Shown: positions 1-64,000 of the stretch, piece after piece
How the letters are laid out: every line of letters begins with the position of its first letter
Position numbering within the stretch: position 1 is the stretch's first letter
From: Tistrella mobilis KA081020-065
Lineage (GTDB): Bacteria; Pseudomonadota; Alphaproteobacteria; Tistrellales; Tistrellaceae
NCBI RefSeq assembly: GCF_000264455.2
Contig: NC_017958.1
Coordinates: 811,001 to 875,000, forward strand
DNA length: 64,000 nt
Reading direction: 5' to 3'
The notes under the pieces: generated by a model
Databases searched by the model: none
What the model was told of the DNA's origin: nothing
The model's input: only the letters and a program-made list of their open reading frames with translations
Position numbers and translations under genes: made by a program

Positions 1-934
1 CTTCGGCCTGCTGGCGGTGGTGATGGTGATGGGCCGCTATGAATGGTGGCTGGAGGCGCGGTGGATCGGGATCTGCCTCGCCCTTTCCGCCCTTTGCATC
101 GCTGTCGCGGCCGCGATCGAGATCCATCGCGAAACGCCGCTGCTCAACATCCGCTGGCTGACCAGCCCCGAGATCCTGCATGTGGCGGCCATCCTGCTGG
201 TCTTTCGGCTGGTGCTGTCGGAACAGACCTCGGGCGCCTTCGGCCTGTTCCAGACGCTGGGCCTGCTCAACGATCAGAGCCGGTCCCTGCAGGTCGTGAT
301 CCTGCTGGCCTCGATCGCGGGCGGGATCACCTGCGGGATGCTGCTGAAGCCGGGGCGCGACGCCGCCTTTCACGCGGTCGCCCTGCTCTGCATCATGGCC
401 GGCGCCTTCATGGACGGTCATGCGACCAGCCTGACCCGCCCGGGCCAGATGTATCTGAGCCAGGCGCTGATCGCCTTCGGGGGCATGCTGTTCCTGCCGC
501 CGGCCATGCTGACCGGGCTGATGCACACCCTGAAACAGGGGCCGACCTTCATCACCAGCTTCATCGCCGTCTTCCTGTTCACTCAAAGCCTGGGCGGGCT
601 GATGGGTTCGGCGCTGTTCGGCAGCTTCGTCACGCTTCGCGAGAAGTTCCATTCGGCCCGGCTGGTCGAGGATGTGGTGCTGACCGATCCGCTGGTCGCG
701 GCGCGCGTGAAGCAGCTGGGCGGCGCCTATGGTCATGTGCTGACCGATCCTGCCCTGACCAATGCGGAAGGCATCGCCCTGCTCGCAAAACAGGCGACGC
801 GCGAGGCGACGGTGCTCGCCTATAACGACGCCTTCCTCGCCATTTCGGCCCTGGCAGCCCTGGCGCTTGCCGGCCTTGTCCTCCATCTGCTCGTCGCCCG
901 GGTCCACCGGACGGCGGATGCGATCGCTTCCTGA
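1..934 (+). CDS. MFS drug efflux transporter, C-terminal part (cut by window edge)
   Basis: The reading frame is already open at base 2, so the start lies outside the window. The visible part, about 310 residues, is strongly hydrophobic with several membrane helices, a Gly-rich pair of helices near residues 195-210 and a final helix just before the stop. The helix pattern and the long extracytoplasmic segment before the last helix fit the DHA2 (EmrB-type, 14-helix) drug:proton antiporters. A HlyD/EmrA-type adaptor gene follows 7 bases downstream, the usual partner of EmrB. Such pairs pump toxic organic compounds across the inner membrane towards an outer-membrane channel. The substrate cannot be told from the sequence. 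Confidence 0.8.
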   Translation, partial: FGLLAVVMVMGRYEWWLEARWIGICLALSALCIAVAAAIEIHRETPLLNIRWLTSPEILHVAAILLVFRLVLSEQTSGAFGLFQTLGLLNDQSRSLQVVILLASIAGGITCGMLLKPGRDAAFHAVALLCIMAGAFMDGHATSLTRPGQMYLSQALIAFGGMLFLPPAMLTGLMHTLKQGPTFITSFIAVFLFTQSLGGLMGSALFGSFVTLREKFHSARLVEDVVLTDPLVAARVKQLGGAYGHVLTDPALTNAEGIALLAKQATREATVLAYNDAFLAISALAALALAGLVLHLLVARVHRTADAIAS

Positions 935-941
935 TGTCCCC

Positions 942-1994
942 ATGGCCAAGAAAATCTTCCATTTCAAGACCCTGATCATCCTCGCCGCCGGCCTTGCAGG
1001 TGCGCTGCTCGTCCTTTACGCCTGGCGGCTGCCGCCCTTCGACAGCGGCGTCGAGGTCACCGAGAATGCCTATATCCGCGGCCGGGTCACCCTGCTCGCC
1101 CCCCAGCTTTCGGGCTATGTGACGGATATCGCGGTCAGGGATTTCGAGACGGTCCGGGCCGGTCAGGTGCTGGTGCGGATCGACGACCGGATCTATGCCC
1201 GCCGGCTGGAGCAGGCCGAGGCGGAGCTGGCCGGCAGGCAGGCCGCGCTGGCCAATGCCGATCAGGACCGGCTTGCCGCCGAGGCGCGCATCGCCTCGGC
1301 GAAGGCGGCGGTCGACAGCGCGCAGGCGGCCCTCACCCGCAGCCGCGCCGATGCGGGCCGGGTGGATGCGTTGATCACCCGCGGCGCCGCAACACGCGCC
1401 GCGGCTGATGCCGCCCATGCCGCCCGCGACCAGGCGGCCGCCGCCCTCGCCCAGGCAGAGGCGGCGGTGGAGGTGGCGAAACAGGATCTCCAGAGCGTGA
1501 TCGTCGGCCGCGGCACGCTGGACGCGGCGGTGGAAGCGGCACGCGCGGCGGTGCGGCTGGCGCGGATCGACCTCGACAATACCCGGATCACGGCGCCGGT
1601 CGACGGGCGGATGGGCGAGATCGGCGTCCGGCTCGGCCAGTATGTCACGGCCGGCACCCAGCTGGCGGCGATCGTGCCGGCCGATCGCTGGATCATCGCC
1701 AATTTCAAGGAAACCCAGCTCAGCGGCATGCGGCCCGGTCAGCCGGTCTCGTTCACCGTCGATGCCCTGCCCGGCCAGAGCTTCCGGGGGCGGATCGAGC
1801 GCTTCTCCCCCGCCACCGGCTCGGAATTCGCGGTGCTGAAGCCCGACAACGCCACCGGCAACTTCACCAAGGTAGCGCAGCGCCTGCCGGTCCGGATCGC
1901 GATCGACCACGACCAGCCGGCGCTGGACGGCCTGGCACCGGGGCTGTCGGTGGTGGTGCGGGTCGACACCGAAGGCGGTGCCGGCCGCGGCTGA
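942..1994 (+). CDS. HlyD/EmrA-family periplasmic adaptor subunit
   Basis: A 350-residue membrane-fusion protein. It has one N-terminal membrane anchor (about residues 9-28), then a lipoyl/barrel-sandwich half-motif around ENAYIRGRVTLLAP, a long Ala/Glu-rich coiled-coil hairpin (about 95-195) and the returning half-motif near ITAPVDGRMGEIGVRLGQYV. A beta-barrel region closes the protein. This order is typical of EmrA/HlyD adaptors, which link an inner-membrane pump to an outer-membrane channel. It sits 7 bases after the MFS gene and is surely co-transcribed with it. I chose the ATG at 942 because it begins just before the membrane anchor. An in-frame ATG at 918 would overlap the MFS gene and is possible. 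Confidence 0.88.
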   Translation: MAKKIFHFKTLIILAAGLAGALLVLYAWRLPPFDSGVEVTENAYIRGRVTLLAPQLSGYVTDIAVRDFETVRAGQVLVRIDDRIYARRLEQAEAELAGRQAALANADQDRLAAEARIASAKAAVDSAQAALTRSRADAGRVDALITRGAATRAAADAAHAARDQAAAALAQAEAAVEVAKQDLQSVIVGRGTLDAAVEAARAAVRLARIDLDNTRITAPVDGRMGEIGVRLGQYVTAGTQLAAIVPADRWIIANFKETQLSGMRPGQPVSFTVDALPGQSFRGRIERFSPATGSEFAVLKPDNATGNFTKVAQRLPVRIAIDHDQPALDGLAPGLSVVVRVDTEGGAGRG

Positions 1995-2001
1995 TCGGCC
2001 A

Positions 2002-5000
2002 TCAACGATTGAAGTCCGGCTTGGGATCGGTACCGGTCGGCGGGCTGCCGGCATTGCCTGTCACCCCGTCGGCGATGGCGCCGAACAGGTTGCGCAGAAA
2101 GCCCGGCGCCAGGGCGGCGAGCGGGTTGACGCTGACATCCGGGTCGTCGAGCGGCCCCTTCAGTCGATAGGTGGCGGCGAAGATGCCGCTGCCCTCCTCC
2201 CCCACCAGCAGATCGCCGATCACCGGAATGCGGCCGATGGCGCTGTTCAGGGTATAGAGCGGCACCAGCGTGCCGGCCATGTCGATGGTGCCGCCGTCGA
2301 TATCGATCTGTCCCGAAGCCGTGACGCCGACCTCGCTGCCATGGGCCCGGGCCTCGGCGAGCGTGACGACCCCGTCCTCGTAGACGAAATCGCCGTCGAG
2401 CACGCTGAAGGCGATGCCATCACGCCCGCCCAGCTGGTCCGAGACACCGGCCGGCGAGGCCGTCGCCAGGGCGCGGGCGATGGCGGGCGCGTTCTGCAGG
2501 CGATAGTCGCGGCCGACCACATGGCCGCGGATCAGATCATGGGCGACGCTGTCGTCGATCACCCCGTCGATCACCATCGATCCGCCGGCGATGCGGCCGC
2601 GCAGCCCGGCAAAGGCTATGAGATCATCCATCCGGTCGGTCTCCAGCCGGATGGTCCGACCACCGACGGCGGCGGCACCGCCACCGATCGCGACCGACAC
2701 CATGCCCGGCCCGCGATTGCCGGCAGCCGCCGCGGTTTCCGGCGCCACCGGCAGCACCGCCTGCAGCCGCGCCTCGCGCCAGTGGCCGTTCGCGATCGAG
2801 ACCGAGCCGCGGGCCCGATCCAGATGCCGTTCATCGTCGATCCGCACCCGATCGAGCGCCAGTTCCAGATCGATCCGCTTCGGCGGCGCGGCCGGATCGC
2901 GAACCTCGGCGGCCGTCTCGCCGCCCTTGCGGTCGATCAGCGGTTCGACATCGAGCATCCGCCCGGCCAGCGACACCCGGTCGGCCGCACCGTCGCGACC
3001 GGCGCGATAATCGATCCGCAGCCGGCTGTCGCCAAGATCCAGACGCGTGATCTTCGCCTCCAGCAGCCGGCCCGCCGCCACCCTGAGCGTGCCGAGCGAA
3101 TAGAGATCGCCCGCCTCGATCCGCAGATCGCGGATATCGATGACTTCACCGCCCGGACCCGCACCGCCCGGCACGGCGTGGGGGTGGACCGTGGCCGTCA
3201 GCTGCCCAGCGGTTCCGGCGGGCTTGGTCCAGCCGATATCGGGGATGGCGAGGCGCGACCGGGCCAGATCGGCATCGACCTGGATGACCGGCTCGTCGGG
3301 CTTGCCGCGCGGCACCTCGACCGCAAGCTTCAGGCCGATCGGGCCGGTCAGATAGGGGTCCAGGTCGAAGCCGGCGCGCTTGCGGGCCGCCTCGTCCAGC
3401 GTGCCCGCGACATCCACCCGCCGCTCCCACTCGGTGGGGGCGGCAATCGCCTGCCGCCAGTCGATGTCGAGCGGCGCGCCGCCGATCGCCGCCCGGCCGG
3501 TCAGCCGCGCCTGGGCATTGTCGACCGCCACCGCGAAACTGCCATCGGCCATGTCGAGCCCGAGCACCGCCTTGCGCAGCGCCAGCGCCTCGATCCGGCC
3601 GCGGGCGGTATAGCGGACATCGGGCTTGTCCTGGCCGAGCGGCAATTTGAGGGTGAGATCGATATCCGTGCGCCCCTCCAGCCCGTCGGGGTTGGACAGG
3701 GCCGGGTCGACGAATTCGATCGGCGGCATGGCGAGCACGCGGACCGCATCGGCGACCGGGCCCGAAATCGGGATCATCGACTCGACCCTTGTCGGCTCGG
3801 TCTTGACGCCGAAGCCTTCGATGGCGACCCGGGCCGCCCCGAGACGGAGCCCGGTATCACCGGCACGGCCGCCATCCTTCAGATTGAAGCGCAGGCCGCG
3901 GAGATCGAAACTGCCGGTACCGGCCAGATCGCGCGCCGGCGGCAGCGGCCGTTCATAATCGACCGAGATGCCCCGATAGGCGAAATCGCCCTGAATGGCC
4001 GAGGGTGCCAGATGCCCGTCTGCGCCCAGCATGCCCGGGCGGATGTCGAGCACCACCGACACGCCGTCGACCCGGCCGCCGCGCACCCGCGAAATCACCC
4101 AGTCGCGCGCCGCCTCCTGCTGGCCGAGCGGCCAGTAGCGGTCGATATCGTCGACGGCGAGATCGCCGCCGATCACCCCGCCCGAGATGCCGAGCCCCGC
4201 GGCCGGGCCGTTGAGGCCGGTGACGGTGACGCTGCCGCCGAGTGCAGCACCGTCGGCCAGGCGGAGATCGGCGCGGGTGACTTCCAGGCGGTTGCCGTCT
4301 TCGGTGAGATCGGCCGCAAGCACGACCCGCTCCACCGGCAGCGGCCGGGCAATGACGCCGGGCCAGTCGACCTCTCCCGCCCCCGCCGTGGCATGGAGCC
4401 GCAGCCGATCGATCCGACGATCGGCCATCTTCATCTCCACCACCCCCTGCAGCGGCAAAGCGAGGCCGTCGAAGGGGGCCGGCAGGCCGAGCACGGCCGC
4501 GATCCGGTCGACGCGGGTGGGATGGATGGTCAGGTCCAGATCGGCCGCGCCCTGATCGGGGGTCACCAGGCCGCCCAGCGAGGCGCCGACCGCCTCGCCC
4601 GCAACATTGCCGGCCAGATCGACGGCGACCCTGATCCGCTCCCCCTCGCGGATCAGGCGCAGATCGCGGCCGGAGATCTGGCCCGAAAAGCCGGCGACGC
4701 CGTCCTGATAGGTGACGTCCACCGCTGCCACGCGGACCAGCTGCACCCGGGTCATATCCAGCGCCCAGGCGCCGGGGTCGGTCATCTGGTTGAGCCAGCC
4801 ACGCAGCCGGTCGACATCCGAAGCGGGTTCGGCCGGTATCGGCGGCGCGGCCGGATCGGGCGCGCGGAGTTCGTGATCCGGTGCCTTGGGTTCAGGCGGT
4901 GGTGCACCGGGTTCGAACAGCGGCATCAGCCGCGAGACCGGCAACCCGTCTTCGGGCGCCCGGGCACGTTCGAGCGGGGCCGCATCGAGCAGCGCCAGCG

Positions 5001-5400
5001 AAACCTCGCCCGAAGGCGCGCGCTGGACGGCCAGTTCGACTCCGGTCACCTCCAGCACCGTGGGCGCGATGCGCTGGGCGATCAGATCGCCGACCGACAG
5101 CCCGATCCGGAGGCCAGGCAGGCGCAGTACCGGCTGGTTGAACCGGTCGATGATCCGGACGTCTTCGACCGCCAGGGTGAGGGCGACATTGGTGGCGTCG
5201 AGCGAGAGCCGGGCCTCGCCGGCATCGATCCGGAAGCGGCCCTCGGCCAGTTCCAGCCGGTCGGCGATCCACGGCCCGGCCGGCCCCAGATCGACCGGCC
5301 CCGCGGCCAGCCGGAAGCCCGCAGCCGCCAGCGCCAGAATGACGACCAGCAGCAGCCCGAGCACAAGACGGACGACCCAGGTCGAGATCCTGACGATCAT
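2002..5400 (-). CDS. AsmA-like/DUF3971 (YhdP-type) large envelope protein
   Basis: A 1132-residue protein with a single N-terminal membrane anchor (about residues 8-28) and then a very long, beta-rich region of repeated short strands with many Asp, Gly and Arg residues. The C-terminal 80 residues carry the ending typical of AsmA-like proteins, with TLVPLYTLNSAIGRIPVIGD followed by an FAATYRLKGPLDDPDVSVNP-like block. Members of this family (YhdP, TamB, AsmA) form hydrophobic grooves that bridge the inner and outer membranes and are implicated in phospholipid transport. The gene stands alone and converges on the HlyD gene with only 7 bases between the stops. The opposite strand is also open for over 1100 codons, but that frame is compositional and has no family features. 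Confidence 0.8.
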   Translation of the reverse strand: MIVRISTWVVRLVLGLLLVVILALAAAGFRLAAGPVDLGPAGPWIADRLELAEGRFRIDAGEARLSLDATNVALTLAVEDVRIIDRFNQPVLRLPGLRIGLSVGDLIAQRIAPTVLEVTGVELAVQRAPSGEVSLALLDAAPLERARAPEDGLPVSRLMPLFEPGAPPPEPKAPDHELRAPDPAAPPIPAEPASDVDRLRGWLNQMTDPGAWALDMTRVQLVRVAAVDVTYQDGVAGFSGQISGRDLRLIREGERIRVAVDLAGNVAGEAVGASLGGLVTPDQGAADLDLTIHPTRVDRIAAVLGLPAPFDGLALPLQGVVEMKMADRRIDRLRLHATAGAGEVDWPGVIARPLPVERVVLAADLTEDGNRLEVTRADLRLADGAALGGSVTVTGLNGPAAGLGISGGVIGGDLAVDDIDRYWPLGQQEAARDWVISRVRGGRVDGVSVVLDIRPGMLGADGHLAPSAIQGDFAYRGISVDYERPLPPARDLAGTGSFDLRGLRFNLKDGGRAGDTGLRLGAARVAIEGFGVKTEPTRVESMIPISGPVADAVRVLAMPPIEFVDPALSNPDGLEGRTDIDLTLKLPLGQDKPDVRYTARGRIEALALRKAVLGLDMADGSFAVAVDNAQARLTGRAAIGGAPLDIDWRQAIAAPTEWERRVDVAGTLDEAARKRAGFDLDPYLTGPIGLKLAVEVPRGKPDEPVIQVDADLARSRLAIPDIGWTKPAGTAGQLTATVHPHAVPGGAGPGGEVIDIRDLRIEAGDLYSLGTLRVAAGRLLEAKITRLDLGDSRLRIDYRAGRDGAADRVSLAGRMLDVEPLIDRKGGETAAEVRDPAAPPKRIDLELALDRVRIDDERHLDRARGSVSIANGHWREARLQAVLPVAPETAAAAGNRGPGMVSVAIGGGAAAVGGRTIRLETDRMDDLIAFAGLRGRIAGGSMVIDGVIDDSVAHDLIRGHVVGRDYRLQNAPAIARALATASPAGVSDQLGGRDGIAFSVLDGDFVYEDGVVTLAEARAHGSEVGVTASGQIDIDGGTIDMAGTLVPLYTLNSAIGRIPVIGDLLVGEEGSGIFAATYRLKGPLDDPDVSVNPLAALAPGFLRNLFGAIADGVTGNAGSPPTGTDPKPDFNR

Positions 5401-5636
5401 GCGGGCGCGTCCTTACTGTCCTGATGGGCCGGCGGCAGGCGGCAGTGGAGGCGATGCGCCGGGTCTTGCGTCCCGGCAGGGGTTATGATCCGGTGTCTAG
5501 CAGGTAATGCCGATCGCGCGAAGCGCCAAGACGGTGTCCGTCGCATGGTCGCATGGCCTGCTTGCGTGATCATTACGTGTCATCCCTGCCCCATCTCCGC
5601 GCCCCCCACGCTGCGCCCCGTACCGGAAGCCCCCGC

Positions 5637-8600
5637 ATGACCGCCGCTTCGCCCCTGCTCGACGCCGCCCCGGGCCATCGCCTGCCGGTCGTGGCCGACC
5701 CCGACCGCGCCGCGATCGCCCGCGAGCGCATCCTGGAACGGCTGGGCGAGGCGCAAGGCAATGCGGCGGACGACCTGGCCGCCTTTCGCGCGTTTCTGGA
5801 AGATCCGGCCGGCCGGCGGCTGGTCGACGGCATGGCCTGCGGCAGCGCCTACCTGACCCAGCTGGCGGTGATCGAGGCACCGGTTCTGGCGCGCACCGTG
5901 CGCCTTGGCCCCGTGGCGGCCTTCGACGAGATCCGCGCGGGTTTCGAGGCGCTGAAACGCCAGGGCGGCACCGAGGCGCAGGTGATGGCAGAGCTGCGCC
6001 GGCTGAAACGGCGGGCGGCGCTGGTGATCGGGCTGGCCGATCTGGCCGGGATCTGGTCGCTGGCCGATGTGACCGGCGCCGTTTCCGACACCGCCGAAGC
6101 GGCGCTTCAGGCGGCCTTCGCCCATCTGCTGCGCGATGCGGCCAGGCGCGGCGAGATCCGGCTGGACACCCCCGAGGATCCCGGGCCGACGAGCGGGCTT
6201 TTCGCGCTGGGCATGGGCAAGTTCGGCGCCTGCGAGCTGAACTATTCCTCGGATATCGACCTGATCGTGCTCTACGAGCCCGAGCGGGTGCAGATGGCCG
6301 ACGACCGCCACCCCCAGCCGGTTTTCACCCGCATCGCCCGCGATCTGGTGAAGCTGATGGAGGCGCGCACCGCCGAAGGCTACGTCTTCCGCACCGATCT
6401 GCGCCTGCGCCCGGACCCGGCCTCCACGCCGCTTGCGCTCTCGGCCGAAGCGGCCGAGGTCTATTACGAAAGCGTCGGCCAGAACTGGGAACGGGCGGCG
6501 ATGATCAAGGCCCGGGTTGTGGCGGGAGATCAGACCGCGGGTGAGCTGTTCCTGAAACGGCTGACGCCCTTCGTCTGGCGCAAGAGCCTGGATTTCTATG
6601 CCATCGCCGACATCCATTCGATCAAGCGCCAGATCAATGCCCATCGCTCGGGCGACGGGCTGGACCTGCCCGGCCACAATCTGAAGCTCGGCCGCGGCGG
6701 CATCCGTGAGATCGAATTCTTCTGCCAGACCCAGCAGCTGATCTTCGGCGGCCGCTCGCCTGCGCTGAGAGCGCGCGCGACCGAGGCGGCGCTGGATGCG
6801 CTGGTCGCCGAACAGCGGGTGGAGGCGCCGGTGGCGGCGCGGCTGAAGACCGCCTACCGGCTGCTGCGCACCGTCGAGCACCGGCTGCAGATGGTCGACG
6901 ACGCCCAGACCCATTCCCTGCCCAAAGACGAGGCCGCCTTCGCCCGCCTGGCGGCGTTTTCAGGCTTCGAAGACCCGGCCGAATTCGGCCGGGTGCTGCT
7001 CGACACGCTGAAGGGAGTGGAGAAGGCGTATGCGGAACTGTTCGACGACGCGCCGGGGCTTGGCACCGCCGAGGGCAACCTGGTCTTCACCGGCACCGAG
7101 GACGACCCCGACACGATCGAGACCCTGGAGCGGATGGGCTATCGCGAGCCGTCGCGCGTGGTCGCCCGCGTGCGCGAATGGCATCGCGGCCGGGTCCGCG
7201 CCACCCGCAGCGGCCGTGCCCGCCAGATCCTGACCGAGATCATGCCGGAACTGCTCTCCCGCCTGGGCGGGACCGGCGATCCCGATGCGGCCTTCATGCG
7301 CTTCGACGCCTTCCTGGGCGAACTGCCCTCGGGCGTGCAGATCTTCGCCCTGTTCCACAGCAACCCCGAACTGCTGGAACTGGTGGCGGAAGCCATGGGC
7401 ACGGCGCCCAAACTATCGGAACAGCTCGCCCGCCGGCCGTCGCTGCTGGAAGCCGTGCTCGACCCCGATTTCTTTTCGGAACTGGCGACGCCCGAGGCGC
7501 TGGCCGCCGATCTGGAGCGGGTGCTGTCGCGGGCGATCGACTATGAAGACACGCTGGACCTCACCCGCCGCTGGGCGGGGGAGCGCAAGTTCCAGGTGGG
7601 GGTGCACATCCTGCGCGGGCTGACCGATGCCGATGCCGCAGCCCCGGTGCTGACCGCCATCGCCGACGCGGTGATCGGCGCCCTGCTGCCGCGGGTGCTG
7701 GACGAATTCGCCCAGGCCCATGGCCGGATGCCCGGCGGACGGATCGCGATCCTGGCTCAGGGGCGGCTGGGATCGCGGGAGATGTCGATCGACAGCGACC
7801 TGGATCTGGTCATCGTCTACGACGCCTCGGGCGAGGCCGGATCGGATGGCAGCCGGCCGCTGGGGCCCTCGCACTACTATGCCCGCCTTGCCCAGCGTTT
7901 CATCTCGGCGATCTCGGCGCTGACCGGGGAAGGCCGGCTTTACGAAATCGACACCCGGCTCAGGCCCTCGGGCTCGTCGGGGCCGGTGGCGAGCCATCTG
8001 GATGCCTTTCGCCGCTATCACCGCGAGGATGCCTGGACCTGGGAACATATGGCGCTGACCCGCGCCCGGGTGGTGGCGGCCAGCGACGACAGCCTGAGGC
8101 AGGATCTGAACCAGGTGGTGCGCGAGGTACTGCTCACCCCCCGCGATGCCGACCGGGTGGTGGTCGAAGTGGCGGATATGCGCCGCCGGATCGCCCAGGA
8201 ACACGGCACCGAGGATTGCTGGCAGGTCAAACACGTCCGCGGCGGGCTGGTCGATCTGGAATTTCTGGCCCAGCAGCTGCAACTGATCCACGGGCCGGAC
8301 ATGCCCGGGCTGCTGCTGGGCGACACAGCCCTGGTGCTGGCCCGGGCGGAGGAGCTGGGACTGATCGAGGATGGCGCGATGCTTGCCGATGCGGTAAGGC
8401 TTCAGCGGCGCATGCTGGGCCTGCTCCGGCTGACCGTCACCGGCCGCTTCGACGGCCGGACGGCGCCCCCGGGGCTGATCGCCGCCCTCGCCCGGGCCGC
8501 GCGCCTCGACGAGGGCGCGGATGCCGAGGCGATCGGTGACGTGCTCCGCTCTTGCCAGGCGCGCGTGCACGCCCATTTCGACCGCTACGTCACCGATGTC

Positions 8601-8669
8601 GCCGCCCGGGTGAAAGCCGAAGGCGCGGCGGATGCCGGGGCGGACCCCAAGATGGAGACGAAACGATGA
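5637..8669 (+). CDS. glnE: Bifunctional glutamine synthetase adenylyltransferase/deadenylyltransferase
   Basis: A 1010-residue protein with the two-fold architecture of GlnE. The N-terminal nucleotidyltransferase domain (adenylyl-removing) shows GMGKFGACELNYSSDIDL at about residues 191-209. The C-terminal one (adenylylating) shows GRLGSREMSIDSDLDLVIVY near 709-728. Each carries the DxD metal-binding pair of the family. GlnE adds AMP to glutamine synthetase when nitrogen is sufficient and removes it when nitrogen is limiting, under control of PII. The length matches alphaproteobacterial GlnE. The ATG at 5637 starts just before the first conserved region. The stop overlaps the bcp start by 4 bases (ATGA), so the two are translationally coupled. 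Confidence 0.97.
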   Translation: MTAASPLLDAAPGHRLPVVADPDRAAIARERILERLGEAQGNAADDLAAFRAFLEDPAGRRLVDGMACGSAYLTQLAVIEAPVLARTVRLGPVAAFDEIRAGFEALKRQGGTEAQVMAELRRLKRRAALVIGLADLAGIWSLADVTGAVSDTAEAALQAAFAHLLRDAARRGEIRLDTPEDPGPTSGLFALGMGKFGACELNYSSDIDLIVLYEPERVQMADDRHPQPVFTRIARDLVKLMEARTAEGYVFRTDLRLRPDPASTPLALSAEAAEVYYESVGQNWERAAMIKARVVAGDQTAGELFLKRLTPFVWRKSLDFYAIADIHSIKRQINAHRSGDGLDLPGHNLKLGRGGIREIEFFCQTQQLIFGGRSPALRARATEAALDALVAEQRVEAPVAARLKTAYRLLRTVEHRLQMVDDAQTHSLPKDEAAFARLAAFSGFEDPAEFGRVLLDTLKGVEKAYAELFDDAPGLGTAEGNLVFTGTEDDPDTIETLERMGYREPSRVVARVREWHRGRVRATRSGRARQILTEIMPELLSRLGGTGDPDAAFMRFDAFLGELPSGVQIFALFHSNPELLELVAEAMGTAPKLSEQLARRPSLLEAVLDPDFFSELATPEALAADLERVLSRAIDYEDTLDLTRRWAGERKFQVGVHILRGLTDADAAAPVLTAIADAVIGALLPRVLDEFAQAHGRMPGGRIAILAQGRLGSREMSIDSDLDLVIVYDASGEAGSDGSRPLGPSHYYARLAQRFISAISALTGEGRLYEIDTRLRPSGSSGPVASHLDAFRRYHREDAWTWEHMALTRARVVAASDDSLRQDLNQVVREVLLTPRDADRVVVEVADMRRRIAQEHGTEDCWQVKHVRGGLVDLEFLAQQLQLIHGPDMPGLLLGDTALVLARAEELGLIEDGAMLADAVRLQRRMLGLLRLTVTGRFDGRTAPPGLIAALARAARLDEGADAEAIGDVLRSCQARVHAHFDRYVTDVAARVKAEGAADAGADPKMETKR

Positions 8670-9127
8670 TCGAGGAAGGCGCCAAGGCCCCGGATTTCAC
8701 CATGCCCACCGATGGCGGCGGCGAGGTGTCGCTGGCCGCCCTCGCCGGCAAGACGGTGGTGCTCTATTTCTACCCGCGCGACGACACGCCCGGCTGCACC
8801 AAGGAGGCCTGCGCCTTCCGCGATCTGCATCCGGCGCTGGAAAAGCTGGATGCGGTGGTGATCGGCGTGTCGAAGGACAGCGTCGCCGCCCATGACAAAT
8901 TCAAGGCCAAATACGACCTGAACTTCCCGCTGGCGGCCGATACCGACGGCGCGGTCTGCGAGGCCTATGGCGTCTGGGTCGAGAAGAACATGTATGGCCG
9001 CAAGTCGATGGGCATCGAGCGCAGCACCTTCCTGATCGACGGCACCGGCACCGTGCGGAAGATCTGGCGCAAGGTGAAGGTCGACGGCCATGCCGAGGCC
9101 GTGAAGGCGGCCATCGACGCGCTCTGA
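8666..9127 (+). CDS. bcp: Thioredoxin-dependent peroxiredoxin (BCP/PrxQ type)
   Basis: A 153-residue thiol peroxidase. The active site is DDTPGCTKEAC, with the peroxidatic Cys44 and the resolving Cys49 five residues later, the arrangement of E. coli BCP (atypical 2-Cys PrxQ). The PRDDTPGC loop, VIGVSKDS strand and ERSTFLID segment are also family hallmarks. It reduces hydrogen peroxide and organic hydroperoxides in the cytoplasm with thioredoxin as donor. Its start codon overlaps the glnE stop. The DUF455 gene follows after 3 bases, so the three probably form one transcript. Confidence 0.96.
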   Translation: MIEEGAKAPDFTMPTDGGGEVSLAALAGKTVVLYFYPRDDTPGCTKEACAFRDLHPALEKLDAVVIGVSKDSVAAHDKFKAKYDLNFPLAADTDGAVCEAYGVWVEKNMYGRKSMGIERSTFLIDGTGTVRKIWRKVKVDGHAEAVKAAIDAL

Positions 9128-9130
9128 CGG

Positions 9131-10033
9131 GTGACGCATCCCGTGACCACAGCTGCCTTCATCCCCGCCGCCATCGGGGTTCTGCTGACCGCGGAGCCCC
9201 GCGCCAAGGCCGCCTCGGCGCGGGCGCTGGCGGCGGACTGGCGAGCCGGACGCCTGGCTGCCCCGACCCTGGCTGCCCCGACCACGGCCACCGCAACGGA
9301 TACCGGGGCGGCGGCGCTGCCGCTGCGCCCGGCCCGGCCGGAGCGCCCGGTTCTGCTGCCGCCGTCGCGCATGCCCAAGCGCGGCCGCGGCGGCAACGTC
9401 GCCAGCCGGGTGCGGCTGCTGCATGCGCTCGCCCATATCGAGTTCAACGCCATCGATCTGGCGGTCGACATGGCGGCACGCTTCGGTGCGGAAATCGATG
9501 CGGACGAGACGGTGTGCCGGCGTTTCGTCGACGACTGGGTCGGCATCGCCGACGACGAGGCGCGCCATTTCGGCCTGGTCGCCGACCGGCTGGAGGCGCT
9601 GGGCGCGGCCTATGGCGACCTGCCCGCCCATGACGGGCTGTGGGAGGCGGCGATGGCGACCGCCCATGACATGACCGGCCGGCTGGCGGTTGTGCCGATG
9701 GTGCTGGAGGCCCGCGGCCTGGACGTCACCCCCGACATGATCCGCCGGCTGGACGAGTTCGGCGACACCGCCTCGGCCGACGCGCTGCGCGTGATCTATC
9801 GCGACGAGGTCGGCCATGTGGCCGCGGGGCTGCGCTGGCTGACCCATGTCGCGACCGCCCGCGGCACCACCGCACGGGCCCTGTTCCACGACCGCGTCCG
9901 CCGCCTGTTCCCGGGCCGGGTGAAACCGCCCTTCAATGCCGATGCCCGCGCCCGCGCCGGCATGGTGCCGGAAGATTACGAGCCGCTGGCGGAGATGCGC
10001 GACCAGACGGCACATCCCACGCCCCTGGCCTGA
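9131..10033 (+). CDS. Ferritin-like DUF455 family protein
   Basis: A 300-residue protein. The first 80 residues are Ala/Pro-rich and variable. From about residue 85 it matches the DUF455 ferritin-like fold, with RMPKRGRGGN, then HALAHIEFNAIDLA, DDEARHFGLV and YRDEVGHVAAGLRWL. The repeated E and ExxH pairs in helices are the expected di-iron ligands of the ferritin-like superfamily, to which the tRNA hydroxylase MiaE also belongs. The reaction of DUF455 proteins is not established. The gene starts at a GTG 3 bases after bcp; an in-frame GTG at 9143 is an alternative. Its position behind a peroxiredoxin suggests a role in iron or redox chemistry, as inference only. Confidence 0.82.
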   Translation: MTHPVTTAAFIPAAIGVLLTAEPRAKAASARALAADWRAGRLAAPTLAAPTTATATDTGAAALPLRPARPERPVLLPPSRMPKRGRGGNVASRVRLLHALAHIEFNAIDLAVDMAARFGAEIDADETVCRRFVDDWVGIADDEARHFGLVADRLEALGAAYGDLPAHDGLWEAAMATAHDMTGRLAVVPMVLEARGLDVTPDMIRRLDEFGDTASADALRVIYRDEVGHVAAGLRWLTHVATARGTTARALFHDRVRRLFPGRVKPPFNADARARAGMVPEDYEPLAEMRDQTAHPTPLA

Positions 10034-10068
10034 GGGCCATCACATCACGACATCGGACGATCCGGACC

Positions 10069-10593
10069 ATGCTCATCCGCGACGCGGCTGCCGCCGACCT
10101 GCCCGGCATCCTTGCCATCTATAACGACGCCGTGGTCAACACCACCGCGATCTGGAACGAGCGCCTGGCGACGCTCGATGATCGCAGCCGCTGGCTCGCC
10201 GCACGCCACGACGCCGGCTATCCGGTTCTGGTGGTCGAAGACGGCTCGATCGAGGGCGGGGTTGCCGGCTATGCGAGCTTCGGCGACTGGCGACCCTTCG
10301 ACGGCTATCGCCACACGGTCGAGCATTCGGTCTATGTCCACCCCGATGCCCGCGGCCGCGGGCTGGGCCGCGCTCTGATGGAGGCCCTGATCGACCGGGC
10401 GACCCGGGCCGGCAAGCATGTGATGGTGGCCGGCATCGATGCCGGCAACACCGCCTCTCTCGACCTGCACCGCCGGCTGGGCTTCACCGAAACCGGCCGC
10501 CTGCCGCAGGTGGGCGCCAAATTCGGCCGCTGGCTGGACCTGGTGTTCATGCAGCGCCGGCTGTCGGAACGGGGGGTGCCGCCGGAGATGTGA
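10069..10593 (+). CDS. GNAT N-acetyltransferase, phosphinothricin/methionine-sulfone acetyltransferase type
   Basis: A 174-residue single-domain GNAT enzyme. The acetyl-CoA pyrophosphate-binding loop is R95-G-R-G-L-G100, preceded by the EHSVYVHPDA strand. The ending DAGNTASLDLHRRLGFTETG and the short GAKFGRWLDLVFMQ tail are the signature of the Pat/MddA branch. Enzymes of this branch acetylate the amino group of phosphinothricin, methionine sulfoximine or methionine sulfone, detoxifying glutamine-synthetase inhibitors. The physiological substrate here is unknown. Its location a few genes downstream of glnE is suggestive but may be coincidence. The gene begins 35 bases after the DUF455 stop. 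Confidence 0.88.
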   Translation: MLIRDAAAADLPGILAIYNDAVVNTTAIWNERLATLDDRSRWLAARHDAGYPVLVVEDGSIEGGVAGYASFGDWRPFDGYRHTVEHSVYVHPDARGRGLGRALMEALIDRATRAGKHVMVAGIDAGNTASLDLHRRLGFTETGRLPQVGAKFGRWLDLVFMQRRLSERGVPPEM

Positions 10594-10642
10594 TCGGCAT
10601 CTCCGGACACCCGTGCAGCGCAGGAGTCTCTTTTCCTGCAAG

Positions 10643-10666
10643 GGCCAAATGACGATATCATTGGCC
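10643..10666. promoter_or_regulatory. Palindrome upstream of the Phd-VapC operon (candidate autoregulatory operator)
   Basis: The site has 6-base inverted arms GGCCAA (10643-10648) and TTGGCC (10661-10666), with a nested AATGA/TCATT pair inside. It lies about 30 bases before the antitoxin start codon and contains a TATCAT hexamer that could be a -10 element. Phd-type antitoxins repress their own promoter by binding palindromes in this position. Confidence 0.45.
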
Positions 10667-10695
10667 AGGATCACTCCCGGCCGGAGGAAACCAAC

Positions 10696-10950
10696 ATGGG
10701 GCATGTCCGCAGTATTGCCGCCGCGGAAGCGCGCGATCACCTGGATGATCTGCTTGAAGCCGTCGCTCAGGGCGAAGAAGTTGCCATCATGCGCGACGGC
10801 AGGGTCATCGCCCGGCTCATCGGATGCCCTTCCAAAGAAGCCGGAAGCAGAGCACTTGAGGGTGTGGAACGGATGATCGCGACACGCGCCGGTACTACGC
10901 TGGGCGGTGTCGCCACGATAAAGGATCTCATCGAAGACGGTCGTCGATGA
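10696..10950 (+). CDS. Type II antitoxin, Phd/YefM family
   Basis: An 84-residue protein with the N-terminal Phd/YefM DNA-binding fold: SIAAAEARDHLDDLLEAVAQ, then GEEVAIMRDGRVIARLIG. The C-terminal tail should wrap the toxin. A good ribosome binding site (GGAGG, 10683-10687) precedes the ATG. The last four bases overlap the toxin start (ATGA), the classic coupled antitoxin-toxin arrangement. The first 40 residues are the confident part. The module is less GC-rich than its neighbours, which fits horizontal acquisition. Confidence 0.88.
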   Translation: MGHVRSIAAAEARDHLDDLLEAVAQGEEVAIMRDGRVIARLIGCPSKEAGSRALEGVERMIATRAGTTLGGVATIKDLIEDGRR

Positions 10951-11381
10951 GCCTGGTGCTTGACGGATCCGTCGTTCTTGCCTGGTGCTTTGACGACGAA
11001 GTCACGCCGGCGATCGACGATCTGATGCGTCATGTTGCCCGCAACGGTGCTGTTGTCCCTGCGATATGGCATCTGGAGGTCGCAAACGGTCTGCGAACCG
11101 CACTCCGTAAACAGCGGCTGACAACCGGACGGCGTGATGAGCTGATGGACATACTGAAGCTTCTTCCTATTGAACCGGATACCGAAACGGCCCGGACGGC
11201 TTGGGAGAAGACCCTTCAGCTGTCGGACAAACATGGTCTGACACCATATGATGCCAGTTATGTCGAGCTTGCGCTGCGAAGAGCGTTGCCCATTGCCACG
11301 TTGGACCAGGCGATGTGTAACGCCGCGCGTGCCTGCAGCGTGGATGTGATCGGGCTTTCATCCCGGTCTGCGGGCGTCTGA
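10947..11381 (+). CDS. VapC-like PIN-domain ribonuclease toxin
   Basis: A 144-residue PIN-domain protein. The acidic active-site residues are all visible: Asp6 in VLDGSVV, Glu44 in HLEVAN, Asp102 in PYDASYVELA and Asp120 in TLDQAM. PIN toxins cleave specific RNAs, often tRNAs, with Mg or Mn when the antitoxin is degraded. Its start overlaps the Phd gene by 4 bases. PIN toxins with a Phd rather than an AbrB-type partner are a common hybrid pairing. With all four acids intact it is probably active, unlike the second VapC in this window (38892-39296). Confidence 0.9.
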   Translation: MSLVLDGSVVLAWCFDDEVTPAIDDLMRHVARNGAVVPAIWHLEVANGLRTALRKQRLTTGRRDELMDILKLLPIEPDTETARTAWEKTLQLSDKHGLTPYDASYVELALRRALPIATLDQAMCNAARACSVDVIGLSSRSAGV

Positions 11382-11394
11382 GCCTTTTGGGGCG

Positions 11395-12753
11395 CTACAT
11401 GACCACCACCTCCATCTCCGGCTGCCCGGCATAGTCCAGGCGGATGGCGCCGCGGGCGGGGCGGGTCAGGGTGATGGGGCCGGGTTTTTCGTCCAGGCGG
11501 CGGCGAAGCAGGATCAGGCGGGTTTCCAGATTGTCCTTGAAATCCGGCAGGCGCAGGGCCGCATCGCGGCGGATTTCACGGTTGGTGAAATCCTGACGCC
11601 CGGTCGCCAGATAGGCCGTGACGAAATGGTGGAGCAGCCGGCCGGGCACGCCGCGGATCAGATAGTCGCCGTCGATGAAGATGCTGCCGTCGCGCGGGAA
11701 ATAGCGCAGCCGGATCGGGCGCCGGCCCGCGGGCGCCGGGTCGGGTGCCTCGGCCGCTGGTGCCTCCCCGCGCTCCGCCTCGGCCCGGTCGAGGGCGAGG
11801 GCGAGCGTTGCGGCCACGATCGACAGCACCGCCTCTTCCGCATGGCCGAAGGCGAAGCTTTCGGCCGATTCGGCGAAAAGCACCCCCACAAGCCGGCCCT
11901 GGGCGATCATCGGTACCGCCAGCTGGCATTGCGGCTGCGCCAGGGACGGAAACGGAATCCCGATCACAGGCGGCCGGTCCATCGCCCCCCTGACGGCCGC
12001 GACATAGCGCTGGCCGCGGCGCATGTCGGCGATGCGCAGCACCCGGCGGCGCAGGGCGGCCACGCCGATCACCCCCTCCCCCAGCGCCACTTCCGACCCG
12101 ACGCCGAATTGCGGATAACCACGGCTGGCGATGGTGGTGAGCAGGCCGCCGGTTTCGTCCGGAACCGCCACCACCAGATTGCCCATGCCCAGATCCGCAA
12201 CCAGGCGATCGAGAGTGAGATCGAGCAGACGGTCGGCATCGGGCTCCGCCGCCATCAGGGCGGCCAACCGGGCCGCGACCGCCAGATGATCCGGCGCTTG
12301 CGGCCGGGGTGGCGGCGTCTCCAGCGGTTCCGCCGCCACCACCCGGGTCACCGCCTCCACCCGGTAGAGATCGACCGCGCGCAGGCGCATCACCTCGCCC
12401 ATGCCCTGGGCGGCGCTCATCACCTCCAGATGGACGGCGATGCGCTCGAACACCTCGCCCGTGGTTCGGGCACCGACGAAGACCAGGTCGAGCAGGAACT
12501 GGTCGCCGGTGCGGGCATCGACCACCATCACCGTCGCCCGGCCCGTGCGGCGGACATTGGCCGCGGTCTTGGAAAAGAACTGGTTCGACAGCGCGACATG
12601 GCCCGCATCCACATAGTGGACGTGGGAGAGATAGGAGATGTTTGGCATGCCGTCGGCATCGAGGGTGGCGATGACCGAGGGGATGATGCCTTCCAGCGCA
12701 TCGCGCAGCGCATCAAGGCCCGGCAGCGCATCAAGGCCCAGGCCGACGGTCAT
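11395..12753 (-). CDS. PPOX split-barrel flavoprotein fused to GAF and a C-terminal winged-helix-like domain
   Basis: A 452-residue protein in three parts. Residues ~15-140 form a pyridoxamine-phosphate-oxidase-like FMN split barrel (IIPSVIATLDADGMPNISYL, later GRATVMVVDARTGDQFLLDL). Residues ~190-345 form a GAF domain with QCQLAVPMIAQGRLVGVLFA. The last ~90 residues contain FIDGDYLIRGVPGRLLHHFV, then a helical segment (TNREIRRDAALRLPDFKDNL) ending in a strand hairpin, which looks like a winged-helix output module; that last call is tentative. The layout suggests a cytoplasmic flavin or redox sensor with possible DNA- or protein-binding output. It is translationally coupled (4-base overlap) to the smaller PPOX gene upstream. 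A start at the ATG 12753 gives the natural N-terminus; the frame stays open further upstream without meaning. Confidence 0.75.
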   Translation of the reverse strand: MTVGLGLDALPGLDALRDALEGIIPSVIATLDADGMPNISYLSHVHYVDAGHVALSNQFFSKTAANVRRTGRATVMVVDARTGDQFLLDLVFVGARTTGEVFERIAVHLEVMSAAQGMGEVMRLRAVDLYRVEAVTRVVAAEPLETPPPRPQAPDHLAVAARLAALMAAEPDADRLLDLTLDRLVADLGMGNLVVAVPDETGGLLTTIASRGYPQFGVGSEVALGEGVIGVAALRRRVLRIADMRRGQRYVAAVRGAMDRPPVIGIPFPSLAQPQCQLAVPMIAQGRLVGVLFAESAESFAFGHAEEAVLSIVAATLALALDRAEAERGEAPAAEAPDPAPAGRRPIRLRYFPRDGSIFIDGDYLIRGVPGRLLHHFVTAYLATGRQDFTNREIRRDAALRLPDFKDNLETRLILLRRRLDEKPGPITLTRPARGAIRLDYAGQPEMEVVVM

Positions 12754-13238
12754 GGCTGCGCGTCCCGGGGCGTGTTTGCGGCGCCGAGCGGCCGGCCGGC
12801 AGTCGGGCCCGGGGTCTGGTCGAAGACTTCGCGCGGCTGAATGTCGATGCGTAGCAGATCCCGGTCGGTGAGGGTCTGGGACAGCTGAAGCCGGCTGACG
12901 CCGAGCGCCCCCATCACCCCCAGCATGCGCGCGACATAGGCCGTGCCCTCGGCCGCATCGGCCGGGCCGGCGGGCGCGACGGCCGTGATCATGCCCTTGA
13001 TCTGATAGGTGCGGTAGTCGTGGGGCCGCGCACAGGTGACCGCGATCGGCCCGCCGTCGACGGCGCCCGAGGCCGCCCCCGGCCAGAGGCTGCGCGACAT
13101 CAGCACCGCAAGCCCGTTGCCCTTGTCCCGCAGGATCCCCGAACCGCGACCGATCGTGGCCCTTCCGGCCGGATCCCGGGTCGAGACCAGGATCATCAGC
13201 GGCCCGGCGAGCACGGCCGCCACCTCGTCGTCGATCAT
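12750..13238 (-). CDS. Small PPOX-family flavin split-barrel protein
   Basis: A 162-residue protein. GPLMILVSTRDPAGRATIGR and the following hydrophobic strands fit the pyridoxamine-5'-phosphate-oxidase-like split barrel, which binds FMN or F420-type cofactors. Its substrate is unknown. The most natural start is the ATG at 13238, but this codon lies in a three-copy 24-base repeat in which each copy has a GGAGG element and an in-frame start codon (ATG 13236-13238, GTG 13260-13262, ATG 13284-13286). Longer forms would simply add eight-residue WEGAGG-type repeats. It runs into the PPOX-GAF gene with a 4-base overlap and is divergent from the hemerythrin gene. Confidence 0.7.
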   Translation of the reverse strand: MIDDEVAAVLAGPLMILVSTRDPAGRATIGRGSGILRDKGNGLAVLMSRSLWPGAASGAVDGGPIAVTCARPHDYRTYQIKGMITAVAPAGPADAAEGTAYVARMLGVMGALGVSRLQLSQTLTDRDLLRIDIQPREVFDQTPGPTAGRPLGAANTPRDAQP

Positions 13239-13304
13239 GCCTCCGGCCCCCTCCCAGATCACGCCTCCGGCCCCCTCCCAGATCATGCCTCCCGCCCCCT
13301 CCCA
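13233..13304 (-). repeat. Three tandem 24-base repeats, each with a ribosome binding site and start codon
   Basis: Copies lie at 13233-13256, 13257-13280 and 13281-13304 and differ at only one or two bases. Read on the minus strand each contains GGGAGGGGG and ends in a GGAGGCATGATC-like block (GTG in the middle copy, GGGAGG in the outer one). Because 24 is divisible by three, all start codons are in the same frame as the PPOX gene. Confidence 0.9.
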
Positions 13305-13324
13305 CACGTCTCCCCCGTCTGATT

Positions 13325-13363
13325 TTTAGGAAACGGCTGCGGCCGTTAGCAAGCATTTAGGAA
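13325..13363. promoter_or_regulatory. Paired TTTAGGAA direct repeats in the PPOX/hemerythrin divergent region
   Basis: TTTAGGAA occurs at 13325-13332 and again at 13356-13363. The spacing is 31 bases, about three helical turns, so both would face the same side of the DNA. Between them lies AACGGC-TGCG-GCCGTT, a short hairpin. The location between divergent start codons suggests a shared regulator binding site, but no known consensus is recognised. Confidence 0.35.
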
Positions 13364-13444
13364 GAGCCGTTCCAGCTGTCGGCGTAGAAACGCAACCACA
13401 GGATGGGCCCCGACAGCAGGGGCCGCCCCAGAGGAGGACACCTG

Positions 13445-14173
13445 ATGACCATGATCCACGGCAGCCGGTCCGACGCCGCCATCACCCCGATCCTGCCGCT
13501 GGACGGGCGGTACGATCTTTACGGCCCCGTGCACAAGGGGCTGCGGCGGGCCGGCATGGCCCTGCTCGACCGGCTGGGCCGGGCGGATTTCGCCAGCCCG
13601 GCCGCAACCACCGGTCTGCTGACCGAGCTGCGCGACTATCTGCGGCTCGCCACCGCCCATATCGCCCATGAAAGCGACACCATCCACCGGGCGCTGGAGG
13701 CCCGCACGGGGCCCGCGACCCAGGAACTCGATCGCCAGCATGCCGATCATCACCGCTCCATCACCGGGCTGATCGCAAGGATCACCGCGCTGACCGACGA
13801 CTTCTCCGGGACCCGCGAAGAGGCCGGCCGTGCGCTCTATCTGGCCTTCGCGGCCCATCTGGCCCGGGATTTCGCCCATATGCACGAGGAAGAGACGGTG
13901 ACCACGCCCCTGCTTCAGGCCGTGTTCAGCGATGCCGAACTGGCCGCGATCGAGATGGAGATCGTGAGCACACTGTCGCCCGAGATGAACCTGGCCTTCA
14001 TGCGGCTGATCATCCCGGCACTGTCGCCGGCCGAGCGGGTGCGGCTGCTGGGCGGCGTGCGTGCTACGGCCCCGGCCGAGGTGTTCCGGCTGCTGATGGA
14101 CGAGGTCGCCCGGCCGCTGCTGCCGCCGGCCGATTTCGCCGACCTCGCCCTCAGGCTGCAGATCGCGGCCTGA
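13445..14173 (+). CDS. Hemerythrin HHE-domain protein
   Basis: A 242-residue helical protein. The histidine pattern of bacterial hemerythrin-like domains is present: HIAHESDTIHRALEAR (about 70-85), HADHHRSITGLI (about 98-109) and HLARDFAHMHEEETVTTPLL (about 139-158), the last with the HxxxE ligand set. Such proteins bind a di-iron centre that senses or carries oxygen, nitric oxide or other small ligands. About 80 C-terminal residues beyond the HHE bundle are helical and of unknown role. A strong GAGGAGG ribosome site precedes the ATG at 13445. The 3' end overlaps the convergent MFS gene by 23 bases. Confidence 0.85.
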   Translation: MTMIHGSRSDAAITPILPLDGRYDLYGPVHKGLRRAGMALLDRLGRADFASPAATTGLLTELRDYLRLATAHIAHESDTIHRALEARTGPATQELDRQHADHHRSITGLIARITALTDDFSGTREEAGRALYLAFAAHLARDFAHMHEEETVTTPLLQAVFSDAELAAIEMEIVSTLSPEMNLAFMRLIIPALSPAERVRLLGGVRATAPAEVFRLLMDEVARPLLPPADFADLALRLQIAA

Positions 14174-15398
14174 CGCTGCGCTCCCGCTGGAAGGCGGCCG
14201 CCAGGATCGCGGCCATCATCACCAGGATCGAAAGCATCAGCCCCGCCCGGATGCCGTCGGCGCCATCGGCGACCAGACCGCTCATCAGCGGCCCGATGCT
14301 CTGGCCTGCGGCAAAGCCCACGGTCAGAAAGCCGATGGCATGGGTCCAGCCATGGGGGTCGACATTGCGCCGCACGCAGGCGGTCATCGCCGCCACCGCG
14401 GCCAGGAAGGCGCCGCCGAACAGAATGGCAGAGAGCCAGGCGGCGCCACGGCTTTCGAAGAACAGCGGGATGGCGGCGGCAAGGGTGGTGACACCGATGG
14501 TGGCGACACTGCCCCAGCCGCCGCGAAGCCGCGCCAGCACGGGCCCCCAGGCGAAGGCCCCGATCATGGCGGCGATGCCGACCAGCGCCCAGAAGAGCGA
14601 GATTTCCCAGGCCAGGAAATGCTGGGTGTCACGCAGATAGGCGACGATATAGGTGGCATAGGCGATGTAGCCGAGGCCGTAGAGAGCGTAGCTGACGATC
14701 TGCGGTGCCATGAAACGGATCGACCAGCCGCGGCCGGAACTGCCCGCCGGGGCCGGCCCCGGATGCGGCGCGCGGGCAAGCGCCGGCGCGGCGATCGCCA
14801 TCGCCGCGAACGAGAGCAGGCCGAGGGCGAACCAGCCCGCCTGCCAGCCGGCCGCGGCCACCAGCGGCGGCACAATCAGGGCCGAGACCACCACGCCCAG
14901 GCCGCCGCCGCCGAAATAGATGCCCAGCACCAGCGGTGCCCGGCCGGGTCCCCCACCCTGCCCGGCCGCGGCGGCAATGGCGCTGCCGGCGATGAAGGCG
15001 ACGGCACCGGTGGCGCCGCCGAGCGTGCGCAGCACCAGCAGCGGCACCAGCAACCCGGTCAACCCCGAGCAGAACAGGGTCGCCGCGGTGATCAGACCGC
15101 CGATCATGAAGGCCCTGGCGCCACCGATGGCGCGGATGACCGGCGCCGCGATCAGCGCGCCGATCACGAAGCCGAGCCCGCTTGCCGCATTCATGGCGCC
15201 GGCCTCGGTGAAACTCCAGCCCAGATCGCTGCGCATCGACGGCAGCAGCAGGGCATAGGCGAACCGGCCGAGCGCCATGCTGACCGCCGGCATCATGGCA
15301 AGCCCCGCAGCCACCCGGAGCGACACCATGGCAGGCGGGGCGGCTTCCACGCTGTCCGCCGCCCGCGATCCACCGGATGCGATCGGGTTTTCCGTCAC
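14151..15398 (-). CDS. YbfB/YjiJ-type MFS transporter
   Basis: A 415-residue membrane protein with about 12 predicted helices. The opening SLRVAAGLAMMPAVSMALGRFAY, then LLPSMRSDLGWSFTEAGAMN, is the hallmark of the YbfB/YjiJ family, whose substrates are mostly unknown. It is the last gene of the minus-strand run that begins with the radical SAM-ACP gene (19039) and passes through a methyltransferase and a MaoC hydratase. The gap to the MaoC stop is about 30 bases, so it is probably co-transcribed. This would make it the exporter of whatever the operon makes, which is inference. Confidence 0.85.
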   Translation of the reverse strand: MTENPIASGGSRAADSVEAAPPAMVSLRVAAGLAMMPAVSMALGRFAYALLLPSMRSDLGWSFTEAGAMNAASGLGFVIGALIAAPVIRAIGGARAFMIGGLITAATLFCSGLTGLLVPLLVLRTLGGATGAVAFIAGSAIAAAAGQGGGPGRAPLVLGIYFGGGGLGVVVSALIVPPLVAAAGWQAGWFALGLLSFAAMAIAAPALARAPHPGPAPAGSSGRGWSIRFMAPQIVSYALYGLGYIAYATYIVAYLRDTQHFLAWEISLFWALVGIAAMIGAFAWGPVLARLRGGWGSVATIGVTTLAAAIPLFFESRGAAWLSAILFGGAFLAAVAAMTACVRRNVDPHGWTHAIGFLTVGFAAGQSIGPLMSGLVADGADGIRAGLMLSILVMMAAILAAAFQRERSVRPRSAA

Positions 15399-15428
15399 CT
15401 GTATCTCCCAGAGGATGATGGGTGCCGG

Positions 15429-15905
15429 TCACCCGGCGACCTCCTGCGCCGCCGGTCGCCGCCTGAGGACGACCGACCCCACATAGGATAGTACGGGTTC
15501 TTCATCCTGGTTGAACATTTCGAACAGAAATCTGCCGATCCCGCGATCCCGGGCATCGGGGATCGGCCGGGTATCGATCACCGTTACCCGGCCACCGAGC
15601 GTGTCGCCCGGGCGGATCGGTCGGATCCAGCGGACATCGGCAAGGCCGGCCCCGCCGATGCTACAGGCGCGGAACAGGCCGCGGTCGATGAACAGCCGGA
15701 AGCTGAGGGCCAGTGTATGGAAACCGCTCGCGACCAGCCCGCCCATGGGCGAGCGGGCGGCAGCCTCGCGGTCCAGATGAAAGGGCTGCGGGTCGAAACG
15801 CAGCGCGAAATCGATGATCTGGCTTTCGGTGACGGTGATGCCTGCCAGCGGGAACACCTCACCCTTGGCGAAATCCTCGAAATACCGGTCCGCGGCCGCC
15901 GTCAT
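15429..15905 (-). CDS. MaoC-family dehydratase (enoyl-thioester hydratase fold)
   Basis: A 158-residue single hot-dog domain protein. The hydratase dyad is retained in FDPQPFHLD (Asp and His five residues apart, as in the GDxNPLH motif of R-specific hydratases), followed by GLVASGFHTLAL and IRPGDTL. These enzymes hydrate or dehydrate acyl-CoA or acyl-ACP substrates. It overlaps the upstream methyltransferase by 4 bases. It is clearly related to the second MaoC gene at 20898-21386: both start with RYFED and share FDPQ..H, the GL.ASG.H block, RLFID, VRW.RP.RPGD and a C-terminal NQ(D/E)EV.-type stretch. The two therefore frame the quorum-sensing genes on both sides. Confidence 0.88.
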   Translation of the reverse strand: MTAAADRYFEDFAKGEVFPLAGITVTESQIIDFALRFDPQPFHLDREAAARSPMGGLVASGFHTLALSFRLFIDRGLFRACSIGGAGLADVRWIRPIRPGDTLGGRVTVIDTRPIPDARDRGIGRFLFEMFNQDEEPVLSYVGSVVLRRRPAAQEVAG

Positions 15906-16735
15906 GCCCCGACCACCCCGAAGACCATCTCCACCGGCGAGACCACGCCCCGCTGGATGTTGGTGAAGATGTTGACCATCTGGCGGACGGCCGTCTGGCC
16001 CATCGGGATGTGCAGCCCCAGCGGCGATACGCCTTCGGCCGCGGTACGGGCCTGAAGGTCACGGAAATAGGCAAGACCGAAGTCGCGACGGTCGCGTTCC
16101 GAGATCAGCGTGAAACCGGCCGCTTCTGCTGCCGCCCGATATTCCGCGGGAGACGAAACGAAGCTGGTGGTCTCGATGCTGGCCCAGGGGACCGGATAGG
16201 CGATCGCCCCGTCGGCCGTGCGCATCACGTCGTAGATCCCGAGCCGGCCGCCCGGTTTCAGCACCCGACGGATACCGGCGAACAGCCCGGGCTTGTCGGC
16301 GATGTTCATGCCGACATGCATGCAGGTCACCCGGTCGAAGCTGGTCGGAGCAAAGGGCAGTGCCGTGGCACTGGCCTCGCGATAGTCGATCCGTCCGCCC
16401 AGTCCCACCCGCTCCGCAAGGGCTTCGGCGGTCCGGACGAAATCGGGGGCCAGATCGATCGCCGTCACCCGGCATTGCCGCCGCTCGGCGAAATAGCGCG
16501 AGGCGCCGCCCAGCCCGCAGCCGATATCGAGCAGAGCCATGCCCGGCGCAAGGCCCAGCCGGTCGGCCAGATCGACCGTCGCCTGCCGGCCGCCGACATG
16601 GAATTCATCCACCGGCGCCAGATCTTCGAAAGACAGCCGCTCCGGATCCTTGCCGGCGGCTTCCAGCGCCGCGACGATCTTGCCCTCCAGCGCCGGACGG
16701 GCGTAATGCGCGGCGAAATCGCTCTCGAAACTCAT
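15902..16735 (-). CDS. Class I SAM-dependent methyltransferase
   Basis: A 277-residue protein. Motif I is LLDIGCGLGGASRYF (about 69-83), followed by the acidic end of strand 2 (VTAIDLAPDF) and the post-I region PGGRLGIYDVM. The FAERRQCRVTAIDLAPDFV block and the N-terminal helical cap resemble small-molecule O-/C-methyltransferases of the UbiE/sarcosine-dimethylglycine type, not RNA or protein methylases. It follows the radical SAM-ACP gene by 36 bases and overlaps the MaoC gene by 4 bases, so it belongs to the same operon. The substrate cannot be predicted. Confidence 0.88.
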   Translation of the reverse strand: MSFESDFAAHYARPALEGKIVAALEAAGKDPERLSFEDLAPVDEFHVGGRQATVDLADRLGLAPGMALLDIGCGLGGASRYFAERRQCRVTAIDLAPDFVRTAEALAERVGLGGRIDYREASATALPFAPTSFDRVTCMHVGMNIADKPGLFAGIRRVLKPGGRLGIYDVMRTADGAIAYPVPWASIETTSFVSSPAEYRAAAEAAGFTLISERDRRDFGLAYFRDLQARTAAEGVSPLGLHIPMGQTAVRQMVNIFTNIQRGVVSPVEMVFGVVGA

Positions 16736-16771
16736 CGATACCTCCTCCCTTGGTGCCGTCGTTCCGCACCG

Positions 16772-19039
16772 TCACTCGGCCGCCTGGAGGGCGGCTTCCT
16801 CGATGATGAAATCGGCCAGATGTCCCGGGCTGCGAAACGGGCTGATCCGCCGCGATACCGCCCGGTCGGAGGTCAGCGTCACCGGCAGATTGAGCCGGTC
16901 GGCGAGTTTCTCCTCGACCCCGACCAGGAAATTGACCAGTTGAATGGAATCCAGCACCCCGCCCTCGCCGTAGAGAACGATCCCGTCCAGCGCATCGAGC
17001 GGGAGCTTCTCGATCCGGGTCTCGTTGATCTCGGCGATGGTTTCGTCGATCACGGCGACGATCTGGTCCTTGCTTGCCATCATGACACCTCGTTGAGCGA
17101 AGGAAGGGTCCGCTTCGGCCAGCCCCGTTTCGGCCAGCCCCGTTTCGGCCGGCCCCGTTTCAGACAGGCTCTCCACCCGGGCCAGGTAATGAGCGGTGAC
17201 CTCGTGATTGGTCGAACGCACCGAGGCGCCGAAGCCCTGGCGGAAACGGAACCGGAAACGGTGGCGGCCGACACCGGGCGGCTCGGTCAGCCGGTCGGCG
17301 GTGCGGGCCCGGTCGATCAGGGCCGGCGGGTCGATGTCGTAATCCCGGATCACCTGCCAGTGCGGGATGTCGCCTGCCTCGTCCTCGAAAACCTCGGGGA
17401 AGTTGCGGTGCGCCGGGTCGACCAGGGGCCGGGTCTCCAGCTCGAAGCGGATCAGTTCGGCCATGGACCGCCGCCATCGGGGCGGCAGGCGATGGTCGAG
17501 CACCTGGCGGCGCCAGTCCTCGATCAGCGCATCGAAGCGGCGATCGGTGCAGCAGAATTCCAGCGCCGGCGCCAGTGTGTCGGGATCGGCGAAGGCGGCA
17601 TGGGCCGCCTGACGCAGGATCTCCGCACCCGCGGCGCGCGATGCCTCGACATGGCCACCGATCGACAGGATCGCCGCCGACTGGCTCAACCCCGCCACGG
17701 CCCGCAACACCGGCCAGAGGCCGCGGAAGACCAGGTTCTCGGCCAGAAGCCGCGCCCAGAACAGGAAGCGGGTCATGCGCAGATGGTCGTGCAGACCGGC
17801 ACTGCGGTTGGCCAGGATGTATTCGAAATCGTCGCGCTCGCCCCGCACGGTGATGAAGCCGTGCTCAGCCCGACGATCGGTGAAATCGGTATTGGGCAGC
17901 AGAAGCAGGGGATAGGCCGCGATCCGGGTGACGTGGCGGGCAAGCTCGTCATAACCGCGCAGGAAGGATGCCGGCGTCTCGCCCGGCGCGCCCCAGATCA
18001 GCTCGGCATAGACGTCGAGCCCTTCGGCCGACAGCCAGGCGGCCAGCTCCTTCCAGTCGTTGATCCGCATGTTGCGACGGTTCATCGTCCCCAGCGTCTC
18101 GTCGTCGAGGGTCTGGAGCGCCAGGGTGAAAGAAGATTGCAGCCCCTCGCGCTTCATCAGCCGGACGATGTCGCGGAAGGTCGCGTTCTTGTTCTTAGCC
18201 CACGAGGTTTCCAGTGCCGTCGGGAAGCCATAGCGGTCGCGGATCTCGATCAGATCGCGCACGAAATCCATGTCCTGGTGGAGCATGCCGAAATTGGCAT
18301 CGCACAGGACCACCGTCCGGGCCCCCGCCCGGGCCACCGCCTCCAGCTCGGCCCTGAGGCGCGCCCGCGAAAAGCTGCGGACCTTCTGGCCGACGGCCCC
18401 ACCCCAATAGCAGAAGGCACAGTGATAGGGGCAGCCGCGATTGGTCTCCATCAGTGCGACGTCATAGCGGAACGCGCCGTCGTCATCGGTCAGCGGGATG
18501 ACGCCCTCCAGAATCGGCGAGGGGATGGCATCGAGATTCAGGATCCGCGGCCGCTCGGGCGTGGTGACCACGTCCCCCGCACCGTCACGAAACGAGATGC
18601 CGGCGACATCGCCGAGGGGCATCATGCCCAACCGGGCGCGGACGATCTCGGTGAAGGCGAACTCGCCCTCGCCGTTCACGACGATGTCGACCTCGGGACA
18701 GAGCCGGAAGATACGCGCCGCCTGATTGGCGACATGGGTTCCGCCGAAGACGATCGTCACCCCGGGGTCGACCTGTCTCAGGGTTTCGGCCACGGCCGAG
18801 AACTGGCGCAGGTTCCAGCCCAGCACCGAGAAGCCGACCAGGTCGGGAACCCCGTCCTCAAGCAGGCGCACCGCCATCTCCAGCGGCGTGACCGTGCCCG
18901 AGAAATTGGCGATCGACACCTCGCAACCTGTTGCGAGCACCGGGTCCGCACGGATGCAGCCGGCGAGATAACCGGCGGCAAGCGGCATGGATTCCCTGGC
19001 CATATGCCAGACGCCCTGCTGAACGATCGTGATCCGCAT
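16772..19039 (-). CDS. B12-binding-type radical SAM protein fused to a C-terminal acyl-carrier domain
   Basis: A 755-residue protein with an unusual domain order. Residues 1-140 form a Rossmann-like B12-binding-type domain (GFSVLGWNLRQF, VFGGTHVANQA, VVNGEGEFAF). The radical SAM core follows with CPYHCAFC, giving Cys203, Cys207 and Cys210 as [4Fe-4S] ligands. A helical C-terminal extension runs to about 640. A low-complexity linker of three five-residue repeats (ETGPA/ETGLA, encoded at 17114-17158) leads to an acyl-carrier domain (about 655-750) with GVLDSIQLVNFLVGVEEKL, where Ser698 would receive phosphopantetheine. Radical SAM enzymes of this class do C-methylation or other radical chemistry. 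The fused carrier suggests an acyl or aminoacyl substrate tethered in cis. The gene heads an operon with a methyltransferase, MaoC and MFS genes and is divergent from luxR-luxI. I do not recognise a characterised homologue. Confidence 0.82.
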   Translation of the reverse strand: MRITIVQQGVWHMARESMPLAAGYLAGCIRADPVLATGCEVSIANFSGTVTPLEMAVRLLEDGVPDLVGFSVLGWNLRQFSAVAETLRQVDPGVTIVFGGTHVANQAARIFRLCPEVDIVVNGEGEFAFTEIVRARLGMMPLGDVAGISFRDGAGDVVTTPERPRILNLDAIPSPILEGVIPLTDDDGAFRYDVALMETNRGCPYHCAFCYWGGAVGQKVRSFSRARLRAELEAVARAGARTVVLCDANFGMLHQDMDFVRDLIEIRDRYGFPTALETSWAKNKNATFRDIVRLMKREGLQSSFTLALQTLDDETLGTMNRRNMRINDWKELAAWLSAEGLDVYAELIWGAPGETPASFLRGYDELARHVTRIAAYPLLLLPNTDFTDRRAEHGFITVRGERDDFEYILANRSAGLHDHLRMTRFLFWARLLAENLVFRGLWPVLRAVAGLSQSAAILSIGGHVEASRAAGAEILRQAAHAAFADPDTLAPALEFCCTDRRFDALIEDWRRQVLDHRLPPRWRRSMAELIRFELETRPLVDPAHRNFPEVFEDEAGDIPHWQVIRDYDIDPPALIDRARTADRLTEPPGVGRHRFRFRFRQGFGASVRSTNHEVTAHYLARVESLSETGPAETGLAETGLAEADPSFAQRGVMMASKDQIVAVIDETIAEINETRIEKLPLDALDGIVLYGEGGVLDSIQLVNFLVGVEEKLADRLNLPVTLTSDRAVSRRISPFRSPGHLADFIIEEAALQAAE
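17114..17158 (-). repeat. Three 15-base repeats in the linker of the radical SAM-ACP gene
   Basis: Units at 17114-17128, 17129-17143 and 17144-17158 are nearly identical and encode a five-residue unit (ETGPA, ETGLA, ETGLA). They lie exactly between the radical SAM and acyl-carrier domains. In-frame gain or loss of units would alter linker length without breaking the protein. Confidence 0.85.
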
Positions 19040-19444
19040 CTTGCACGACCTCGCGATCGGCGGCGGCCAGTCTGACGCCGGCGCCGGGTTGGTGACTGGG
19101 ATTGCGGAGGTGCGGGAATGTCGATATCGAGCCTAGGGGAGAGCCGGATGCACAGCCACCCCCCAAAGTTTGCCACTACACATCTAATAGTTGCAGCAAC
19201 ATCGGGCGCCGGTCAGAGACTCATTTTCTCCTGTAGTGCTGCAAATTAGATTTCATATTATGAAACTATTCAATTTTACTTAGAGAATGAGGTTTATTCA
19301 CCTTCACATAAGATGTCGTCTGCTCAGCTAATCAACCTTCTTGACCAGTCCTGAACTATGAGCCACGCTTCACCCATTGATGTGACGATGTCAGAGAGGC
19401 AGCGCCCGATGGGTGGGCCGACCGGTCGTCCGGAGGGCAGCGAG
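19040..19444. other. 405-base intergenic control region between divergent quorum-sensing transcripts
   Basis: No convincing gene is present. Apart from the dyads at 19190-19249 the region holds several AT-rich blocks (for example around 19243-19290) able to supply -10 elements in either direction, and TTGACC at 19341-19346. An ATG at 19358 is in frame with luxR and could extend it by 29 residues, but it lacks a ribosome site. Confidence 0.6.
19190..19249. promoter_or_regulatory. Two lux-box-like dyads in the AT-rich region between the radical SAM operon and luxR
   Basis: Dyad 1 is GTTGCAGCAAC (19190-19200), a perfect 11-base palindrome. Dyad 2 is CTGTAGTGCTGCAAATTAG (19231-19249), with symmetry CT-N4-TGC-N-GCA-N4-AG. 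Both share a TGC-N-GCA core and their centres lie 45 bases apart. In addition CTAAT-AG-TTGCAGCA (19184-19198) is repeated in inverted form as TGCTGCAAATTAG (19237-19249). The stretch from about 19160 to 19345 is strikingly AT-rich for this genome. LuxR-type regulators bind dyads of 18-20 bases near promoters, so these are good candidates for control of both transcripts. A match to a defined lux-box consensus has not been tested. Confidence 0.5.
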
Positions 19445-20188
19445 ATGACCCAGGACCGGATCATTCATGATCAGGGACGGGACGCCTTCGACTTCATCGA
19501 CGCCGTCTCGGACCTGCATGACCCGGACGAGATCATCGCCCGGTTCCATCGGGCGGTGGCCCGGTACGGCTATGCCACCTTCATCATCACGGGCCTGCCG
19601 GGCCTGACGGAGCCGTTCGAAACCAGGGTGCTGACACGGCACTGGCCGGATGCCTGGTTCCGGATCTACACAGCCGAGACCTACATTCTGGACGACCCGG
19701 TCGGCTGGCACTGCCGGGTGGCCCCTGCCCCCTTCGCCTGGTCGGAGGCCCCTTTCGACCCCGGCCGACAGCCGCGATCCCGGCGGATCATGGAAGAGGC
19801 CGCAAGCTTCGGAATGAAGGACGGGCTGTGCGTGCCGGTTCACGGCCTGCAGGGGCTGGACTGGTGCGTATCGCTGGGCGGGCCCGATCCCGATCTGTCA
19901 CCACGCGCCCGAGCCGCCGTGCATCTGATGGCGCTTTATGCCTTCGACGGCCTGCGCCGACGGCTGCTCAGCCCCGACACCCCGCCACCGCGCCGCCTGA
20001 CCGCGCGCGAGCGCGAGGTGATCGCCTGGACCGCCGCCGGCAAATCGGCCTGGGAAGCGAGCTGCATCCTGGGGATCGCCGAGGATACCGTGAACAAGCA
20101 CGCCGCTTCTGCCGCCCGCAAGCTCAATGCCGCCAACAAGACCCAGGCCGTCGCCGAGGCGATCCGTCGGCACGAGATCCCCTGGTGA
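19445..20188 (+). CDS. luxR: LuxR-family acyl-homoserine-lactone receptor/transcription factor
   Basis: A 247-residue regulator. The N-terminal autoinducer-binding domain keeps all six invariant residues with exact family spacing: W and Y in WFRIY, the DDP pair nine residues later, the W in FAWSEA and the G in SFGMKDG. The C-terminal domain is a GerE/LuxR helix-turn-helix (RRLTAREREVIAWTAAGKSA, then EDTVNKHAASAARKLNAANK). It should bind the AHL made by the adjacent LuxI and regulate promoters with lux boxes. The ATG at 19445 has a GGAGGG site; the in-frame ATG at 19358 does not. luxI follows 32 bases downstream. The symbol is generic for the family. Confidence 0.94.
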   Translation: MTQDRIIHDQGRDAFDFIDAVSDLHDPDEIIARFHRAVARYGYATFIITGLPGLTEPFETRVLTRHWPDAWFRIYTAETYILDDPVGWHCRVAPAPFAWSEAPFDPGRQPRSRRIMEEAASFGMKDGLCVPVHGLQGLDWCVSLGGPDPDLSPRARAAVHLMALYAFDGLRRRLLSPDTPPPRRLTAREREVIAWTAAGKSAWEASCILGIAEDTVNKHAASAARKLNAANKTQAVAEAIRRHEIPW

Positions 20189-20220
20189 GACGTATTTCCG
20201 ATGAACCTGGAGGACCTGCG

Positions 20221-20901
20221 ATGATCCGTGTGGTGGGGGCCGCAAACCGATGGCGTCACCGGGCGGCGATCGAGGCACATCATCGCATCCGCCACGAGAT
20301 CTTCGTCGGCGAGCGCGGCTGGCACGAACTGGCCCGGCCCGATGGCCGCGAGATCGACGCCTTCGACGGGCCCGACGCGATCTATGTGCTCGCCATGGCC
20401 GGCGCTGAGGTGACCGGCGGCTTCCGACTGTGCCCGACCACAGCGCCGCATATGCTGAGCGAGGTCTTCCCGCATCTGGTGACCAACGGCCCGCTACCGC
20501 GCGGCGACCATGTTCTGGAATGGACGCGGCTGTTCGTCGCGCGCGATCACCGCTCGGGCCGGACCTATTTCGAACTGCTCGCCGCCCTGCAGAGCCTGTG
20601 CCTCCATGCCGGCATCCGCGAGGTGACCGGGGTGATCGAAAGCTGGTGGCTGCCCAGATTTCACGAAGCGGGCTTCGCGGTGCGGCCGCTGGGTCTGCCC
20701 CAGATGGTGGCAGGCCAGCCGACGCTTGCCATCGCCATCGCCATCGACCGCGCCGCACTCGCCCGGGTCCGCGAACTGGGCCATCTGCGGCCACCCCCGC
20801 CGCTCGCTTCCCCACCCCTCGCCGCTTCAGGGGGCGAGGGTGCCAGCCGTTTCATGACCGATACCCAACCCGCCCCGCAACCAGGGAGACCCGGATCGTG
20901 A
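20221..20901 (+). CDS. luxI: Acyl-homoserine-lactone synthase
   Basis: A 226-residue LuxI-type enzyme. The conserved residues of the family are all in place: Arg24, Phe28 and Trp34 (RHEIFVGERGW), Asp46 and Asp49, Arg69 (GGFRL), Phe83, Glu100 and Arg103 (EWTRLF). It condenses SAM with an acyl chain, normally delivered as acyl-ACP, to make an AHL signal. A GGAGG site lies 8 bases before the ATG. The last ~35 residues are Pro/Ala-rich and dispensable-looking. Its stop codon overlaps the GTG start of a MaoC hydratase gene, so signal synthesis and a hydratase are made together, which points to a modified (unsaturated or hydroxylated) acyl chain. That is inference. Confidence 0.95.
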   Translation: MIRVVGAANRWRHRAAIEAHHRIRHEIFVGERGWHELARPDGREIDAFDGPDAIYVLAMAGAEVTGGFRLCPTTAPHMLSEVFPHLVTNGPLPRGDHVLEWTRLFVARDHRSGRTYFELLAALQSLCLHAGIREVTGVIESWWLPRFHEAGFAVRPLGLPQMVAGQPTLAIAIAIDRAALARVRELGHLRPPPPLASPPLAASGGEGASRFMTDTQPAPQPGRPGS

Positions 20902-21386
20902 CCACCACCAGCTTCTCCGCCCCGATCGACGACCGCTATTTCGAGGATTATGTCCCGGGCTCGGTGTTCGAATTCGGCAGCCTGGAGGTCGATGCCGCGG
21001 AGATCGTGGAGTTCGCCCGCAAATTCGACCCGCAGACCATGCACACCGATCCGGAAGCCGCCGCAAAGGGCCCGTTCAAAGGGCTGATCGCCAGCGGCTG
21101 GCACAGCGCCGGGTTGATGATGCGCCTGTTCATCGACAACTATCTGTCGCATGTGGCGAGCCTGGCCTCGCCCGGTGTCGACGAGGTGCGCTGGTACCGG
21201 CCGGTCCGGCCCGGCGATCGGCTGAAGATCCGCGTGACGGTGATGGAGGCCCGGCCCTCGGCGTCGAAGCCCGACCGGGGCATGGTCCGCTCACTGGTCG
21301 AGGTGATCAATCAGGAAGACGAGGTGGCGATGAGCATGAAGGCGATGAACCTGCTCGCCCGGCGCCATCCGGCCGGCGCCGGCTGA
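20898..21386 (+). CDS. MaoC-family dehydratase coupled to luxI
   Basis: A 162-residue hot-dog protein starting at a GTG that overlaps the luxI stop (GTGA). The Asp/His hydratase pair is present in FDPQTMHTD, followed by GLIASGWHSAGL and the VRPGD segment. It is a paralogue of the MaoC gene at 15429-15905. The translational coupling makes a role in preparing or altering the acyl group used by LuxI the simplest hypothesis. Alternatively it belongs to the pathway of the divergent radical SAM-ACP operon. The substrate is unknown. Confidence 0.88.
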   Translation: MTTTSFSAPIDDRYFEDYVPGSVFEFGSLEVDAAEIVEFARKFDPQTMHTDPEAAAKGPFKGLIASGWHSAGLMMRLFIDNYLSHVASLASPGVDEVRWYRPVRPGDRLKIRVTVMEARPSASKPDRGMVRSLVEVINQEDEVAMSMKAMNLLARRHPAGAG

Positions 21387-21414
21387 GGCCCGGACGGCCC
21401 CGTGCCCGAAGGGC

Positions 21415-22473
21415 TCAACGTTCTGCGCCGGTACCCGCAAAGGCCGAGATCAGCATGGCCACCCGCGGATCCGGCCTGAGCCCCGGAGCGGTATAGGCGG
21501 CGATATTGCCCGCCCGGTCGGCCGGGGCCGGTTTCAGCACATGGTTGAGCCCGGCCAGGATTTCGATCCGGGTATCTTTCGGGCGGCCCGCGGCCAGGCG
21601 GCGGGCATCGGCGGTGGTGACCTGAAGGTCGCGATCACCCTGCAGGATCAACACCGGCCCGCCGAAACGCTCCATCACGGTCGCGGGGTCGATGCCCAAC
21701 CACGAGATCAGATAGGGCTGAACGGAAGGCCGGAACAGCGGCGCCAGTTCCAGCGGCACATCGGCGACCTTCCGGCCGGCACCGAGATCGGCCAGGATCC
21801 GGTCGGCGGTACGGCGCAGATCATCCGGCATCGGGGCCTGGGCCAGCTGGCGTTCCAGCGTGCGGATGGCGGGCTCCCCCGGGGTCGCGGCCAGCACGAT
21901 GGCATCGGGTGCCTCGCGCCGTGCCGCCAGCAGGGCGATCAGCCCGCCTTCGCTGTGGCCGAGCACGATCACCGGCGCCCCGTCGGCCAGTTTGCGCGCG
22001 GCACGGGTCCATTGGGCGGCATCCGAGGCCAGCAGGTCGATGGTCATCAGCGCCTCGTCGGCAATCGCCGCCCGGCTGGCGCCGATGCCGCGCTTGTCGA
22101 CCCGCAGGCTGGCGATGCCGCGCGCCGCCAGATCTTCCGCCAGCATGCGCAACAGATCCGTGCGCAGCCCCGGCTGGTTGCCGTCGCGATCGGTGGGGCC
22201 CGACCCCGCCAGCATCAGCACCACCGGCAGCACCGCATCGGCACCGGCGGCACAGGGAAAGCCGAAACTGCCGACCAGATCGCCGGAAGCGTCGACCGGT
22301 GCCGGCATTGGCGCCTTGATCGCGATCTGACGCTCACACAGGGCCGCAGCCGGCGTCGCCAGCTGCGCCCGGGCCGGGGACGGCGCCAGCAGGCCGGCCT
22401 GAAACGACACGACCGCGGCGAGCAGAGCCGCCGCGGTCGCAAGGCGTCCGGTTGTCCGGAAGCGCGCCGTCAT
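21415..22473 (-). CDS. Secreted alpha/beta hydrolase
   Basis: A 352-residue protein with an N-terminal signal peptide (hydrophobic stretch about 11-27, ending near PARAQ). The alpha/beta-hydrolase fold shows LAGSGPTDRDGNQ (oxyanion region), the nucleophile elbow GHSEGG and the acid/His end LQGDRDLQV and LNHVLKP. These features fit the periplasmic YqiA/prolyl-oligopeptidase-like hydrolases of unknown substrate. Its ATG overlaps the stop of prfB by one base (TGATG), so it is translated by coupling from prfB. It converges on the luxI-linked MaoC gene with a 28-base gap. Confidence 0.83.
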   Translation of the reverse strand: MTARFRTTGRLATAAALLAAVVSFQAGLLAPSPARAQLATPAAALCERQIAIKAPMPAPVDASGDLVGSFGFPCAAGADAVLPVVLMLAGSGPTDRDGNQPGLRTDLLRMLAEDLAARGIASLRVDKRGIGASRAAIADEALMTIDLLASDAAQWTRAARKLADGAPVIVLGHSEGGLIALLAARREAPDAIVLAATPGEPAIRTLERQLAQAPMPDDLRRTADRILADLGAGRKVADVPLELAPLFRPSVQPYLISWLGIDPATVMERFGGPVLILQGDRDLQVTTADARRLAAGRPKDTRIEILAGLNHVLKPAPADRAGNIAAYTAPGLRPDPRVAMLISAFAGTGAER

Positions 22474-23601
22474 CAGTCGAGATCGCCGACATCGCCGGAG
22501 GTGCCCTCGACCCTGGCCGACAGCGCCGCCTGCATGAAGGCATCCAGATCGCCGTTCAGCACCGCCTGGGTGTTGCCGGTCTCCACCCCCGTGCGCAGAT
22601 CCTTGACCATCTGGTAGGGGTGCAGCACGTAGGAGCGGATCTGGTGGCCCCAGCCGATATCGGTCTTGGCATCCGCCTCGGCCTGGGCCTTTTCTTCCCG
22701 CATCCTGAGTTCGCGTTCGTACAGACGTGCCTTCAGCATGCCCATGGCGGTGGCGCGGTTCTTGTGCTGCGACCGGTCCTGCTGGCACTGCACCACGATG
22801 CCGGTGGGCACATGGGTGATGCGGATGGCGCTGTCCGTCCGGTTGACGTGCTGGCCACCGGCACCCGAGGCCCGGTAGGTATCGATGCGCAGATCCTTGT
22901 CCAGGATCTCGATGTCGATCGAGTCGTCGATCACCGGATAGACATGGACGGCGGCGAAGCTGGTCTGGCGCCGGGCCTGGCTGTCGAAGGGCGAGATGCG
23001 CACCAACCGGTGAACGCCGGTCTCGGTCTTGGCCCAGCCGAAGGCATTCTGGCCCTTGATCAGCAGGGTGGCCGACTTGATGCCCGCCTCTTCACCGTCG
23101 GTCTCTTCGACCAGCTCGGTCTTATAGCCGTGCGATTCCGCCCAGCGCGTATACATGCGCAGCAGCATCAGCGCCCAGTCCTGGCTTTCGGTGCCGCCGG
23201 CGCCGGCATGGACTTCAAGATAGCTGTCGTTGCCGTCGACCTCGCCCGAGAGCAGGCTTTCGACCTTGAGTTTCTGAAGCTCGTCGAGCAGCCGGCCGAG
23301 CGAAGCCTGGGCCTCGTCGACGACGCTTTCATCGTCTTCCATCTCGCCCAGTTCGGCGAGTTCCAGATCGTCGCGGAACGCCTGTTCCAGCTTGCGATAG
23401 CGCTCGATGGCGCCTTCGAGCTGGGTGCGTTCGCGCATCACCTTCTGCGCGCGCGCCGGATCATCCCAGAGCTTCGGATCTTCGGAGAGGGCGTTCAGCT
23501 CTTCGAGCCGGATGAGCGCGTTCTCCCAGTCAAAGATACCTCCTCAGCAGACCGAAGGTCTGCTCGATCTCGTCGGCGAGCGACTTGATCTCGGCGCGCA
23601 T
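22473..23601 (-). CDS. prfB: Peptide chain release factor 2, with programmed +1 frameshift
   Basis: Encodes a 375-residue RF2 only if the ribosome shifts by +1 once. The first 23 codons ([12 protein letters not shown]...) run from 23601 to an in-frame UGA at 23532-23530. The site reads AGGAGG-TAT-CTT-TGA-C, the classic RF2 autoregulatory signal. After the shift the protein continues [15 protein letters not shown]. The RF2-specific SPF tripeptide is at about 203-205 and the GGQ catalytic motif ([10 protein letters not shown]) at 248-250. RF2 releases peptides at UGA and UAA stops; low RF2 raises frameshifting and so restores its own level. A short hairpin lies between PBP1A and this gene. Confidence 0.97.
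23529..23544 (-). promoter_or_regulatory. RF2 programmed frameshift signal
   Basis: On the minus strand the internal Shine-Dalgarno AGGAGG (23544-23539) is followed by TAT, the slippery CTT (23535-23533), the UGA stop (23532-23530) and C. The spacing from AGGAGG to CTT is three bases, as in E. coli prfB. This sets translation efficiency of prfB by the RF2 level. Confidence 0.97.
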
Positions 23602-23625
23602 ACGCACGTCCTCCCGTTGATGATG

Positions 23626-23650
23626 ATGCCGGCGCGGATGGCGCCGGCAT
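23626..23650 (-). repeat. Perfect inverted repeat between PBP1A and prfB
   Basis: ATGCCGGCGC (23626-23635) and GCGCCGGCAT (23641-23650) form a perfect 10-base stem with a 5-base loop. No T-tract follows on the minus strand, so it is not a canonical intrinsic terminator. It may be a transcript-stabilising or attenuating hairpin between the two genes. Confidence 0.5.
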
Positions 23651-23670
23651 GGATATCGCGGTGACCCCGA

Positions 23671-26211
23671 TCAGTAGAGGCCGCCCGGTGCCGGCGCCGC
23701 GGCGCCGCCATAGGGGTTCGAAGGCCGGGCCGGCAGGGTGCCGCCGGTACCCGCACCGGCGCCCGGATCGCCATAGGTGCCGTAATCGTCCTGCATGCCC
23801 GAGACCATCGTCGGCTCGGTGCCGGGCTTGAACGCCTCGGTGATCACCGTTGCCGTATCGGGGCCGGGCAGCAGGCCGGTCTTCGCGTCGACGCGCACCA
23901 GGCGGATACCGCTGGGGGTGCGGAACGGCGTCGCCGGTGCATCGGCCAGCGCGCCCTTCATGAACTCGATCCAGATCGGCAGCGCGGCCGAGGCGCCCTG
24001 CTCGTTATCGCCGAGCGAACGCGGCGTGTCAAAGCCGACATAGACGCCCACCACCAGGTCGGGGCTGAAGCCCATGAACCAGGCGTCGAAGCTGTCATTG
24101 GTGGTGCCGGTCTTGCCGGCCAGCGGCTTGCCGATCGACAGCGCCCGGCGGCCGGTGCCGCGCTGGATTACGCCTTCCATGACATGCACCAGCTGATAGG
24201 CGTCGAGCGGGTTCAACACCTGGTCGCGGGTATCGGGCAGCACCGGCGGCTGCAGGCCCGGATGCCATTCCGGCACCGAACAGGCCTCGCACGGGCGCTC
24301 GTCGCGGCGGAAGATGGTCTTGCCGTCGCGGTCCTGGATGCGCTCGACCAGCGCCGGATGGATCTGCCTGCCACCGTTGACGACCATGGCATAGGCGGTG
24401 GCGAGGCGCATGAGCGTGGTTTCGCCGGCGCCCAGCGCCGTGGAGAGATAGGGCGGCCAGTCACCGATGCCGAGCCGGCGGGCGATTTCCGAAATCGATT
24501 CGGCCCCCAGGTCGCGGGCAAGGCGCACGGTCATCAGATTGCGCGACTGTTCCACGCCGACGCGCAGCGTGGAGGGACCATAGAACCGGCCGCTGTAATT
24601 CTTCGGCCGCCAGGTGCCGAGACCGGCGCCCTGATCCAGGGCGAGCGGGGCATCCTGGACGATCGAGGCCGGCGTCCAGCCGTGTTCGAAGGCCGAGAGA
24701 TAGACGAAAGGCTTGAAGGCCGAGCCCGGCTGGCGCTGGGCCTGGGTGACGCGGTTGAACTCGCTGGCGGCGAAGTTGAAGCCGCCGGTCATCGCCAGCA
24801 CCCGGCCGTTATGCGGGTTCATCGCCACCAGACCGCCCGAGACGTCGGGCACCTGGACCAGTTTCAGCGCGCCGGCGGCGGCCTTGGGCGCCGGGCCCTC
24901 GCCGTCTTCGGCCCGGCGGTCGGCCTCCGCCGCCACCTCGGTCGGGTCGTCGGCCGGCGCCACGACCACGATGTCGCCGGCGCTGACCACATCGTCCACC
25001 GCCCGGATCGCCGGCCCGCGCCGGTCGACCGAGACGTATTTCCGCGCCCATTTCACCGCCTCGAGATCGAGCGTGCCGGCGGCACCGTCGGCGAAGATCA
25101 GCTTCGCGGCCTTGCCGCCCGCCTCGGTGACCAGCGCATAGCGCCAGCCCGGCACCAGCGGCTTGTCGCGGCCCAGATCCTCCAGCCGCTTGCGGGCGGC
25201 CTCGATGTCGTCGGTGGCAACGCCGCTCTGCACAGGGCCGCGATAGCCGTGGCGGCGGTCGTAAGAAACCAGCCCGTCGCGAAGCGCGGTGTCGGCCAGG
25301 GCCTGAAGCTTGGGATCGACGGTGGTCATCACCGTCAGCCCGCCTTCATAGAGTTCGTCGGACCCGAAGCGCTGGGCGATGTCGCGGCGGACCTCTTCGA
25401 CGAAATAATCGGCGCGGGCCTGGTCCTCGCCACCGCGCGGGCGGGTGACCAGCGGCCGGGCTTCGGCGGCCCGAGCCTCGTCGGCCGAGATGTAGCCGTC
25501 CTCGGCCATGCGGCTCAGCACCCAGTCGCGACGGGCCTTGGCGGCATCGGCGCGGCGGATCGGGTTGTAGTTGTTCGGGGCCTTGGGCAGAGCCGCCAGA
25601 TAGGCCGCCTCTTCCGCGGTCAGCTCGTCGAGCGACTTGTCGAAATAGGCGAGCGCCGCCGCCGCGACGCCATAGGCGCCATAGCCCAGATAGATCTCGT
25701 TCAGATAGAGTTCGAGAATGTGGTCCTTGGTGAAGGCGCGCTCGATCCTGAGCGAGAGCAGCGCCTCCTTGACCTTGCGCTCGATCGACACCTCGTTGGT
25801 CAGCAGGAAGTTCTTGGCCACCTGCTGGGTGATGGTCGAGGCGCCGATGGGCCGGCGGTCGCTGGCCAGATTGTCGATATTGGTCACCGCGGCGCGCAGG
25901 ATCGCGACCACGTCGATGCCGGGATGGGTGTAGAAGTTCTGATCCTCGGCGGCGATGAAGGCGTGTTTCACCACATCCGGGATCGCATCGATCGGCACGA
26001 AGACGCGCTTCTCGCGGGCATATTCATCCAGCAGCCGGCCGTCACCGGCATAGATCCGGGTGACGGTCGGCGGCTTGTAATCGGCCAGCTGCTCGAAATC
26101 CGGCAGATCGCCGTCATACATGGTGACGCCGTAATACAGCGCCGCGCCGCCAGCGATGGCGAGCAGGACGATGCCGGTCAGGAGAAAACCGAGCAGGCGG
26201 ATCAGGCTCAT
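23671..26211 (-). CDS. mrcA: Penicillin-binding protein 1A (bifunctional transglycosylase/transpeptidase)
   Basis: An 846-residue class A PBP. It has an N-terminal membrane anchor (about 5-27), a glycosyltransferase domain with catalytic Glu89 in AAEDQNFYTHPGID, and a transpeptidase domain with SAFK (nucleophile Ser near 497), the SRN-type motif and KTGTTNDSFDAWF (near 697). A Gly/Pro-rich tail ends the protein (final ~40 residues). It polymerises and cross-links peptidoglycan at the periplasmic face of the inner membrane. The insert between the two catalytic domains is usual for alphaproteobacterial PBP1A. The amidase gene upstream and prfB downstream run in the same direction. Confidence 0.96.
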   Translation of the reverse strand: MSLIRLLGFLLTGIVLLAIAGGAALYYGVTMYDGDLPDFEQLADYKPPTVTRIYAGDGRLLDEYAREKRVFVPIDAIPDVVKHAFIAAEDQNFYTHPGIDVVAILRAAVTNIDNLASDRRPIGASTITQQVAKNFLLTNEVSIERKVKEALLSLRIERAFTKDHILELYLNEIYLGYGAYGVAAAALAYFDKSLDELTAEEAAYLAALPKAPNNYNPIRRADAAKARRDWVLSRMAEDGYISADEARAAEARPLVTRPRGGEDQARADYFVEEVRRDIAQRFGSDELYEGGLTVMTTVDPKLQALADTALRDGLVSYDRRHGYRGPVQSGVATDDIEAARKRLEDLGRDKPLVPGWRYALVTEAGGKAAKLIFADGAAGTLDLEAVKWARKYVSVDRRGPAIRAVDDVVSAGDIVVVAPADDPTEVAAEADRRAEDGEGPAPKAAAGALKLVQVPDVSGGLVAMNPHNGRVLAMTGGFNFAASEFNRVTQAQRQPGSAFKPFVYLSAFEHGWTPASIVQDAPLALDQGAGLGTWRPKNYSGRFYGPSTLRVGVEQSRNLMTVRLARDLGAESISEIARRLGIGDWPPYLSTALGAGETTLMRLATAYAMVVNGGRQIHPALVERIQDRDGKTIFRRDERPCEACSVPEWHPGLQPPVLPDTRDQVLNPLDAYQLVHVMEGVIQRGTGRRALSIGKPLAGKTGTTNDSFDAWFMGFSPDLVVGVYVGFDTPRSLGDNEQGASAALPIWIEFMKGALADAPATPFRTPSGIRLVRVDAKTGLLPGPDTATVITEAFKPGTEPTMVSGMQDDYGTYGDPGAGAGTGGTLPARPSNPYGGAAAPAPGGLY

Positions 26212-26452
26212 CGGCTGTGCAACGCCGCGGGCCAGGGCCGGCGGCTCCCATGTGGTTGACGGGCGGCGCCAGCGGACGGATCCGTCCCTGGTCGCGGAGC
26301 CGGAGTGTGGCCGCGCGCGGCCCTGGCGTCAATCGCAGGGGTACCATCCCCGCCCTGCAAGCCACGCAAATGACACGGCATCGGAAGGGTTTGGCAGGCC
26401 CGGCGACCGCCTGGGATTCAGAGAGGGGGTGGGATCAGAGAAGGGCCGGGGG

Positions 26453-27844
26453 TCAGAGACGGCTCCAGGTCTGTTCGGCGGCGAAGAACTGATCGACGGC
26501 ACCGACGATGCTGCGGGCCAGCTTCGCCCGATGAGCGGAATCCTGCAGCACTTTTTCATCCTGTCGGTTGGACAGGAAGCCGGTCTCGATCAGCACCGAG
26601 GGCATGTCGGGCGCCTTGAGCACCGCAAAGCCGGCCGAACGCACGGGCTTGGTCAGCAATTCGGTATGCGGCTGGACCTGGCCGATGACATGGCCGGCAA
26701 AGCGCGCCGACAGGTTCATGGTCTCGCGCCGGGCCAGATCGATCAGGATCGAGGTGACCTCGGCGCTTTCGGTCGAAAGATCGACGCCGGCGATCAGGTC
26801 GGACTTGTTTTCGCTGTCGGCCAGCTGGGCGGCGACACCGTCCGAGGCGCGTTCCGACAGCGTGTAAATCGACAGGCCCCGGGTGCGCGGGTTCTGCACC
26901 GAATCGGCATGGATCGAGATGAACAGCTCCGCCTGGGCGGCACGGGCGATGGCGACCCGGTCGCGCAGCCGGATGAAGATGTCGCGATCGCGGGTCAGCA
27001 CCGCCTTGTAGCGGCCGGTCTTTTCAAGCTCCTGCGCCAGCGCCTTGGCCATGGCCAGCGTGATCGACTTTTCCTGCACGCCGGTGATGCCGATGGCGCC
27101 GGGATCGATGCCGCCATGGCCGGCATCGATGGCGACGATCCGCCGGCCGTCGGTCCGGGCCCGCGGCCTGGCCGCGTCGGGCAGGATCGGCGCGGCGGCG
27201 ACCGCCGCCTGCCCCGCAGGCGGCTGCGGGGCAGCCGCGACCTTGGTGCCGTCGAACCGGTCTTCCGGCTCCCCCTTCAGGGTGGTGCGGGCGAAGGATT
27301 GCGCCGAGGTGCGCGACAGATCGACCACGAAACGCGGCGGCAGACCGTCCTGCGCCGGCAGCACGAACATCGAATCGATCTGCGACGGCTGGGACAGGTC
27401 GAGCACCATGCGATAGACGCCGGGTTCGAACAGGCCGACGCGATAGCGCGCGATCAGCCCGGCGCCCGAATTCTCGCCCTTGTCGAGGATCTGCCAGTCC
27501 AGATTGCGGAAGTCGATCACCACCCGGTCGGGGCCCGACAGGGTGAAGGCCCGGAAATCCACCCGACGGTCCAGATCGATCACCAGCCGGGTCTTGTCGG
27601 GATGCATGCCGAACCGGAGGCCGACCGCACGGGCGGTTTCGCCGGCCACCGCCTCTTCCGGACCGACGCCCGGCAGCGGCCCTGCAATCACCGCGACCAG
27701 CGCCAGCAGGCAGATCACCGCCCTGCCCATGGTGCGTTTCGCCATCCGGCCCAGCCATGCGGCAGCCCGCCCCGGCCGGGACGGCGGAGCGGCGGAGATG
27801 CGGCAAAGATGGTCGGCGGTCTGGCGAATGGCAGGCGCGGACAT
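26453..27844 (-). CDS. amiC: N-acetylmuramoyl-L-alanine amidase (AmiC type)
   Basis: A 463-residue periplasmic zinc amidase. The N-terminus has a long basic stretch then a hydrophobic signal segment (MGRAVICLLALVAVIAG). An AMIN domain (about 70-190) is recognised from GMHPDKTRLVIDLDRRVDFR, followed by a Pro/Ala linker and the Amidase_3 domain with AIDAGHGGIDPGAIG, Glu in GVQEKSITL, SIHADS and VLIETGFLSN (zinc and catalytic residues). Such enzymes cut the stem peptide from septal peptidoglycan during daughter-cell separation. The ATG at 27844 is preferred for its GGAG site; starts at 27745 (shorter) and 27937 (longer) are possible. It sits upstream of PBP1A, and a good promoter lies at 27954-27983. 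Confidence 0.93.
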   Translation of the reverse strand: MSAPAIRQTADHLCRISAAPPSRPGRAAAWLGRMAKRTMGRAVICLLALVAVIAGPLPGVGPEEAVAGETARAVGLRFGMHPDKTRLVIDLDRRVDFRAFTLSGPDRVVIDFRNLDWQILDKGENSGAGLIARYRVGLFEPGVYRMVLDLSQPSQIDSMFVLPAQDGLPPRFVVDLSRTSAQSFARTTLKGEPEDRFDGTKVAAAPQPPAGQAAVAAAPILPDAARPRARTDGRRIVAIDAGHGGIDPGAIGITGVQEKSITLAMAKALAQELEKTGRYKAVLTRDRDIFIRLRDRVAIARAAQAELFISIHADSVQNPRTRGLSIYTLSERASDGVAAQLADSENKSDLIAGVDLSTESAEVTSILIDLARRETMNLSARFAGHVIGQVQPHTELLTKPVRSAGFAVLKAPDMPSVLIETGFLSNRQDEKVLQDSAHRAKLARSIVGAVDQFFAAEQTWSRL

Positions 27845-27953
27845 GTGACGGCTCCAGGAGGCGTCGGCGGCTGATCCTCTGACCGGCCGCGCCGCCCGAA
27901 AACCGCCCGCGAACGGGTAGCTCCGATGACACCGCAACCAGCGACTCCTTCGT

Positions 27954-27983
27954 TTTATAGGCGGAAGTCGCCCAATCTTTCAA
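27954..27983 (-). promoter_or_regulatory. Sigma-70-type promoter for the amidase gene
   Basis: On the minus strand TTGAAA (27983-27978) and TATAAA (27959-27954) are separated by 18 bases. This is the clearest -35/-10 pair in the region and points towards the amiC start about 110 bases downstream. Confidence 0.6.
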
Positions 27984-28157
27984 TGCGTTTATCCATGTTG
28001 TTGGCACCGGGGGTGAACTTGCACGACGGGTTGTGGCCACGGTGTGACATGCCGGTCCGCCACGGTCGACCCGAAACGGCTCTCGCAGGACGCGGCCGAT
28101 GTGGCCGCATGCCTGCGCAACACGCGCTTGCCCTGTCGCCGGATTGCAACAGCGCGA

Positions 28158-28187
28158 TTGTGGAAGGGCCGCGACCTGTTCTATAGT
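28158..28187 (+). promoter_or_regulatory. Candidate promoter for rne
   Basis: TTGTGG (28158-28163) and TATAGT (28182-28187) are spaced by 18 bases. The -10 matches the consensus at five of six positions, the -35 less well. It is the best plus-strand promoter seen upstream of rne. Confidence 0.4.
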
Positions 28188-28502
28188 GCGGCCGCGCGTT
28201 CCGCTTCGGTCACCGGCCCTGCCCCGCCTGGGACAGGATCGACCACCGGATGGGAGGCGCCGGAATTCCGTATGGCCGGAGGCATCGGACCGAGTTGATC
28301 GGACCGCGCCGCTCCGGGAGGGAGCATCCCCCGGCCGACGGTTGAACCCGCCGCGAGGCAGGACGACGACGACCCAGGGCATGCCGGCCACGCGACAAGC
28401 GGGCCGGGCCGGCCGGCGGAGAGCGAAATCCTTGTGACGCGGCGGCGGAGCGGGGTGTGCGGCAATTACGCGGCGCGCCCCTCCGACCAACAAGGAACGG
28501 TC

Positions 28503-28580
28503 ATGAACGACGCGCGCGATTTCGCGCAGAGCGTCGGTCGCACGGGCCCTGAGGCGTCTTCCGATGCCACATCCGTCTGA
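28503..28580 (+). CDS. Possible 25-residue leader peptide upstream of rne
   Basis: An ATG at 28503 with AAGGA six bases upstream opens a 25-codon frame (MNDARDFAQSVGRTG... ending at TGA 28578). It lies about 255 bases before the rne start. It has no recognised family and could be fortuitous. If translated it could affect leader folding. Low confidence. Confidence 0.2.
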   Translation: MNDARDFAQSVGRTGPEASSDATSV

Positions 28581-28834
28581 GCGTCCGGTGCATAGCCTGA
28601 GAGGCTTCGACTGCCGCCGATCGCTCGGCGGTATGCGTTCCGTCGTCTTCGTATCGTTCCCCTGCCATCCGACACCGGGCCTGACCGTGCCGCCTGCCGC
28701 CGCCGCCCTGACCGGCGCCCGCGCAGCCGACGGCCGCAACCCCGCGCGTCGTTCCTCCACATCCTGCCCGACGGATCTGCGCCGCCTGACGAAGGCCGGC
28801 GCCCGTTGCGGTCATATCCGGAGTTCCACGCTCG

Positions 28835-31800
28835 ATGACGAAGCGTATGCTGATCGACGCGAACCACCCCGAAGAAATGCGGGTGGTCGTCACCAACGGC
28901 AACCGGCTTGAAGAATTCGATTTCGAAACCTCGACCAAGAAGCAGCTGAAGGGGAATATCTATCTCGCCAAGGTGACCCGGGTGGAGCCCTCGCTCCAGG
29001 CCGCGTTCGTCGATTACGGCGGAAACCGGAACGGTTTCCTGGCCTTCAGCGAGATCCATCCCGACTACTTCCAGATCCCCGTGGCCGACCGTGAAGCCCT
29101 GGTCCGCGAGGTCGAGAAAGCAGCGCGCGAGGATGCCGAGCGCGAAGCCCGCGCCGATGCCGGCGAAGGCCCCGAGATCGAGGAGGTCGGCGGTTCCGAC
29201 GTCGACGACATCGCGGCCGGCGGCGCCAGCCGGCGGCGGCTGCAGCCGCACCGCCAGTACAAGATCCAGGAAGTCATCAAGAAGCGGCAGCTGATCCTGG
29301 TCCAGGTGGCCAAGGAAGAGCGCGGCACCAAGGGTGCGGCCCTGACCAGCTATATTTCGCTGGCCGGCCGCTATTGCGTGCTGATGCCCAACACGCCCAA
29401 TGGCGGCGGCATCTCGCGCAAGATTTCGGACGCCCGCACCCGCAAGAAGCTGCGCGAGACCCTGACCGAGCTGGGCACCCCCGCCGGCATGAGCGTGGTG
29501 CTGCGCACCGCCGGCGCCGAGCGCACCAAGACCGAGATCAAGCGCGACTACGAATATCTCTCGCGGCTGTGGGACGACATCCGCGAGCGGACCCTGTCGT
29601 CGCGCGCCCCGGCCCTGATCTATGAAGAGGCCGACATCATCAAGCGGTCGATCCGCGACATCTATTCCAACGACATCGACGAACTGCTGGTCGAGGGCAG
29701 CGACGGCTATCGCGCCGCGAAGGAGTTCATGCGGATGCTGATGCCCAGCCGCGCGCGGCTGGTGAAGCAGTATGGCGACCGCATCCCCCTCTTCCACCGC
29801 TATCAGGTCGAAACCCAGCTCGCCTCGATGCACTCCCCCACCGTGCGCCTGCCCTCGGGCGGCTATGTGGTGATCAACCAGACCGAGGCGCTGGTCGCGA
29901 TCGACGTCAATTCGGGCCGCTCCACCCGCGAGCGGAACATCGAAGAGACCGCGCTCAAGACCAATCTGGAAGCCGCCGACGAGGTCGCCCGCCAGCTGCG
30001 CCTGCGCGACCTGGCCGGGCTGATCGTCATCGACTTCATCGACATGGACGACCGCAAGAACAACCGTGCGGTCGAACGGCGCCTGAAAGAGGCGATGAAA
30101 GCCGATCGCGCCCGCATCCAGCTGGGCCGGATCAGCGGTTTCGGCCTGCTGGAACTGTCGCGCCAGCGGCTGCGCCCGTCGCTGATCGAGGCCAGCACCA
30201 TGCAGTGCCCGCATTGCGGCGGCACCGGTCTGGTCCGGTCGGTGGAAAGCACCGCCCTTGCCGCTCTGCGCGCGGTGGAAGAGGAAGGCATCCGCGAGCG
30301 CACCGAGGAGCTGGTGCTGCGCGTGCCGACCGAGGTTGCGCTCTATATCTTCAACCACAAGCGCGACATGCTGGCGGATATCGAGGCCCGCTATGTCTTC
30401 CGCGTGCTGGTGGAAGCCGCCGACAACCTGACGCCGCCCACGCCTTACGAGCTGGAGCGCACCCGCCAGCGCAAGGAAGGCGAGATCCCCGAGCGCCCGG
30501 CCGGCAGCGAGCGCCCGGTGACCGCCGAATCCTCGGCAGCCGCCGCCGATGCCGATGCCGCGCGCATCGCGGCTGAGGTTGCCGAAGCCGAGGCCGAGGA
30601 AGAGGCGATGGCGGAGGCAGAGGCCGCCGCCGAGGCCCGGAGCGAGGCCGAAGCCGAGACCCGGCCCGAGGCCGACAGCCAGAGCGAGGAAGAGCGGAAC
30701 CGCCGCAAGCGGCGCCGCCGGTCGCGCCGGCGGAAGCGTCGCGACGACGAGACCCAGTCGACCGCCGAGGGCGAGGATCAGGCCGAGGACCAGGACGAAG
30801 ACGGCGAGGCCGAGGGTGACACCGAGGCCGACACCGCCACGACCGAGGCCGAAGGCGAGAGCACCGAAGACGCCCGGAATGCCGACGACCGGAATGCCGA
30901 GGAGCGGAATGCCGAGGAGAACGGCCGCCGTCGCCGTCGGCGTCGCCGGCGTCGCCCGGGCAATGGCGAGGTCCGCATCGAGGCCCAGACCACAGACGGG
31001 GAGCAGGCCACCGACGAAGAGCAGGCCGGCGACGAGGCAGAGAACGCCGAGGCCGAGACCGCCGAGGCGGTGAGCGAAACGGAAACCCCGGCAGTCGAAG
31101 CGCCCGGCGCGGAGAGCGAGGTCGTCGAGCCCGTGGCCGAGGTGGTCGAAGCCGAAGAGGGTCGCGGCCGTCGCCGCCGCCGTCGTCGTCGGCCGGGTGA
31201 GGTCGAGGCGGTCGCGGCCGTCGAAGCCGATGCCGCCCCCGCTCCGGTGAGCGACGAGGCGCCCGTGAGCGAGCCGGAGCCCGTGAGCGAGCCAGCTTCC
31301 GTGAGCGAAACGGGGCCGGCGAGCGACGAGACGCCCGCCGAAGCGGCACCTGTCGACACCGCAGCGGTCGACCTGGCACCGGCTGAAGAGACCGTGGCCA
31401 CCGACGCCCCCGCCGCGGAGTCCGAGGCGCCGGTCAGCGAACCCGAGCCCGTCCCCGAACCCGCCCCCGAACCCGAGATGGTCGGTGCGGATCTGGTGCC
31501 CGAAGCCGATGCCGTGGTCGAGGCCGATGCGGTGGTTGCCGCCGAAGAGCCGGTGGCCGCACCGGAGAAGCCGAAGCGCCGCCGCAAGGTGAAGGCAGAG
31601 ACCGAAGCCGAGGCGCCCGCCGAGGCCGCGCCGAAGCCGCGCCGCCGCCGCAAGGTGGCCGAGACTGCCGCGGACGCCCCGGCCGAAGCCGAGGCGGTGG
31701 CAGAGGCGGCCCCCACCCGCAAGCGGGCGACGCGCGCCAAGGCGACGACGGCCAAGGCGACGGCGGCCAAGGCTGCGACCACCAAGGCCGCCGCGGCCAA

Positions 31801-32209
31801 GACCACCCGCGCCCGCAAGGCGAAGGCGGTCGAGGGGGCTGAGCCCGTCGAGGCTGCCGCCGAGGCACCGAAGCCGCGCCGCCGCCGCAAGGCGGAGCCT
31901 GCGGTGGAGGCGGCCGAGCCGGCCCTGGTCGTGACCGCCGTGGAAACCGGTGCCGAGCCGCCGGTGATCGACGGCCCGGCCGCCGCCGCGGTGGCCGAAG
32001 CCGCCGAAGCCCCGGCCGCCCCGCTGGAGCCGCCCTTCCGCGAGGAAGCGACCGCCGAGACGGCACCGGAGGCCACCGAAGCGGAGACCGGCACGAAGGC
32101 CGAGCCGCAGCCGGCCGGCGATGACGAGCCGGCCGTGACGGTGATCGAGGCCGAAGGCGCGCCAGAGCGCCCGCGCCGCGGCTGGTGGGCCTCTCGCGGC
32201 CGCAGCTGA
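28835..32209 (+). CDS. rne: Ribonuclease E
   Basis: A 1124-residue endoribonuclease. The catalytic half (about 1-530) starts with MTKRMLIDANHPEEMRVVV, has an S1 RNA-binding domain (GNIYLAKVTRVEPSLQAAFV) and the 5'-sensor/RNase H and DNase I-like parts with VAIDVNSGRSTRERNIEETA and IVIDFIDMDDRKNNRAVER, whose Asp residues bind Mg. The Zn-link is CPHCGGTG. The insert after the first S1 strands (about 90-140) is acidic. The C-terminal half is low-complexity Ala/Glu/Pro with at least five Arg-rich blocks (for example RRRRRRRRRRPGNGE), the usual scaffold for RNA and degradosome partners. It initiates mRNA decay and processes rRNA and tRNA. The opposite strand is open for over 1200 codons by composition only. 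Confidence 0.97.
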   Translation: MTKRMLIDANHPEEMRVVVTNGNRLEEFDFETSTKKQLKGNIYLAKVTRVEPSLQAAFVDYGGNRNGFLAFSEIHPDYFQIPVADREALVREVEKAAREDAEREARADAGEGPEIEEVGGSDVDDIAAGGASRRRLQPHRQYKIQEVIKKRQLILVQVAKEERGTKGAALTSYISLAGRYCVLMPNTPNGGGISRKISDARTRKKLRETLTELGTPAGMSVVLRTAGAERTKTEIKRDYEYLSRLWDDIRERTLSSRAPALIYEEADIIKRSIRDIYSNDIDELLVEGSDGYRAAKEFMRMLMPSRARLVKQYGDRIPLFHRYQVETQLASMHSPTVRLPSGGYVVINQTEALVAIDVNSGRSTRERNIEETALKTNLEAADEVARQLRLRDLAGLIVIDFIDMDDRKNNRAVERRLKEAMKADRARIQLGRISGFGLLELSRQRLRPSLIEASTMQCPHCGGTGLVRSVESTALAALRAVEEEGIRERTEELVLRVPTEVALYIFNHKRDMLADIEARYVFRVLVEAADNLTPPTPYELERTRQRKEGEIPERPAGSERPVTAESSAAAADADAARIAAEVAEAEAEEEAMAEAEAAAEARSEAEAETRPEADSQSEEERNRRKRRRRSRRRKRRDDETQSTAEGEDQAEDQDEDGEAEGDTEADTATTEAEGESTEDARNADDRNAEERNAEENGRRRRRRRRRRPGNGEVRIEAQTTDGEQATDEEQAGDEAENAEAETAEAVSETETPAVEAPGAESEVVEPVAEVVEAEEGRGRRRRRRRRPGEVEAVAAVEADAAPAPVSDEAPVSEPEPVSEPASVSETGPASDETPAEAAPVDTAAVDLAPAEETVATDAPAAESEAPVSEPEPVPEPAPEPEMVGADLVPEADAVVEADAVVAAEEPVAAPEKPKRRRKVKAETEAEAPAEAAPKPRRRRKVAETAADAPAEAEAVAEAAPTRKRATRAKATTAKATAAKAATTKAAAAKTTRARKAKAVEGAEPVEAAAEAPKPRRRRKAEPAVEAAEPALVVTAVETGAEPPVIDGPAAAAVAEAAEAPAAPLEPPFREEATAETAPEATEAETGTKAEPQPAGDDEPAVTVIEAEGAPERPRRGWWASRGRS

Positions 32210-32220
32210 CGGTCGCCCCC

Positions 32221-32242
32221 GGAGCCGGCTCATGCCGGCTCC
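32221..32242 (+). terminator. Stem-loop just after rne
   Basis: GGAGCCGGC (32221-32229) and GCCGGCTCC (32234-32242) form a perfect 9-base stem with loop TCAT, starting 12 bases after the rne stop. No T-tract follows, so it probably acts as a 3' stability hairpin ahead of the stronger terminator at 32279. Confidence 0.5.
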
Positions 32243-32278
32243 GGCCAGCGATCCAAACAAGCCCACGATCAAAATAAT

Positions 32279-32309
32279 GGGGCCGCCGGTTCGACCGGCG
32301 GCCCCTTTA
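32279..32309. terminator. Bidirectional intrinsic terminator between rne and the aminotransferase gene
   Basis: GGGGCCGCCGGT (32279-32290) pairs perfectly with ACCGGCGGCCCC (32294-32305) around a TCG loop, followed by TTTAT on the plus strand. On the minus strand the same stem is followed by ATTATTTT. It can therefore end both convergent transcripts. Confidence 0.88.
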
Positions 32310-32334
32310 TCGTCTCCGAACGGCTGGCGTCGGG

Positions 32335-33504
32335 TCAGGCGACCTTGCCGACGCCGAAGCTGCGGCGCATCCAGCCGTCCAGCCGGTCGACCACCTGCAC
32401 CATATCTTCGGTAGACCCGGCAAAGGCCATGCGCAGATAGTGATGGCCCTTGAACGGGTCGAAATCGACACCGGGCGTGGCGGCGATGCCGGCCTCGTGC
32501 AGCATGCGGCGGCAGAAATCGATGCTGTCGGTGCTGTAGTCGGAAATGTCGGCCCAGACATAGAAGGCACCGTCGATCGGCGCGATCCGGCCCAGCCCGA
32601 CCTTGGGCAGACCCTCCAGCAGCACCCGGCGGTTCTCGGCATAACGCTTCACCGCAATCTCTGCCTCGTCATAGCCGTCGAAGGCCGCCGTGGCAGCGAT
32701 CTGGGCCACCGCCGAGGGCGAGAGGAAGAAGTTCTGCGCCAGCTTTTCACCCGTGCGGGCCATGTCTTCCGGCAGGATCATCCAGCCCATGCGCCAGCCG
32801 GTCATGGCGAAATACTTGGAGAAGCTGTTCACCACGATCGGCGCCTGCGAGAAGTTCAGCGCGCTGCGGGTGGGCCGGCCATAAGTCAGCCCGTGATAGA
32901 TCTCGTCCGAGATCAGCGTGATGCCCTTCGCCTCGCAATAGCGCACCAGGGCCTCCAGCTCTTCGGGCTTCAGCGTGGTGCTGGTGGGGTTGGAGGGACT
33001 GGCGACGATCAGCCCGTCGATCGGCTTGTCCAGTGCCTCCAGATGGGCAATGGTCGGCTGGAAGCGGCTTTCGGGGCCGGTCTCGATCGACACGACCTCG
33101 ATGTCGAGCGCCTTCAGCACATTGCGATACGAGGTATAGCCCGGCTCCGCCATCGCGACCCGCGCACCCGCATCGAAGGCCGCCAGGAAGGCGATGGTAA
33201 AGCAGCCCGACGCCCCATGGGTGATCAGGATGCGCTCGATCGGGATCTCGAGCCCGTACCACGACCGGTAATGCGCGGCGATCCGCCGGCGCAGCGCCGG
33301 CTGCCCGGCCCCTTCGGTATAGCCGAAAGCCGGCCCGTCGAGCGCGGCGCGGGCCGCACGGATCGCCGGCGCCGGCGCACCGGTCGACGGCTGGCCGACT
33401 TCCATATGGATAATGTGACGGCCGGCAGCCTCGAGCGCATTCGCCTCGGCCAGCACCTCCAGCGCGTGGAACGGGGGGATCTGCGAGCGACGGGAAACGG
33501 GCAT
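32335..33504 (-). CDS. PLP-dependent class I/II aminotransferase
   Basis: A 389-residue fold-type I aminotransferase. Visible motifs are HMEVGQPSTGAP near the N-terminus, SPSNPTST (substrate Asn region), ISDEIYHGLTYG (Asp and Tyr that hold PLP) and the Schiff-base lysine in NSFSKYFAMTGWRMGWM. The C-terminal RMAFAGSTEDM contains the arginine that binds the substrate carboxylate. The family includes aspartate, aromatic and alanine aminotransferases, and substrate preference cannot be set by eye. The start at 33504 gives a normal N-terminus with a distant AAGGA. Upstream lies a 15-base perfect inverted repeat (33575-33612). Confidence 0.9.
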   Translation of the reverse strand: MPVSRRSQIPPFHALEVLAEANALEAAGRHIIHMEVGQPSTGAPAPAIRAARAALDGPAFGYTEGAGQPALRRRIAAHYRSWYGLEIPIERILITHGASGCFTIAFLAAFDAGARVAMAEPGYTSYRNVLKALDIEVVSIETGPESRFQPTIAHLEALDKPIDGLIVASPSNPTSTTLKPEELEALVRYCEAKGITLISDEIYHGLTYGRPTRSALNFSQAPIVVNSFSKYFAMTGWRMGWMILPEDMARTGEKLAQNFFLSPSAVAQIAATAAFDGYDEAEIAVKRYAENRRVLLEGLPKVGLGRIAPIDGAFYVWADISDYSTDSIDFCRRMLHEAGIAATPGVDFDPFKGHHYLRMAFAGSTEDMVQVVDRLDGWMRRSFGVGKVA

Positions 33505-33574
33505 GGAATGGGGTATCCTTCTGCAGGGGCCGCGCCCCAGGGGGAGGACGGCCTGCACGGAATGCGACAGATCC

Positions 33575-33612
33575 GACCGGGATTATGAAACCATAAGTTC
33601 ATAATCCCGGTC
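33575..33612. repeat. Perfect 15-base inverted repeat upstream of the aminotransferase gene
   Basis: GACCGGGATTATGAA (33575-33589) and TTCATAATCCCGGTC (33598-33612) are exact complements around an 8-base spacer. The repeat lies between the GGT-like gene stop (33637) and the aminotransferase start (33504). There is no T-tract, and the arms have AT-rich inner halves that could hold a promoter -10. It may be an operator for the aminotransferase or a terminator-like hairpin for the upstream gene. Confidence 0.7.
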
Positions 33613-33636
33613 ATGCCAATCGCGAAGTGCTGAGGA

Positions 33637-34980
33637 TCAGCGGATGGCCAGCCCCGGCGACGAGGGCGAGACGATGGCGTTGCAGCGCTGATCGTCGGAC
33701 GGAATGCCGTTGGCACAGGCGGCGGCACCGATATCGGCGCCGGCCGTGGCGGCGGCGGCGAGCGAGTCGTCCAGCGGTTCGCCGCCGTAGAAGCTGCCGA
33801 TCAGCCGGCTCATCGCCGGCACGGCGCCCTCGCCGGTCGCCGTTGCGGCCATATAGGGCTTGTAGATGTTGGTGTTGACCGCCAGCACCGCGGCGCCCGA
33901 GGCGGTTGCTGCCGGATCGAGCGGCCGCGCGGCGATGATGCCGGTATCGTCGCCCATCCGGCCGGTGCCGAAGGGGGCACCCTGGGTGAAGGTGCAGGCC
34001 ACTGCCTGGCCGTACTGGTCGATGGCCAGAATGCCGGACTGCACGGCATCATGGCCGGCCACCGGCAGCGCCGTGCCGGTGCGCACGGTCGAAAGCGCAT
34101 CCAGCGCCGCCGCCCCGCCGGTGCCGGGGATGGTGACCATGTCGAAATTGCCGAGCGAGCGGGTCAGCGCATCGCCCTTGGCGGGCTGATAGGCGCGCAG
34201 TTCCTCGGCCCTGAGCGTGACGCCCGCCTGGGCGAAATCCTCGATCATCCGTCGGCCCAGCGGCCCCGCATAGAGCGTGCCCGGGCCTTCGGTGCGCAGC
34301 GAGCCCAGCGAGGAGGCGAGATCCGGCCGGGTCATCTGATTGCCCTGGGCCAGATTGCCGAAGCTGCGCGCCAGCGTGGGCGAGGCCGAGATCACCTCGC
34401 GATAGGCGGCGAGATCGGCCGCGAAGGCCGGCGAGACCTGCGCGCCGAACCGGGCCAGCTGCTCGGCCGGAGAGACCAGCTGCGGCAGGCGCAGCACGCC
34501 GTAATCGGCATGCATGGTGAACAGCCCGCGCGCGAAGCCCGGCACCGCCACCGTCTCGCCGGGCACGGCGGCCTGGGGCATGAAGGCATAGGCGCGCGGC
34601 GGCTCCGCCTCCTTGGGCTTGGTGCGGCGCGACTGGGCCTTGTAGACCACGCAGGCTCCGCCACCGCCCAGCCCCACGCGGCTCGGCAACGTGACGGTCT
34701 GGGTGAAGGCCATGGCCACCGCCGCATCGACCGCGCTGCCACCGGCCGACAGGATGTCGCGGCCGACCAGCGCCGAGCGTGGCTCGTCGGCAGCGATCAG
34801 GCCGATGAAGCCGGTCACGGCATCCACCTGGCCCACTTCCACGCGCGGCCCGCAGCCCGCCAGCACGGCAAGGCTCACGATCGCGAGAGCTGCCGGTGCT
34901 TCACGGAGATGCCACGGTTGCCGAGATTGACGGGCGTGTCGTGCGACCCTACGTTCGGTGAAGACATCCGGGGTCTGCAC
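33637..34980 (-). CDS. Gamma-glutamyltransferase-like lipoprotein, probably inactive
   Basis: About 447 residues from a GTG at 34980. The N-terminus has a hydrophobic stretch ending in the lipobox LAGC (Cys43), so it should be lipid-anchored. The fold follows gamma-glutamyltransferase: DILSAGGSAVDAAVAMAF, RVGLGGGGACVVY, then DQYGQAVACTFTQGAPFGTG. However, by hand alignment the nucleophile Thr of TTHxSVxD aligns with Gln314 (QSGILAID), and the substrate-binding Arg of the FRE motif is Met134 (AFMPQ). The chain is also about 130 residues shorter than typical GGT. It may be a non-catalytic binding or scaffold protein. Start choice is uncertain, since an ATG at 35004 is also in frame. The M48 gene begins back-to-back with it. 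Confidence 0.7.
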   Translation of the reverse strand: MQTPDVFTERRVARHARQSRQPWHLREAPAALAIVSLAVLAGCGPRVEVGQVDAVTGFIGLIAADEPRSALVGRDILSAGGSAVDAAVAMAFTQTVTLPSRVGLGGGGACVVYKAQSRRTKPKEAEPPRAYAFMPQAAVPGETVAVPGFARGLFTMHADYGVLRLPQLVSPAEQLARFGAQVSPAFAADLAAYREVISASPTLARSFGNLAQGNQMTRPDLASSLGSLRTEGPGTLYAGPLGRRMIEDFAQAGVTLRAEELRAYQPAKGDALTRSLGNFDMVTIPGTGGAAALDALSTVRTGTALPVAGHDAVQSGILAIDQYGQAVACTFTQGAPFGTGRMGDDTGIIAARPLDPAATASGAAVLAVNTNIYKPYMAATATGEGAVPAMSRLIGSFYGGEPLDDSLAAAATAGADIGAAACANGIPSDDQRCNAIVSPSSPGLAIR

Positions 34981-34981
34981 C

Positions 34982-36358
34982 GTGCGCTCAAGCTTCCTCC
35001 GCATCGCCGTCCTTATCTGCTTCCTGATCGTGTCGGGGATCGGTGCCGTGGGCCCCGCTTCGGCGCAGCAGCGAAGCCTGTCCTTCATCCGCGACGCCGA
35101 GGTGGAACATACCATCCGGCAGATAGCGACTCCACTGTTCAAGGCGGCCGATCTCGACCCGAACGCGATCGACATCCACCTGATCCGCGACAACGCCATC
35201 AACGCCTTCGTCGGCGGCGGCATGCACCTGTTCATCTTCACGGGGCTGCTGATGGCCAGCGACAACCCCAACCAGATCGCGGGCGTGATCGCACATGAAA
35301 CCGGCCATATCGCCGGCGGCCATCTGTCGCGCATCGGCGGTGCGGTCGAGATGGCGACCGCCCAGGCCATCGCCTCGGCCCTGCTGGGGCTTGCGATCGG
35401 TGTCGCCGGCGGCAGCGCCGATGCCGGCATGGCGATCGCGATGGGCGGCCAGCAGATGGCCCAGCGCGGCATGCTGAGCTTCAGCCGCGCCCAGGAGAAT
35501 TCGGCCGACCAGGCGGGCATCCGCTTCCTGCACCGGGCGGGCGAATCCGCACTGGGCATGCTCCAGTTCTTCGAGAAGCTCGACACCCAGAACGCGCTGA
35601 TCGGCAGCCGCCAGAGCCCGTACCTCTCCACCCACCCCATGGCCGCCGACCGGGTGCGGGTGGTCGAGAACGTGGTGGCCCAGGAAAAGGGTGTCAGCGC
35701 CGAAGCGACGCCCGAGCAGCAGATGGCCTATGACCGGATGATCGCCAAGCTGCGCGGCTTCCTGGACCCGCCCGGCCGCACCTTTGCCGCCTATAAGGCC
35801 GATGACACCTCGGTGCCCGCGCGCTATGCCCGCGCCATCGCCTATTACCGCCAGGCCGATCTGGACCACGCCCTGCCGCTGATCCGCGGGCTGATCGCCG
35901 AACAGCCCGACGATCCCTATTTCCACGAGCTGGAAGGCCAGATGCTGTTCGAGAACGGCCGGGTGGCCGAGGCGATCAAGCCCTATCGGCTGGCGGTGGA
36001 AAAATCCGACCGTGCGCCGCTGATCGCGGTCGGCCTGGCCCAGGCGCTGATCGAGACCGGCACCGATGCCGCCTATACCGAGGCCCAGGCGCTGCTTGAA
36101 AACGCGACCGCGAAAGACCGCGACAACGCCACCGCCTGGCGGCTGCTGGGCATCGCCTATGGCCGCGCCGACCGCATGCCGCAGGCCTCGCTGGCCTTGG
36201 CCGAATACAACGCCCAGATCGGCCGCTGGGACGAGGCCGAGGTCCAGGCAACCCGCGCCCGCGACAACCTGCCGGTCGGTTCTCCCGGCCAGCTGCGCGC
36301 CGATGATCTGGCAGAATACGTCAAGCGCCAGCGCGAGGAAGCCCGCGCCAATCGTTGA
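34982..36358 (+). CDS. bepA: M48 metalloprotease with TPR repeats (BepA/YfgC type)
   Basis: A 458-residue periplasmic protease. A signal peptide (LRIAVLICFLIVSGIGAV, cleaved near ASAQ) precedes the M48 domain with AHETGHIAGGHL (HExxH zinc site at 105-109) and the third ligand in SFSRAQENSADQAGI. From about 260 on the helices with regular Ala/Leu/Tyr spacing form TPR repeats. BepA-type proteins help assemble or degrade outer-membrane proteins such as LptD. I chose GTG 34982 because the signal sequence then starts normally; GTG 34958 adds eight residues and would overlap the divergent GGT-like gene. The DsbA-like gene follows after 65 bases. Confidence 0.9.
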   Translation: MRSSFLRIAVLICFLIVSGIGAVGPASAQQRSLSFIRDAEVEHTIRQIATPLFKAADLDPNAIDIHLIRDNAINAFVGGGMHLFIFTGLLMASDNPNQIAGVIAHETGHIAGGHLSRIGGAVEMATAQAIASALLGLAIGVAGGSADAGMAIAMGGQQMAQRGMLSFSRAQENSADQAGIRFLHRAGESALGMLQFFEKLDTQNALIGSRQSPYLSTHPMAADRVRVVENVVAQEKGVSAEATPEQQMAYDRMIAKLRGFLDPPGRTFAAYKADDTSVPARYARAIAYYRQADLDHALPLIRGLIAEQPDDPYFHELEGQMLFENGRVAEAIKPYRLAVEKSDRAPLIAVGLAQALIETGTDAAYTEAQALLENATAKDRDNATAWRLLGIAYGRADRMPQASLALAEYNAQIGRWDEAEVQATRARDNLPVGSPGQLRADDLAEYVKRQREEARANR

Positions 36359-36423
36359 GACCACGGGGCGCCTGCCCTGTCGTCCTGAACCACCCCACTC
36401 CGCTCCGAAAGACACCAGACCCC

Positions 36424-37182
36424 ATGTCGAAACTCCTCGTCCCGGCCCTGGCCCTGATCCTGGGTGCTGCCGGCGGTGCCGCCGCGACCCTGGTCATCGA
36501 CCGTATCCACGCCGTGGACCCGGCATCGGAAGCCCGGGCCGGCGAGGACATGGTCCGGGCCCTGCTGGCGCGCGAACCCGAACTGGTGGTGGAAAGCATC
36601 CGGGCCTGGCAGGCGAAGCAGCAGACCGCGGAACTGGAAGCCCAGGGCTCGGCGATCCGCGACAGCGAGGCCGCCCTCGTCGCCGATCAGCGCGACCCGG
36701 TCGTCGGCCCGGCCGATGCGGCAGTGACGGTGGTCCAGTTCTTCGACTATCGCTGCCCCTATTGCCGCCGCGCCATGGGCACGGTCGACCAGCTGATCGA
36801 AAAGCGCGACGACATCCGCGTGGTCTACAAGGAATTCCCGATCCTGGGCCCGGATTCGCTGATCGCCGCCCGCGCGGCCCTGGCCGTGAACCAGGTGGCC
36901 CCCAAGGCCTATCCTGAAGTTCACACCGCGCTGATGACCCAGCAGGGCAGCCTGACCGAAGACCGCGTGCTCGCCATCGTCGCCGATCGCGGCATCGACG
37001 CCGAGGCGGTCAAGGCACGCATGCACGCGCCCGAGACCGAGGCCCATATCCGCGATACCATGGATCTGGCGCGCAAGCTCGGCATCGGCGGCACCCCGGC
37101 CTTCGTGATCGGCGACACCCTGCTGCCGGGCGCGGTGGAACTCGACGCCCTGGACCGTGCGGTCGAGGCGGCGAAGGGCTGA
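36424..37182 (+). CDS. DsbA-family thiol oxidoreductase (ScsC-like)
   Basis: A 252-residue exported protein with a hydrophobic N-terminus (KLLVPALALILGAAGGAAAT) and a helical stretch of about 80 residues before the thioredoxin fold. The active site is Cys111-Pro-Tyr-Cys114 in FDYRCPYCRRAMG, and the cis-Pro loop is GIGGTPAFVIGD. The N-terminal helical extension resembles ScsC-type or other oligomeric DsbA/DsbG relatives, which act as isomerases or oxidants in the periplasm. It probably works on envelope proteins alongside the neighbouring BepA-like protease. Which redox partner it uses is not visible here. Confidence 0.87.
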   Translation: MSKLLVPALALILGAAGGAAATLVIDRIHAVDPASEARAGEDMVRALLAREPELVVESIRAWQAKQQTAELEAQGSAIRDSEAALVADQRDPVVGPADAAVTVVQFFDYRCPYCRRAMGTVDQLIEKRDDIRVVYKEFPILGPDSLIAARAALAVNQVAPKAYPEVHTALMTQQGSLTEDRVLAIVADRGIDAEAVKARMHAPETEAHIRDTMDLARKLGIGGTPAFVIGDTLLPGAVELDALDRAVEAAKG

Positions 37183-37186
37183 GACC

Positions 37187-37873
37187 TCACACCCGTGGCA
37201 CGGCCACAGCGATCCCCCGCGCCGCCAGCAGGCGCGGGGCGATGGTAGCGAGATCGGGGAAGCGGTCGGCGATGGCATCTGCACCCTCGGCCATGGCGAG
37301 GGGGCCGTGGCCCCAGCCGGCGAAGATGACCGGCATGCCGGCGCCCCGGGCCGAGACGACGTCGTTGCGGTGGTCGCCCACCATCACCGCCGGGGCGTGG
37401 TCGAGGCCGACCGCCTGCAGCGTCAGGGTCAGGTGGCGCGGATCGGGTTTGGAGACCGGGAAGCTGTCGCCGGCGCCGATGCCGTCGAAACGCGACAGCA
37501 AGCCCAGCCCATCGAGCAGGGTGCGGGTGGCGGTCGCCGGTTTCTTGGTGCACAGCAGCACCGCCCAGCCGGCAGCACGGAAGGCATCCAGGGTTTCGGG
37601 CACACCCGGAAAGGCCGTGGTCGCCCCGGCGGCATGGGCGGTGTAATCGGCGAGGAAGCGGTCATGCGCCGCCTCGTCCATCGGCCGGTCGCGGGCCGCC
37701 AGCACCCGTTCCACCAGCTTGCGCGGCCCGTCGCCCAGATAGCCGGCGATTTCAGGACCGGATACCTCGGGCAATCCCAGCGCCGTCATCAGCCGGTTCA
37801 TCGCCGCCGCGAAATCCGGCACGGCATCGACCACGGTGCCGTCGAGGTCGAGGAGAAGGGCGGGACGGGTCAT
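37187..37873 (-). CDS. gph: HAD-superfamily phosphatase, phosphoglycolate phosphatase type
   Basis: A 228-residue HAD hydrolase. Motif I is LLLDLDGTVVDAVPDF, with both nucleophile and acid/base Asp, motif II is LLCTKK, motif III lysine is in FPVSKPDP and motif IV is VMVGDHRNDVVSARGAG. The helical cap lies between motifs I and II. It matches the Gph subfamily that removes phosphoglycolate formed during oxidative stress or DNA repair. The true substrate could differ. It converges on the DsbA-like gene with 4 bases between them. The start at 37873 gives the standard TRPALLLDLDG N-terminus. Confidence 0.9.
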   Translation of the reverse strand: MTRPALLLDLDGTVVDAVPDFAAAMNRLMTALGLPEVSGPEIAGYLGDGPRKLVERVLAARDRPMDEAAHDRFLADYTAHAAGATTAFPGVPETLDAFRAAGWAVLLCTKKPATATRTLLDGLGLLSRFDGIGAGDSFPVSKPDPRHLTLTLQAVGLDHAPAVMVGDHRNDVVSARGAGMPVIFAGWGHGPLAMAEGADAIADRFPDLATIAPRLLAARGIAVAVPRV

Positions 37874-38024
37874 CTGCCGAGGACTCCGGCTTGGGGGGAG
37901 AGGCGCTGCAGAATAGCAGCCGCCGCCCGATGCCGCGACAGCCGGTTCCCCGCGCCTGCGGCCGGCTGACGCAGGCGATGACGCCCCCTGTCCCCCGCCC
38001 GCCACAGACTGCATACTCGCCGCC

Positions 38025-38558
38025 ATGGACCTGTATCGCCCGACCGCCCATCCCCTGCCCCAGGACTCGCGTCTCCGCCCGATGTTCGTCGGCGCGGATC
38101 TGGCCGACTGCTATGCCATCGGCCTGCCGGCCGGCGTAGGCGGCGATCCGGAACATCTGGCGCGCGTCCTGTTCGCGGGCCAGGCCGGCTGGGCCCGGCG
38201 CCTGCTGAAGCTGCGCGACCTGCTGGTCCGCCCCTTCGGCCTCAAGACCTCGGACAGCATGGCGGCTGCCGGAGATGCCGGCGATCCTGGCAACCGTCGG
38301 ATCGGCATCTTCCGGATCTACGAAACCCGGCCGGATGAGATCATCCTGGGCGAGGATGACCGCCATCTGGATTTCCGTCTGACGGTGCGCGTGGCCCCCG
38401 ATCCCGACCGCCTGGGAGAGCGGCTGGTGATGACCGCAACCGCGGTTCGCTGCCACAACGGTCTGGGCCGGCTGTACATCGCCCTGATCCGCCCCTTCCA
38501 TGTGGCGGTGGTGCGCTCAGGCCTGGCACGGGCAGCGCGGGCGGGATGGCAGGGATAG
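38025..38558 (+). CDS. DUF2867 family protein
   Basis: A 177-residue protein of unknown function. Features of the DUF2867 family are the LVRPFGLKT stretch, ILGEDDRHLDFRLTVRV and GRLYIALIRPFHVAVVRSGL at the C-terminus. It has no signal peptide or clear membrane helix apart from the amphipathic C-terminal segment. It is divergent from gph with 151 bases between start codons and is followed by the toxin-antitoxin operator. Nothing in the neighbourhood indicates its role. Confidence 0.72.
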   Translation: MDLYRPTAHPLPQDSRLRPMFVGADLADCYAIGLPAGVGGDPEHLARVLFAGQAGWARRLLKLRDLLVRPFGLKTSDSMAAAGDAGDPGNRRIGIFRIYETRPDEIILGEDDRHLDFRLTVRVAPDPDRLGERLVMTATAVRCHNGLGRLYIALIRPFHVAVVRSGLARAARAGWQG

Positions 38559-38614
38559 GCGCCGCGTCCACCCGGCACCATGATCCGGGCGGAAGTTTGC
38601 CTCAGCTCCGTGAA

Positions 38615-38639
38615 AGGCATATGTTATGGACATATGCCT
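38615..38639. promoter_or_regulatory. Perfect palindrome upstream of vapB (candidate toxin-antitoxin operator)
   Basis: AGGCATATG (38615-38623) and CATATGCCT (38631-38639) are exact inverted arms around TTATGGA. The site ends 13 bases before the antitoxin start and contains -10-like AT hexamers. VapB-type AbrB-fold antitoxins bind such palindromes to repress their own operon. Confidence 0.7.
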
Positions 38640-38652
38640 GAGGTGCTGCCCC

Positions 38653-38895
38653 ATGAACGACACGCGCATCCGCCATGTTCGCCTGTTCCGCAACGGCCGC
38701 AATCAGGCGGTGCGCATTCCCGTGGATTTCGAGCTGCCGGGAGACGAGGCCATTCTGCGGCGCGAGGGAGATCTGCTGATCCTGGAACCCGTGCGCAAAC
38801 GCGGCCTGGTCGCATTGCTCGACAGTTGGGAGCCGATCGACGCAGCACTGCCTGAGATCGAGGACCAGCCGACCGTGCCGGAGGATATATTTTGA
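38653..38895 (+). CDS. vapB: VapB-type antitoxin (AbrB/MazE fold)
   Basis: An 80-residue antitoxin. The N-terminal swapped-hairpin AbrB fold is seen in VRLFRNGRNQAVRIPVDFEL, then DEAILRREGDLLILEPV. The C-terminal part (LDSWEPIDAALPEIEDQPTV) would bind the toxin. A GAGG site precedes the ATG at 38653. Its stop overlaps the TTG start of the toxin gene. The toxin carries a nonsense codon, so this antitoxin may persist as an orphan regulator. Confidence 0.88.
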   Translation: MNDTRIRHVRLFRNGRNQAVRIPVDFELPGDEAILRREGDLLILEPVRKRGLVALLDSWEPIDAALPEIEDQPTVPEDIF

Positions 38896-39296
38896 GCCGG
38901 CTTTACATGCTCGACACCAACATCATTTCCGATGTCGTCCGCAATCCGCGTGGTGGGCCTGCATTAAGGCTGTGAAGCATCCCCCAGCAAGACTTGTGCA
39001 CCAGCATCATCGTGGCTGCTGAACTGCGCTATGGCTGTGCGAAGAAGGGTTCCGACCGGTTGTCGGAGCGTGTCGAAGGCATTCTGGCCGAAATACCGGT
39101 TCTTGGCTTTGATGTTCCCGGAGATGTTGCCTACGGCATGATTCGCGCGGAGTTGGAAAGCAAAGGCCTCCCCATCGGCTACAACGATGCGCTGATCGCT
39201 GCGCATGCCCGTTCCCTGAATGCGATCATCGTGACGGCCAACATCCGCGAGTTTTCGAGAGTCTCCGATCTCGATGTCGAGAACTGGCTGGCGTAA
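38892..39296 (+). pseudogene. vapC: VapC-type PIN toxin interrupted by an in-frame stop
   Basis: Starting at a TTG that overlaps vapB (TTGA), the frame encodes SRLYMLDTNIISDVVRNPRG and ends at TGA 38973-38975 (codon 28). The same frame continues as a PIN domain: CTSIIVAAELRYGC, then GYNDALIAAHA and VTANIREFSRV. The number of codons across the stop matches intact relatives as I recall them, so one base change (for example from CGA or TGG) would explain it. The first catalytic Asp (Asp8) is separated from the rest, so the toxin should be inactive unless the stop is read through. A restart at ATG 38994 would lack the Asp. Confidence 0.82.
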
Positions 39297-39377
39297 GAGG
39301 TGACCTGGTTCACCCCTCATCCCCATTCAGGCACCGGCTACCCGCCACTTACACCTGGAAGATCGATGCCCGCCGGC

Positions 39378-39860
39378 TCATGATCCGGCGGCCGGCTTCA
39401 CGCCCGATGCCTGCAGCTGCATCACGATCAGCCCCAGAATGATCAGGCCCAGCCCGGCGAGGCGGGGCAGCGAGACCGGCTTCTGCGGGAGGCCGACCAG
39501 GCCCCAATGGTCGATGATGACCGAGGCCAGCATCTGGCCGGCGATGGCCGCGGTGATGAAGCCGGCGGCCCCCAGTTTCGGCGCCAGCACAAGCGCACCG
39601 GTAATATAGACCACGCCGACGATCCCGCCGATCCATATCCAGCGCGGCGCCTGGGCGAGATTGGACAGGGCCGGCATCTCGACGCGCGCCAGCAGCATGA
39701 CCGGCAGGATGCAGGCGAAGCTGACGCACAGCGATATGGCGGTACCCCAGAGAGGGTGTCCGAGCGTCCGCCCGAGAACCGCATTGGCGCCCGCCTGAAA
39801 CGGGACGACGGCACCCGAGACGATCGCGGCGAGGATGAGAAGCAGTGAGCTGGTGTGCAT
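39378..39860 (-). CDS. YdcZ/DUF606-family membrane transporter (DMT superfamily)
   Basis: A 160-residue membrane protein with five predicted helices. The opening LLLILAAIVSGAVVPFQAGA, followed by NAVLGRTLGHPLWGTAISL, is the DUF606/YdcZ signature of small drug/metabolite transporters. A GGAGG site lies 7 bases before the ATG. It is divergent from a LysR regulator 70 bases away, which probably controls it. The substrate is unknown. Confidence 0.87.
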   Translation of the reverse strand: MHTSSLLLILAAIVSGAVVPFQAGANAVLGRTLGHPLWGTAISLCVSFACILPVMLLARVEMPALSNLAQAPRWIWIGGIVGVVYITGALVLAPKLGAAGFITAAIAGQMLASVIIDHWGLVGLPQKPVSLPRLAGLGLIILGLIVMQLQASGVKPAAGS

Positions 39861-39894
39861 GATGAACCTCCATGTTCATCAGATGCAATATCTG
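39861..39894. promoter_or_regulatory. Two inverted repeats between ydcZ-type gene and lysR
   Basis: GATGAAC (39861-39867) and GTTCATC (39874-39880) form 7-base arms. Next to them CAGAT (39880-39884) and ATCTG (39890-39894) form 5-base arms around GCAAT. A TATAAT hexamer lies at 39916-39921. LysR regulators bind imperfect dyads of about 15 bases in such divergent regions; the CAGAT-N5-ATCTG site has the right size. Confidence 0.45.
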
Positions 39895-39930
39895 CTTCGC
39901 GAATGGAAATTCGGATATAATATCCCCTAT

Positions 39931-40845
39931 ATGCAACAGATGAATAATCTTCGCGGTATCGACCTCAACCTGCTGGTGGTGCTCGATGCGCTTCTGGCCG
40001 AGCGGCATGTGTCGCGCGCGGCCGCCCGGCTGAATATGAGCCAGCCGGCCGTCAGCCACGCGCTCGGGCGTCTGCGGCATCTGTTCGACGACCCGCTGTT
40101 GATCCGCCGCAACGGGCAGTTGACGCCGAGCGCCCGGGCGCTGGACATCGCCCCCGCACTGACCGAGGCCTTGCGACAGCTGCAGGAGGTTCTGGGACCG
40201 GGAGGCTTCGACCCGGCGCAGGAAATGCGGCGTTTCCGCCTGGCGATGTCGGACTACGGCTCTGCCGTCATCCTTCCCGACCTGCTGAACATGCTGCGCC
40301 GGGAAGCACCGGGGGTCGAGCTGGTGATCACCCAGGCGAGCCGGGAGGCGATGCTTCGGCAGGTGCTGGACGGGGAATGCGATCTGGCACTGGGCGTGTT
40401 TCCCGATCTTCCCCCGCGGATCGAGGCCGAACGACTTTTCGACGAGCATTTCGCCTGCCTTGCGGATCGCCAGGGGCTGGACGGCCGTGATCGTCTGGAT
40501 CTGGCCGCCTATCTCGCCCGGCCCCATGTGCTGGTTGCGATGCAGAACGACGCCGATACCGGGATCGATACGGCCCTGCACGCCATCGGCCACACGCGCC
40601 GTATCGTCGTCACACTGCCGCATTGGGGCACTGCGCCACGGCTGATCCGGGGGACGGACCTGGTTCTGACCGTCGCTCGCAAAACCCTGGCCCTCTGCGA
40701 AGATGATCCGGTCCTCGCCGTCTTCGCCCCGCCCTTTGCGATCCCGCCCTTTCCCTTCGTTCAGGTCTGGCATGAACGGCGCAGCAGCGATCCCGCGCAT
40801 CTGTGGTTGCGTCGCGCCGTCGCAAGTACCTCTACGTCTGACTAG
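39931..40845 (+). CDS. LysR-family transcriptional regulator
   Basis: A 304-residue regulator. The N-terminal winged helix is NLLVVLDALLAERHVSRAAA, then RLNMSQPAVSHALGRLRHLF with the dimerisation helix after it. The C-terminal ligand domain shows FRLAMSDYGSAVILPDLLNM. The GIDLNLLVVLDALL opening resembles the NodD/PcpR-like LysR branch. It is divergent from the YdcZ-type transporter and probably controls it in response to an unknown small molecule. ATG 39931 is used; ATG 39940 is a close alternative. Confidence 0.92.
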   Translation: MQQMNNLRGIDLNLLVVLDALLAERHVSRAAARLNMSQPAVSHALGRLRHLFDDPLLIRRNGQLTPSARALDIAPALTEALRQLQEVLGPGGFDPAQEMRRFRLAMSDYGSAVILPDLLNMLRREAPGVELVITQASREAMLRQVLDGECDLALGVFPDLPPRIEAERLFDEHFACLADRQGLDGRDRLDLAAYLARPHVLVAMQNDADTGIDTALHAIGHTRRIVVTLPHWGTAPRLIRGTDLVLTVARKTLALCEDDPVLAVFAPPFAIPPFPFVQVWHERRSSDPAHLWLRRAVASTSTSD

Positions 40846-41121
40846 GTGTCAGCCAGCCGGCGCCGGTGCCGATGATCCGGTTCCGGATGATCAGGACCCG
40901 AAAAATCATGACGCGAGATGCATGAAGCGTCCTGGGAATTCCCCCTGATCCTTCACCACTTCTCAACTCTTTTCAGAATAATCTTCCGCCGACGGCGATA
41001 TGATCATGAAAACCATCATCACCTCCGATTGACAAGACTGGTGGGGCTCGCCATCGGAATTGCGCGGTCTGCTTGTCCGCTGCTCCGCACCCCACCTCCG
41101 AGGCGTGGAAGGTGAGTTGTC

Positions 41122-42828
41122 ATGTCCTTCATCAAGCTGCCGTCCTTAACCGATCACGACATCCTGAAGGCGCTCGACCTGTCGCAGGCGACCGTCCATT
41201 TCTCCTCCGAGGGCACGGTCCTGGCGGCCAACGACAATTTCCTGAAGCTGATGGGCTATCGGCTGGAGGAGGTCGCCGGCAAGCACCACGGCATGTTCGT
41301 GACCCAGGCCGAGCGGAACGCCCCGGACTACCGGGCCTTCTGGCAAGACCTGGCCGCGGGCAACTTCCGCAAGGCGGTGTTCAGACGGGTGACCCGCGAG
41401 GGTCGCGAGATCTTCATCCAGGCGACCTACACCCCGATCCGGGATCACAAGGGTCGGGTGCGGCGGGTGATCAAGTTCGCGACCGACGTAACGGCCGACG
41501 TTCTGAAGACCGCGGAATATGAAGGCCAGATCACCGCGATCCAGAAGAGCCAGGCGGTGATCCACTTCACGCCCGATGGTACGGTCCTCTGGGCCAACGA
41601 CCTGTTTCTGAACGTGATGGGCTATCGCCTGGACGAGATCCAGGGCAAGCCGCATGCCCTGTTCGTCGACGACGCCCATGCGGCCAGCCAGGACTATCGC
41701 GCGTTCTGGGCAGATCTGAGGCTGGGTCAGGCCAGGACGGCAGAATTCCGCCGCCTCGCCAAGGGCGGGCGCGAGGTCTGGATTCAGGCGACCTACACGC
41801 CCATCCTGGATCCTGCCGGCCAGCTGGTGAAGGTGGTGAAATATGCAACCGACATCACCGCGCAGAAGCTGGTAACGGCCGACTATCAGGGCCAGATGGC
41901 GGCCATCGGCCGGACCCATGCGGTGATCGAGTTCGGTCTGGACGGCAGGGTGCTGCAGGCCAACGACAATTTCCTCGCCGCCACCGGCTATCGGCTGGAC
42001 GAGATCCAGGGCAAGCCCCACGGCATGTTCATGCCCGAGGCCGAGGTGAAGACCGACGCCTATCAGGCCTTCTGGCAAAAGCTTCGCGCCGGCGATTTCG
42101 TCACCGGCATCCATAAGCGGCTCGGCAAGGGCGGCCGGGTGGTCTGGCTGCGCGCCACCTACAACCCGATTTTCGATGCCTCGGGCCGGGTCTGCAAGGT
42201 GGTCAAATACGCGACCGACATCACCCGGCTGATGACCTCGCATCTGGCGGCGGTGTCGTCGGCCGAAGTGACGCTCGCCAATGTCGAGGCGGTGGCCGCC
42301 GCCTCGGAAGAGCTGACGGCCTCGGTCGCCGAGATCACCCGTGCCGCCGACAGCGGCCACCGCTCCGCCGAAACCATGCGAGACAACGTCTCCCGCGGCG
42401 AGGAAGCCGTCGCGCGGCTGAAAGAGACGACCAGCGCGATGAACGGGGTGATCAAGCTGATCCAGGACATCGCCACGCAGATCAACCTGCTGTCGCTGAA
42501 CGCCACCATCGAGGCGTCGCGCGCGGGCGAAGCCGGCCGCGGCTTCACCGTCGTCGCCTCCGAGATCAAGACCCTGTCCGGCCAGACGGCAACCGCCACC
42601 GAGAACATCGCCCGCCAGATCGCCGAACTGCAGGAGGTCTCGCAGACCGTCGACGGCACGATGTCCGGCATCACCGGCGGCATCCTGCAACTGCACGAGG
42701 CCAGCGCCGTGCTCTCTTCGGCGATCGAGGAACAGCTGGCCATGACCCGCAGCATCGCGAGCAACATGCACAAGGCGGTCGACGGCGTGACCGGCACCAC
42801 CGACAACCTGACGAAGATGGTGCAGTAG
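41122..42828 (+). CDS. Soluble methyl-accepting chemotaxis protein with three PAS domains
   Basis: A 568-residue protein without membrane helices. Three tandem PAS/PAC units of about 120 residues start near residues 16, 138 and 260. Each shows F..(D/E)G.(V/L)L.AND.F and a K.ATDIT-type C-terminal strand ([24 protein letters not shown]). After about residue 380 comes the chemoreceptor signalling domain, with the CheA/CheW tip [20 protein letters not shown] and [17 protein letters not shown]. It resembles cytoplasmic energy or redox receptors such as BdlA and Aer-like proteins, which bind heme or FAD in PAS. Cofactor residues cannot be assigned by eye. An intrinsic terminator follows at 42842. 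Confidence 0.93.
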
Positions 42829-42841
42829 GCCACAGCGAAAC

Positions 42842-42873
42842 ACGGCCCGCCGGATTCCCCCGGCGGGCCGTTT
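42842..42873 (+). terminator. Intrinsic terminator after the PAS chemoreceptor gene
   Basis: ACGGCCCGCCGG (42842-42853) pairs with CCGGCGGGCCGT (42860-42871) around a 6-base loop. The last stem T and two more form a short TTT run. It starts 13 bases after the stop codon. Confidence 0.82.
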
Positions 42874-42922
42874 CACGTCAGACAGAACCGGATCGGCCGC
42901 CCCTCAGCCCCACTTCACGCCC

Positions 42923-43906
42923 TCAACCCCACTTCACAATCTTCTGGTCGATCGCGCCGAAGATCGAGACCTCCTCGCGGTCGGTCATCTCGATGCGCAC
43001 GCGGTCACCGAAGGACATGAACGGGGTAGAAGGCTTGCCGGCATCGATCGTCTCCAGCATGCGCCGCTCGGCGATGCAGCACGAACCGCGGCTGCGGTCG
43101 AGATTGGAGACGGTACCCGAGCCCACGATGGTGCCGGCGCCCAGATGGCGGGTGCGGGCGGCATGGGCGACCAGGCGGCGGAAGTCGAAGGTCATGTCCT
43201 CGCCCGCCTCTGGCGCGCCGAACAGATCGTCGTTCAGCCAGACCTTGAGCGGCAGGTTGACCTTGCCGCCATCCCAGGCGTCGCCCAGCTCGTCCGGGGT
43301 GACCGCGACGGGGGAGAAGCTGGAGGCCGGCTTCGACTGGAAGAAGCCGAAACCCTTGGCCAGCTCACCCGGGATCAGATTGCGCAGGCTGACATCGTTG
43401 ACCAGCATGACCAGACGGATATAGCCGCCGGCCTGCTCCGGCGCCGTGCCCATCGGCACGTCGTCGGTGACGACCGCGACCTCGGCCTCGAAATCGATGC
43501 CGAAGGCCTCGTCGGCGCATTCCACCGGATCCATCGGGCCGATGAAGCGGTCGGAGACGCCCTGATACATCAGCGGGTCATGCCAGAAGTTCTGGGGCAT
43601 CTCGGCGCCGCGCGCCTTGCGGACCAGCTCGACATGGTTCACATAAGCCGAGCCGTCGGCCCATTGATAGGCGCGCGGCAGCGGCGCCATCGTCGCCACG
43701 GGATCGAAGCCGATCACGCCATCGACCTCGCCCGCATTCAGCGTCTCGGACAGGGCCTGAAGCCGGGGAGCGGTTTCGGCCCAGCGGTCCAGCGCCGCCT
43801 GCAGGGTGGGGGCGATGCCCTCCGCCGGCACGCAGTGCTTCAGATCCCGCGAGACCACCACCAGCCGCCCGTCGCGGCTGCCGTCCTTGAGGGTCGCCAG
43901 CTTCAT
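42923..43906 (-). CDS. fahA: Fumarylacetoacetate hydrolase family protein
   Basis: A 327-residue FAH-fold hydrolase. It has the acidic metal site in GIDFEAEVAVVTDDVPMG, LVNDVSLRNLIPGELAKGFGF and the GTVSNLDRSRGSCCIAERR block. In tyrosine catabolism it would split fumarylacetoacetate into fumarate and acetoacetate. Its start lies 2 bases after the hmgA stop, so it is the last gene of an hppD-hmgA-fah operon. No maleylacetoacetate isomerase gene lies in the operon. Confidence 0.92.
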   Translation of the reverse strand: MKLATLKDGSRDGRLVVVSRDLKHCVPAEGIAPTLQAALDRWAETAPRLQALSETLNAGEVDGVIGFDPVATMAPLPRAYQWADGSAYVNHVELVRKARGAEMPQNFWHDPLMYQGVSDRFIGPMDPVECADEAFGIDFEAEVAVVTDDVPMGTAPEQAGGYIRLVMLVNDVSLRNLIPGELAKGFGFFQSKPASSFSPVAVTPDELGDAWDGGKVNLPLKVWLNDDLFGAPEAGEDMTFDFRRLVAHAARTRHLGAGTIVGSGTVSNLDRSRGSCCIAERRMLETIDAGKPSTPFMSFGDRVRIEMTDREEVSIFGAIDQKIVKWG

Positions 43907-43908
43907 CG

Positions 43909-45060
43909 TCACTCCGCCGCTTCGTTGGTCGCAGCCGGCTGCGTGCGCCAGCTGTCGACGTAACCGGTCCATTCCACACTGGCCGCACCCGCCTGAACCT
44001 CCAGCGGGTCGCGGGTGTCGATCATCACCGCCACCTCGTCGGTCTCCTTGCGTGCGGCCTTCTGGCCGATGGCAAAAGCCTTGGGGTGGGGCCCGTGGGC
44101 AAAGCCCGCCGGGTGCAGGCTGATCATGCCGGGATGGATGTTGTCCCGGCTGAAGAACGAGCCCCGGTGATAGAAGATGAACTCGTCGTAGTCGACGTTC
44201 GAATGGAAGAACGGCACCTTGAGCGCCCCCGGATCGCTTTCGATCGGCCGGGGCACGAAGGTGCAGACCACGAAGCGCTCGCCCACGAAAGTGGTGTGGG
44301 CCGAGGGCGGCAGATGGTAGCGATGGCTCATCAGCGGCCGGATGTCGCGCCAGTTCACCTTCACCGGCGCCAGGTCGCCATGCCAGCCCACCGCATCCAG
44401 CGGGTTGTACGGGAAGACCATGGTCGAAACCTCGCCGAAGCGCTTCACCGCCACCCGGGTCTCGGTTTCGGAGCGCTGGTCGTCGAAGGCCTCGTCGATC
44501 ACCGGCACGGCCAGGATCGCCGGATCGAAGATCGCATGCGGCCCCACGATGCCCTTGTCGGGCAGCTTGTAGGCGGAATCCGTCGCCTCGATCATCAGCA
44601 CCCGGGTCGGCGCCTCGGGCACCAGACGCCACATCGTGCCGCGAGGCAGCAGGATGTAGTCGCCTTCGGCATAGGTCATATGGCCGAAATCGCAGAACAG
44701 ATGGCCGGCGCCGTCATGGATGAACAGCAGCTCGTCGCCATCGGCATTGCGCGCCAGATGATCCATCGGCGCATCGATCCGCCAGAAGCGCACCGCGCAG
44801 CGGCGGTTGCCGACCAGCGCCTCGGCCGACCAGGGGCCGGCGGGCACCGCATCGAATTTCGTGGTGTCGAAGGCGCGCGGCCGGATCGGGCCTTCGAACC
44901 GCACCCAGCCGGTCGGGGCATGGGCATGGTGGATATGGGCGGCCGGGCCGAAGAAGCCTTCCCGCCCGATCTCGTGCTCGAAGGTGCCGTCGGGCAGGTC
45001 CGCATGGGCCTGCCGCGACGCCCGGCCTTCGACGCGCGGGATGTTGATCCAGTTACGCAT
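43909..45060 (-). CDS. hmgA: Homogentisate 1,2-dioxygenase
   Basis: A 383-residue non-heme iron dioxygenase. The cupin-like C-terminal domain carries FHSNVDYDEFIFYHRGSFFS, with the His and Glu iron ligands, and HPAGFAHGPHPKAF with the second His. EGDYILLPRGTMWRL and VFPYNPLDAVGWHGDLAPVK are also typical. It opens the aromatic ring of homogentisate to maleylacetoacetate. Its start overlaps the hppD stop by 8 bases, showing translational coupling. It is slightly shorter than the ~430-residue classical form, as in many alphaproteobacterial members. Confidence 0.94.
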   Translation of the reverse strand: MRNWINIPRVEGRASRQAHADLPDGTFEHEIGREGFFGPAAHIHHAHAPTGWVRFEGPIRPRAFDTTKFDAVPAGPWSAEALVGNRRCAVRFWRIDAPMDHLARNADGDELLFIHDGAGHLFCDFGHMTYAEGDYILLPRGTMWRLVPEAPTRVLMIEATDSAYKLPDKGIVGPHAIFDPAILAVPVIDEAFDDQRSETETRVAVKRFGEVSTMVFPYNPLDAVGWHGDLAPVKVNWRDIRPLMSHRYHLPPSAHTTFVGERFVVCTFVPRPIESDPGALKVPFFHSNVDYDEFIFYHRGSFFSRDNIHPGMISLHPAGFAHGPHPKAFAIGQKAARKETDEVAVMIDTRDPLEVQAGAASVEWTGYVDSWRTQPAATNEAAE

Positions 45061-46153
45061 CGGCGCTCAACACTCCGCGCTTGATCTGGTCGAGTTCCAT
45101 CGCCTCGAACAGCGCCTTGAAATTGCCTTCGCCGAAGCCCTCATTGCCCTTGCGCTGAATGATCTCGAAGAAGATCGGGCCGATGACGTTTTCGGTGAAG
45201 ATCTGCAGCAGCATGCCGACATGATTGTCGGGCAGACCGTCGATCAGGATGTGGTCGCGGCGCATCCGCTCCAGATCCTCGCCATGGTCCGGCACGCGGG
45301 TGTCGACCATGTCGTAATAGCTGGACGGCGTTTCCAGGAAGGCGACGCCGCGCTCGCGCATGCCCTCGACCGAGCGGAAGATCGCCTCGGTGCCGAGCGC
45401 GATATGCTGGATGCCCTCGCCGTTATAGGCCTGGAGATATTCCTCGATCTGCGACTTGTCGTCGGCCGATTCGTTGATCGGGATCCGGATCTTGCCGCAG
45501 GGGCTGGTCATCGCACGCGAATGCAGGCCGGTCAGCTTGCCTTCAATGTCGAAATAGCGGATCTCGCGGAAATTGAACAGCTTGGTGTAGAATTCCGCCC
45601 AGTGATTCATCCGCCCGCGATGCACGTTGTGGGTCAGATGGTCGATATAGGTGAGGCCCTGATCATTGGCGGCGGCCTCCGCCCCCTCGATCGGCTCGAA
45701 ATCGATGTCGTAGATCGTGCCCCGGGCGCCGTAGCGGTCGACCAGATAGATCACGCTGCCGCCGATGCCCTGGATGGCCGGGATGTTCAGCTCCATCGGG
45801 CCCACCTGGCCCAGATGCGGCTTGGCGCCCAGCTCCAGCGCGCGCTTATAGGCGAAGCGCGCATCCTTGACCCGGAAGGCCATGGCGCAGGCGCCGGGGC
45901 CGTGCACCCGGGCGAAGGACTGCGCGAAGCTCTCGGGCTCGGCATTGACGATGAAATTGATGTCGCCCTGGCGGTAGAGGGTGACGTCCTTGCTGCGGTG
46001 ACGCGCGACGGCGGTAAAGCCCATCCGCTCGAACAGCGCCCCCATCTCCACCGGGTCGGGGCTGGCAAACTCGACGAACTCGAAGCCGTCGGTGCCCATC
46101 GGGTTCTCGAAACCGAACGGCGTATCGCCGCCAATCCTGCTTTCCGCGCTCAT
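45053..46153 (-). CDS. hppD: 4-hydroxyphenylpyruvate dioxygenase
   Basis: A 366-residue enzyme with two vicinal-oxygen-chelate domains. Motifs include GFEFVEFASPDP at the N-terminus, LTYIDHLTHNVHRGRMNHWA (first iron His), GEGIQHIALGTEAIF (second His) and GPIFFEIIQRKGNEGFGEGN (Glu ligand and C-terminal gate). It converts 4-hydroxyphenylpyruvate to homogentisate. A GAGGGGG site precedes the ATG at 46153. It is the first gene of the homogentisate operon and is divergent from a MarR regulator, with an 18-base dyad in between. Confidence 0.96.
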   Translation of the reverse strand: MSAESRIGGDTPFGFENPMGTDGFEFVEFASPDPVEMGALFERMGFTAVARHRSKDVTLYRQGDINFIVNAEPESFAQSFARVHGPGACAMAFRVKDARFAYKRALELGAKPHLGQVGPMELNIPAIQGIGGSVIYLVDRYGARGTIYDIDFEPIEGAEAAANDQGLTYIDHLTHNVHRGRMNHWAEFYTKLFNFREIRYFDIEGKLTGLHSRAMTSPCGKIRIPINESADDKSQIEEYLQAYNGEGIQHIALGTEAIFRSVEGMRERGVAFLETPSSYYDMVDTRVPDHGEDLERMRRDHILIDGLPDNHVGMLLQIFTENVIGPIFFEIIQRKGNEGFGEGNFKALFEAMELDQIKRGVLSADA

Positions 46154-46280
46154 CGCTTTCCCCCTCGACGTGCCACGGCTACCATCCTGCCCCCGGGACG
46201 GCACGCGGACGACGCCCTGCAGGACTGCAAGGATCGGGAGACCGGGCCTTCCGGGGCTCGACGTCGCCGTCGGCACCTGA

Positions 46281-46298
46281 TAGTTTCATTTGTAACCA
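46281..46298. promoter_or_regulatory. MarR-type dyad between hppD and marR
   Basis: TAGTTTCATTTGTAACCA shows two-fold symmetry (T-N-GTT-N-CA-NN-TG-N-AAC-N-A). It lies in the AT-richest part of the 190-base divergent region. MarR proteins usually bind 16-20 base dyads of this kind and repress both directions until a ligand, here perhaps homogentisate or another aromatic acid, binds. Confidence 0.55.
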
Positions 46299-46343
46299 AG
46301 TTGCCCCCGGACCCGGGCAATGTCAAGCGGAGGCCATCATCCG

Positions 46344-46895
46344 GTGAGCGAAAGCGCCAGCCCTGCCCCCGGTTCCAATCCCGCCCCCGGCACCAGTGCC
46401 GAGCCGGGTTCCGGTTCCGGCAGCCGGCCGAATCCGGCACGCGGCGAGGACGGCAAGAGCCTGAGGCTGGAGCGTTTCCTGCCCTACCGGCTGTCGATCC
46501 TGGCCAACCGGATCTCCTCCACCCTGGCCCGCGCCTATGCCGAGACGTTCGACCTCACCATTCCCGAATGGCGGGTGATGGCGGTGCTGGGCCGGTTTGC
46601 CCCCCTCACCGCCAATGCAATCTGCGAGGCGACGCAGATGGACAAGGTGACGGTCAGCCGCGCCGTGCAGCGGCTGGAGCGCGCCCGGCGGATCGAGCGC
46701 ACCACCGACGCGGCCGATCGCCGCCGGGTGCTGCTGCGGCTGTCGGCCGACGGGCTGGATGTCTATGGCCGGATCGCGCCGCTGGCGCTGGATTACGAAG
46801 AACGGCTGATCGCCGACCTGACGCCCGAAGAACGCGACGCCCTGGTCCTGCTGATCGATCGCCTGACCGACATGGCCGCCCGCACCGAGGTCTGA
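46344..46895 (+). CDS. MarR-family transcriptional regulator of the homogentisate operon
   Basis: A 183-residue regulator. After a Pro/Gly/Ser-rich N-terminal segment of ~35 residues the MarR winged helix is seen in TIPEWRVMAVLGRFAPLTAN, MDKVTVSRAVQRLERARRIE and the wing TTDAADRRRVLLRLSADG. It is divergent from hppD-hmgA-fah, a frequent arrangement for HmgR/HpaR-type repressors. The GTG at 46344 has a GGAGG site; an in-frame ATG at 46320 without one would add eight residues. Confidence 0.88.
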   Translation: MSESASPAPGSNPAPGTSAEPGSGSGSRPNPARGEDGKSLRLERFLPYRLSILANRISSTLARAYAETFDLTIPEWRVMAVLGRFAPLTANAICEATQMDKVTVSRAVQRLERARRIERTTDAADRRRVLLRLSADGLDVYGRIAPLALDYEERLIADLTPEERDALVLLIDRLTDMAARTEV

Positions 46896-47322
46896 CCGGG
46901 TTCATCAATCATAAGTAGATGAAATGGACAAGGCTGCCAGGCGGCGGCGCCGTGCGCCGGCAAATGGGCGCGACAGAATGTGACGCGGCGCAGCACATCT
47001 ATCGGCTTTGCGTCGTCTTCGATCGATATTTTATGCAGATGACATCTGTAAAAACTGGCGGAATACGGCCGAATTCGATGCCGTGACAGCCTTCCCGCCC
47101 GCGGGTCCACGATGTGTGCACCGCACGATATATCCTCTTGTTGCGCCGCCGCATCCTGCACTACAGTTAAAGCAGGGTGACATACAGGCGTGACACTTCG
47201 GCATCGCAGGATCGGTGCAGCCCCCGGGTGGATCGCCTTCAACGCGTGACACATACAAGCAATACGCGGCCAACCGCGACCGGAGACGCCTTCTGCGACC
47301 GGAAAAGATAGGGGGTTTGGTG
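46896..47322. other. 427-base intergenic region between marR and the Cache receptor gene
   Basis: No gene is supported. It is less GC-rich than its surroundings. It contains the perfect palindrome CAGATG-A-CATCTG (47036-47048), preceded by GATATTTTATG (a possible -10), and repeated GTGACA-type motifs around 47177-47250. Promoter elements for the downstream receptor probably lie here. Confidence 0.45.
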
Positions 47323-48390
47323 ATGACCAGTCAGATGCCACTCGCAGTGCGTGCCGCGGCCGATGCCGTCGCTGCCGAAACCGTCTCGGCGCAGAAGGTC
47401 CGCGGCCTGATGCAGGGGCTGAGCGACGATGTCCGGCGCTTTTCCAGCGGCAACCAGGAAATCGCCGCACGCACCCGGCTGCTGGCCCTGAACGCGGCGA
47501 TCGAGGCCGCCCGCGCCGGCAATGCCGGTCGCGGCTTTTCGGTGGTCGCGGGCGAGGTCAAAAGCCTCGCCGAACAGGCGGACGGTGCCGCAAAACGCTT
47601 CCAGCAGGAGATCATCGGCCGGATCGCCGATTGCGAGGCGGTGACCCAGCGTCTGGTCGGCCAGCGCGGCCAGGAACTGGCCAAGGCCCTGGTGCAGCTG
47701 ATCGTCCGCAATCTGTACGAACGCACCTGCGATGTGCGGTGGTGGGCGACCGACACCGCCTTCTGGGAAGCGCTGGAGGAGCCGTCGCGTGAGGCGTTGG
47801 AACATGCCGCCATGCGGCTCTCGGTCATCCACCGCTATTACACCGTCTATACAAATCTGGTGCTGACCGATGCGTCGGGCCGGGTGGTCGCCATGGCCGA
47901 CGACAGTTTCCAGCGCATGCGCGGCGCCGATCTGTCACGGGAAGCCTGGGTGCGTGATGCCCTCGCCACCCGCAGCGGCGATGAATACATCGTCGACGAC
48001 GTGCGCACCGACGCCATGCACGACAATCGCTCGGTTCTGGTCTATGCAACCGCAGTGCGCGAGGGCGGGCGCACCGACGGCCGGATCATCGGCACGCTCG
48101 GCATCTATTTCGACTGGGAACGCCAGGGCCGCTCGATCGTGGTCGATGAACCCTCGCTGTCGGCCGATGAATGGACCCGCTCGCGGGTACTGCTGCTGGA
48201 TCGCGCCCGGCGCGTGATCGCCGCTTCCGACGGCCAGGGGCTTTATCAGACCTTCCACCTGTCGACCGACGGCGCCAAACAGGGCACCTATATGACCGGC
48301 GACACGGTGATCGGCTTCTCCGAAACCATCGGCTATCAGGAATATGACGGCCTGGGCTGGATGGGTGTCGTCGTCCAGCGCATGAAGTAA
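47323..48390 (+). CDS. Soluble receptor with N-terminal chemoreceptor tip and C-terminal Cache domain
   Basis: A 355-residue protein with no signal peptide or membrane helix. Residues ~25-95 hold a short MCP signalling hairpin: the tip [20 protein letters not shown], then [17 protein letters not shown]. Residues ~130-355 resemble a Cache sensor: [20 protein letters not shown], then [20 protein letters not shown] and [14 protein letters not shown]. The order is reversed compared with normal chemoreceptors, where an extracytoplasmic Cache domain comes first. Here ligand sensing would have to be cytoplasmic. The short hairpin lacks long methylation helices. It follows a 427-base intergenic region and precedes a cyclase gene. 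Confidence 0.82.
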
Positions 48391-48493
48391 GCCTGGGGCT
48401 GCCCTCGGCCGCCCGGTCCGCTAGGATGGGGCGGCCGGCCGCAGCACCCGCCTTCCGCGCGGTCCGGCCAGCCCGGAGCCCGAGCCGCGAGCC

Positions 48494-50215
48494 ATGACCA
48501 GCCCCAGTCTTCCTTTGCCCCAGGGCCGCCCGCAAAGCCGGCGCAACCGTCTGGTACGCCGGCTGCGCGCGATAACCGGCGCGATCATGCTGGTCTTCGT
48601 CACCGGCCATCTGATCGCCCATGCCAGCGGGCTGTTCGGCATCGGCGTTGCCCAGAAGGTGCTGGACGTCACCATGGCGCCCTGGACGGTGCCGCCGGGC
48701 AGCCTGCTGCTGCCGGCGGCCTTTCTGCTCCATGCCGCCCTGGGTCTGCGCGCGCTTTATCTGCGCCGCAGCCTGCGCATGCCGCCCACCGAGGCGCTGC
48801 AGCTGACGCTCGGCCTGGCGCTGCCCCTGCTGCTGGCTGCCCATATCACCGGGGTCGATGCCGCACTCAGCGCCGATGCGGGGGTCGACAGCTATACCCG
48901 GATCATGGCCCTGCTCTGGACACCCACCGGGGCGCTGCGCCAGTTCGTGCTGCTGGGGGTGGTCTGGCTGCACGGCATGATCGGTCTCGGCTTCTGGCTG
49001 AAGGGGCGCGGGGCCGGCGCGGGCTGGATCGCCGCCTGGCGGATCGGCGCCTGGGCGCTGCCGCTCGCCGCACTGCTGGGCTTCCTGGATGCCGGCCGCA
49101 GCGTGGCCGGGCTGATGAAGCTGGGGCTGCTGTCGCCGACGCTGTCTGCCCTGCCCGCCGACCTCCATGCCCGGGCCCAGGCGGGCGAGCATGCGATGAT
49201 GTCCGCCTGGATCCTGGCGATCGTCGCCACCTTCGCCGCCCGCGGCCTGCGCCACCTGATCTCGCTGCGCCACGGCCGGATCACCGTGACCTATCCCGGC
49301 GGTCGCACGGTCCGCATGATTCCGGGCGCCTCGGTGCTGGAGGCGAGTCGGCTGGGCAATGTGCCCCATGTGGCGGTCTGCGGCGGCCGCGGCCGCTGTT
49401 CCACCTGCCGGGTGGAAATCGTGCGCGGGCTGGAAAACCTGCCGCCGGCCGATGCCGAAGAATCGGCCCTGCTGTCGCGCATCCGCGCGCCCGCGGGCGT
49501 GCGGTTGGCCTGCCGGCTGCATCCGACCGGGCCGGTGACGGTGCACCCGCTGCTCAAGGCCCAGGGCCACGGCCGGCGGCCGTCGGAGGATCCGATGGTG
49601 CATGGCGGGCGCGAGAAGCGGGTCGCCATCCTGTTCACCGACATCCGCGGCTCCACCGCCATCGCCGAACAGCGCCCGCCCTATGACATCATGTTCCTGC
49701 TGGAACGCTATTTCGAGACCATCGGCGGCGCTGTCGAAGCGGCCGGCGGCACACCCAACGCCTTCGTCGGCGACGAGGTGATGGCGATCTTCGGTGCGGA
49801 TGGCGGCGATGGCCCTGAAGATTTCGCCGCGGCGGCCACCCAGGCCCTGCACGCGGCAGGCGAGATCGCCCGCCGGCTGGAGGTGCTGAACCGCAGCCTG
49901 GTGCGCGATCTGGGCCAGCCGCTCAGGATCGGCATCGGCATCCATGGCGGGCCGGCGGTGGTCGGCCGGCTGGGCTATGGCGAAACCCGGATGCTGACCG
50001 CGGTGGGCGATACCGTCCATGTCGCCCGGCGGCTGGAAGAGCTGACCAAGGCCCATGCCTGCCTGCTGGTGGTATCGGACGACATCCTGCAGGCGGCCGG
50101 ACGGGCCCCGGCGACGCTGGATGCCAGCTGCCACGAAATCACCGTCCGCGGCCGGGTGGAACCGCTGGCGGTGCATGCGGTGCCGGCCGAGGCGGTGCAC
50201 CGGCTGGGCGGCTGA
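48494..50215 (+). CDS. Membrane redox-type class III nucleotide cyclase (six-helix heme-b-like anchor, 2Fe-2S, cyclase)
   Basis: A 573-residue three-part protein. Residues 1-260 contain six membrane helices with conserved-looking histidines (VTGHLIAHASG, LLHAALG, LAAHITGVD, WLHGMIG), as in succinate dehydrogenase/fumarate reductase diheme anchors. Residues ~265-355 form a [2Fe-2S] ferredoxin domain with CGGRGRCSTC and a fourth Cys in RLACRLHP. From ~375 a class III cyclase has the metal site ILFTDIRGSTAIAE and GDEVMAIFG. S. meliloti CyaC is a known quinone-responsive cyclase with a similar hexahelical diheme anchor. The protein probably couples quinone or electron-transport state to cAMP (or cGMP). 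An N-terminal ~25-residue Arg-rich stretch precedes helix 1. Confidence 0.87.
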   Translation: MTSPSLPLPQGRPQSRRNRLVRRLRAITGAIMLVFVTGHLIAHASGLFGIGVAQKVLDVTMAPWTVPPGSLLLPAAFLLHAALGLRALYLRRSLRMPPTEALQLTLGLALPLLLAAHITGVDAALSADAGVDSYTRIMALLWTPTGALRQFVLLGVVWLHGMIGLGFWLKGRGAGAGWIAAWRIGAWALPLAALLGFLDAGRSVAGLMKLGLLSPTLSALPADLHARAQAGEHAMMSAWILAIVATFAARGLRHLISLRHGRITVTYPGGRTVRMIPGASVLEASRLGNVPHVAVCGGRGRCSTCRVEIVRGLENLPPADAEESALLSRIRAPAGVRLACRLHPTGPVTVHPLLKAQGHGRRPSEDPMVHGGREKRVAILFTDIRGSTAIAEQRPPYDIMFLLERYFETIGGAVEAAGGTPNAFVGDEVMAIFGADGGDGPEDFAAAATQALHAAGEIARRLEVLNRSLVRDLGQPLRIGIGIHGGPAVVGRLGYGETRMLTAVGDTVHVARRLEELTKAHACLLVVSDDILQAAGRAPATLDASCHEITVRGRVEPLAVHAVPAEAVHRLGG

Positions 50216-50218
50216 CCC

Positions 50219-51511
50219 TCAGCCGCGGCCGGAGCCGGGCGCCAGATCGAAGATCGACCCCTCGCGCTCCCAGGCGCGGATCCGGGCGTAATCCGCCGCC
50301 AGCACCGCCGCATCCTCGTGGACCAGATAGACCACCCCCGGGCTTGAGAAATAGTCGATCGTGGGCCTGAGCCGCACCCCAGGCCCCGCCACGGCGATCG
50401 AGGAGGCATAGGAGGCGAGGCCTTCGATCCGCGCGAAGCCCGAACGGCCGGTGATGATGCCCTCATGCTCTGAAATCAGCGCCACGCACCAGATCTCCGC
50501 CGCCATCCGGTAGGGCTGGTCGAGCCGGGAAAGGAAGCCCGCCGGATCGGTCACCGCCTGCACCGCAAGATCAGCCTGGGTGACCCCCAGGCTGCGCCGC
50601 ACCGCCTGCTGTTCCACCGTGCCCATCAGCCGGGCGGCGGTTTCGATCAGCACCGGCCCCTCGGCGGTGAGCATCAATTCGGTATGGGCCGGCCCCCAGG
50701 CGATGCCCAGCGCATCGAGCACGGCCGAGGTATAGGCGGCGAGCGCGTCCTGAACCGCGCCTGCGCGCGGCATCAGCATCTCCAGATCGTTGATGAAGGC
50801 GGCATCGGCCACCTCGCGCTTGGATTCGGCCCAGATCTCGGCGATCAGATGGCGGCCGCTCAGACTGACCGTGTTGACGAAATACTGCCGCCCGCGCAGG
50901 AAGCCCTGCACCAGCAGCCGGTCGTTGACCGACCCCAGCCGGTTGGGCCGGCCATGCAGCGCCCGGAAGGCACGGTCGACCGCCGCGGCATCATGGCAGA
51001 AGGTGACGCCATCCGTACCGGCGCTGTCGAGCGGCTTGACCACCACCGGCCAGTCCCCCCGCGCCACCGCCCAGGCAACCGCATCGGCCGGATTGTCGGT
51101 CACATGCTGGGGCGCGGCGGCAAGGCCGGCCGCCGCCACCACCTGCCCCATCAGGAACTTGTCGCGCCGGGCCCGGCTCAGCCCCGTGCCGTTGCCGGGC
51201 AGGCCCAGCCCCGCGGCCAGCCGGTCGGCCAGCTCCACGCCGCATTCGGCCCCCGGCAGCACCACCACCGGCGTATGGGGCAGCAGGGCATTGAGCGTGC
51301 GGCGAAGATCGCCGTCATGGGCGATCAGCCCGATGAAGTCCCCCGGCCGGAAGCTTGCCCGATAGGGCTCGGGGACGACCGGGCTGCTGGAGACATGAAC
51401 CGTACGCCAGCCGGCGGCGGCGAAGGCGGGGGCAAGTGCCGCGCCGGTCGAATAGGCATCGACCACTACCGCAACCGGCCTGACATCGGGGCGTGACGGG
51501 CGACCGGTCAT
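50219..51511 (-). CDS. ATP-grasp carboxylate-amine ligase
   Basis: A 430-residue ATP-grasp enzyme. The nucleotide-binding part shows WPVVVKPLDSAGTDGVTFC, and the metal-binding end is GPAHTELMLTAEGPVLIETA followed by RLMG. The N-terminal ~110 residues form a Rossmann-like preATP-grasp fold (VAVVVDAYSTGAALAPAFAA). This pattern is typical of L-amino-acid ligases and related enzymes that join an amine to an acyl-phosphate. It is the last gene of the NRPS operon and overlaps the EamA gene by 4 bases. It may add an amino acid to the product. No characterised homologue is recognised. Confidence 0.85.
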   Translation of the reverse strand: MTGRPSRPDVRPVAVVVDAYSTGAALAPAFAAAGWRTVHVSSSPVVPEPYRASFRPGDFIGLIAHDGDLRRTLNALLPHTPVVVLPGAECGVELADRLAAGLGLPGNGTGLSRARRDKFLMGQVVAAAGLAAAPQHVTDNPADAVAWAVARGDWPVVVKPLDSAGTDGVTFCHDAAAVDRAFRALHGRPNRLGSVNDRLLVQGFLRGRQYFVNTVSLSGRHLIAEIWAESKREVADAAFINDLEMLMPRAGAVQDALAAYTSAVLDALGIAWGPAHTELMLTAEGPVLIETAARLMGTVEQQAVRRSLGVTQADLAVQAVTDPAGFLSRLDQPYRMAAEIWCVALISEHEGIITGRSGFARIEGLASYASSIAVAGPGVRLRPTIDYFSSPGVVYLVHEDAAVLAADYARIRAWEREGSIFDLAPGSGRG

Positions 51512-52485
51512 GGCGCATCCCCCGCAGCGAACGCCGGGCCGCTGCGGCGCGGCCGCATCAGACCCAGATAGCCGGCGGCGACCAGCAGCGCCACACCGGC
51601 GACGGTCAGCGGCGACCAGTGGTTCCAGGCGCTGAAGGCCTGAAAGGCGAGCGTGAACAGCGGGCACAGGCCGACGATGACGTTGACGTGGAAGATCCGG
51701 CCATAGCGGATGCCGACCTGCAGCGCATAAAGCGGCAACGCCACGCCCAGAAGGCCGATGCCGGCGACGGTTTCGACCGACGGCATCGGCCCTGCCAAGC
51801 GGCCGGTGGCCCAGGCGACCGCGCCGCAGAAGCCGACCAACAGCCAGAAGCGCCGGGCCATGATCGCCGACGGGCCCAGCCCCGCCAGCGACAGTTTCTT
51901 GGCCCAGACACTGGTCAGCGTGGCCGAGATGCCGCCCGCGGTGGCCGCCACCAGGCCGAGCGCGGTTTCGACCGGGGTGGCGGCGATCACCTCGCCCTGC
52001 CCCTCGGCCGCACTCCAGGCCAGCAGCAGGCAGGCGGCCAGAATGCCCGCCCCGCTCGCCGCCTCGGCCAGGGTGGTTCGGATGCCCGTGGTTCGGATGC
52101 CGGCAAAGCGGCGCCAGGCCAGCACCGCAAGCGGCCCGACACCGCCGCTCAACCCGCCGGCCACCGCCGGTTCCAGCCAGCGCAGCGCCAGATAGATGCC
52201 GAGCCAGGCGCCGGCCGTGGTCAGGTTCACCATCACCAGCGCCCGCATCACCCGGGGCGTGTAGACCGACGGCTGGCCGCCGCCGGCCCGGTCGATCACC
52301 TGGAACAGCAGGATCACCAGGCCGAAACAGGCGGTGATCAGCACGAAGGGATCGACGGTCTGCAGCACATGGCCGGCATAGACCTCTTTTGCGGCGCTGG
52401 TGACGTTGTAGACCATGGTCGCAGCCAGACCGGCCAGAACCAGCGGCCGGGCATGGGCATAGCGATCGGCGTCGGCATCAGTCAT
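51508..52485 (-). CDS. EamA/DMT-family transporter
   Basis: A 325-residue protein with about ten membrane helices, arranged as two five-helix EamA halves (first half begins LVLAGLAATMVYNVTSAAKE). A cytoplasmic stretch contains a tandem five-residue duplication GIRTTGIRTT, from a 15-base repeat at about 52076-52105. It lies between the desaturase and ATP-grasp genes with 4-base overlaps at both ends, so it is made together with the biosynthetic enzymes and is the likely exporter of their product. Confidence 0.85.
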   Translation of the reverse strand: MTDADADRYAHARPLVLAGLAATMVYNVTSAAKEVYAGHVLQTVDPFVLITACFGLVILLFQVIDRAGGGQPSVYTPRVMRALVMVNLTTAGAWLGIYLALRWLEPAVAGGLSGGVGPLAVLAWRRFAGIRTTGIRTTLAEAASGAGILAACLLLAWSAAEGQGEVIAATPVETALGLVAATAGGISATLTSVWAKKLSLAGLGPSAIMARRFWLLVGFCGAVAWATGRLAGPMPSVETVAGIGLLGVALPLYALQVGIRYGRIFHVNVIVGLCPLFTLAFQAFSAWNHWSPLTVAGVALLVAAGYLGLMRPRRSGPAFAAGDAP

Positions 52486-53476
52486 GCGGCACCCTTCGGC
52501 GCGCGGATGTTACGGAACACCTCGCGGTAGTAGCGGCCGAAAAAGGCCGTATAGGAGGGCTCGGTATGGGCCAGATCGGCATGGATGACGGCGTCGATCC
52601 GGGCCAGATGGCGGATCGGCGCATTGGCCAGCCAGTGATGCGACGCGTGGAAATTGTTGCCGTTCACGAACCACGACAGGAAGCGGCTGGTGGTGATGGT
52701 GCGGCTGTTGATCAGGGCGCTGCCATTGTCCATCACACAGCCGAAATGCTCGGGCAGCTGGATGTGGAAGTTGAAGATCGCCGCCGGGATCAGCGGCAGG
52801 AACCACAGCCAGAGGAAGACCGGCTGGCCGGTCAGAAGGTCGAAGGCCACCCCGCCCGCCAGACAGGTCGCCATCAGCCGGAAGCCGTCGCGCACCCGCC
52901 GCTCGGACCGGCTGCGGACCGGCATGCGGCCGCGCACCGCCGCCAGACATTTGCCCAGCGCCGCACGGAAGTGGTCCAGCGCCAGCAGATTGCGCCATAA
53001 CAACCACAAGTTGCGGATGGCCGCCGGCTGATAGGCGAAGCCCTCGTCCCGGACATCGACGTGATGGCGGGCATGCGACACCCGCCATTCCTCGAAATTG
53101 GTCAGCAGGGTCATGGCCAGTGCCGTGCCGACCGCCCGGTTCACCCGGCGGCTGCGGAAGGCGATGAAATGCATGCATTCATGGGCAAATTCCAGATTGC
53201 GGGCATAGACCGCGCCGATCAGCACCGCCCCCAGGATCTGCAACGGCAGGATGCCGGTACCGAGGGCGAGCCAGGCACCGGCACCCCAGATCGCCCCCTG
53301 TCGGCCATGCGCCACAGGAAATAGCGGTCCCGGATCTGCATGAAGCCGGCATCGGCGACCAGCTGCGCCCGCGCGCTGGCAAGCCGCCGCTCGGCGGCGG
53401 CGGCGTCTGCCTCCATCGCCGCCCGCCGGCTGGCGGCATCATCAGGTACGGTATCAAAAGCCAGAGCGGTGCTCAT
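52482..53476 (-). CDS. Membrane fatty-acid-desaturase-family oxidase, apparent frameshift near 53296
   Basis: The C-terminal 277 codons (GTG 53315 to 52482) contain the three histidine boxes of di-iron desaturases/hydroxylases: HECMH, HARHH and HASHH, plus hydrophobic segments. The natural N-terminus (MSTALAFDTVPDDAASRRAA, ATG 53476) lies in another frame, coupled by a 4-base overlap to the upstream oxygenase. It reads up to YFLWRMADRG and then loses the frame at a run of five C (53294-53298, G on the sense strand). One extra G would join them as ...RMADRGAIWGAGAWL... and give 331 residues. So either the gene is frameshifted, the run slips during expression, or the sequence has an error. Related enzymes hydroxylate or desaturate acyl or aminoacyl chains. 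Confidence 0.8.
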
Positions 53477-54309
53477 GACTGCCCGTCCTCGACATGAGTG
53501 GCGCCGCGATGGGTGTAGACCTCGTCGGTGGTCTCGTGCACCACCTCGCGGCTCCAATCGGCGACGCTGGCCCAGGCGAGATTGAGGATGGTGCGCTGCG
53601 ACGGCCGCTGCAGCGGATAGACGCCATGCAGCGTGGTGTCGGAGCGCAGGAAATAGATGTCGCCGGATTTGAGCGCATAGGACCGGATCGGCCGGCTGCA
53701 CAGGATCTCGTGCAGCCGCGGATCGGCCTTGTCCCAGCGAGTATCGGCGACGCACTGGATGAAGCCGCCATCCTCTACCGGCGGCGCCTCCAGCACCCAG
53801 ACCATGCCATAGGCATAGTCGTCCCAGTGCCAGCCATGGGTGTCGCCCGGCTCGGTCAGCCGGGCGATGACGAACTGCTCGTCGTCATAGGGGCAGAGCA
53901 CCACCTCTTCGCCGGCGATGCGCGTGGCCAGGTCGAGCAGCGGCTTCGACCGGTAGAGCAGCGGCACCAGCGCGCTGTTGCGGGCGATGTAGTCGCGCTT
54001 GACCGAGTTCATCTTCCGCGGCGTGTTCGACGTGGTCGGCAGGCGGATGTCGCGGCGCACCGCCCAGCCGGCGATCAGCCGCTCCACCTCGGCGCACAGG
54101 GCCGCCATCACCTCGGGCGGGCAGATTTCAGAGACGACCACCAGCCCTTCGGCCAGGAAGCGTGCCCGCCAGCGGGCGAGCAGGTCGTCGGTCACCACGG
54201 CCTCGATCTGCCGGGCAAGCAGGTCGTCCAGTTCCGCCGTCAGGTCGGGCTCGGCCACGGTAACGATATCGGCATCGGCGACAGGCATGGATATGTCGGT
54301 CAGGCTCAT
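53473..54309 (-). CDS. Fe(II)/2-oxoglutarate-dependent oxygenase (phytanoyl-CoA dioxygenase-like)
   Basis: A 278-residue PhyH-fold enzyme. The iron site HxD is seen in THGWHWDDYAYG, the distal His in TTLHGVYPLQ and the 2-oxoglutarate Arg in SQRTILNLAW. The Asp of HxD is retained, so it should be a hydroxylase or desaturase, not a halogenase. In NRPS pathways such enzymes oxidise carrier-bound or free amino acids. The ATG at 54309 has a GGAG site; ATG 54333 is an alternative. It overlaps the desaturase start by 4 bases and follows the aldo/keto reductase by about 48 bases. Confidence 0.87.
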   Translation of the reverse strand: MSLTDISMPVADADIVTVAEPDLTAELDDLLARQIEAVVTDDLLARWRARFLAEGLVVVSEICPPEVMAALCAEVERLIAGWAVRRDIRLPTTSNTPRKMNSVKRDYIARNSALVPLLYRSKPLLDLATRIAGEEVVLCPYDDEQFVIARLTEPGDTHGWHWDDYAYGMVWVLEAPPVEDGGFIQCVADTRWDKADPRLHEILCSRPIRSYALKSGDIYFLRSDTTLHGVYPLQRPSQRTILNLAWASVADWSREVVHETTDEVYTHRGATHVEDGQS

Positions 54310-54356
54310 CTGGGTGATCTCCGGTCGGGTCATCGGGATCCGGACGGGGGCGGGTC

Positions 54357-55343
54357 TTATTGCGACCATTCGGTGGGCTCGCGATCCCAGCGATGATCGC
54401 GGAGGGCGGCGAGCAGATCGGGCGGCAGGCCGCGGCCATCGGCCACGGCGGTGTTGGCGCGGACATGGGCGGGGGACCGCATGCCGGGGATGACGGTGTG
54501 GACATCCGGATTGGCCAGAATGAAGCGCAGCGCCATGCCGGGCATGGTCTCCCCCGCCGGGACCAGCGGCTTCAGCCGGTCGGCACGCGCGACACTGGCG
54601 GCCAGGTTCTCGGGCACGAAATAGGAATTGCGCCAGTCGCCCTCGGGCCAGCGGCTGTCGAGGGTGAGCGTGCCGGTCAGCGTGCCCTCGTCGAAGGGCA
54701 CACGCGCGATCACCCCAACATCCAGCGCCCGACAAAGCGGGAACAGCTCGTCCTCGGGCGCCTGATCGAAGATGTTGTAGATGACCTGCACCGTGTCGAT
54801 CAGCCCGGTGCGCAGCGCCGCCATGGCGTTCCACGGCTCCCAGCGGTTGATGCTGATGCCGATGCCGTCGATCAGGCCGCGGGCCTTCAGGTCGGCCATG
54901 GTGTCCTGCCAGGCCGGATCATCGGCCCAGGCATCCTCCCAGACGTGGAACTGCATCAGGTCGATGCGGTCGACGTTCAGATTGCGGCGGCTGCGTTCGG
55001 TGTAGTCGCGGATATGATCGGGCGGAAACACATCGGCCAGGCGCGATGCGCGGGTCGAGGGCCAGCACCGGTCGGCCGGCGGGATCTTGGTTGCGACATA
55101 AATCCGCTCCCCCGGCCGTTCGGCCAGCAGCCGGCCGCACAGCACCTCGGAATGGCCGCGGCCATAGATCCAGGCGGTGTCGAGGAAATTGACCCCCTGA
55201 TCGACCGCCAGATGCAGGGCGGCCAGGCTCTGCGCATCCTCGTTGCCGGTCCAGCCGCCCTCGCCGCCGCCGATGCCCCAGGTGCCGTAGCCGATCTCGC
55301 CGATCTGCCAGCCAAGCCGGCCGAGCCTGCGTCGGTTCATCAT
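54357..55343 (-). CDS. Aldo/keto reductase
   Basis: A 328-residue TIM-barrel oxidoreductase. It has GYGTWGIGG near the N-terminus, NFLDTAWIYGRGHSEVLCGR with the catalytic Tyr, YVATKIPP with the Lys, and LMQFHVWED with the active-site His. The NADP-binding end is VIPGMRSPAHV. It overlaps the NRPS stop by 4 bases and probably reduces the aldehyde released by the NRPS reductase domain, or another carbonyl in the pathway. Two adjacent ATGs (55343 and 55340) are possible starts. Confidence 0.88.
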   Translation of the reverse strand: MMNRRRLGRLGWQIGEIGYGTWGIGGGEGGWTGNEDAQSLAALHLAVDQGVNFLDTAWIYGRGHSEVLCGRLLAERPGERIYVATKIPPADRCWPSTRASRLADVFPPDHIRDYTERSRRNLNVDRIDLMQFHVWEDAWADDPAWQDTMADLKARGLIDGIGISINRWEPWNAMAALRTGLIDTVQVIYNIFDQAPEDELFPLCRALDVGVIARVPFDEGTLTGTLTLDSRWPEGDWRNSYFVPENLAASVARADRLKPLVPAGETMPGMALRFILANPDVHTVIPGMRSPAHVRANTAVADGRGLPPDLLAALRDHRWDREPTEWSQ

Positions 55344-58300
55344 GCAGTCTCCTCGGAAGCGGACTCATCGGAAAAGACGTCGCCGGAAGGGTGTGGGCAG
55401 GCGGCGCGCCGGCGCGCGAACCAGGGGGCGAGCAGGCCGGCATCCACCGCCGGCCAGGCGAGCCCGGCCGCCGCCATCGCAGCGCGGCTGGCCGCATCGC
55501 CGAACATCAGATCCTTGTCCGCCACAAGATCGGCGGTCGCGAAGGCATCCGCGCCGGCGTCGCCCGCCGGATCGGGCAGCAGGGCCAGCAGGGCCGCCGC
55601 ATCGACGTCACTCGCCGCGGCCCGGCTCAGCCGCTCGTGAAAGGCGGCATAGCTGACGGGGGTGAGCGCGATCCCGGCGGCCTCTGCCTCGTCGAGCAGA
55701 TCCTCGAACCGGGTGCCGGGGCCGTAGAGGTGGAAGGTGCCGGCGGGTTCGGTCAGCCGCGCCGCCACGAAGGCGGCCACGATGTCGACGGGGCTGTAGT
55801 CGAAGCGCAGCCCCGTCGGGAAACGCAGCCCCAGCCTGAGGCAGGCCGCGGTCAAGCGTTCGACCAGGGCCTGAGGATTGCCGAGACCGCTCCGCCGGGC
55901 GGGCAGCATCTCGCCCAGACGGTGGAGGCTGCCGGTGATCCCGCGGCGGCGCGCCTCGTCGATCAGCCGTTCGGCCGCCCATTTGGACCGGCTGTAGCCG
56001 TCCTGCGGCAGGGCACGGGGATCGGCCGCATCGGCCTCGGTCACGGCATCATGACCGGGGCTGCGCGCGAAGACGCTGAGGGTGGAGACCTGGTGGACAT
56101 GCTTGGGGACGCCGGTCACCGCCAGCCTGAGCAGGGTTTCGACCCCGGCGACATTGGCGGCGGCATGGGCCGCATAGCCATGGAGCAGGTTGACCAGCGC
56201 GCCGGCATTGACGATGACGTCGATGCCCTCTGCCAGCCGGCGCCAGACCGCATCGCCGAGGCCCAGCTGCGGCAGGGCCAGATCGCCCGCCAGCACGGTG
56301 ACGCGGTCGGCTGCGATGCCGAGGCGCAGAGCCGCGGCGGCATCGTCTTCTGCCCGCACCAGGCAGACCAGATCCACATCCGGCCGCGCCAGCAGCGCCG
56401 GCAGCAGATGGGCGCCGACGAAGCCGGTGGCACCGGTCAGCAGCACCCGCACCCGGCCGGACGGCGGCGTCCAGGCGGCGGCCCCCGCCGACGGGCGGAT
56501 GTCGTCCGCCAGTCGGACCTCGGGCGCCGGCACCGGGGCGGAGCCGGTCTCCTCGCCCCGGCGGCGGCGGTCGATCAGCGCCGCCAATGCACCCAGGGTG
56601 GGATGTGTGAAGATGTCGGCAACGCTGATCCGCATGCCGAAATGACGGGTCAGGTCCATGGCCAGCACCAGCGCGGTCAGGCTGGTGCCGCCCAGATCGA
56701 AGAAGCCGTCCTCGGGTCCGGCAGGGGCCAGCTGCAATGTCGCCCGCCAGCGGGCCGCCAGCGCGGCGCTGGTCGGATCGGTGAAGCCGGCATCGGCCGC
56801 GGCCGCCGCCTCCAGCCGGTCGTTGGCGAGCCGGGCCAGGGCCCGGCGGTCGACCTTGCCATTGGCGTTGAGCGGCAGGGCATCCAGCACCAGCAACCGT
56901 GCCGGCAGCGCCTGGCGCGGCAGGCGGGTGGCGAGGAAGCGGCGCAGATCGGCGGTATCGACCTCGCCATGGCCGATCAGGCAGGCGACCAGTTCGCGTC
57001 GGCCGCCCTGTTCATGCACCACCACGCGGCCGGCGCGGATGTCGGGATGATCGGCCAGCGCGCCTTCGATTTCCCCCAGTTCGATACGCACCCCGCCGAT
57101 CTTCACCTGATCGTCGCGGCGGCCGACATAGGCGAGCCGGCCGTCGCGGCGCCAGTAGCCGAGATCGCCGGTGCGGTAGAGCCGGTCGCCGGGCAGTTCC
57201 GGGAACGGGTTGTCGACATGGGCGGCCGCGGTCTTTTCGGGCGCGCCCAGATAGCCGCCGCCCAGGCAGGCGCCACCGATGCGGATCTCGCCCACCATGC
57301 CCGGCGGGGCGATGAAACCGTGATCGTCCACCACCACCGCCACCGTGTTGTCGATCGGTGTGCCGATCGGGATGCTGCGGTCGTCGGCATCACCGACATG
57401 GTGGAAGACCATGCCGATCGAGGCCTCGGTCGGGCCATAGGTGTTGACGATGCCGATGCCCGGCAGCATGCGCCGGAAGCGCCGCACCGCCCGGGGATCG
57501 ATCTCCTCGCCGCCGATCAGCAGATGGCGGAGCGAGCCGAGGCGCCGCACCAGCCCGGGTTCCGCCACCATCAGATCGACCATGGCGTTGAAGATCGATG
57601 GCACGAAATCGGTCATCTCGATCTCGTGTGCCGCGATGGTGCGGAGCGTGGTCTCCAGGTCGAGCACGCCGCGGGTGCGCGGGATGATCACCCGCCCGCC
57701 GATGGTGAGCGGCCAGAGCAGCTGCCAGATCGAGCTGTCGAAGACATGGCGGCTGTTCTGAAGCACCACCGGCGGCCGGCCATCGGCGGCAAAGCGCCGG
57801 GTCATCACCCCGAAACGGTTGAGAAGCCCGCCATGCAGGTTGATCGCGCATTTGGGCAGGCCCGTGGTGCCCGAAGTATAGAACCCGTAGATCGGGTCGC
57901 GGCCGTCCACCGCCACGGCGTCGAACGGGGTTTCGGCCGGCAGAATTGCGGCATGGTCCAGGATCAGCGCCGCCACCCCCGGCGGCACCACCGCCGGGTC
58001 GGCCGCGATCACCAGCCGGGGGGCGAGCGCGTCGAGCAGGGCGGCAATCCGCTCCGGCGCCCAGCCGTCATCCATGGGCACGAAGGGGGCGCCGAGCTTC
58101 ATGGCCGCCAGCATGGCGAGCGGCAGCTCCAGCCCGTTGGGCATCAACAGTGGCAGCATGTCGCCACGGCCGACGCCGCGCGCGGCAAGCATTGCGGCCA
58201 GACGGTCGGCGCGGGCGTCGAGCTCGCCAAAGGTCAGCCGCGCCGTCTCGTGCACCAGCGCCACACGTTGCGGGTCCCGGCGGGCGATGGCGCGGATCGC

Positions 58301-58933
58301 ATCGGGGATGGCGGGGGCCGTGGGGCATGGCCGGCGCGGGCCGTTGCGTTCGATCAGCAGCTCGTAGCGGCGTGCCGGGGAAATGAGATCCACCGCCCCC
58401 AGGGCAGCATCGGCGCCGGCGGCGATCAGGCGGTCGAGTGCATGGGCGAGATCACTCGCCCGCGCCTCGTCGAAGGGCGGACGGCAGAGGCGCCGGTCCA
58501 GAACGACCCGCAGCCGCCCGTCCGCCTCGACCCTGAGCGCCAGAGCTACAGCCGGCAGATCGCCGGCAGGTTCCGGAACCAGAAGCGCATCGGCCGGGCC
58601 TTCGGTCGCATCAGGCGTCGGCCCCTCCGGGACGAGATCACCGAGGCGCGCATCGGCCGTGACCTCCAGCGCCAGGATGCGCAGCCCGCCGGCATCGGCC
58701 ACGGCGATGCGTGGCTGCGGCAGGGCGCGCCAGCGATGGACCAGCACGGCGAGCAGGGCCGGCAACCGGTCGAGGGGGATGGCCCCCCTGGTCCGGCACA
58801 GGGCCTGATCGGGCGCCGACACAGCCATGTCATGCACGACGGCTGGCACCTCGGGATCGGTGCCGTGAGGCGGAGACGGAAAGGGAGAAGGCGATGGGAG
58901 AGAGGATGATAAGGCGGGAGAAGCGGTTTCCAT
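55340..58933 (-). CDS. Single-module NRPS: vestigial condensation part, adenylation, carrier and reductase domains
   Basis: A 1197-residue enzyme. Residues ~30-205 resemble only the C-terminal end of a condensation domain (LRVVLDRRLCRPPFDEARAS, then the RRYELLIERNGP linker), without an HHxxxDG motif. The adenylation domain follows with YTSGTTGLPKCAI (~352), NTYGPTEAS, YRTGDLGYW, GRRDDQVKIGGVRIELGEIE and NANGKVDRR. A carrier domain has FFDLGGTSLTAL (~747). The C-terminal reductase has LLTGATGFVGAHLLPALL (~833) and GYSRSKWAAERL (YxxxK, ~979). Such A-PCP-R enzymes load an acid and release it as aldehyde or alcohol with NAD(P)H. Hand alignment gives pocket residues D-S-W-D-L-G-T-I-G-(K); the acidic fourth residue hints at a polar or basic amino acid, with low certainty. 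Confidence 0.93.
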   Translation of the reverse strand: METASPALSSSLPSPSPFPSPPHGTDPEVPAVVHDMAVSAPDQALCRTRGAIPLDRLPALLAVLVHRWRALPQPRIAVADAGGLRILALEVTADARLGDLVPEGPTPDATEGPADALLVPEPAGDLPAVALALRVEADGRLRVVLDRRLCRPPFDEARASDLAHALDRLIAAGADAALGAVDLISPARRYELLIERNGPRRPCPTAPAIPDAIRAIARRDPQRVALVHETARLTFGELDARADRLAAMLAARGVGRGDMLPLLMPNGLELPLAMLAAMKLGAPFVPMDDGWAPERIAALLDALAPRLVIAADPAVVPPGVAALILDHAAILPAETPFDAVAVDGRDPIYGFYTSGTTGLPKCAINLHGGLLNRFGVMTRRFAADGRPPVVLQNSRHVFDSSIWQLLWPLTIGGRVIIPRTRGVLDLETTLRTIAAHEIEMTDFVPSIFNAMVDLMVAEPGLVRRLGSLRHLLIGGEEIDPRAVRRFRRMLPGIGIVNTYGPTEASIGMVFHHVGDADDRSIPIGTPIDNTVAVVVDDHGFIAPPGMVGEIRIGGACLGGGYLGAPEKTAAAHVDNPFPELPGDRLYRTGDLGYWRRDGRLAYVGRRDDQVKIGGVRIELGEIEGALADHPDIRAGRVVVHEQGGRRELVACLIGHGEVDTADLRRFLATRLPRQALPARLLVLDALPLNANGKVDRRALARLANDRLEAAAAADAGFTDPTSAALAARWRATLQLAPAGPEDGFFDLGGTSLTALVLAMDLTRHFGMRISVADIFTHPTLGALAALIDRRRRGEETGSAPVPAPEVRLADDIRPSAGAAAWTPPSGRVRVLLTGATGFVGAHLLPALLARPDVDLVCLVRAEDDAAAALRLGIAADRVTVLAGDLALPQLGLGDAVWRRLAEGIDVIVNAGALVNLLHGYAAHAAANVAGVETLLRLAVTGVPKHVHQVSTLSVFARSPGHDAVTEADAADPRALPQDGYSRSKWAAERLIDEARRRGITGSLHRLGEMLPARRSGLGNPQALVERLTAACLRLGLRFPTGLRFDYSPVDIVAAFVAARLTEPAGTFHLYGPGTRFEDLLDEAEAAGIALTPVSYAAFHERLSRAAASDVDAAALLALLPDPAGDAGADAFATADLVADKDLMFGDAASRAAMAAAGLAWPAVDAGLLAPWFARRRAACPHPSGDVFSDESASEETA

Positions 58934-59190
58934 CACGTCCGGCTCCTGATGCGACCTCTGAGAGGGCGGACCTGTTCCCGGGGGCCGTGCGGAGCCGGGT
59001 GCGGGCATGGCTCCGCCCTGCGGGTGTTTTCTGCGCGACGCGACAGCGCATAAAACACCCGTTCCAGCCCTGGCGGGTCTGTCCCGCCGCCGGTCATGTC
59101 CTGTTCCGGGTTGGTTGTGAGGTGGTTGAAGAACGGCGGCCGCCGGACATCAGAGGTCAGGTGGCATCAGATGTCAGATGGCCGCAAAGC
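58934..59190 (-). promoter_or_regulatory. Intergenic control region upstream of the NRPS operon
   Basis: It contains a 16-base inverted repeat with one mismatch: CGGGTGTTTTCTGCGC (59021-59036) and GCGCATAAAACACCCG (59046-59061), spacer 9. This lies 88-128 bases before the NRPS start and has no T-tract, so an operator is more likely than a terminator. A 17-base direct repeat with two mismatches (59148-59164, 59165-59181) lies just after the gshB stop. Confidence 0.5.
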
Positions 59191-60153
59191 TCAGGCGGCG
59201 CCTGCCCTGAGGGTGGTCAGCCGGGTTTCGATGGCATCCCACACATCCCGTTCGAGCGTGACGCCGTCGAGGCGGTCGATCTCCTGGATGCCGGTGGGAC
59301 AGGTCACGTTGATCTCGGTCAGGTGGTCGCCGATCATGTCGATACCGACCAGGGTGAGACCGCGGGCACGGAGTTCCGGCCCCACCGCCTCGCAGACCTC
59401 GCGGTCACGCGCCGTCAGCGTGGTCTTCACCGGCCGGCCGCCGACATGCATATTGGCCCGGGCCTCGCCCCGCTGCGGCACGCGCAGCACCGCACCGCGG
59501 GGTTCCCCCTCGACCAGGATGATCCGCTTGTCGCCCTCGCGCACCGCCGGCAGATATTTCTGGATCACCAGCGGCTCGCGCCCGCGGAGCGCGTGAAGCT
59601 CCAGCAGCGCGCCGAGATTCTCGTCATCCGGCCTGACCCGAAACACGCCCAGCCCGCCGAAGCCGTAGAGCGGCTTGATCACGATGTCGCCGTGTTCCTC
59701 GCGGAAGGCGCGGATCTCGTCGACCGAGGACGACACCAGGCTGGGCGGCATCAGGTCAGGGAAACGGGTGATGAACAGCTTCTCGGGCGCATTGCGCACC
59801 TGCACCGGATCATTGGAGACCAGCGTCCGGGGGCCGGCATGCTCCAGCAGGTGGGTGCTGGTGATGTAGGCCATGTCGAAGGGCGGATCCTGCCGCAGCA
59901 GCACGACATCCATCTCGCGGAGCGGAACGCGTTCCTTGGGGCCCAGACGGTAGTGATCGTCGCGCACCCGCTGCAGCCCCATGGGCCGCATCCAGGCCAC
60001 TGCGCCCTCGGGGGTGAGGCTCAGATCCGAGGGCTGGTAGTGATAAAGATCGTGGCCGCGGCGCAGGGCCTCCAGCCCGAGCATGAAGGTCGTATCGCCA
60101 TCGAAGTTGATGGTCTCGATCGGGTCCATCTGCAGGGCGACGGTCAGCGCCAT
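59191..60153 (-). CDS. gshB: Glutathione synthetase
   Basis: A 320-residue ATP-grasp enzyme of the bacterial GshB family. It begins VALQMDPIETINFDGDTTFM, has DVVLLRQDPPFDMAYITSTH, the ATP loop IVIKPLYGFGGLGVFRV, EGEPRGAVLRVPQRGEARAN and GIDMIGDHLTEINVTCPTGI. It joins glycine to gamma-glutamylcysteine. A GGAGG site lies just before the ATG. It lies between the NRPS operon and a glutathione transferase gene, all on the minus strand. gshA is not in the window. It may simply be housekeeping. Confidence 0.97.
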   Translation of the reverse strand: MALTVALQMDPIETINFDGDTTFMLGLEALRRGHDLYHYQPSDLSLTPEGAVAWMRPMGLQRVRDDHYRLGPKERVPLREMDVVLLRQDPPFDMAYITSTHLLEHAGPRTLVSNDPVQVRNAPEKLFITRFPDLMPPSLVSSSVDEIRAFREEHGDIVIKPLYGFGGLGVFRVRPDDENLGALLELHALRGREPLVIQKYLPAVREGDKRIILVEGEPRGAVLRVPQRGEARANMHVGGRPVKTTLTARDREVCEAVGPELRARGLTLVGIDMIGDHLTEINVTCPTGIQEIDRLDGVTLERDVWDAIETRLTTLRAGAA

Positions 60154-60312
60154 ATGTCCTCCGGGGCGGTTCTGGAGCGACCGGGACGGGGGGCAGCCTC
60201 TCCGGATGCAGTGGCCCGCCAGACGAAAAAACTCTCTGGCGGGCACCCTATCATTCTATCATGAGTTGGTCCAGGTCTGTGATCACACCCAAACCGATGG
60301 TTTTGTGACCGG

Positions 60313-61056
60313 TCAGCCGGGGACGGCCGGGGCGTCGAGTTCCGGGTAGTGGCGGAAAATGCCGTCCTGGTTGAAGGCAAGCCGGCGGTCGCTATCCAGA
60401 TAGGCGGCGATCCGCGGCAGGGCCGCCACGCGATCGACCAGCGCCTCCACCCCCGGCCAGCGCCCGGCAAGGCCCGCCATGTGGTTGGGGAAAGCGTAGC
60501 GCAGGCCCAGAACGGTCTGGAACAGGCCCAGATCGGCATAGGAAAGACCGGCGCCCACCAGCCAGCCCGATGCGGCCGGGTTGCGGGTCAGCACCTGTTC
60601 GTACCAGCCGAGGAATTTGGGGATCCGCTGATCGCGGAAGCCCGCCGCCCGGCGTGCCGCCTCGGGCTTCTGGTCCTCGTAATAGTCCCAGGAGCCGAGC
60701 GGGTGATGGACGTCATGGGCCTCGTTCACCAGATCGGCGGTGGTGAGCGCGATCTGCCGCGCGAAGAGCCGCTCCGCCTCGTCGGCCGGGGCCAGCCCGT
60801 AGGTCTCGCCCAGATAGGCGCAGATCAGCGGCGTCTGGGCGATCAGCAGATCGCCATCCTTCAGCACCGGGCAGGCAAAGGGGGCGAAGGGCTCGCGCTC
60901 ATCCCCCAGCACGCGCAAAAGCCCGTCCATGCCGCCGCCCTGGCGCTCGGCCAGGCGGGCCATGTCGCGCCAGGGGGCATCGATCGCGACCAGCACCAGA
61001 CGGACATATTCGCCCCGCCCCGGCAGGCCGGGCCAATAGTAGAGTTCCATGCTCAT
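60313..61056 (-). CDS. Glutathione S-transferase family protein
   Basis: A 247-residue GST. The thioredoxin-like N-terminal domain starts MELYYWPGLPGRGEYVRLVL and has the cis-Pro segment FAPFACPVLKDGDLLIAQTP. The all-helical C-terminal domain includes GLSYADLGLFQTVLGLRY. The Tyr after MEL is a candidate catalytic residue, as in sigma-like GSTs. It is not of the zeta (maleylacetoacetate isomerase) type, since the SSCSWRVR-like motif is absent. It lies about 160 bases upstream of gshB in the same direction. The physiological substrate is unknown. Confidence 0.9.
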   Translation of the reverse strand: MSMELYYWPGLPGRGEYVRLVLVAIDAPWRDMARLAERQGGGMDGLLRVLGDEREPFAPFACPVLKDGDLLIAQTPLICAYLGETYGLAPADEAERLFARQIALTTADLVNEAHDVHHPLGSWDYYEDQKPEAARRAAGFRDQRIPKFLGWYEQVLTRNPAASGWLVGAGLSYADLGLFQTVLGLRYAFPNHMAGLAGRWPGVEALVDRVAALPRIAAYLDSDRRLAFNQDGIFRHYPELDAPAVPG

Positions 61057-61104
61057 GGGGGTCGGGCTCCTTGGCTGAACCGGGAACCGCCCCCCGCCCC
61101 CGGC

Positions 61105-62100
61105 TCAGATCAGGCCGGCGAGCGGTGAGGACGGGTCCGCATAGAATTTGCGCGGCATGCGCCCGGCCAGATAGCCGAGGCGCCCGGCCTCGACCGCGGC
61201 CTTCATGGCGCGTGCCATCATCACCGGATCCTTGGCGCCGGCGATGGCGGTGTTCATCAGCACGCCGTCGCAGCCGAGTTCCATGGCCACCGCCGCCTCC
61301 GAGGGCGTGCCGACACCGGCATCGACCAGCACCGGCACGCTTGCCTGCTCGACGATGATCCGGATGTTGACCGGGTTCTGGATGCCGAGCCCCGAGCCGA
61401 TCGGCGCCGCCAGCGGCATGATCGCGCAGCAGCCCAGATCTTCCAGCTTCTTCGCCACGATCGGGTCGTCGCTGGTGTAGACCATGACGTCGAAACCGTC
61501 GCGGATCAGGGCCTCGGCGGCCTTCAGGGTTTCGGTCACGTCGGGATAGAGCGTCTTATGGTCGCCCAGGACTTCCAGCTTGACCAGGTTCCAGCCGCCG
61601 GCTTCGCGCGCAAGCCGCAGCGTACGCACGGCATCGTCGGCGGTGAAGCAGCCGGCGGTGTTGGGCAGGTAGACGTAGCGCTTCGGATCGACGTAATCCA
61701 TCAGCATCGGCGCCGACGGGTCGGTGACGTTCACCCGGCGGACCGCCACGGTCACGATCTCGGCGCCCGAAGCTTCGATCGCGCGGGCGGTTTCCTCGAA
61801 ATCCTTGTACTTGCCGGTGCCGACCAGCAGCCGCGAGGTGAAGGTCCGGCCGGCGACGACGAAAGGATCTTCCACGGGGGCCACAGCCACGTCGGCGCCG
61901 CTGCCGCCGCCGATGAAATGCACGATCTCCAGCCGGTCGCCGTCGGCGAGCTGCGTGGTGTCGAACGCGGCGCGGCGGACGATCTCCAGATTGCGTTCAA
62001 CCGCAATCTTCCGCGCATCCAGCCCCAGCTGGCCCAGAAGCCCGGCGACGGTCGGCTCGCCTGCAACCTCGCGGGCCTCGCCGTTGATCATCAGTCGCAT
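61105..62100 (-). CDS. thiSG: Fused sulfur carrier ThiS and thiazole synthase ThiG
   Basis: A 331-residue bifunctional protein. Residues 1-66 are ThiS ([12 protein letters not shown], ending HFIGGG). Residues ~75-331 are ThiG, with [54 protein letters not shown] (Schiff-base Lys), [20 protein letters not shown] and [20 protein letters not shown]. It forms the thiazole phosphate of thiamine from deoxyxylulose-5-phosphate, dehydroglycine and ThiS thiocarboxylate. The fusion means the diglycine is internal, which needs cleavage or a different sulfur transfer route. No TPP riboswitch is visible upstream. Confidence 0.94.
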
Positions 62101-62165
62101 ACCAGGATCTCCGCTCGATATGATGCTCGGGCCCCGGGGTGGCGGAACGCCCGCTTCGAACGGCG

Positions 62166-62195
62166 TTGCGCCCCGCGGCACGGGTGCTTTATAAC
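62166..62195 (+). promoter_or_regulatory. Candidate promoter for aroQ-accB-accC
   Basis: TTGCGC (62166-62171) and TATAAC (62190-62195) are spaced by 18 bases. They lie 58 bases before the aroQ start, in the divergent region opposite thiSG. Confidence 0.45.
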
Positions 62196-62252
62196 GCAGG
62201 GCTGACGTGGCGTCCTCTCCTAATCACCGTTCACGGGGTATCGACAGCCCGC

Positions 62253-62732
62253 ATGGCGCCGACCATCCTGGTCCTGAACGGACCGAACCTGAACCTGCTT
62301 GGCACCCGCGAGCCCGAGGTCTACGGGCATACGACGCTGGACGACATCCGGCGTCTGTGCGAAGCCCGTGCCGCGGCCCTGGGGCTGGCGGTCGATTTCC
62401 GCCAGTCGAACCACGAAGGCGTTCTCGTGGACTGGGTACAGGACGCCCGCACCTCTGCGGCAGGGATCGTGATCAATCCAGCCGCCTACACCCATACCTC
62501 GGTCGCCCTGCTCGACGCGCTCACCGCGACGGCACTGCCGGTGATCGAGGTGCATTTGTCGAATATCCATCGTCGCGAAACGTTCCGGCATCATTCCTAT
62601 GTGTCCCGGACGGCGGTCGGCGTGATCTGCGGCCTGGGGGCCACGGGTTACGCGCTGGCGATCGAGGCGATGGCCGGGCTGATCCCTGGGGGACAGGCCC
62701 GCGCGGCCACGAAGGACCAATCGCATGTCTGA
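62253..62732 (+). CDS. aroQ: 3-dehydroquinate dehydratase, type II
   Basis: A 159-residue enzyme of the shikimate pathway. The family signature [20 protein letters not shown], with the catalytic Tyr, and [33 protein letters not shown] and [16 protein letters not shown] (catalytic His) are all present. It dehydrates 3-dehydroquinate to 3-dehydroshikimate as a dodecamer. It overlaps accB by 8 bases; aroQ-accB-accC is a common alphaproteobacterial order. Confidence 0.96.
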
Positions 62733-63207
62733 CACCAAGGCTCGTGCCGTCGATACCGGCCTGATCCGCGAACTGGCGCTGCTGCTCGACGAGACCGGCC
62801 TGACCGAGATCGAGGTCGGCGCGGGCGAGGGTCGCATCCGCATCGCCCGCCAGGCGCCGGCGCAGATGACCGCCCCGCAGATGCTGTTCCAGGCGCCCGC
62901 CGCCGCGGCCCCCGCGGCGGCCCCGGCCGCCGCAGCCCCTGCGGCACCGGTTGCAGCCGACCCCGCCAGCCATCCGGGCGCCGTGCCCTCGCCGATGGTG
63001 GGCACCGTCTATCTGGCCCCGGAACCGGGTGCGCCGGCCTTCGTCGCCGAAGGCCAGAGCGTGCGCGAGGGCCAGACCCTGCTGATCATCGAAGCCATGA
63101 AGGTGATGAACCATATCCGCGCCCCGCGGAGCGGCACCGTCAGCCGGCTTCTGGTGCAGAACGGCCAGCCGGTGGAATTCGGCGAGCCGCTGGCGATCAT
63201 CGAGTGA
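62725..63207 (+). CDS. accB: Biotin carboxyl carrier protein of acetyl-CoA carboxylase
   Basis: A 160-residue BCCP. A helical N-terminus (about 10-45) is followed by an Ala/Pro linker (about 57-80) and the biotinyl domain with [19 protein letters not shown]. The biotinylated Lys126 lies in EAMKVMNHI. It carries CO2 between biotin carboxylase (accC, 14 bases downstream) and carboxyltransferase in the first step of fatty acid synthesis. Confidence 0.97.
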
Positions 63208-63220
63208 CGCGGGAGCGATC

Positions 63221-64000
63221 ATGTTCGAGAAGGTGCTGATCGCCAATCGCGGCGAAATCGCATTGCGCGTCCATCGCGCCTGCCAGGAGATGGGCATCCG
63301 CACCGTTGCGGTCCATTCCACCGCCGATGCCGATGCCATGCATGTCCGTCTCGCCGACGAGAGCGTGTGCATCGGCCCGGCGCCCGCGCGCAATTCCTAT
63401 CTGAACATCCCGGCGATCATCGCCGCCGCCGAAATCACCGGCGCCGAGGCGGTGCATCCGGGCTATGGCTTCCTGTCCGAGAACGCCCAGTTCGCCGAGA
63501 TCGTCGAGGCCCACGGCCTGACCTTCATCGGCCCCACCCCGGACCATATCCGGCTGATGGGCGACAAGATCGAGGCCAAGCGCGCGGCCAGGGAGCTGGG
63601 CCTGCCGCTGGTGCCCGGCACCGACGGGCCGGTGACGGACGAAGCCGAGGCGATGAAGATCGCCCGCGAGATCGGCTTTCCGGTGCTGGTCAAGGCCGCC
63701 GCCGGCGGTGGCGGCCGCGGCATGAAGGTGGCCGAAAGCGCCGAGGGCCTGCGCGAGGCACTGCAGACCGCCCGCGCCGAGGCCAAGGCCGCTTTCGGAT
63801 CGGATGCGGTCTATCTTGAGAAGTATCTCGCAAATCCGCGCCATATCGAGATCCAGATCCTCTGCGACACCTTCGGGACCGTGGTGCATCTGGGCGAGCG
63901 CGACTGTTCTCTGCAGCGCCGCCATCAGAAGGTGCTGGAAGAGGCGCCGTCGCCGGCGATCGATGCGGCCGACCGCGCCCGCATGGGCGAGATCGTCGCC
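63221..64000 (+). CDS. accC: Biotin carboxylase subunit of acetyl-CoA carboxylase (cut by window edge)
   Basis: The first 260 codons, open to the end of the window. It begins [20 protein letters not shown]. The biotin carboxylase fold shows [37 protein letters not shown] (ATP loop) and the [20 protein letters not shown] signature near the edge. It uses ATP and bicarbonate to carboxylate BCCP. A GGGAG site precedes the ATG. Confidence 0.97.

Follow-up and report, generated by a model that had tools for sequence, protein, structure and literature searches.

Described systems closest to the islet

It has been reported that the class I methyltransferase CysF and the cobalamin radical SAM methyltransferase CysS act on a pantetheine-bound substrate, that iterative methylation by TokK builds an isopropyl group and that by CysS isopropoxy and butoxy groups, and that Trp271 of CysS contacts and gates the substrate (available excerpt of PMC12846815). 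The BjaI clade of LuxI enzymes is described as preferring acyl-CoA over acyl-ACP; BjaI takes the isopropyl-ended isovaleryl group and also accepts isovaleryl-ACP, with a kcat/Km about 48-fold lower (available excerpt of PMC4234381). In the three-gene R1-I1-crotonase circuit of Mesorhizobium japonicum, a LuxI of acyl-CoA type depends on a linked crotonase for its unusual AHL (available excerpt of PMC10470506). A free-standing carrier accompanied by an adenylate-forming ligase is found on plasmid pT136b of Rhizobium sp. T136.

The islet described here lies in a window of 64,000 nucleotides (the whole stretch that was analysed) of Tistrella mobilis KA081020-065 and shares features with each of these systems. 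As in the CysF/CysS pair of cystobactamid biosynthesis, a class I methyltransferase is paired with a cobalamin radical SAM methyltransferase, but the islet has a fused carrier-like domain, Glu277 for Trp271, no NRPS, and luxR-luxI alongside. As in Mesorhizobium, luxR is followed by a luxI of acyl-CoA type and then by a gene for an enzyme that modifies acyl groups; however, the third gene of the islet encodes a MaoC hot-dog enzyme (PF01575) and overlaps luxI, whereas in the available excerpt of PMC10470506 the crotonase gene lies 8 bp away. Membership in the R1-I1-crotonase circuit was rejected because this third gene is not of the crotonase superfamily, although a similar working is possible. 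The LuxI protein has a different C-terminal tail from BjaI, and its gene overlaps maoC and adjoins a biosynthetic operon. The radical SAM enzyme fits nearly the whole KedN5-family model but is uniquely carrier-fused compared with the ten relatives examined. Its carrier is 55% identical to that of pT136b over the alignment, with AVSRRISPF conserved; unlike the plasmid carrier it is fused, and the islet is without a ligase. A literature search in which papers mentioning Tistrella were left aside listed no description of such a gene set, in agreement with the original prediction.

Our preferred reading, with a probability of about 0.45, is that the islet was horizontally assembled and combines a quorum circuit of its own with a single small operon for biosynthesis and export; a MaoC-assisted acyl-CoA-type circuit would control carrier-bound C-alkylation and export with a CysF/CysS-like logic. 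When cells are crowded, the islet probably serves to produce and export an unusual small molecule, or possibly an unusual signal. It would be a compact transferred module in which a carrier-fused system for cobalamin radical C-methylation is coupled to quorum sensing.

Gene content and boundaries

Each of the seven genes is an open frame at the position claimed earlier and carries the claimed domains. This confirms the predicted layout, with luxR-luxI-maoC on one side and, diverging from it, the genes for the radical SAM-carrier fusion, the methyltransferase, another MaoC protein and the MFS transporter. The features are as follows:

14174..21424, no strand: strain-specific islet; its flanks are adjacent in G058, a genome of the same species
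14151..15398, minus: MFS transporter, YbfB-type (MFS_4); PF06779, 178.8 bits
15429..15905, minus: MaoC-B, MaoC-like hydratase/dehydratase, start overlapping the methyltransferase stop; PF01575, 69 bits
15902..16735, minus: class I SAM methyltransferase; PF08241, 81.5 bits
16772..19039, minus: KedN5-family cobalamin-dependent radical SAM C-methyltransferase fused to a carrier-like domain; NF033712, 908.9 bits
16772..17083, minus: carrier-protein-like domain, fusion residues 653-755, with its own ATGATG and a GAGGTG ribosome-binding-like site
17110..17161, minus: 15-bp tandem repeat, 3.5 copies, encoding the linker
19040..19444, no strand: divergent region separating the two arms; GC content 54% (islet, 67%)
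19358..20188, plus: LuxR-type regulator; these are the limits of the longest frame, and by eye the likely start is 19445, which follows GGAGGG; PF03472, 102 bits, and PF00196, 56 bits
20221..20901, plus: LuxI-type AHL synthase, BjaI (acyl-CoA) clade by tree and identity to BjaI
20898..21386, plus: MaoC-A, MaoC-like hydratase/dehydratase, GTG start overlapping the luxI stop; PF01575, 69.9 bits

The islet is a discrete block of about 7.2 kb, nearly matched by the coordinates of its genes (14151-21386). In the same-species genome G058 the site is empty, the gap between the two flanks being 8-19 bp according to the alignment used, so that gain of the module is directly testable; the islet is absent from one further genome of the genus and, among the three family genomes searched, is present only in its own. 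Since it is present or absent as a whole and contains overlapping gene pairs (luxI/maoC-A and methyltransferase/maoC-B), the seven genes form one unit, as had been proposed. Gene by gene, the closest relatives in the searched records are of mixed origin: those of LuxI are alphaproteobacterial (highest among plasmid records 54.7%, on the Methylorubrum extorquens AM1 megaplasmid), those of MaoC-A are on Streptomyces plasmids (63%), those of MaoC-B are in Azospirillum (51-53%), that of the methyltransferase is on a Bradyrhizobium plasmid (50%), and those of the radical SAM enzyme are actinomycete. The methyltransferase falls below the cut-off of all 25 NCBIfam families among the matches listed, so O-methylation is a guess; the MFS protein is presumed to be an exporter. 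The islet contains no ligase or thioesterase, and LuxI is its sole acyl-releasing enzyme. Across the 64-kb window, no RNA family gave a gathering-level match.

The carrier-fused radical SAM enzyme

The NF033712 match spans residues 3-622 and model positions 1-623 of 624, its score standing against a curated cut-off of 700 bits, and matches to PF02310 (57.3 bits) and PF04055 (57.6 bits) indicate the B12-dependent type. Judged by these profiles, the radical SAM part is a member of the KedN5 family of cobalamin-dependent C-methyltransferases, whose name we take to come from the kedarcidin pathway. The alignment with nine actinomycete relatives is full length, and Cys203, Cys207 and Cys210 of the CxxxCxxC cluster motif are invariant in all ten aligned rows; in the final tree, which uses corrected frames for the outgroup rows, the enzyme and ten actinomycete rows fall together at 100/99. 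No second family member above the cut-off was found in samples of 385 genomes of the class and 398 of the phylum. The nine actinomycete loci gave no MFS, MaoC, LuxI or carrier match at E<=1e-4, a single methyltransferase match (32%, L027) and a single LuxR-domain match (40%, L029). In Saccharopolyspora spinosa (L030), the KedN5 relative is preceded by an NRPS gene with a methyltransferase inserted in the adenylation domain and a carrier of its own, and this NRPS has a 72% identical counterpart in L028.

The closest solved structures are TokK (6.8e-57) and then CysS (2.5e-54). When mapped by eye, Trp206 of CysS aligns with Trp212 here and Trp271 with Glu277, which is invariant in all ten KedN5-family rows; because of this replacement, the substrate must differ from that of CysS.

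Neither the fused domain nor two homologues match PF00550, even at a threshold of E<=5. An AlphaFold single-sequence model (pLDDT 73.6, with residues 23-42 mostly under 50) contains four helices at 5-22, 46-64, 73-78 and 86-102, with Ser46 opening helix 2, and a DS motif is common to three homologues. The best Foldseek match is the carrier protein in 4h2x, a weak one (E 0.41, TM 0.45/0.57), and sequence-profile matches to D-alanyl carrier protein are likewise weak (E 0.32). As modelled, the domain appears carrier-protein-like, with the helices and the serine expected of one, and the predicted dedicated carrier beside radical chemistry is supported, as a carrier-like domain next to B12-radical C-methylation. 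We know of no earlier carrier-fused cobalamin radical SAM methyltransferase; if the carrier acts in cis, the fusion would bring CysS/TokK-type methylation together in one polypeptide.

The fusion might, however, not be the working form: the carrier would be translated free from its own start (or the fusion would be due to an error in the sequence), and the substrate of the radical SAM part would be free or CoA-bound, as with its unfused relatives. The linker of 15-bp repeats and the ATGATG behind GAGGTG point this way; the carrier homologues are free-standing, eight other carrier places lie in frames of 95-125 codons, and a terminal carrier is missing from all ten relatives of the KedN5 family that were examined. 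The fusion looks recent. Against this, the frame is open throughout, and a frame error through repeat slippage was rejected because changes in the number of 15-bp units keep the frame; the internal start is only suggestive, since equally good Shine-Dalgarno matches precede 22 of 354 other internal in-frame ATGs. A non-working fusion is rated somewhat unlikely, and the carrier may yet be produced chiefly as a separate protein. This question cuts across the other readings.

In a search run without a positive control, and hence weak, the carrier was found in none of eight genomes with KedN5 relatives (L032 left out). The core genome has a carrier homologue with an AMP-binding, adenylate-forming enzyme about 7 kb off in the same cluster, at 15752-16972 of locus L044, and this enzyme could possibly load the islet carrier in trans.

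The quorum arm, its acyl donor and the likely product

The islet LuxI is 50.0% identical over 180 residues to PDB 5w8a ('Autoinducer synthase'), which we take to be the isovaleryl-HSL synthase BjaI, and the stretch WWLPRFHEAG is identical. In a tree of 32 rows (L065 left out) whose deepest split is weak (62/23), it falls in a five-row clade with 5w8a at 100/99; 6wn0 (4-coumaroyl-HSL synthase) and 6wns are in the next clade (91/85), and 3p2f, presumably TofI, lies elsewhere. Grouping with BjaI, it is classed as acyl-CoA-type by clade membership. In 26 columns of the ACP-contact helix, the K/R count is 2 for the islet LuxI, 1 for BjaI, 3 for RpaI, 4 for TofI and 1-2 for several others. The premise that LuxI enzymes take acyl-ACP donors is weakened by the position with BjaI, which sets back acyl-ACP as the main feed, but a C-methylated AHL is weakened rather than dropped because BjaI still uses isovaleryl-ACP. 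Of the two outcomes first proposed, an unusual-acyl AHL or an AHL-controlled metabolite, the metabolite fits somewhat better.

The whole islet could instead serve an unusual AHL, the carrier-fused enzyme C-methylating the acyl chain (to an isopropyl or tert-butyl end, for example), the MaoC pair setting unsaturation or hydroxylation, LuxI unloading the chain onto SAM, and the MFS protein exporting or clearing the signal. Such branched groups are built by TokK/CysS iterative methylation, and BjaI takes an isopropyl-ended acyl group and uses acyl-ACP, though poorly (available excerpts of PMC12846815 and PMC4234381). The islet is inherited as a single block, the lack of a thioesterase or ligase beside LuxI favours this reading, and the MaoC proteins, one per arm, are 47% identical, which hints at a chemistry shared by both arms. 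On the other hand, LuxI sits in an acyl-CoA-preferring clade, the methyltransferase is left without a clear role, and there are two divergent operons, not one. Isovaleryl-CoA is normally supplied by leucine breakdown, so that only a rarer group would call for radical chemistry. A self-contained C-methylated-AHL pathway, with cis methylation on the fused carrier, two related MaoC tuners and a BjaI-type LuxI that regained the use of a dedicated carrier, is considered unlikely; to our knowledge, no quorum signal built by radical C-methylation was known before.

Under the preferred reading of a quorum-controlled metabolite, the BjaI-type LuxI would make an AHL from acyl-CoA, which MaoC-A would shape by adding or removing water, a role like that proposed for the crotonase in the Mesorhizobium circuit; LuxR with the AHL would then switch on the divergent operon. 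Since the islet is without a ligase, the carrier domain would be loaded in trans, and it would present a small acid. This would be methylated by the class I methyltransferase and C-methylated in cis, once or repeatedly, by the fused KedN5-type enzyme, in the order CysF then CysS. MaoC-B would adjust the chain, and the MFS protein would export the product. As a further case, the luxR-luxI-maoC arm would add to the recent finding of an acyl-CoA-type AHL synthase with a dedicated acyl-modifying enzyme. None of seven other luxI loci (L073, L076-L081) gave a MaoC match within roughly 6-10 kb on each side.

Finally, the two arms may merely share the islet, with LuxR-LuxI acting on other targets and the enzyme operon constitutive or otherwise regulated. 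The mixed origin of the nearest relatives is in line with this, as is the best lux-box palindrome of the divergent region, 7/9, a score reached in 86 of 100 shuffles; AHL control is unproved because no lux box stands out there. Yet the arms diverge from one AT-richer region and are present or absent together in three genus genomes, and mere cohabitation is rated quite unlikely. In a lux-box scan of 11 regions, the luxR-luxI gap of L077 was the only one to beat all 100 of its own shuffles.

Layout, boundaries and origins of the islet

The window (G000:C4:811001-875000) lies in a five-contig 6.5-Mb alphaproteobacterial genome, and the seven genes of the islet are arranged in two arms:

likely start 19445, plus strand: luxR, first gene of the plus arm
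20221-20901, plus strand: luxI, plus arm
20898-21386, plus strand: maoC-A, plus arm, overlapping luxI as GTGA
16772-19039, minus strand: radical SAM-carrier fusion of 755 codons, minus arm, transcribed away from luxR
15902-16735, minus strand: class I methyltransferase, minus arm
15429-15905, minus strand: maoC-B, with an ATGA overlap with the methyltransferase gene
14151-15398, minus strand: MFS_4 transporter, minus arm

The GC content between the arms is 54%, compared with 67% for the islet. The boundaries were examined with window 12500-23500 as a DNA query against three genomes of the genus. In the same-species genome, the flanks are nearly contiguous (200287-201905 and 201914-203989), and local alignment leaves 19 bp between them, right behind the stop of a hemerythrin-like gene; in the other genome, the right flank alone was matched, besides short paralogous matches. 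As a query, the islet is present in one of the three genomes, its own. Since it is absent from the other two, gain is the simpler history; the joint presence or absence of the seven genes is the strongest indication in this analysis that they form one unit.

The islet seems to combine genes of several origins. Trees placed the radical SAM protein, whose nearest relatives found are actinomycete, and LuxI, whose nearest relatives found are alphaproteobacterial; for the other genes the origin was read from the nearest relative found, which for MaoC-A lies on Streptomyces plasmids (63%), for the methyltransferase on a Bradyrhizobium plasmid (50%) and for MaoC-B on Azospirillum plasmids (51-53%). 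Window 10696-11381 holds an overlapping two-gene pair that by eye resembles an antitoxin gene followed or preceded by one for a PIN-type toxin; its GC fraction of 0.58-0.61 is below that of its surroundings.

The quorum arm and its possible role

LuxI is the single PF00765 match of the whole genome; at E<=1e-15 no match occurs in the two other genus genomes, and 23 of 385 class genomes have one. The best solved match is 5w8a, BjaI (E 5.9e-58; 50.0% identity over 180 residues), followed by 6wn0, whose record names a 4-coumaroyl-HSL synthase; a much poorer match is 3p2f, TofI, which uses acyl-ACP. The nearest plasmid-borne LuxI is on the Methylorubrum extorquens AM1 megaplasmid (54.7% identity). 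In a 32-row tree, the islet LuxI and BjaI fall within a five-row clade (100/99). According to Christensen et al. (PMC4234381), the BjaI clade prefers acyl-CoA, and BjaI favours isovaleryl-CoA about 48-fold over isovaleryl-ACP. Because LuxI belongs to this clade, the argument of the original prediction that the enzyme draws on acyl-ACP is weakened, though not closed; in the ACP-contact region of the LuxI alignment, positive residues alone do not split acyl-CoA from acyl-ACP groups.

It has been reported that in Mesorhizobium japonicum an acyl-CoA-type LuxI and an adjacent crotonase-superfamily gene yield 2E,4E-C12:2-HSL, and that little of this signal is formed once the crotonase-type gene is removed (PMC10470506); the term "MaoC" is absent from the paper's main text. 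The islet luxR-luxI-maoC seemingly follows this principle too, but with a third enzyme of another fold. MaoC-A and MaoC-B are 47% identical, and related proteins in both arms hint that the arms may share chemistry or that the two form a heteromer. Both keep the DPQxxH stretch, whose Asp and His are presumably the catalytic residues of the family. A MaoC paralogue at L086 9157-9642 (G000:C4:234500-253500), found in all three genus genomes, has 68% DNA identity over 385 bases to the MaoC-B stretch and is flanked by enzyme-like frames, one with a radical-SAM-like CNIRCKGC motif by eye.

The favoured reading, given a probability of roughly 45%, is that a LuxR-LuxI-MaoC-A circuit of acyl-CoA type would control carrier-bound C-alkylation, the product of which would then be exported. 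Second in rank, and rather unlikely, is that the whole islet makes a C-methylated AHL, which would account for the absence of any other releasing enzyme but leaves the methyltransferase unexplained and fits the LuxI clade awkwardly. Because no lux box stood out, mere co-residence of the quorum and enzyme arms also has a place, as the least probable of the three. Every islet part is a member of, or similar to, a known family; within the literature searched, no description was found of the combination itself, of the fusion to a carrier or of the pairing of luxI with maoC.

The radical SAM part and its relatives

Residues 3-622 match the KedN5 family of cobalamin-dependent radical SAM C-methyltransferases (NCBIfam, 908.9 bits vs a cut-off of 700), with both B12-binding and radical SAM domains present and Cys203, Cys207 and Cys210 invariant in the family alignment. 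The protein is the sole member over cut-off among the 385 class genomes and among the 398 phylum genomes sampled; a species-genome scan returned nine loci, all actinomycete (47-64% identity in the alignment), and a tenth relative lies on a Streptomyces plasmid. In a 23-row tree, whose root is unsure because of the long branch of L003, it groups with these ten at 100/99, away from other proteobacterial B12 radical SAM rows.

The nearest solved enzymes are TokK and CysS. As described in PMC12846815, CysF makes a methoxy group on pantetheine-bound aminobenzoate, which CysS then extends to ethoxy, isopropoxy and butoxy groups. In an alignment judged by eye, CysS Trp206 is retained as Trp212, whereas the gate Trp271 is replaced by Glu277, invariant across ten KedN5 rows; to judge by this replacement, the substrate must differ from that of CysS.

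Neighbourhoods of the relatives vary. In Saccharopolyspora spinosa (L030 1776-11950) and Actinokineospora auranticolor (L028 1873-11965), a carbamoyltransferase and an NRPS precede the KedN5-family gene, the L030 NRPS having a methyltransferase inserted in its adenylation domain; a CysS-like methyl-extension pathway is possible there. In Actinopolyspora alba (L025 8299-13316, domains tested) and Actinomadura terrae (L027 7782-13236, genes identified by resemblance to L025), the gene has a SAM hydroxide adenosyltransferase and a DUF2000 gene as neighbours, and a LysE exporter lies downstream. On linear plasmid plas01 of Streptomyces sp. RerS4 (L075 2238-15149), it occurs with metK, a phosphopantetheinyl transferase, a separate acyl carrier protein, a ketosynthase-like gene and two aminotransferases.

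The carrier-like domain and the fusion

Residues 653-755 gave no Pfam carrier match; they are 52% identical to a core-genome carrier-like protein (L044) and 55% to one on a Rhizobium plasmid. A single-sequence AlphaFold model (mean pLDDT 73.6) has four helices, with the DSI-motif serine opening helix 2, and its top Foldseek match, a weak one (E 0.41), is the carrier protein in 4h2x; the full-length model has the same helices at low confidence, with linker 627-661 below pLDDT 50. A carrier profile found nine places in 8 of the 385 class genomes, the eight besides the window's all in frames of 95-125 codons. Among seven neighbourhoods examined (L044, L074, L112-L116; L114 yielded no gene calls), an adenylate-forming enzyme was confirmed beside four carriers (L044, L112 and L113 by Pfam, L074 by annotation), three of them with an SDR; L115 has an SDR and a likely ligase, and no ligase was found in L116. 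The seven islet genes include no adenylate-forming ligase.

Whether the fusion acts as a single polypeptide bears on all three readings alike and is independent of the choice among them. Its frame is open throughout, but the ten KedN5 relatives end 624-654 residues past the aligned start, all without a carrier, and the linker is encoded by a 15-bp repeat (3.5 copies); the gene is read as a probably recent fusion. The carrier part retains ATGATG preceded by GAGGTG, and a free carrier may also be produced; since 22 of the 354 other internal in-frame ATGs in the window's predicted genes have an equally good Shine-Dalgarno match in front of them, this start is suggestive at most.

A free-standing carrier related to that of the islet belongs to a core-genome cluster (L044 8404-16972, G000:C1:655000-672000), also in G001, the other genome of the genus, with a condensation-adenylation-carrier-thioesterase NRPS, a CmlS-type halogenase and an adenylate-forming enzyme; a related set, CmlS halogenase included, is annotated on plasmid pT136b of Rhizobium sp. 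T136.
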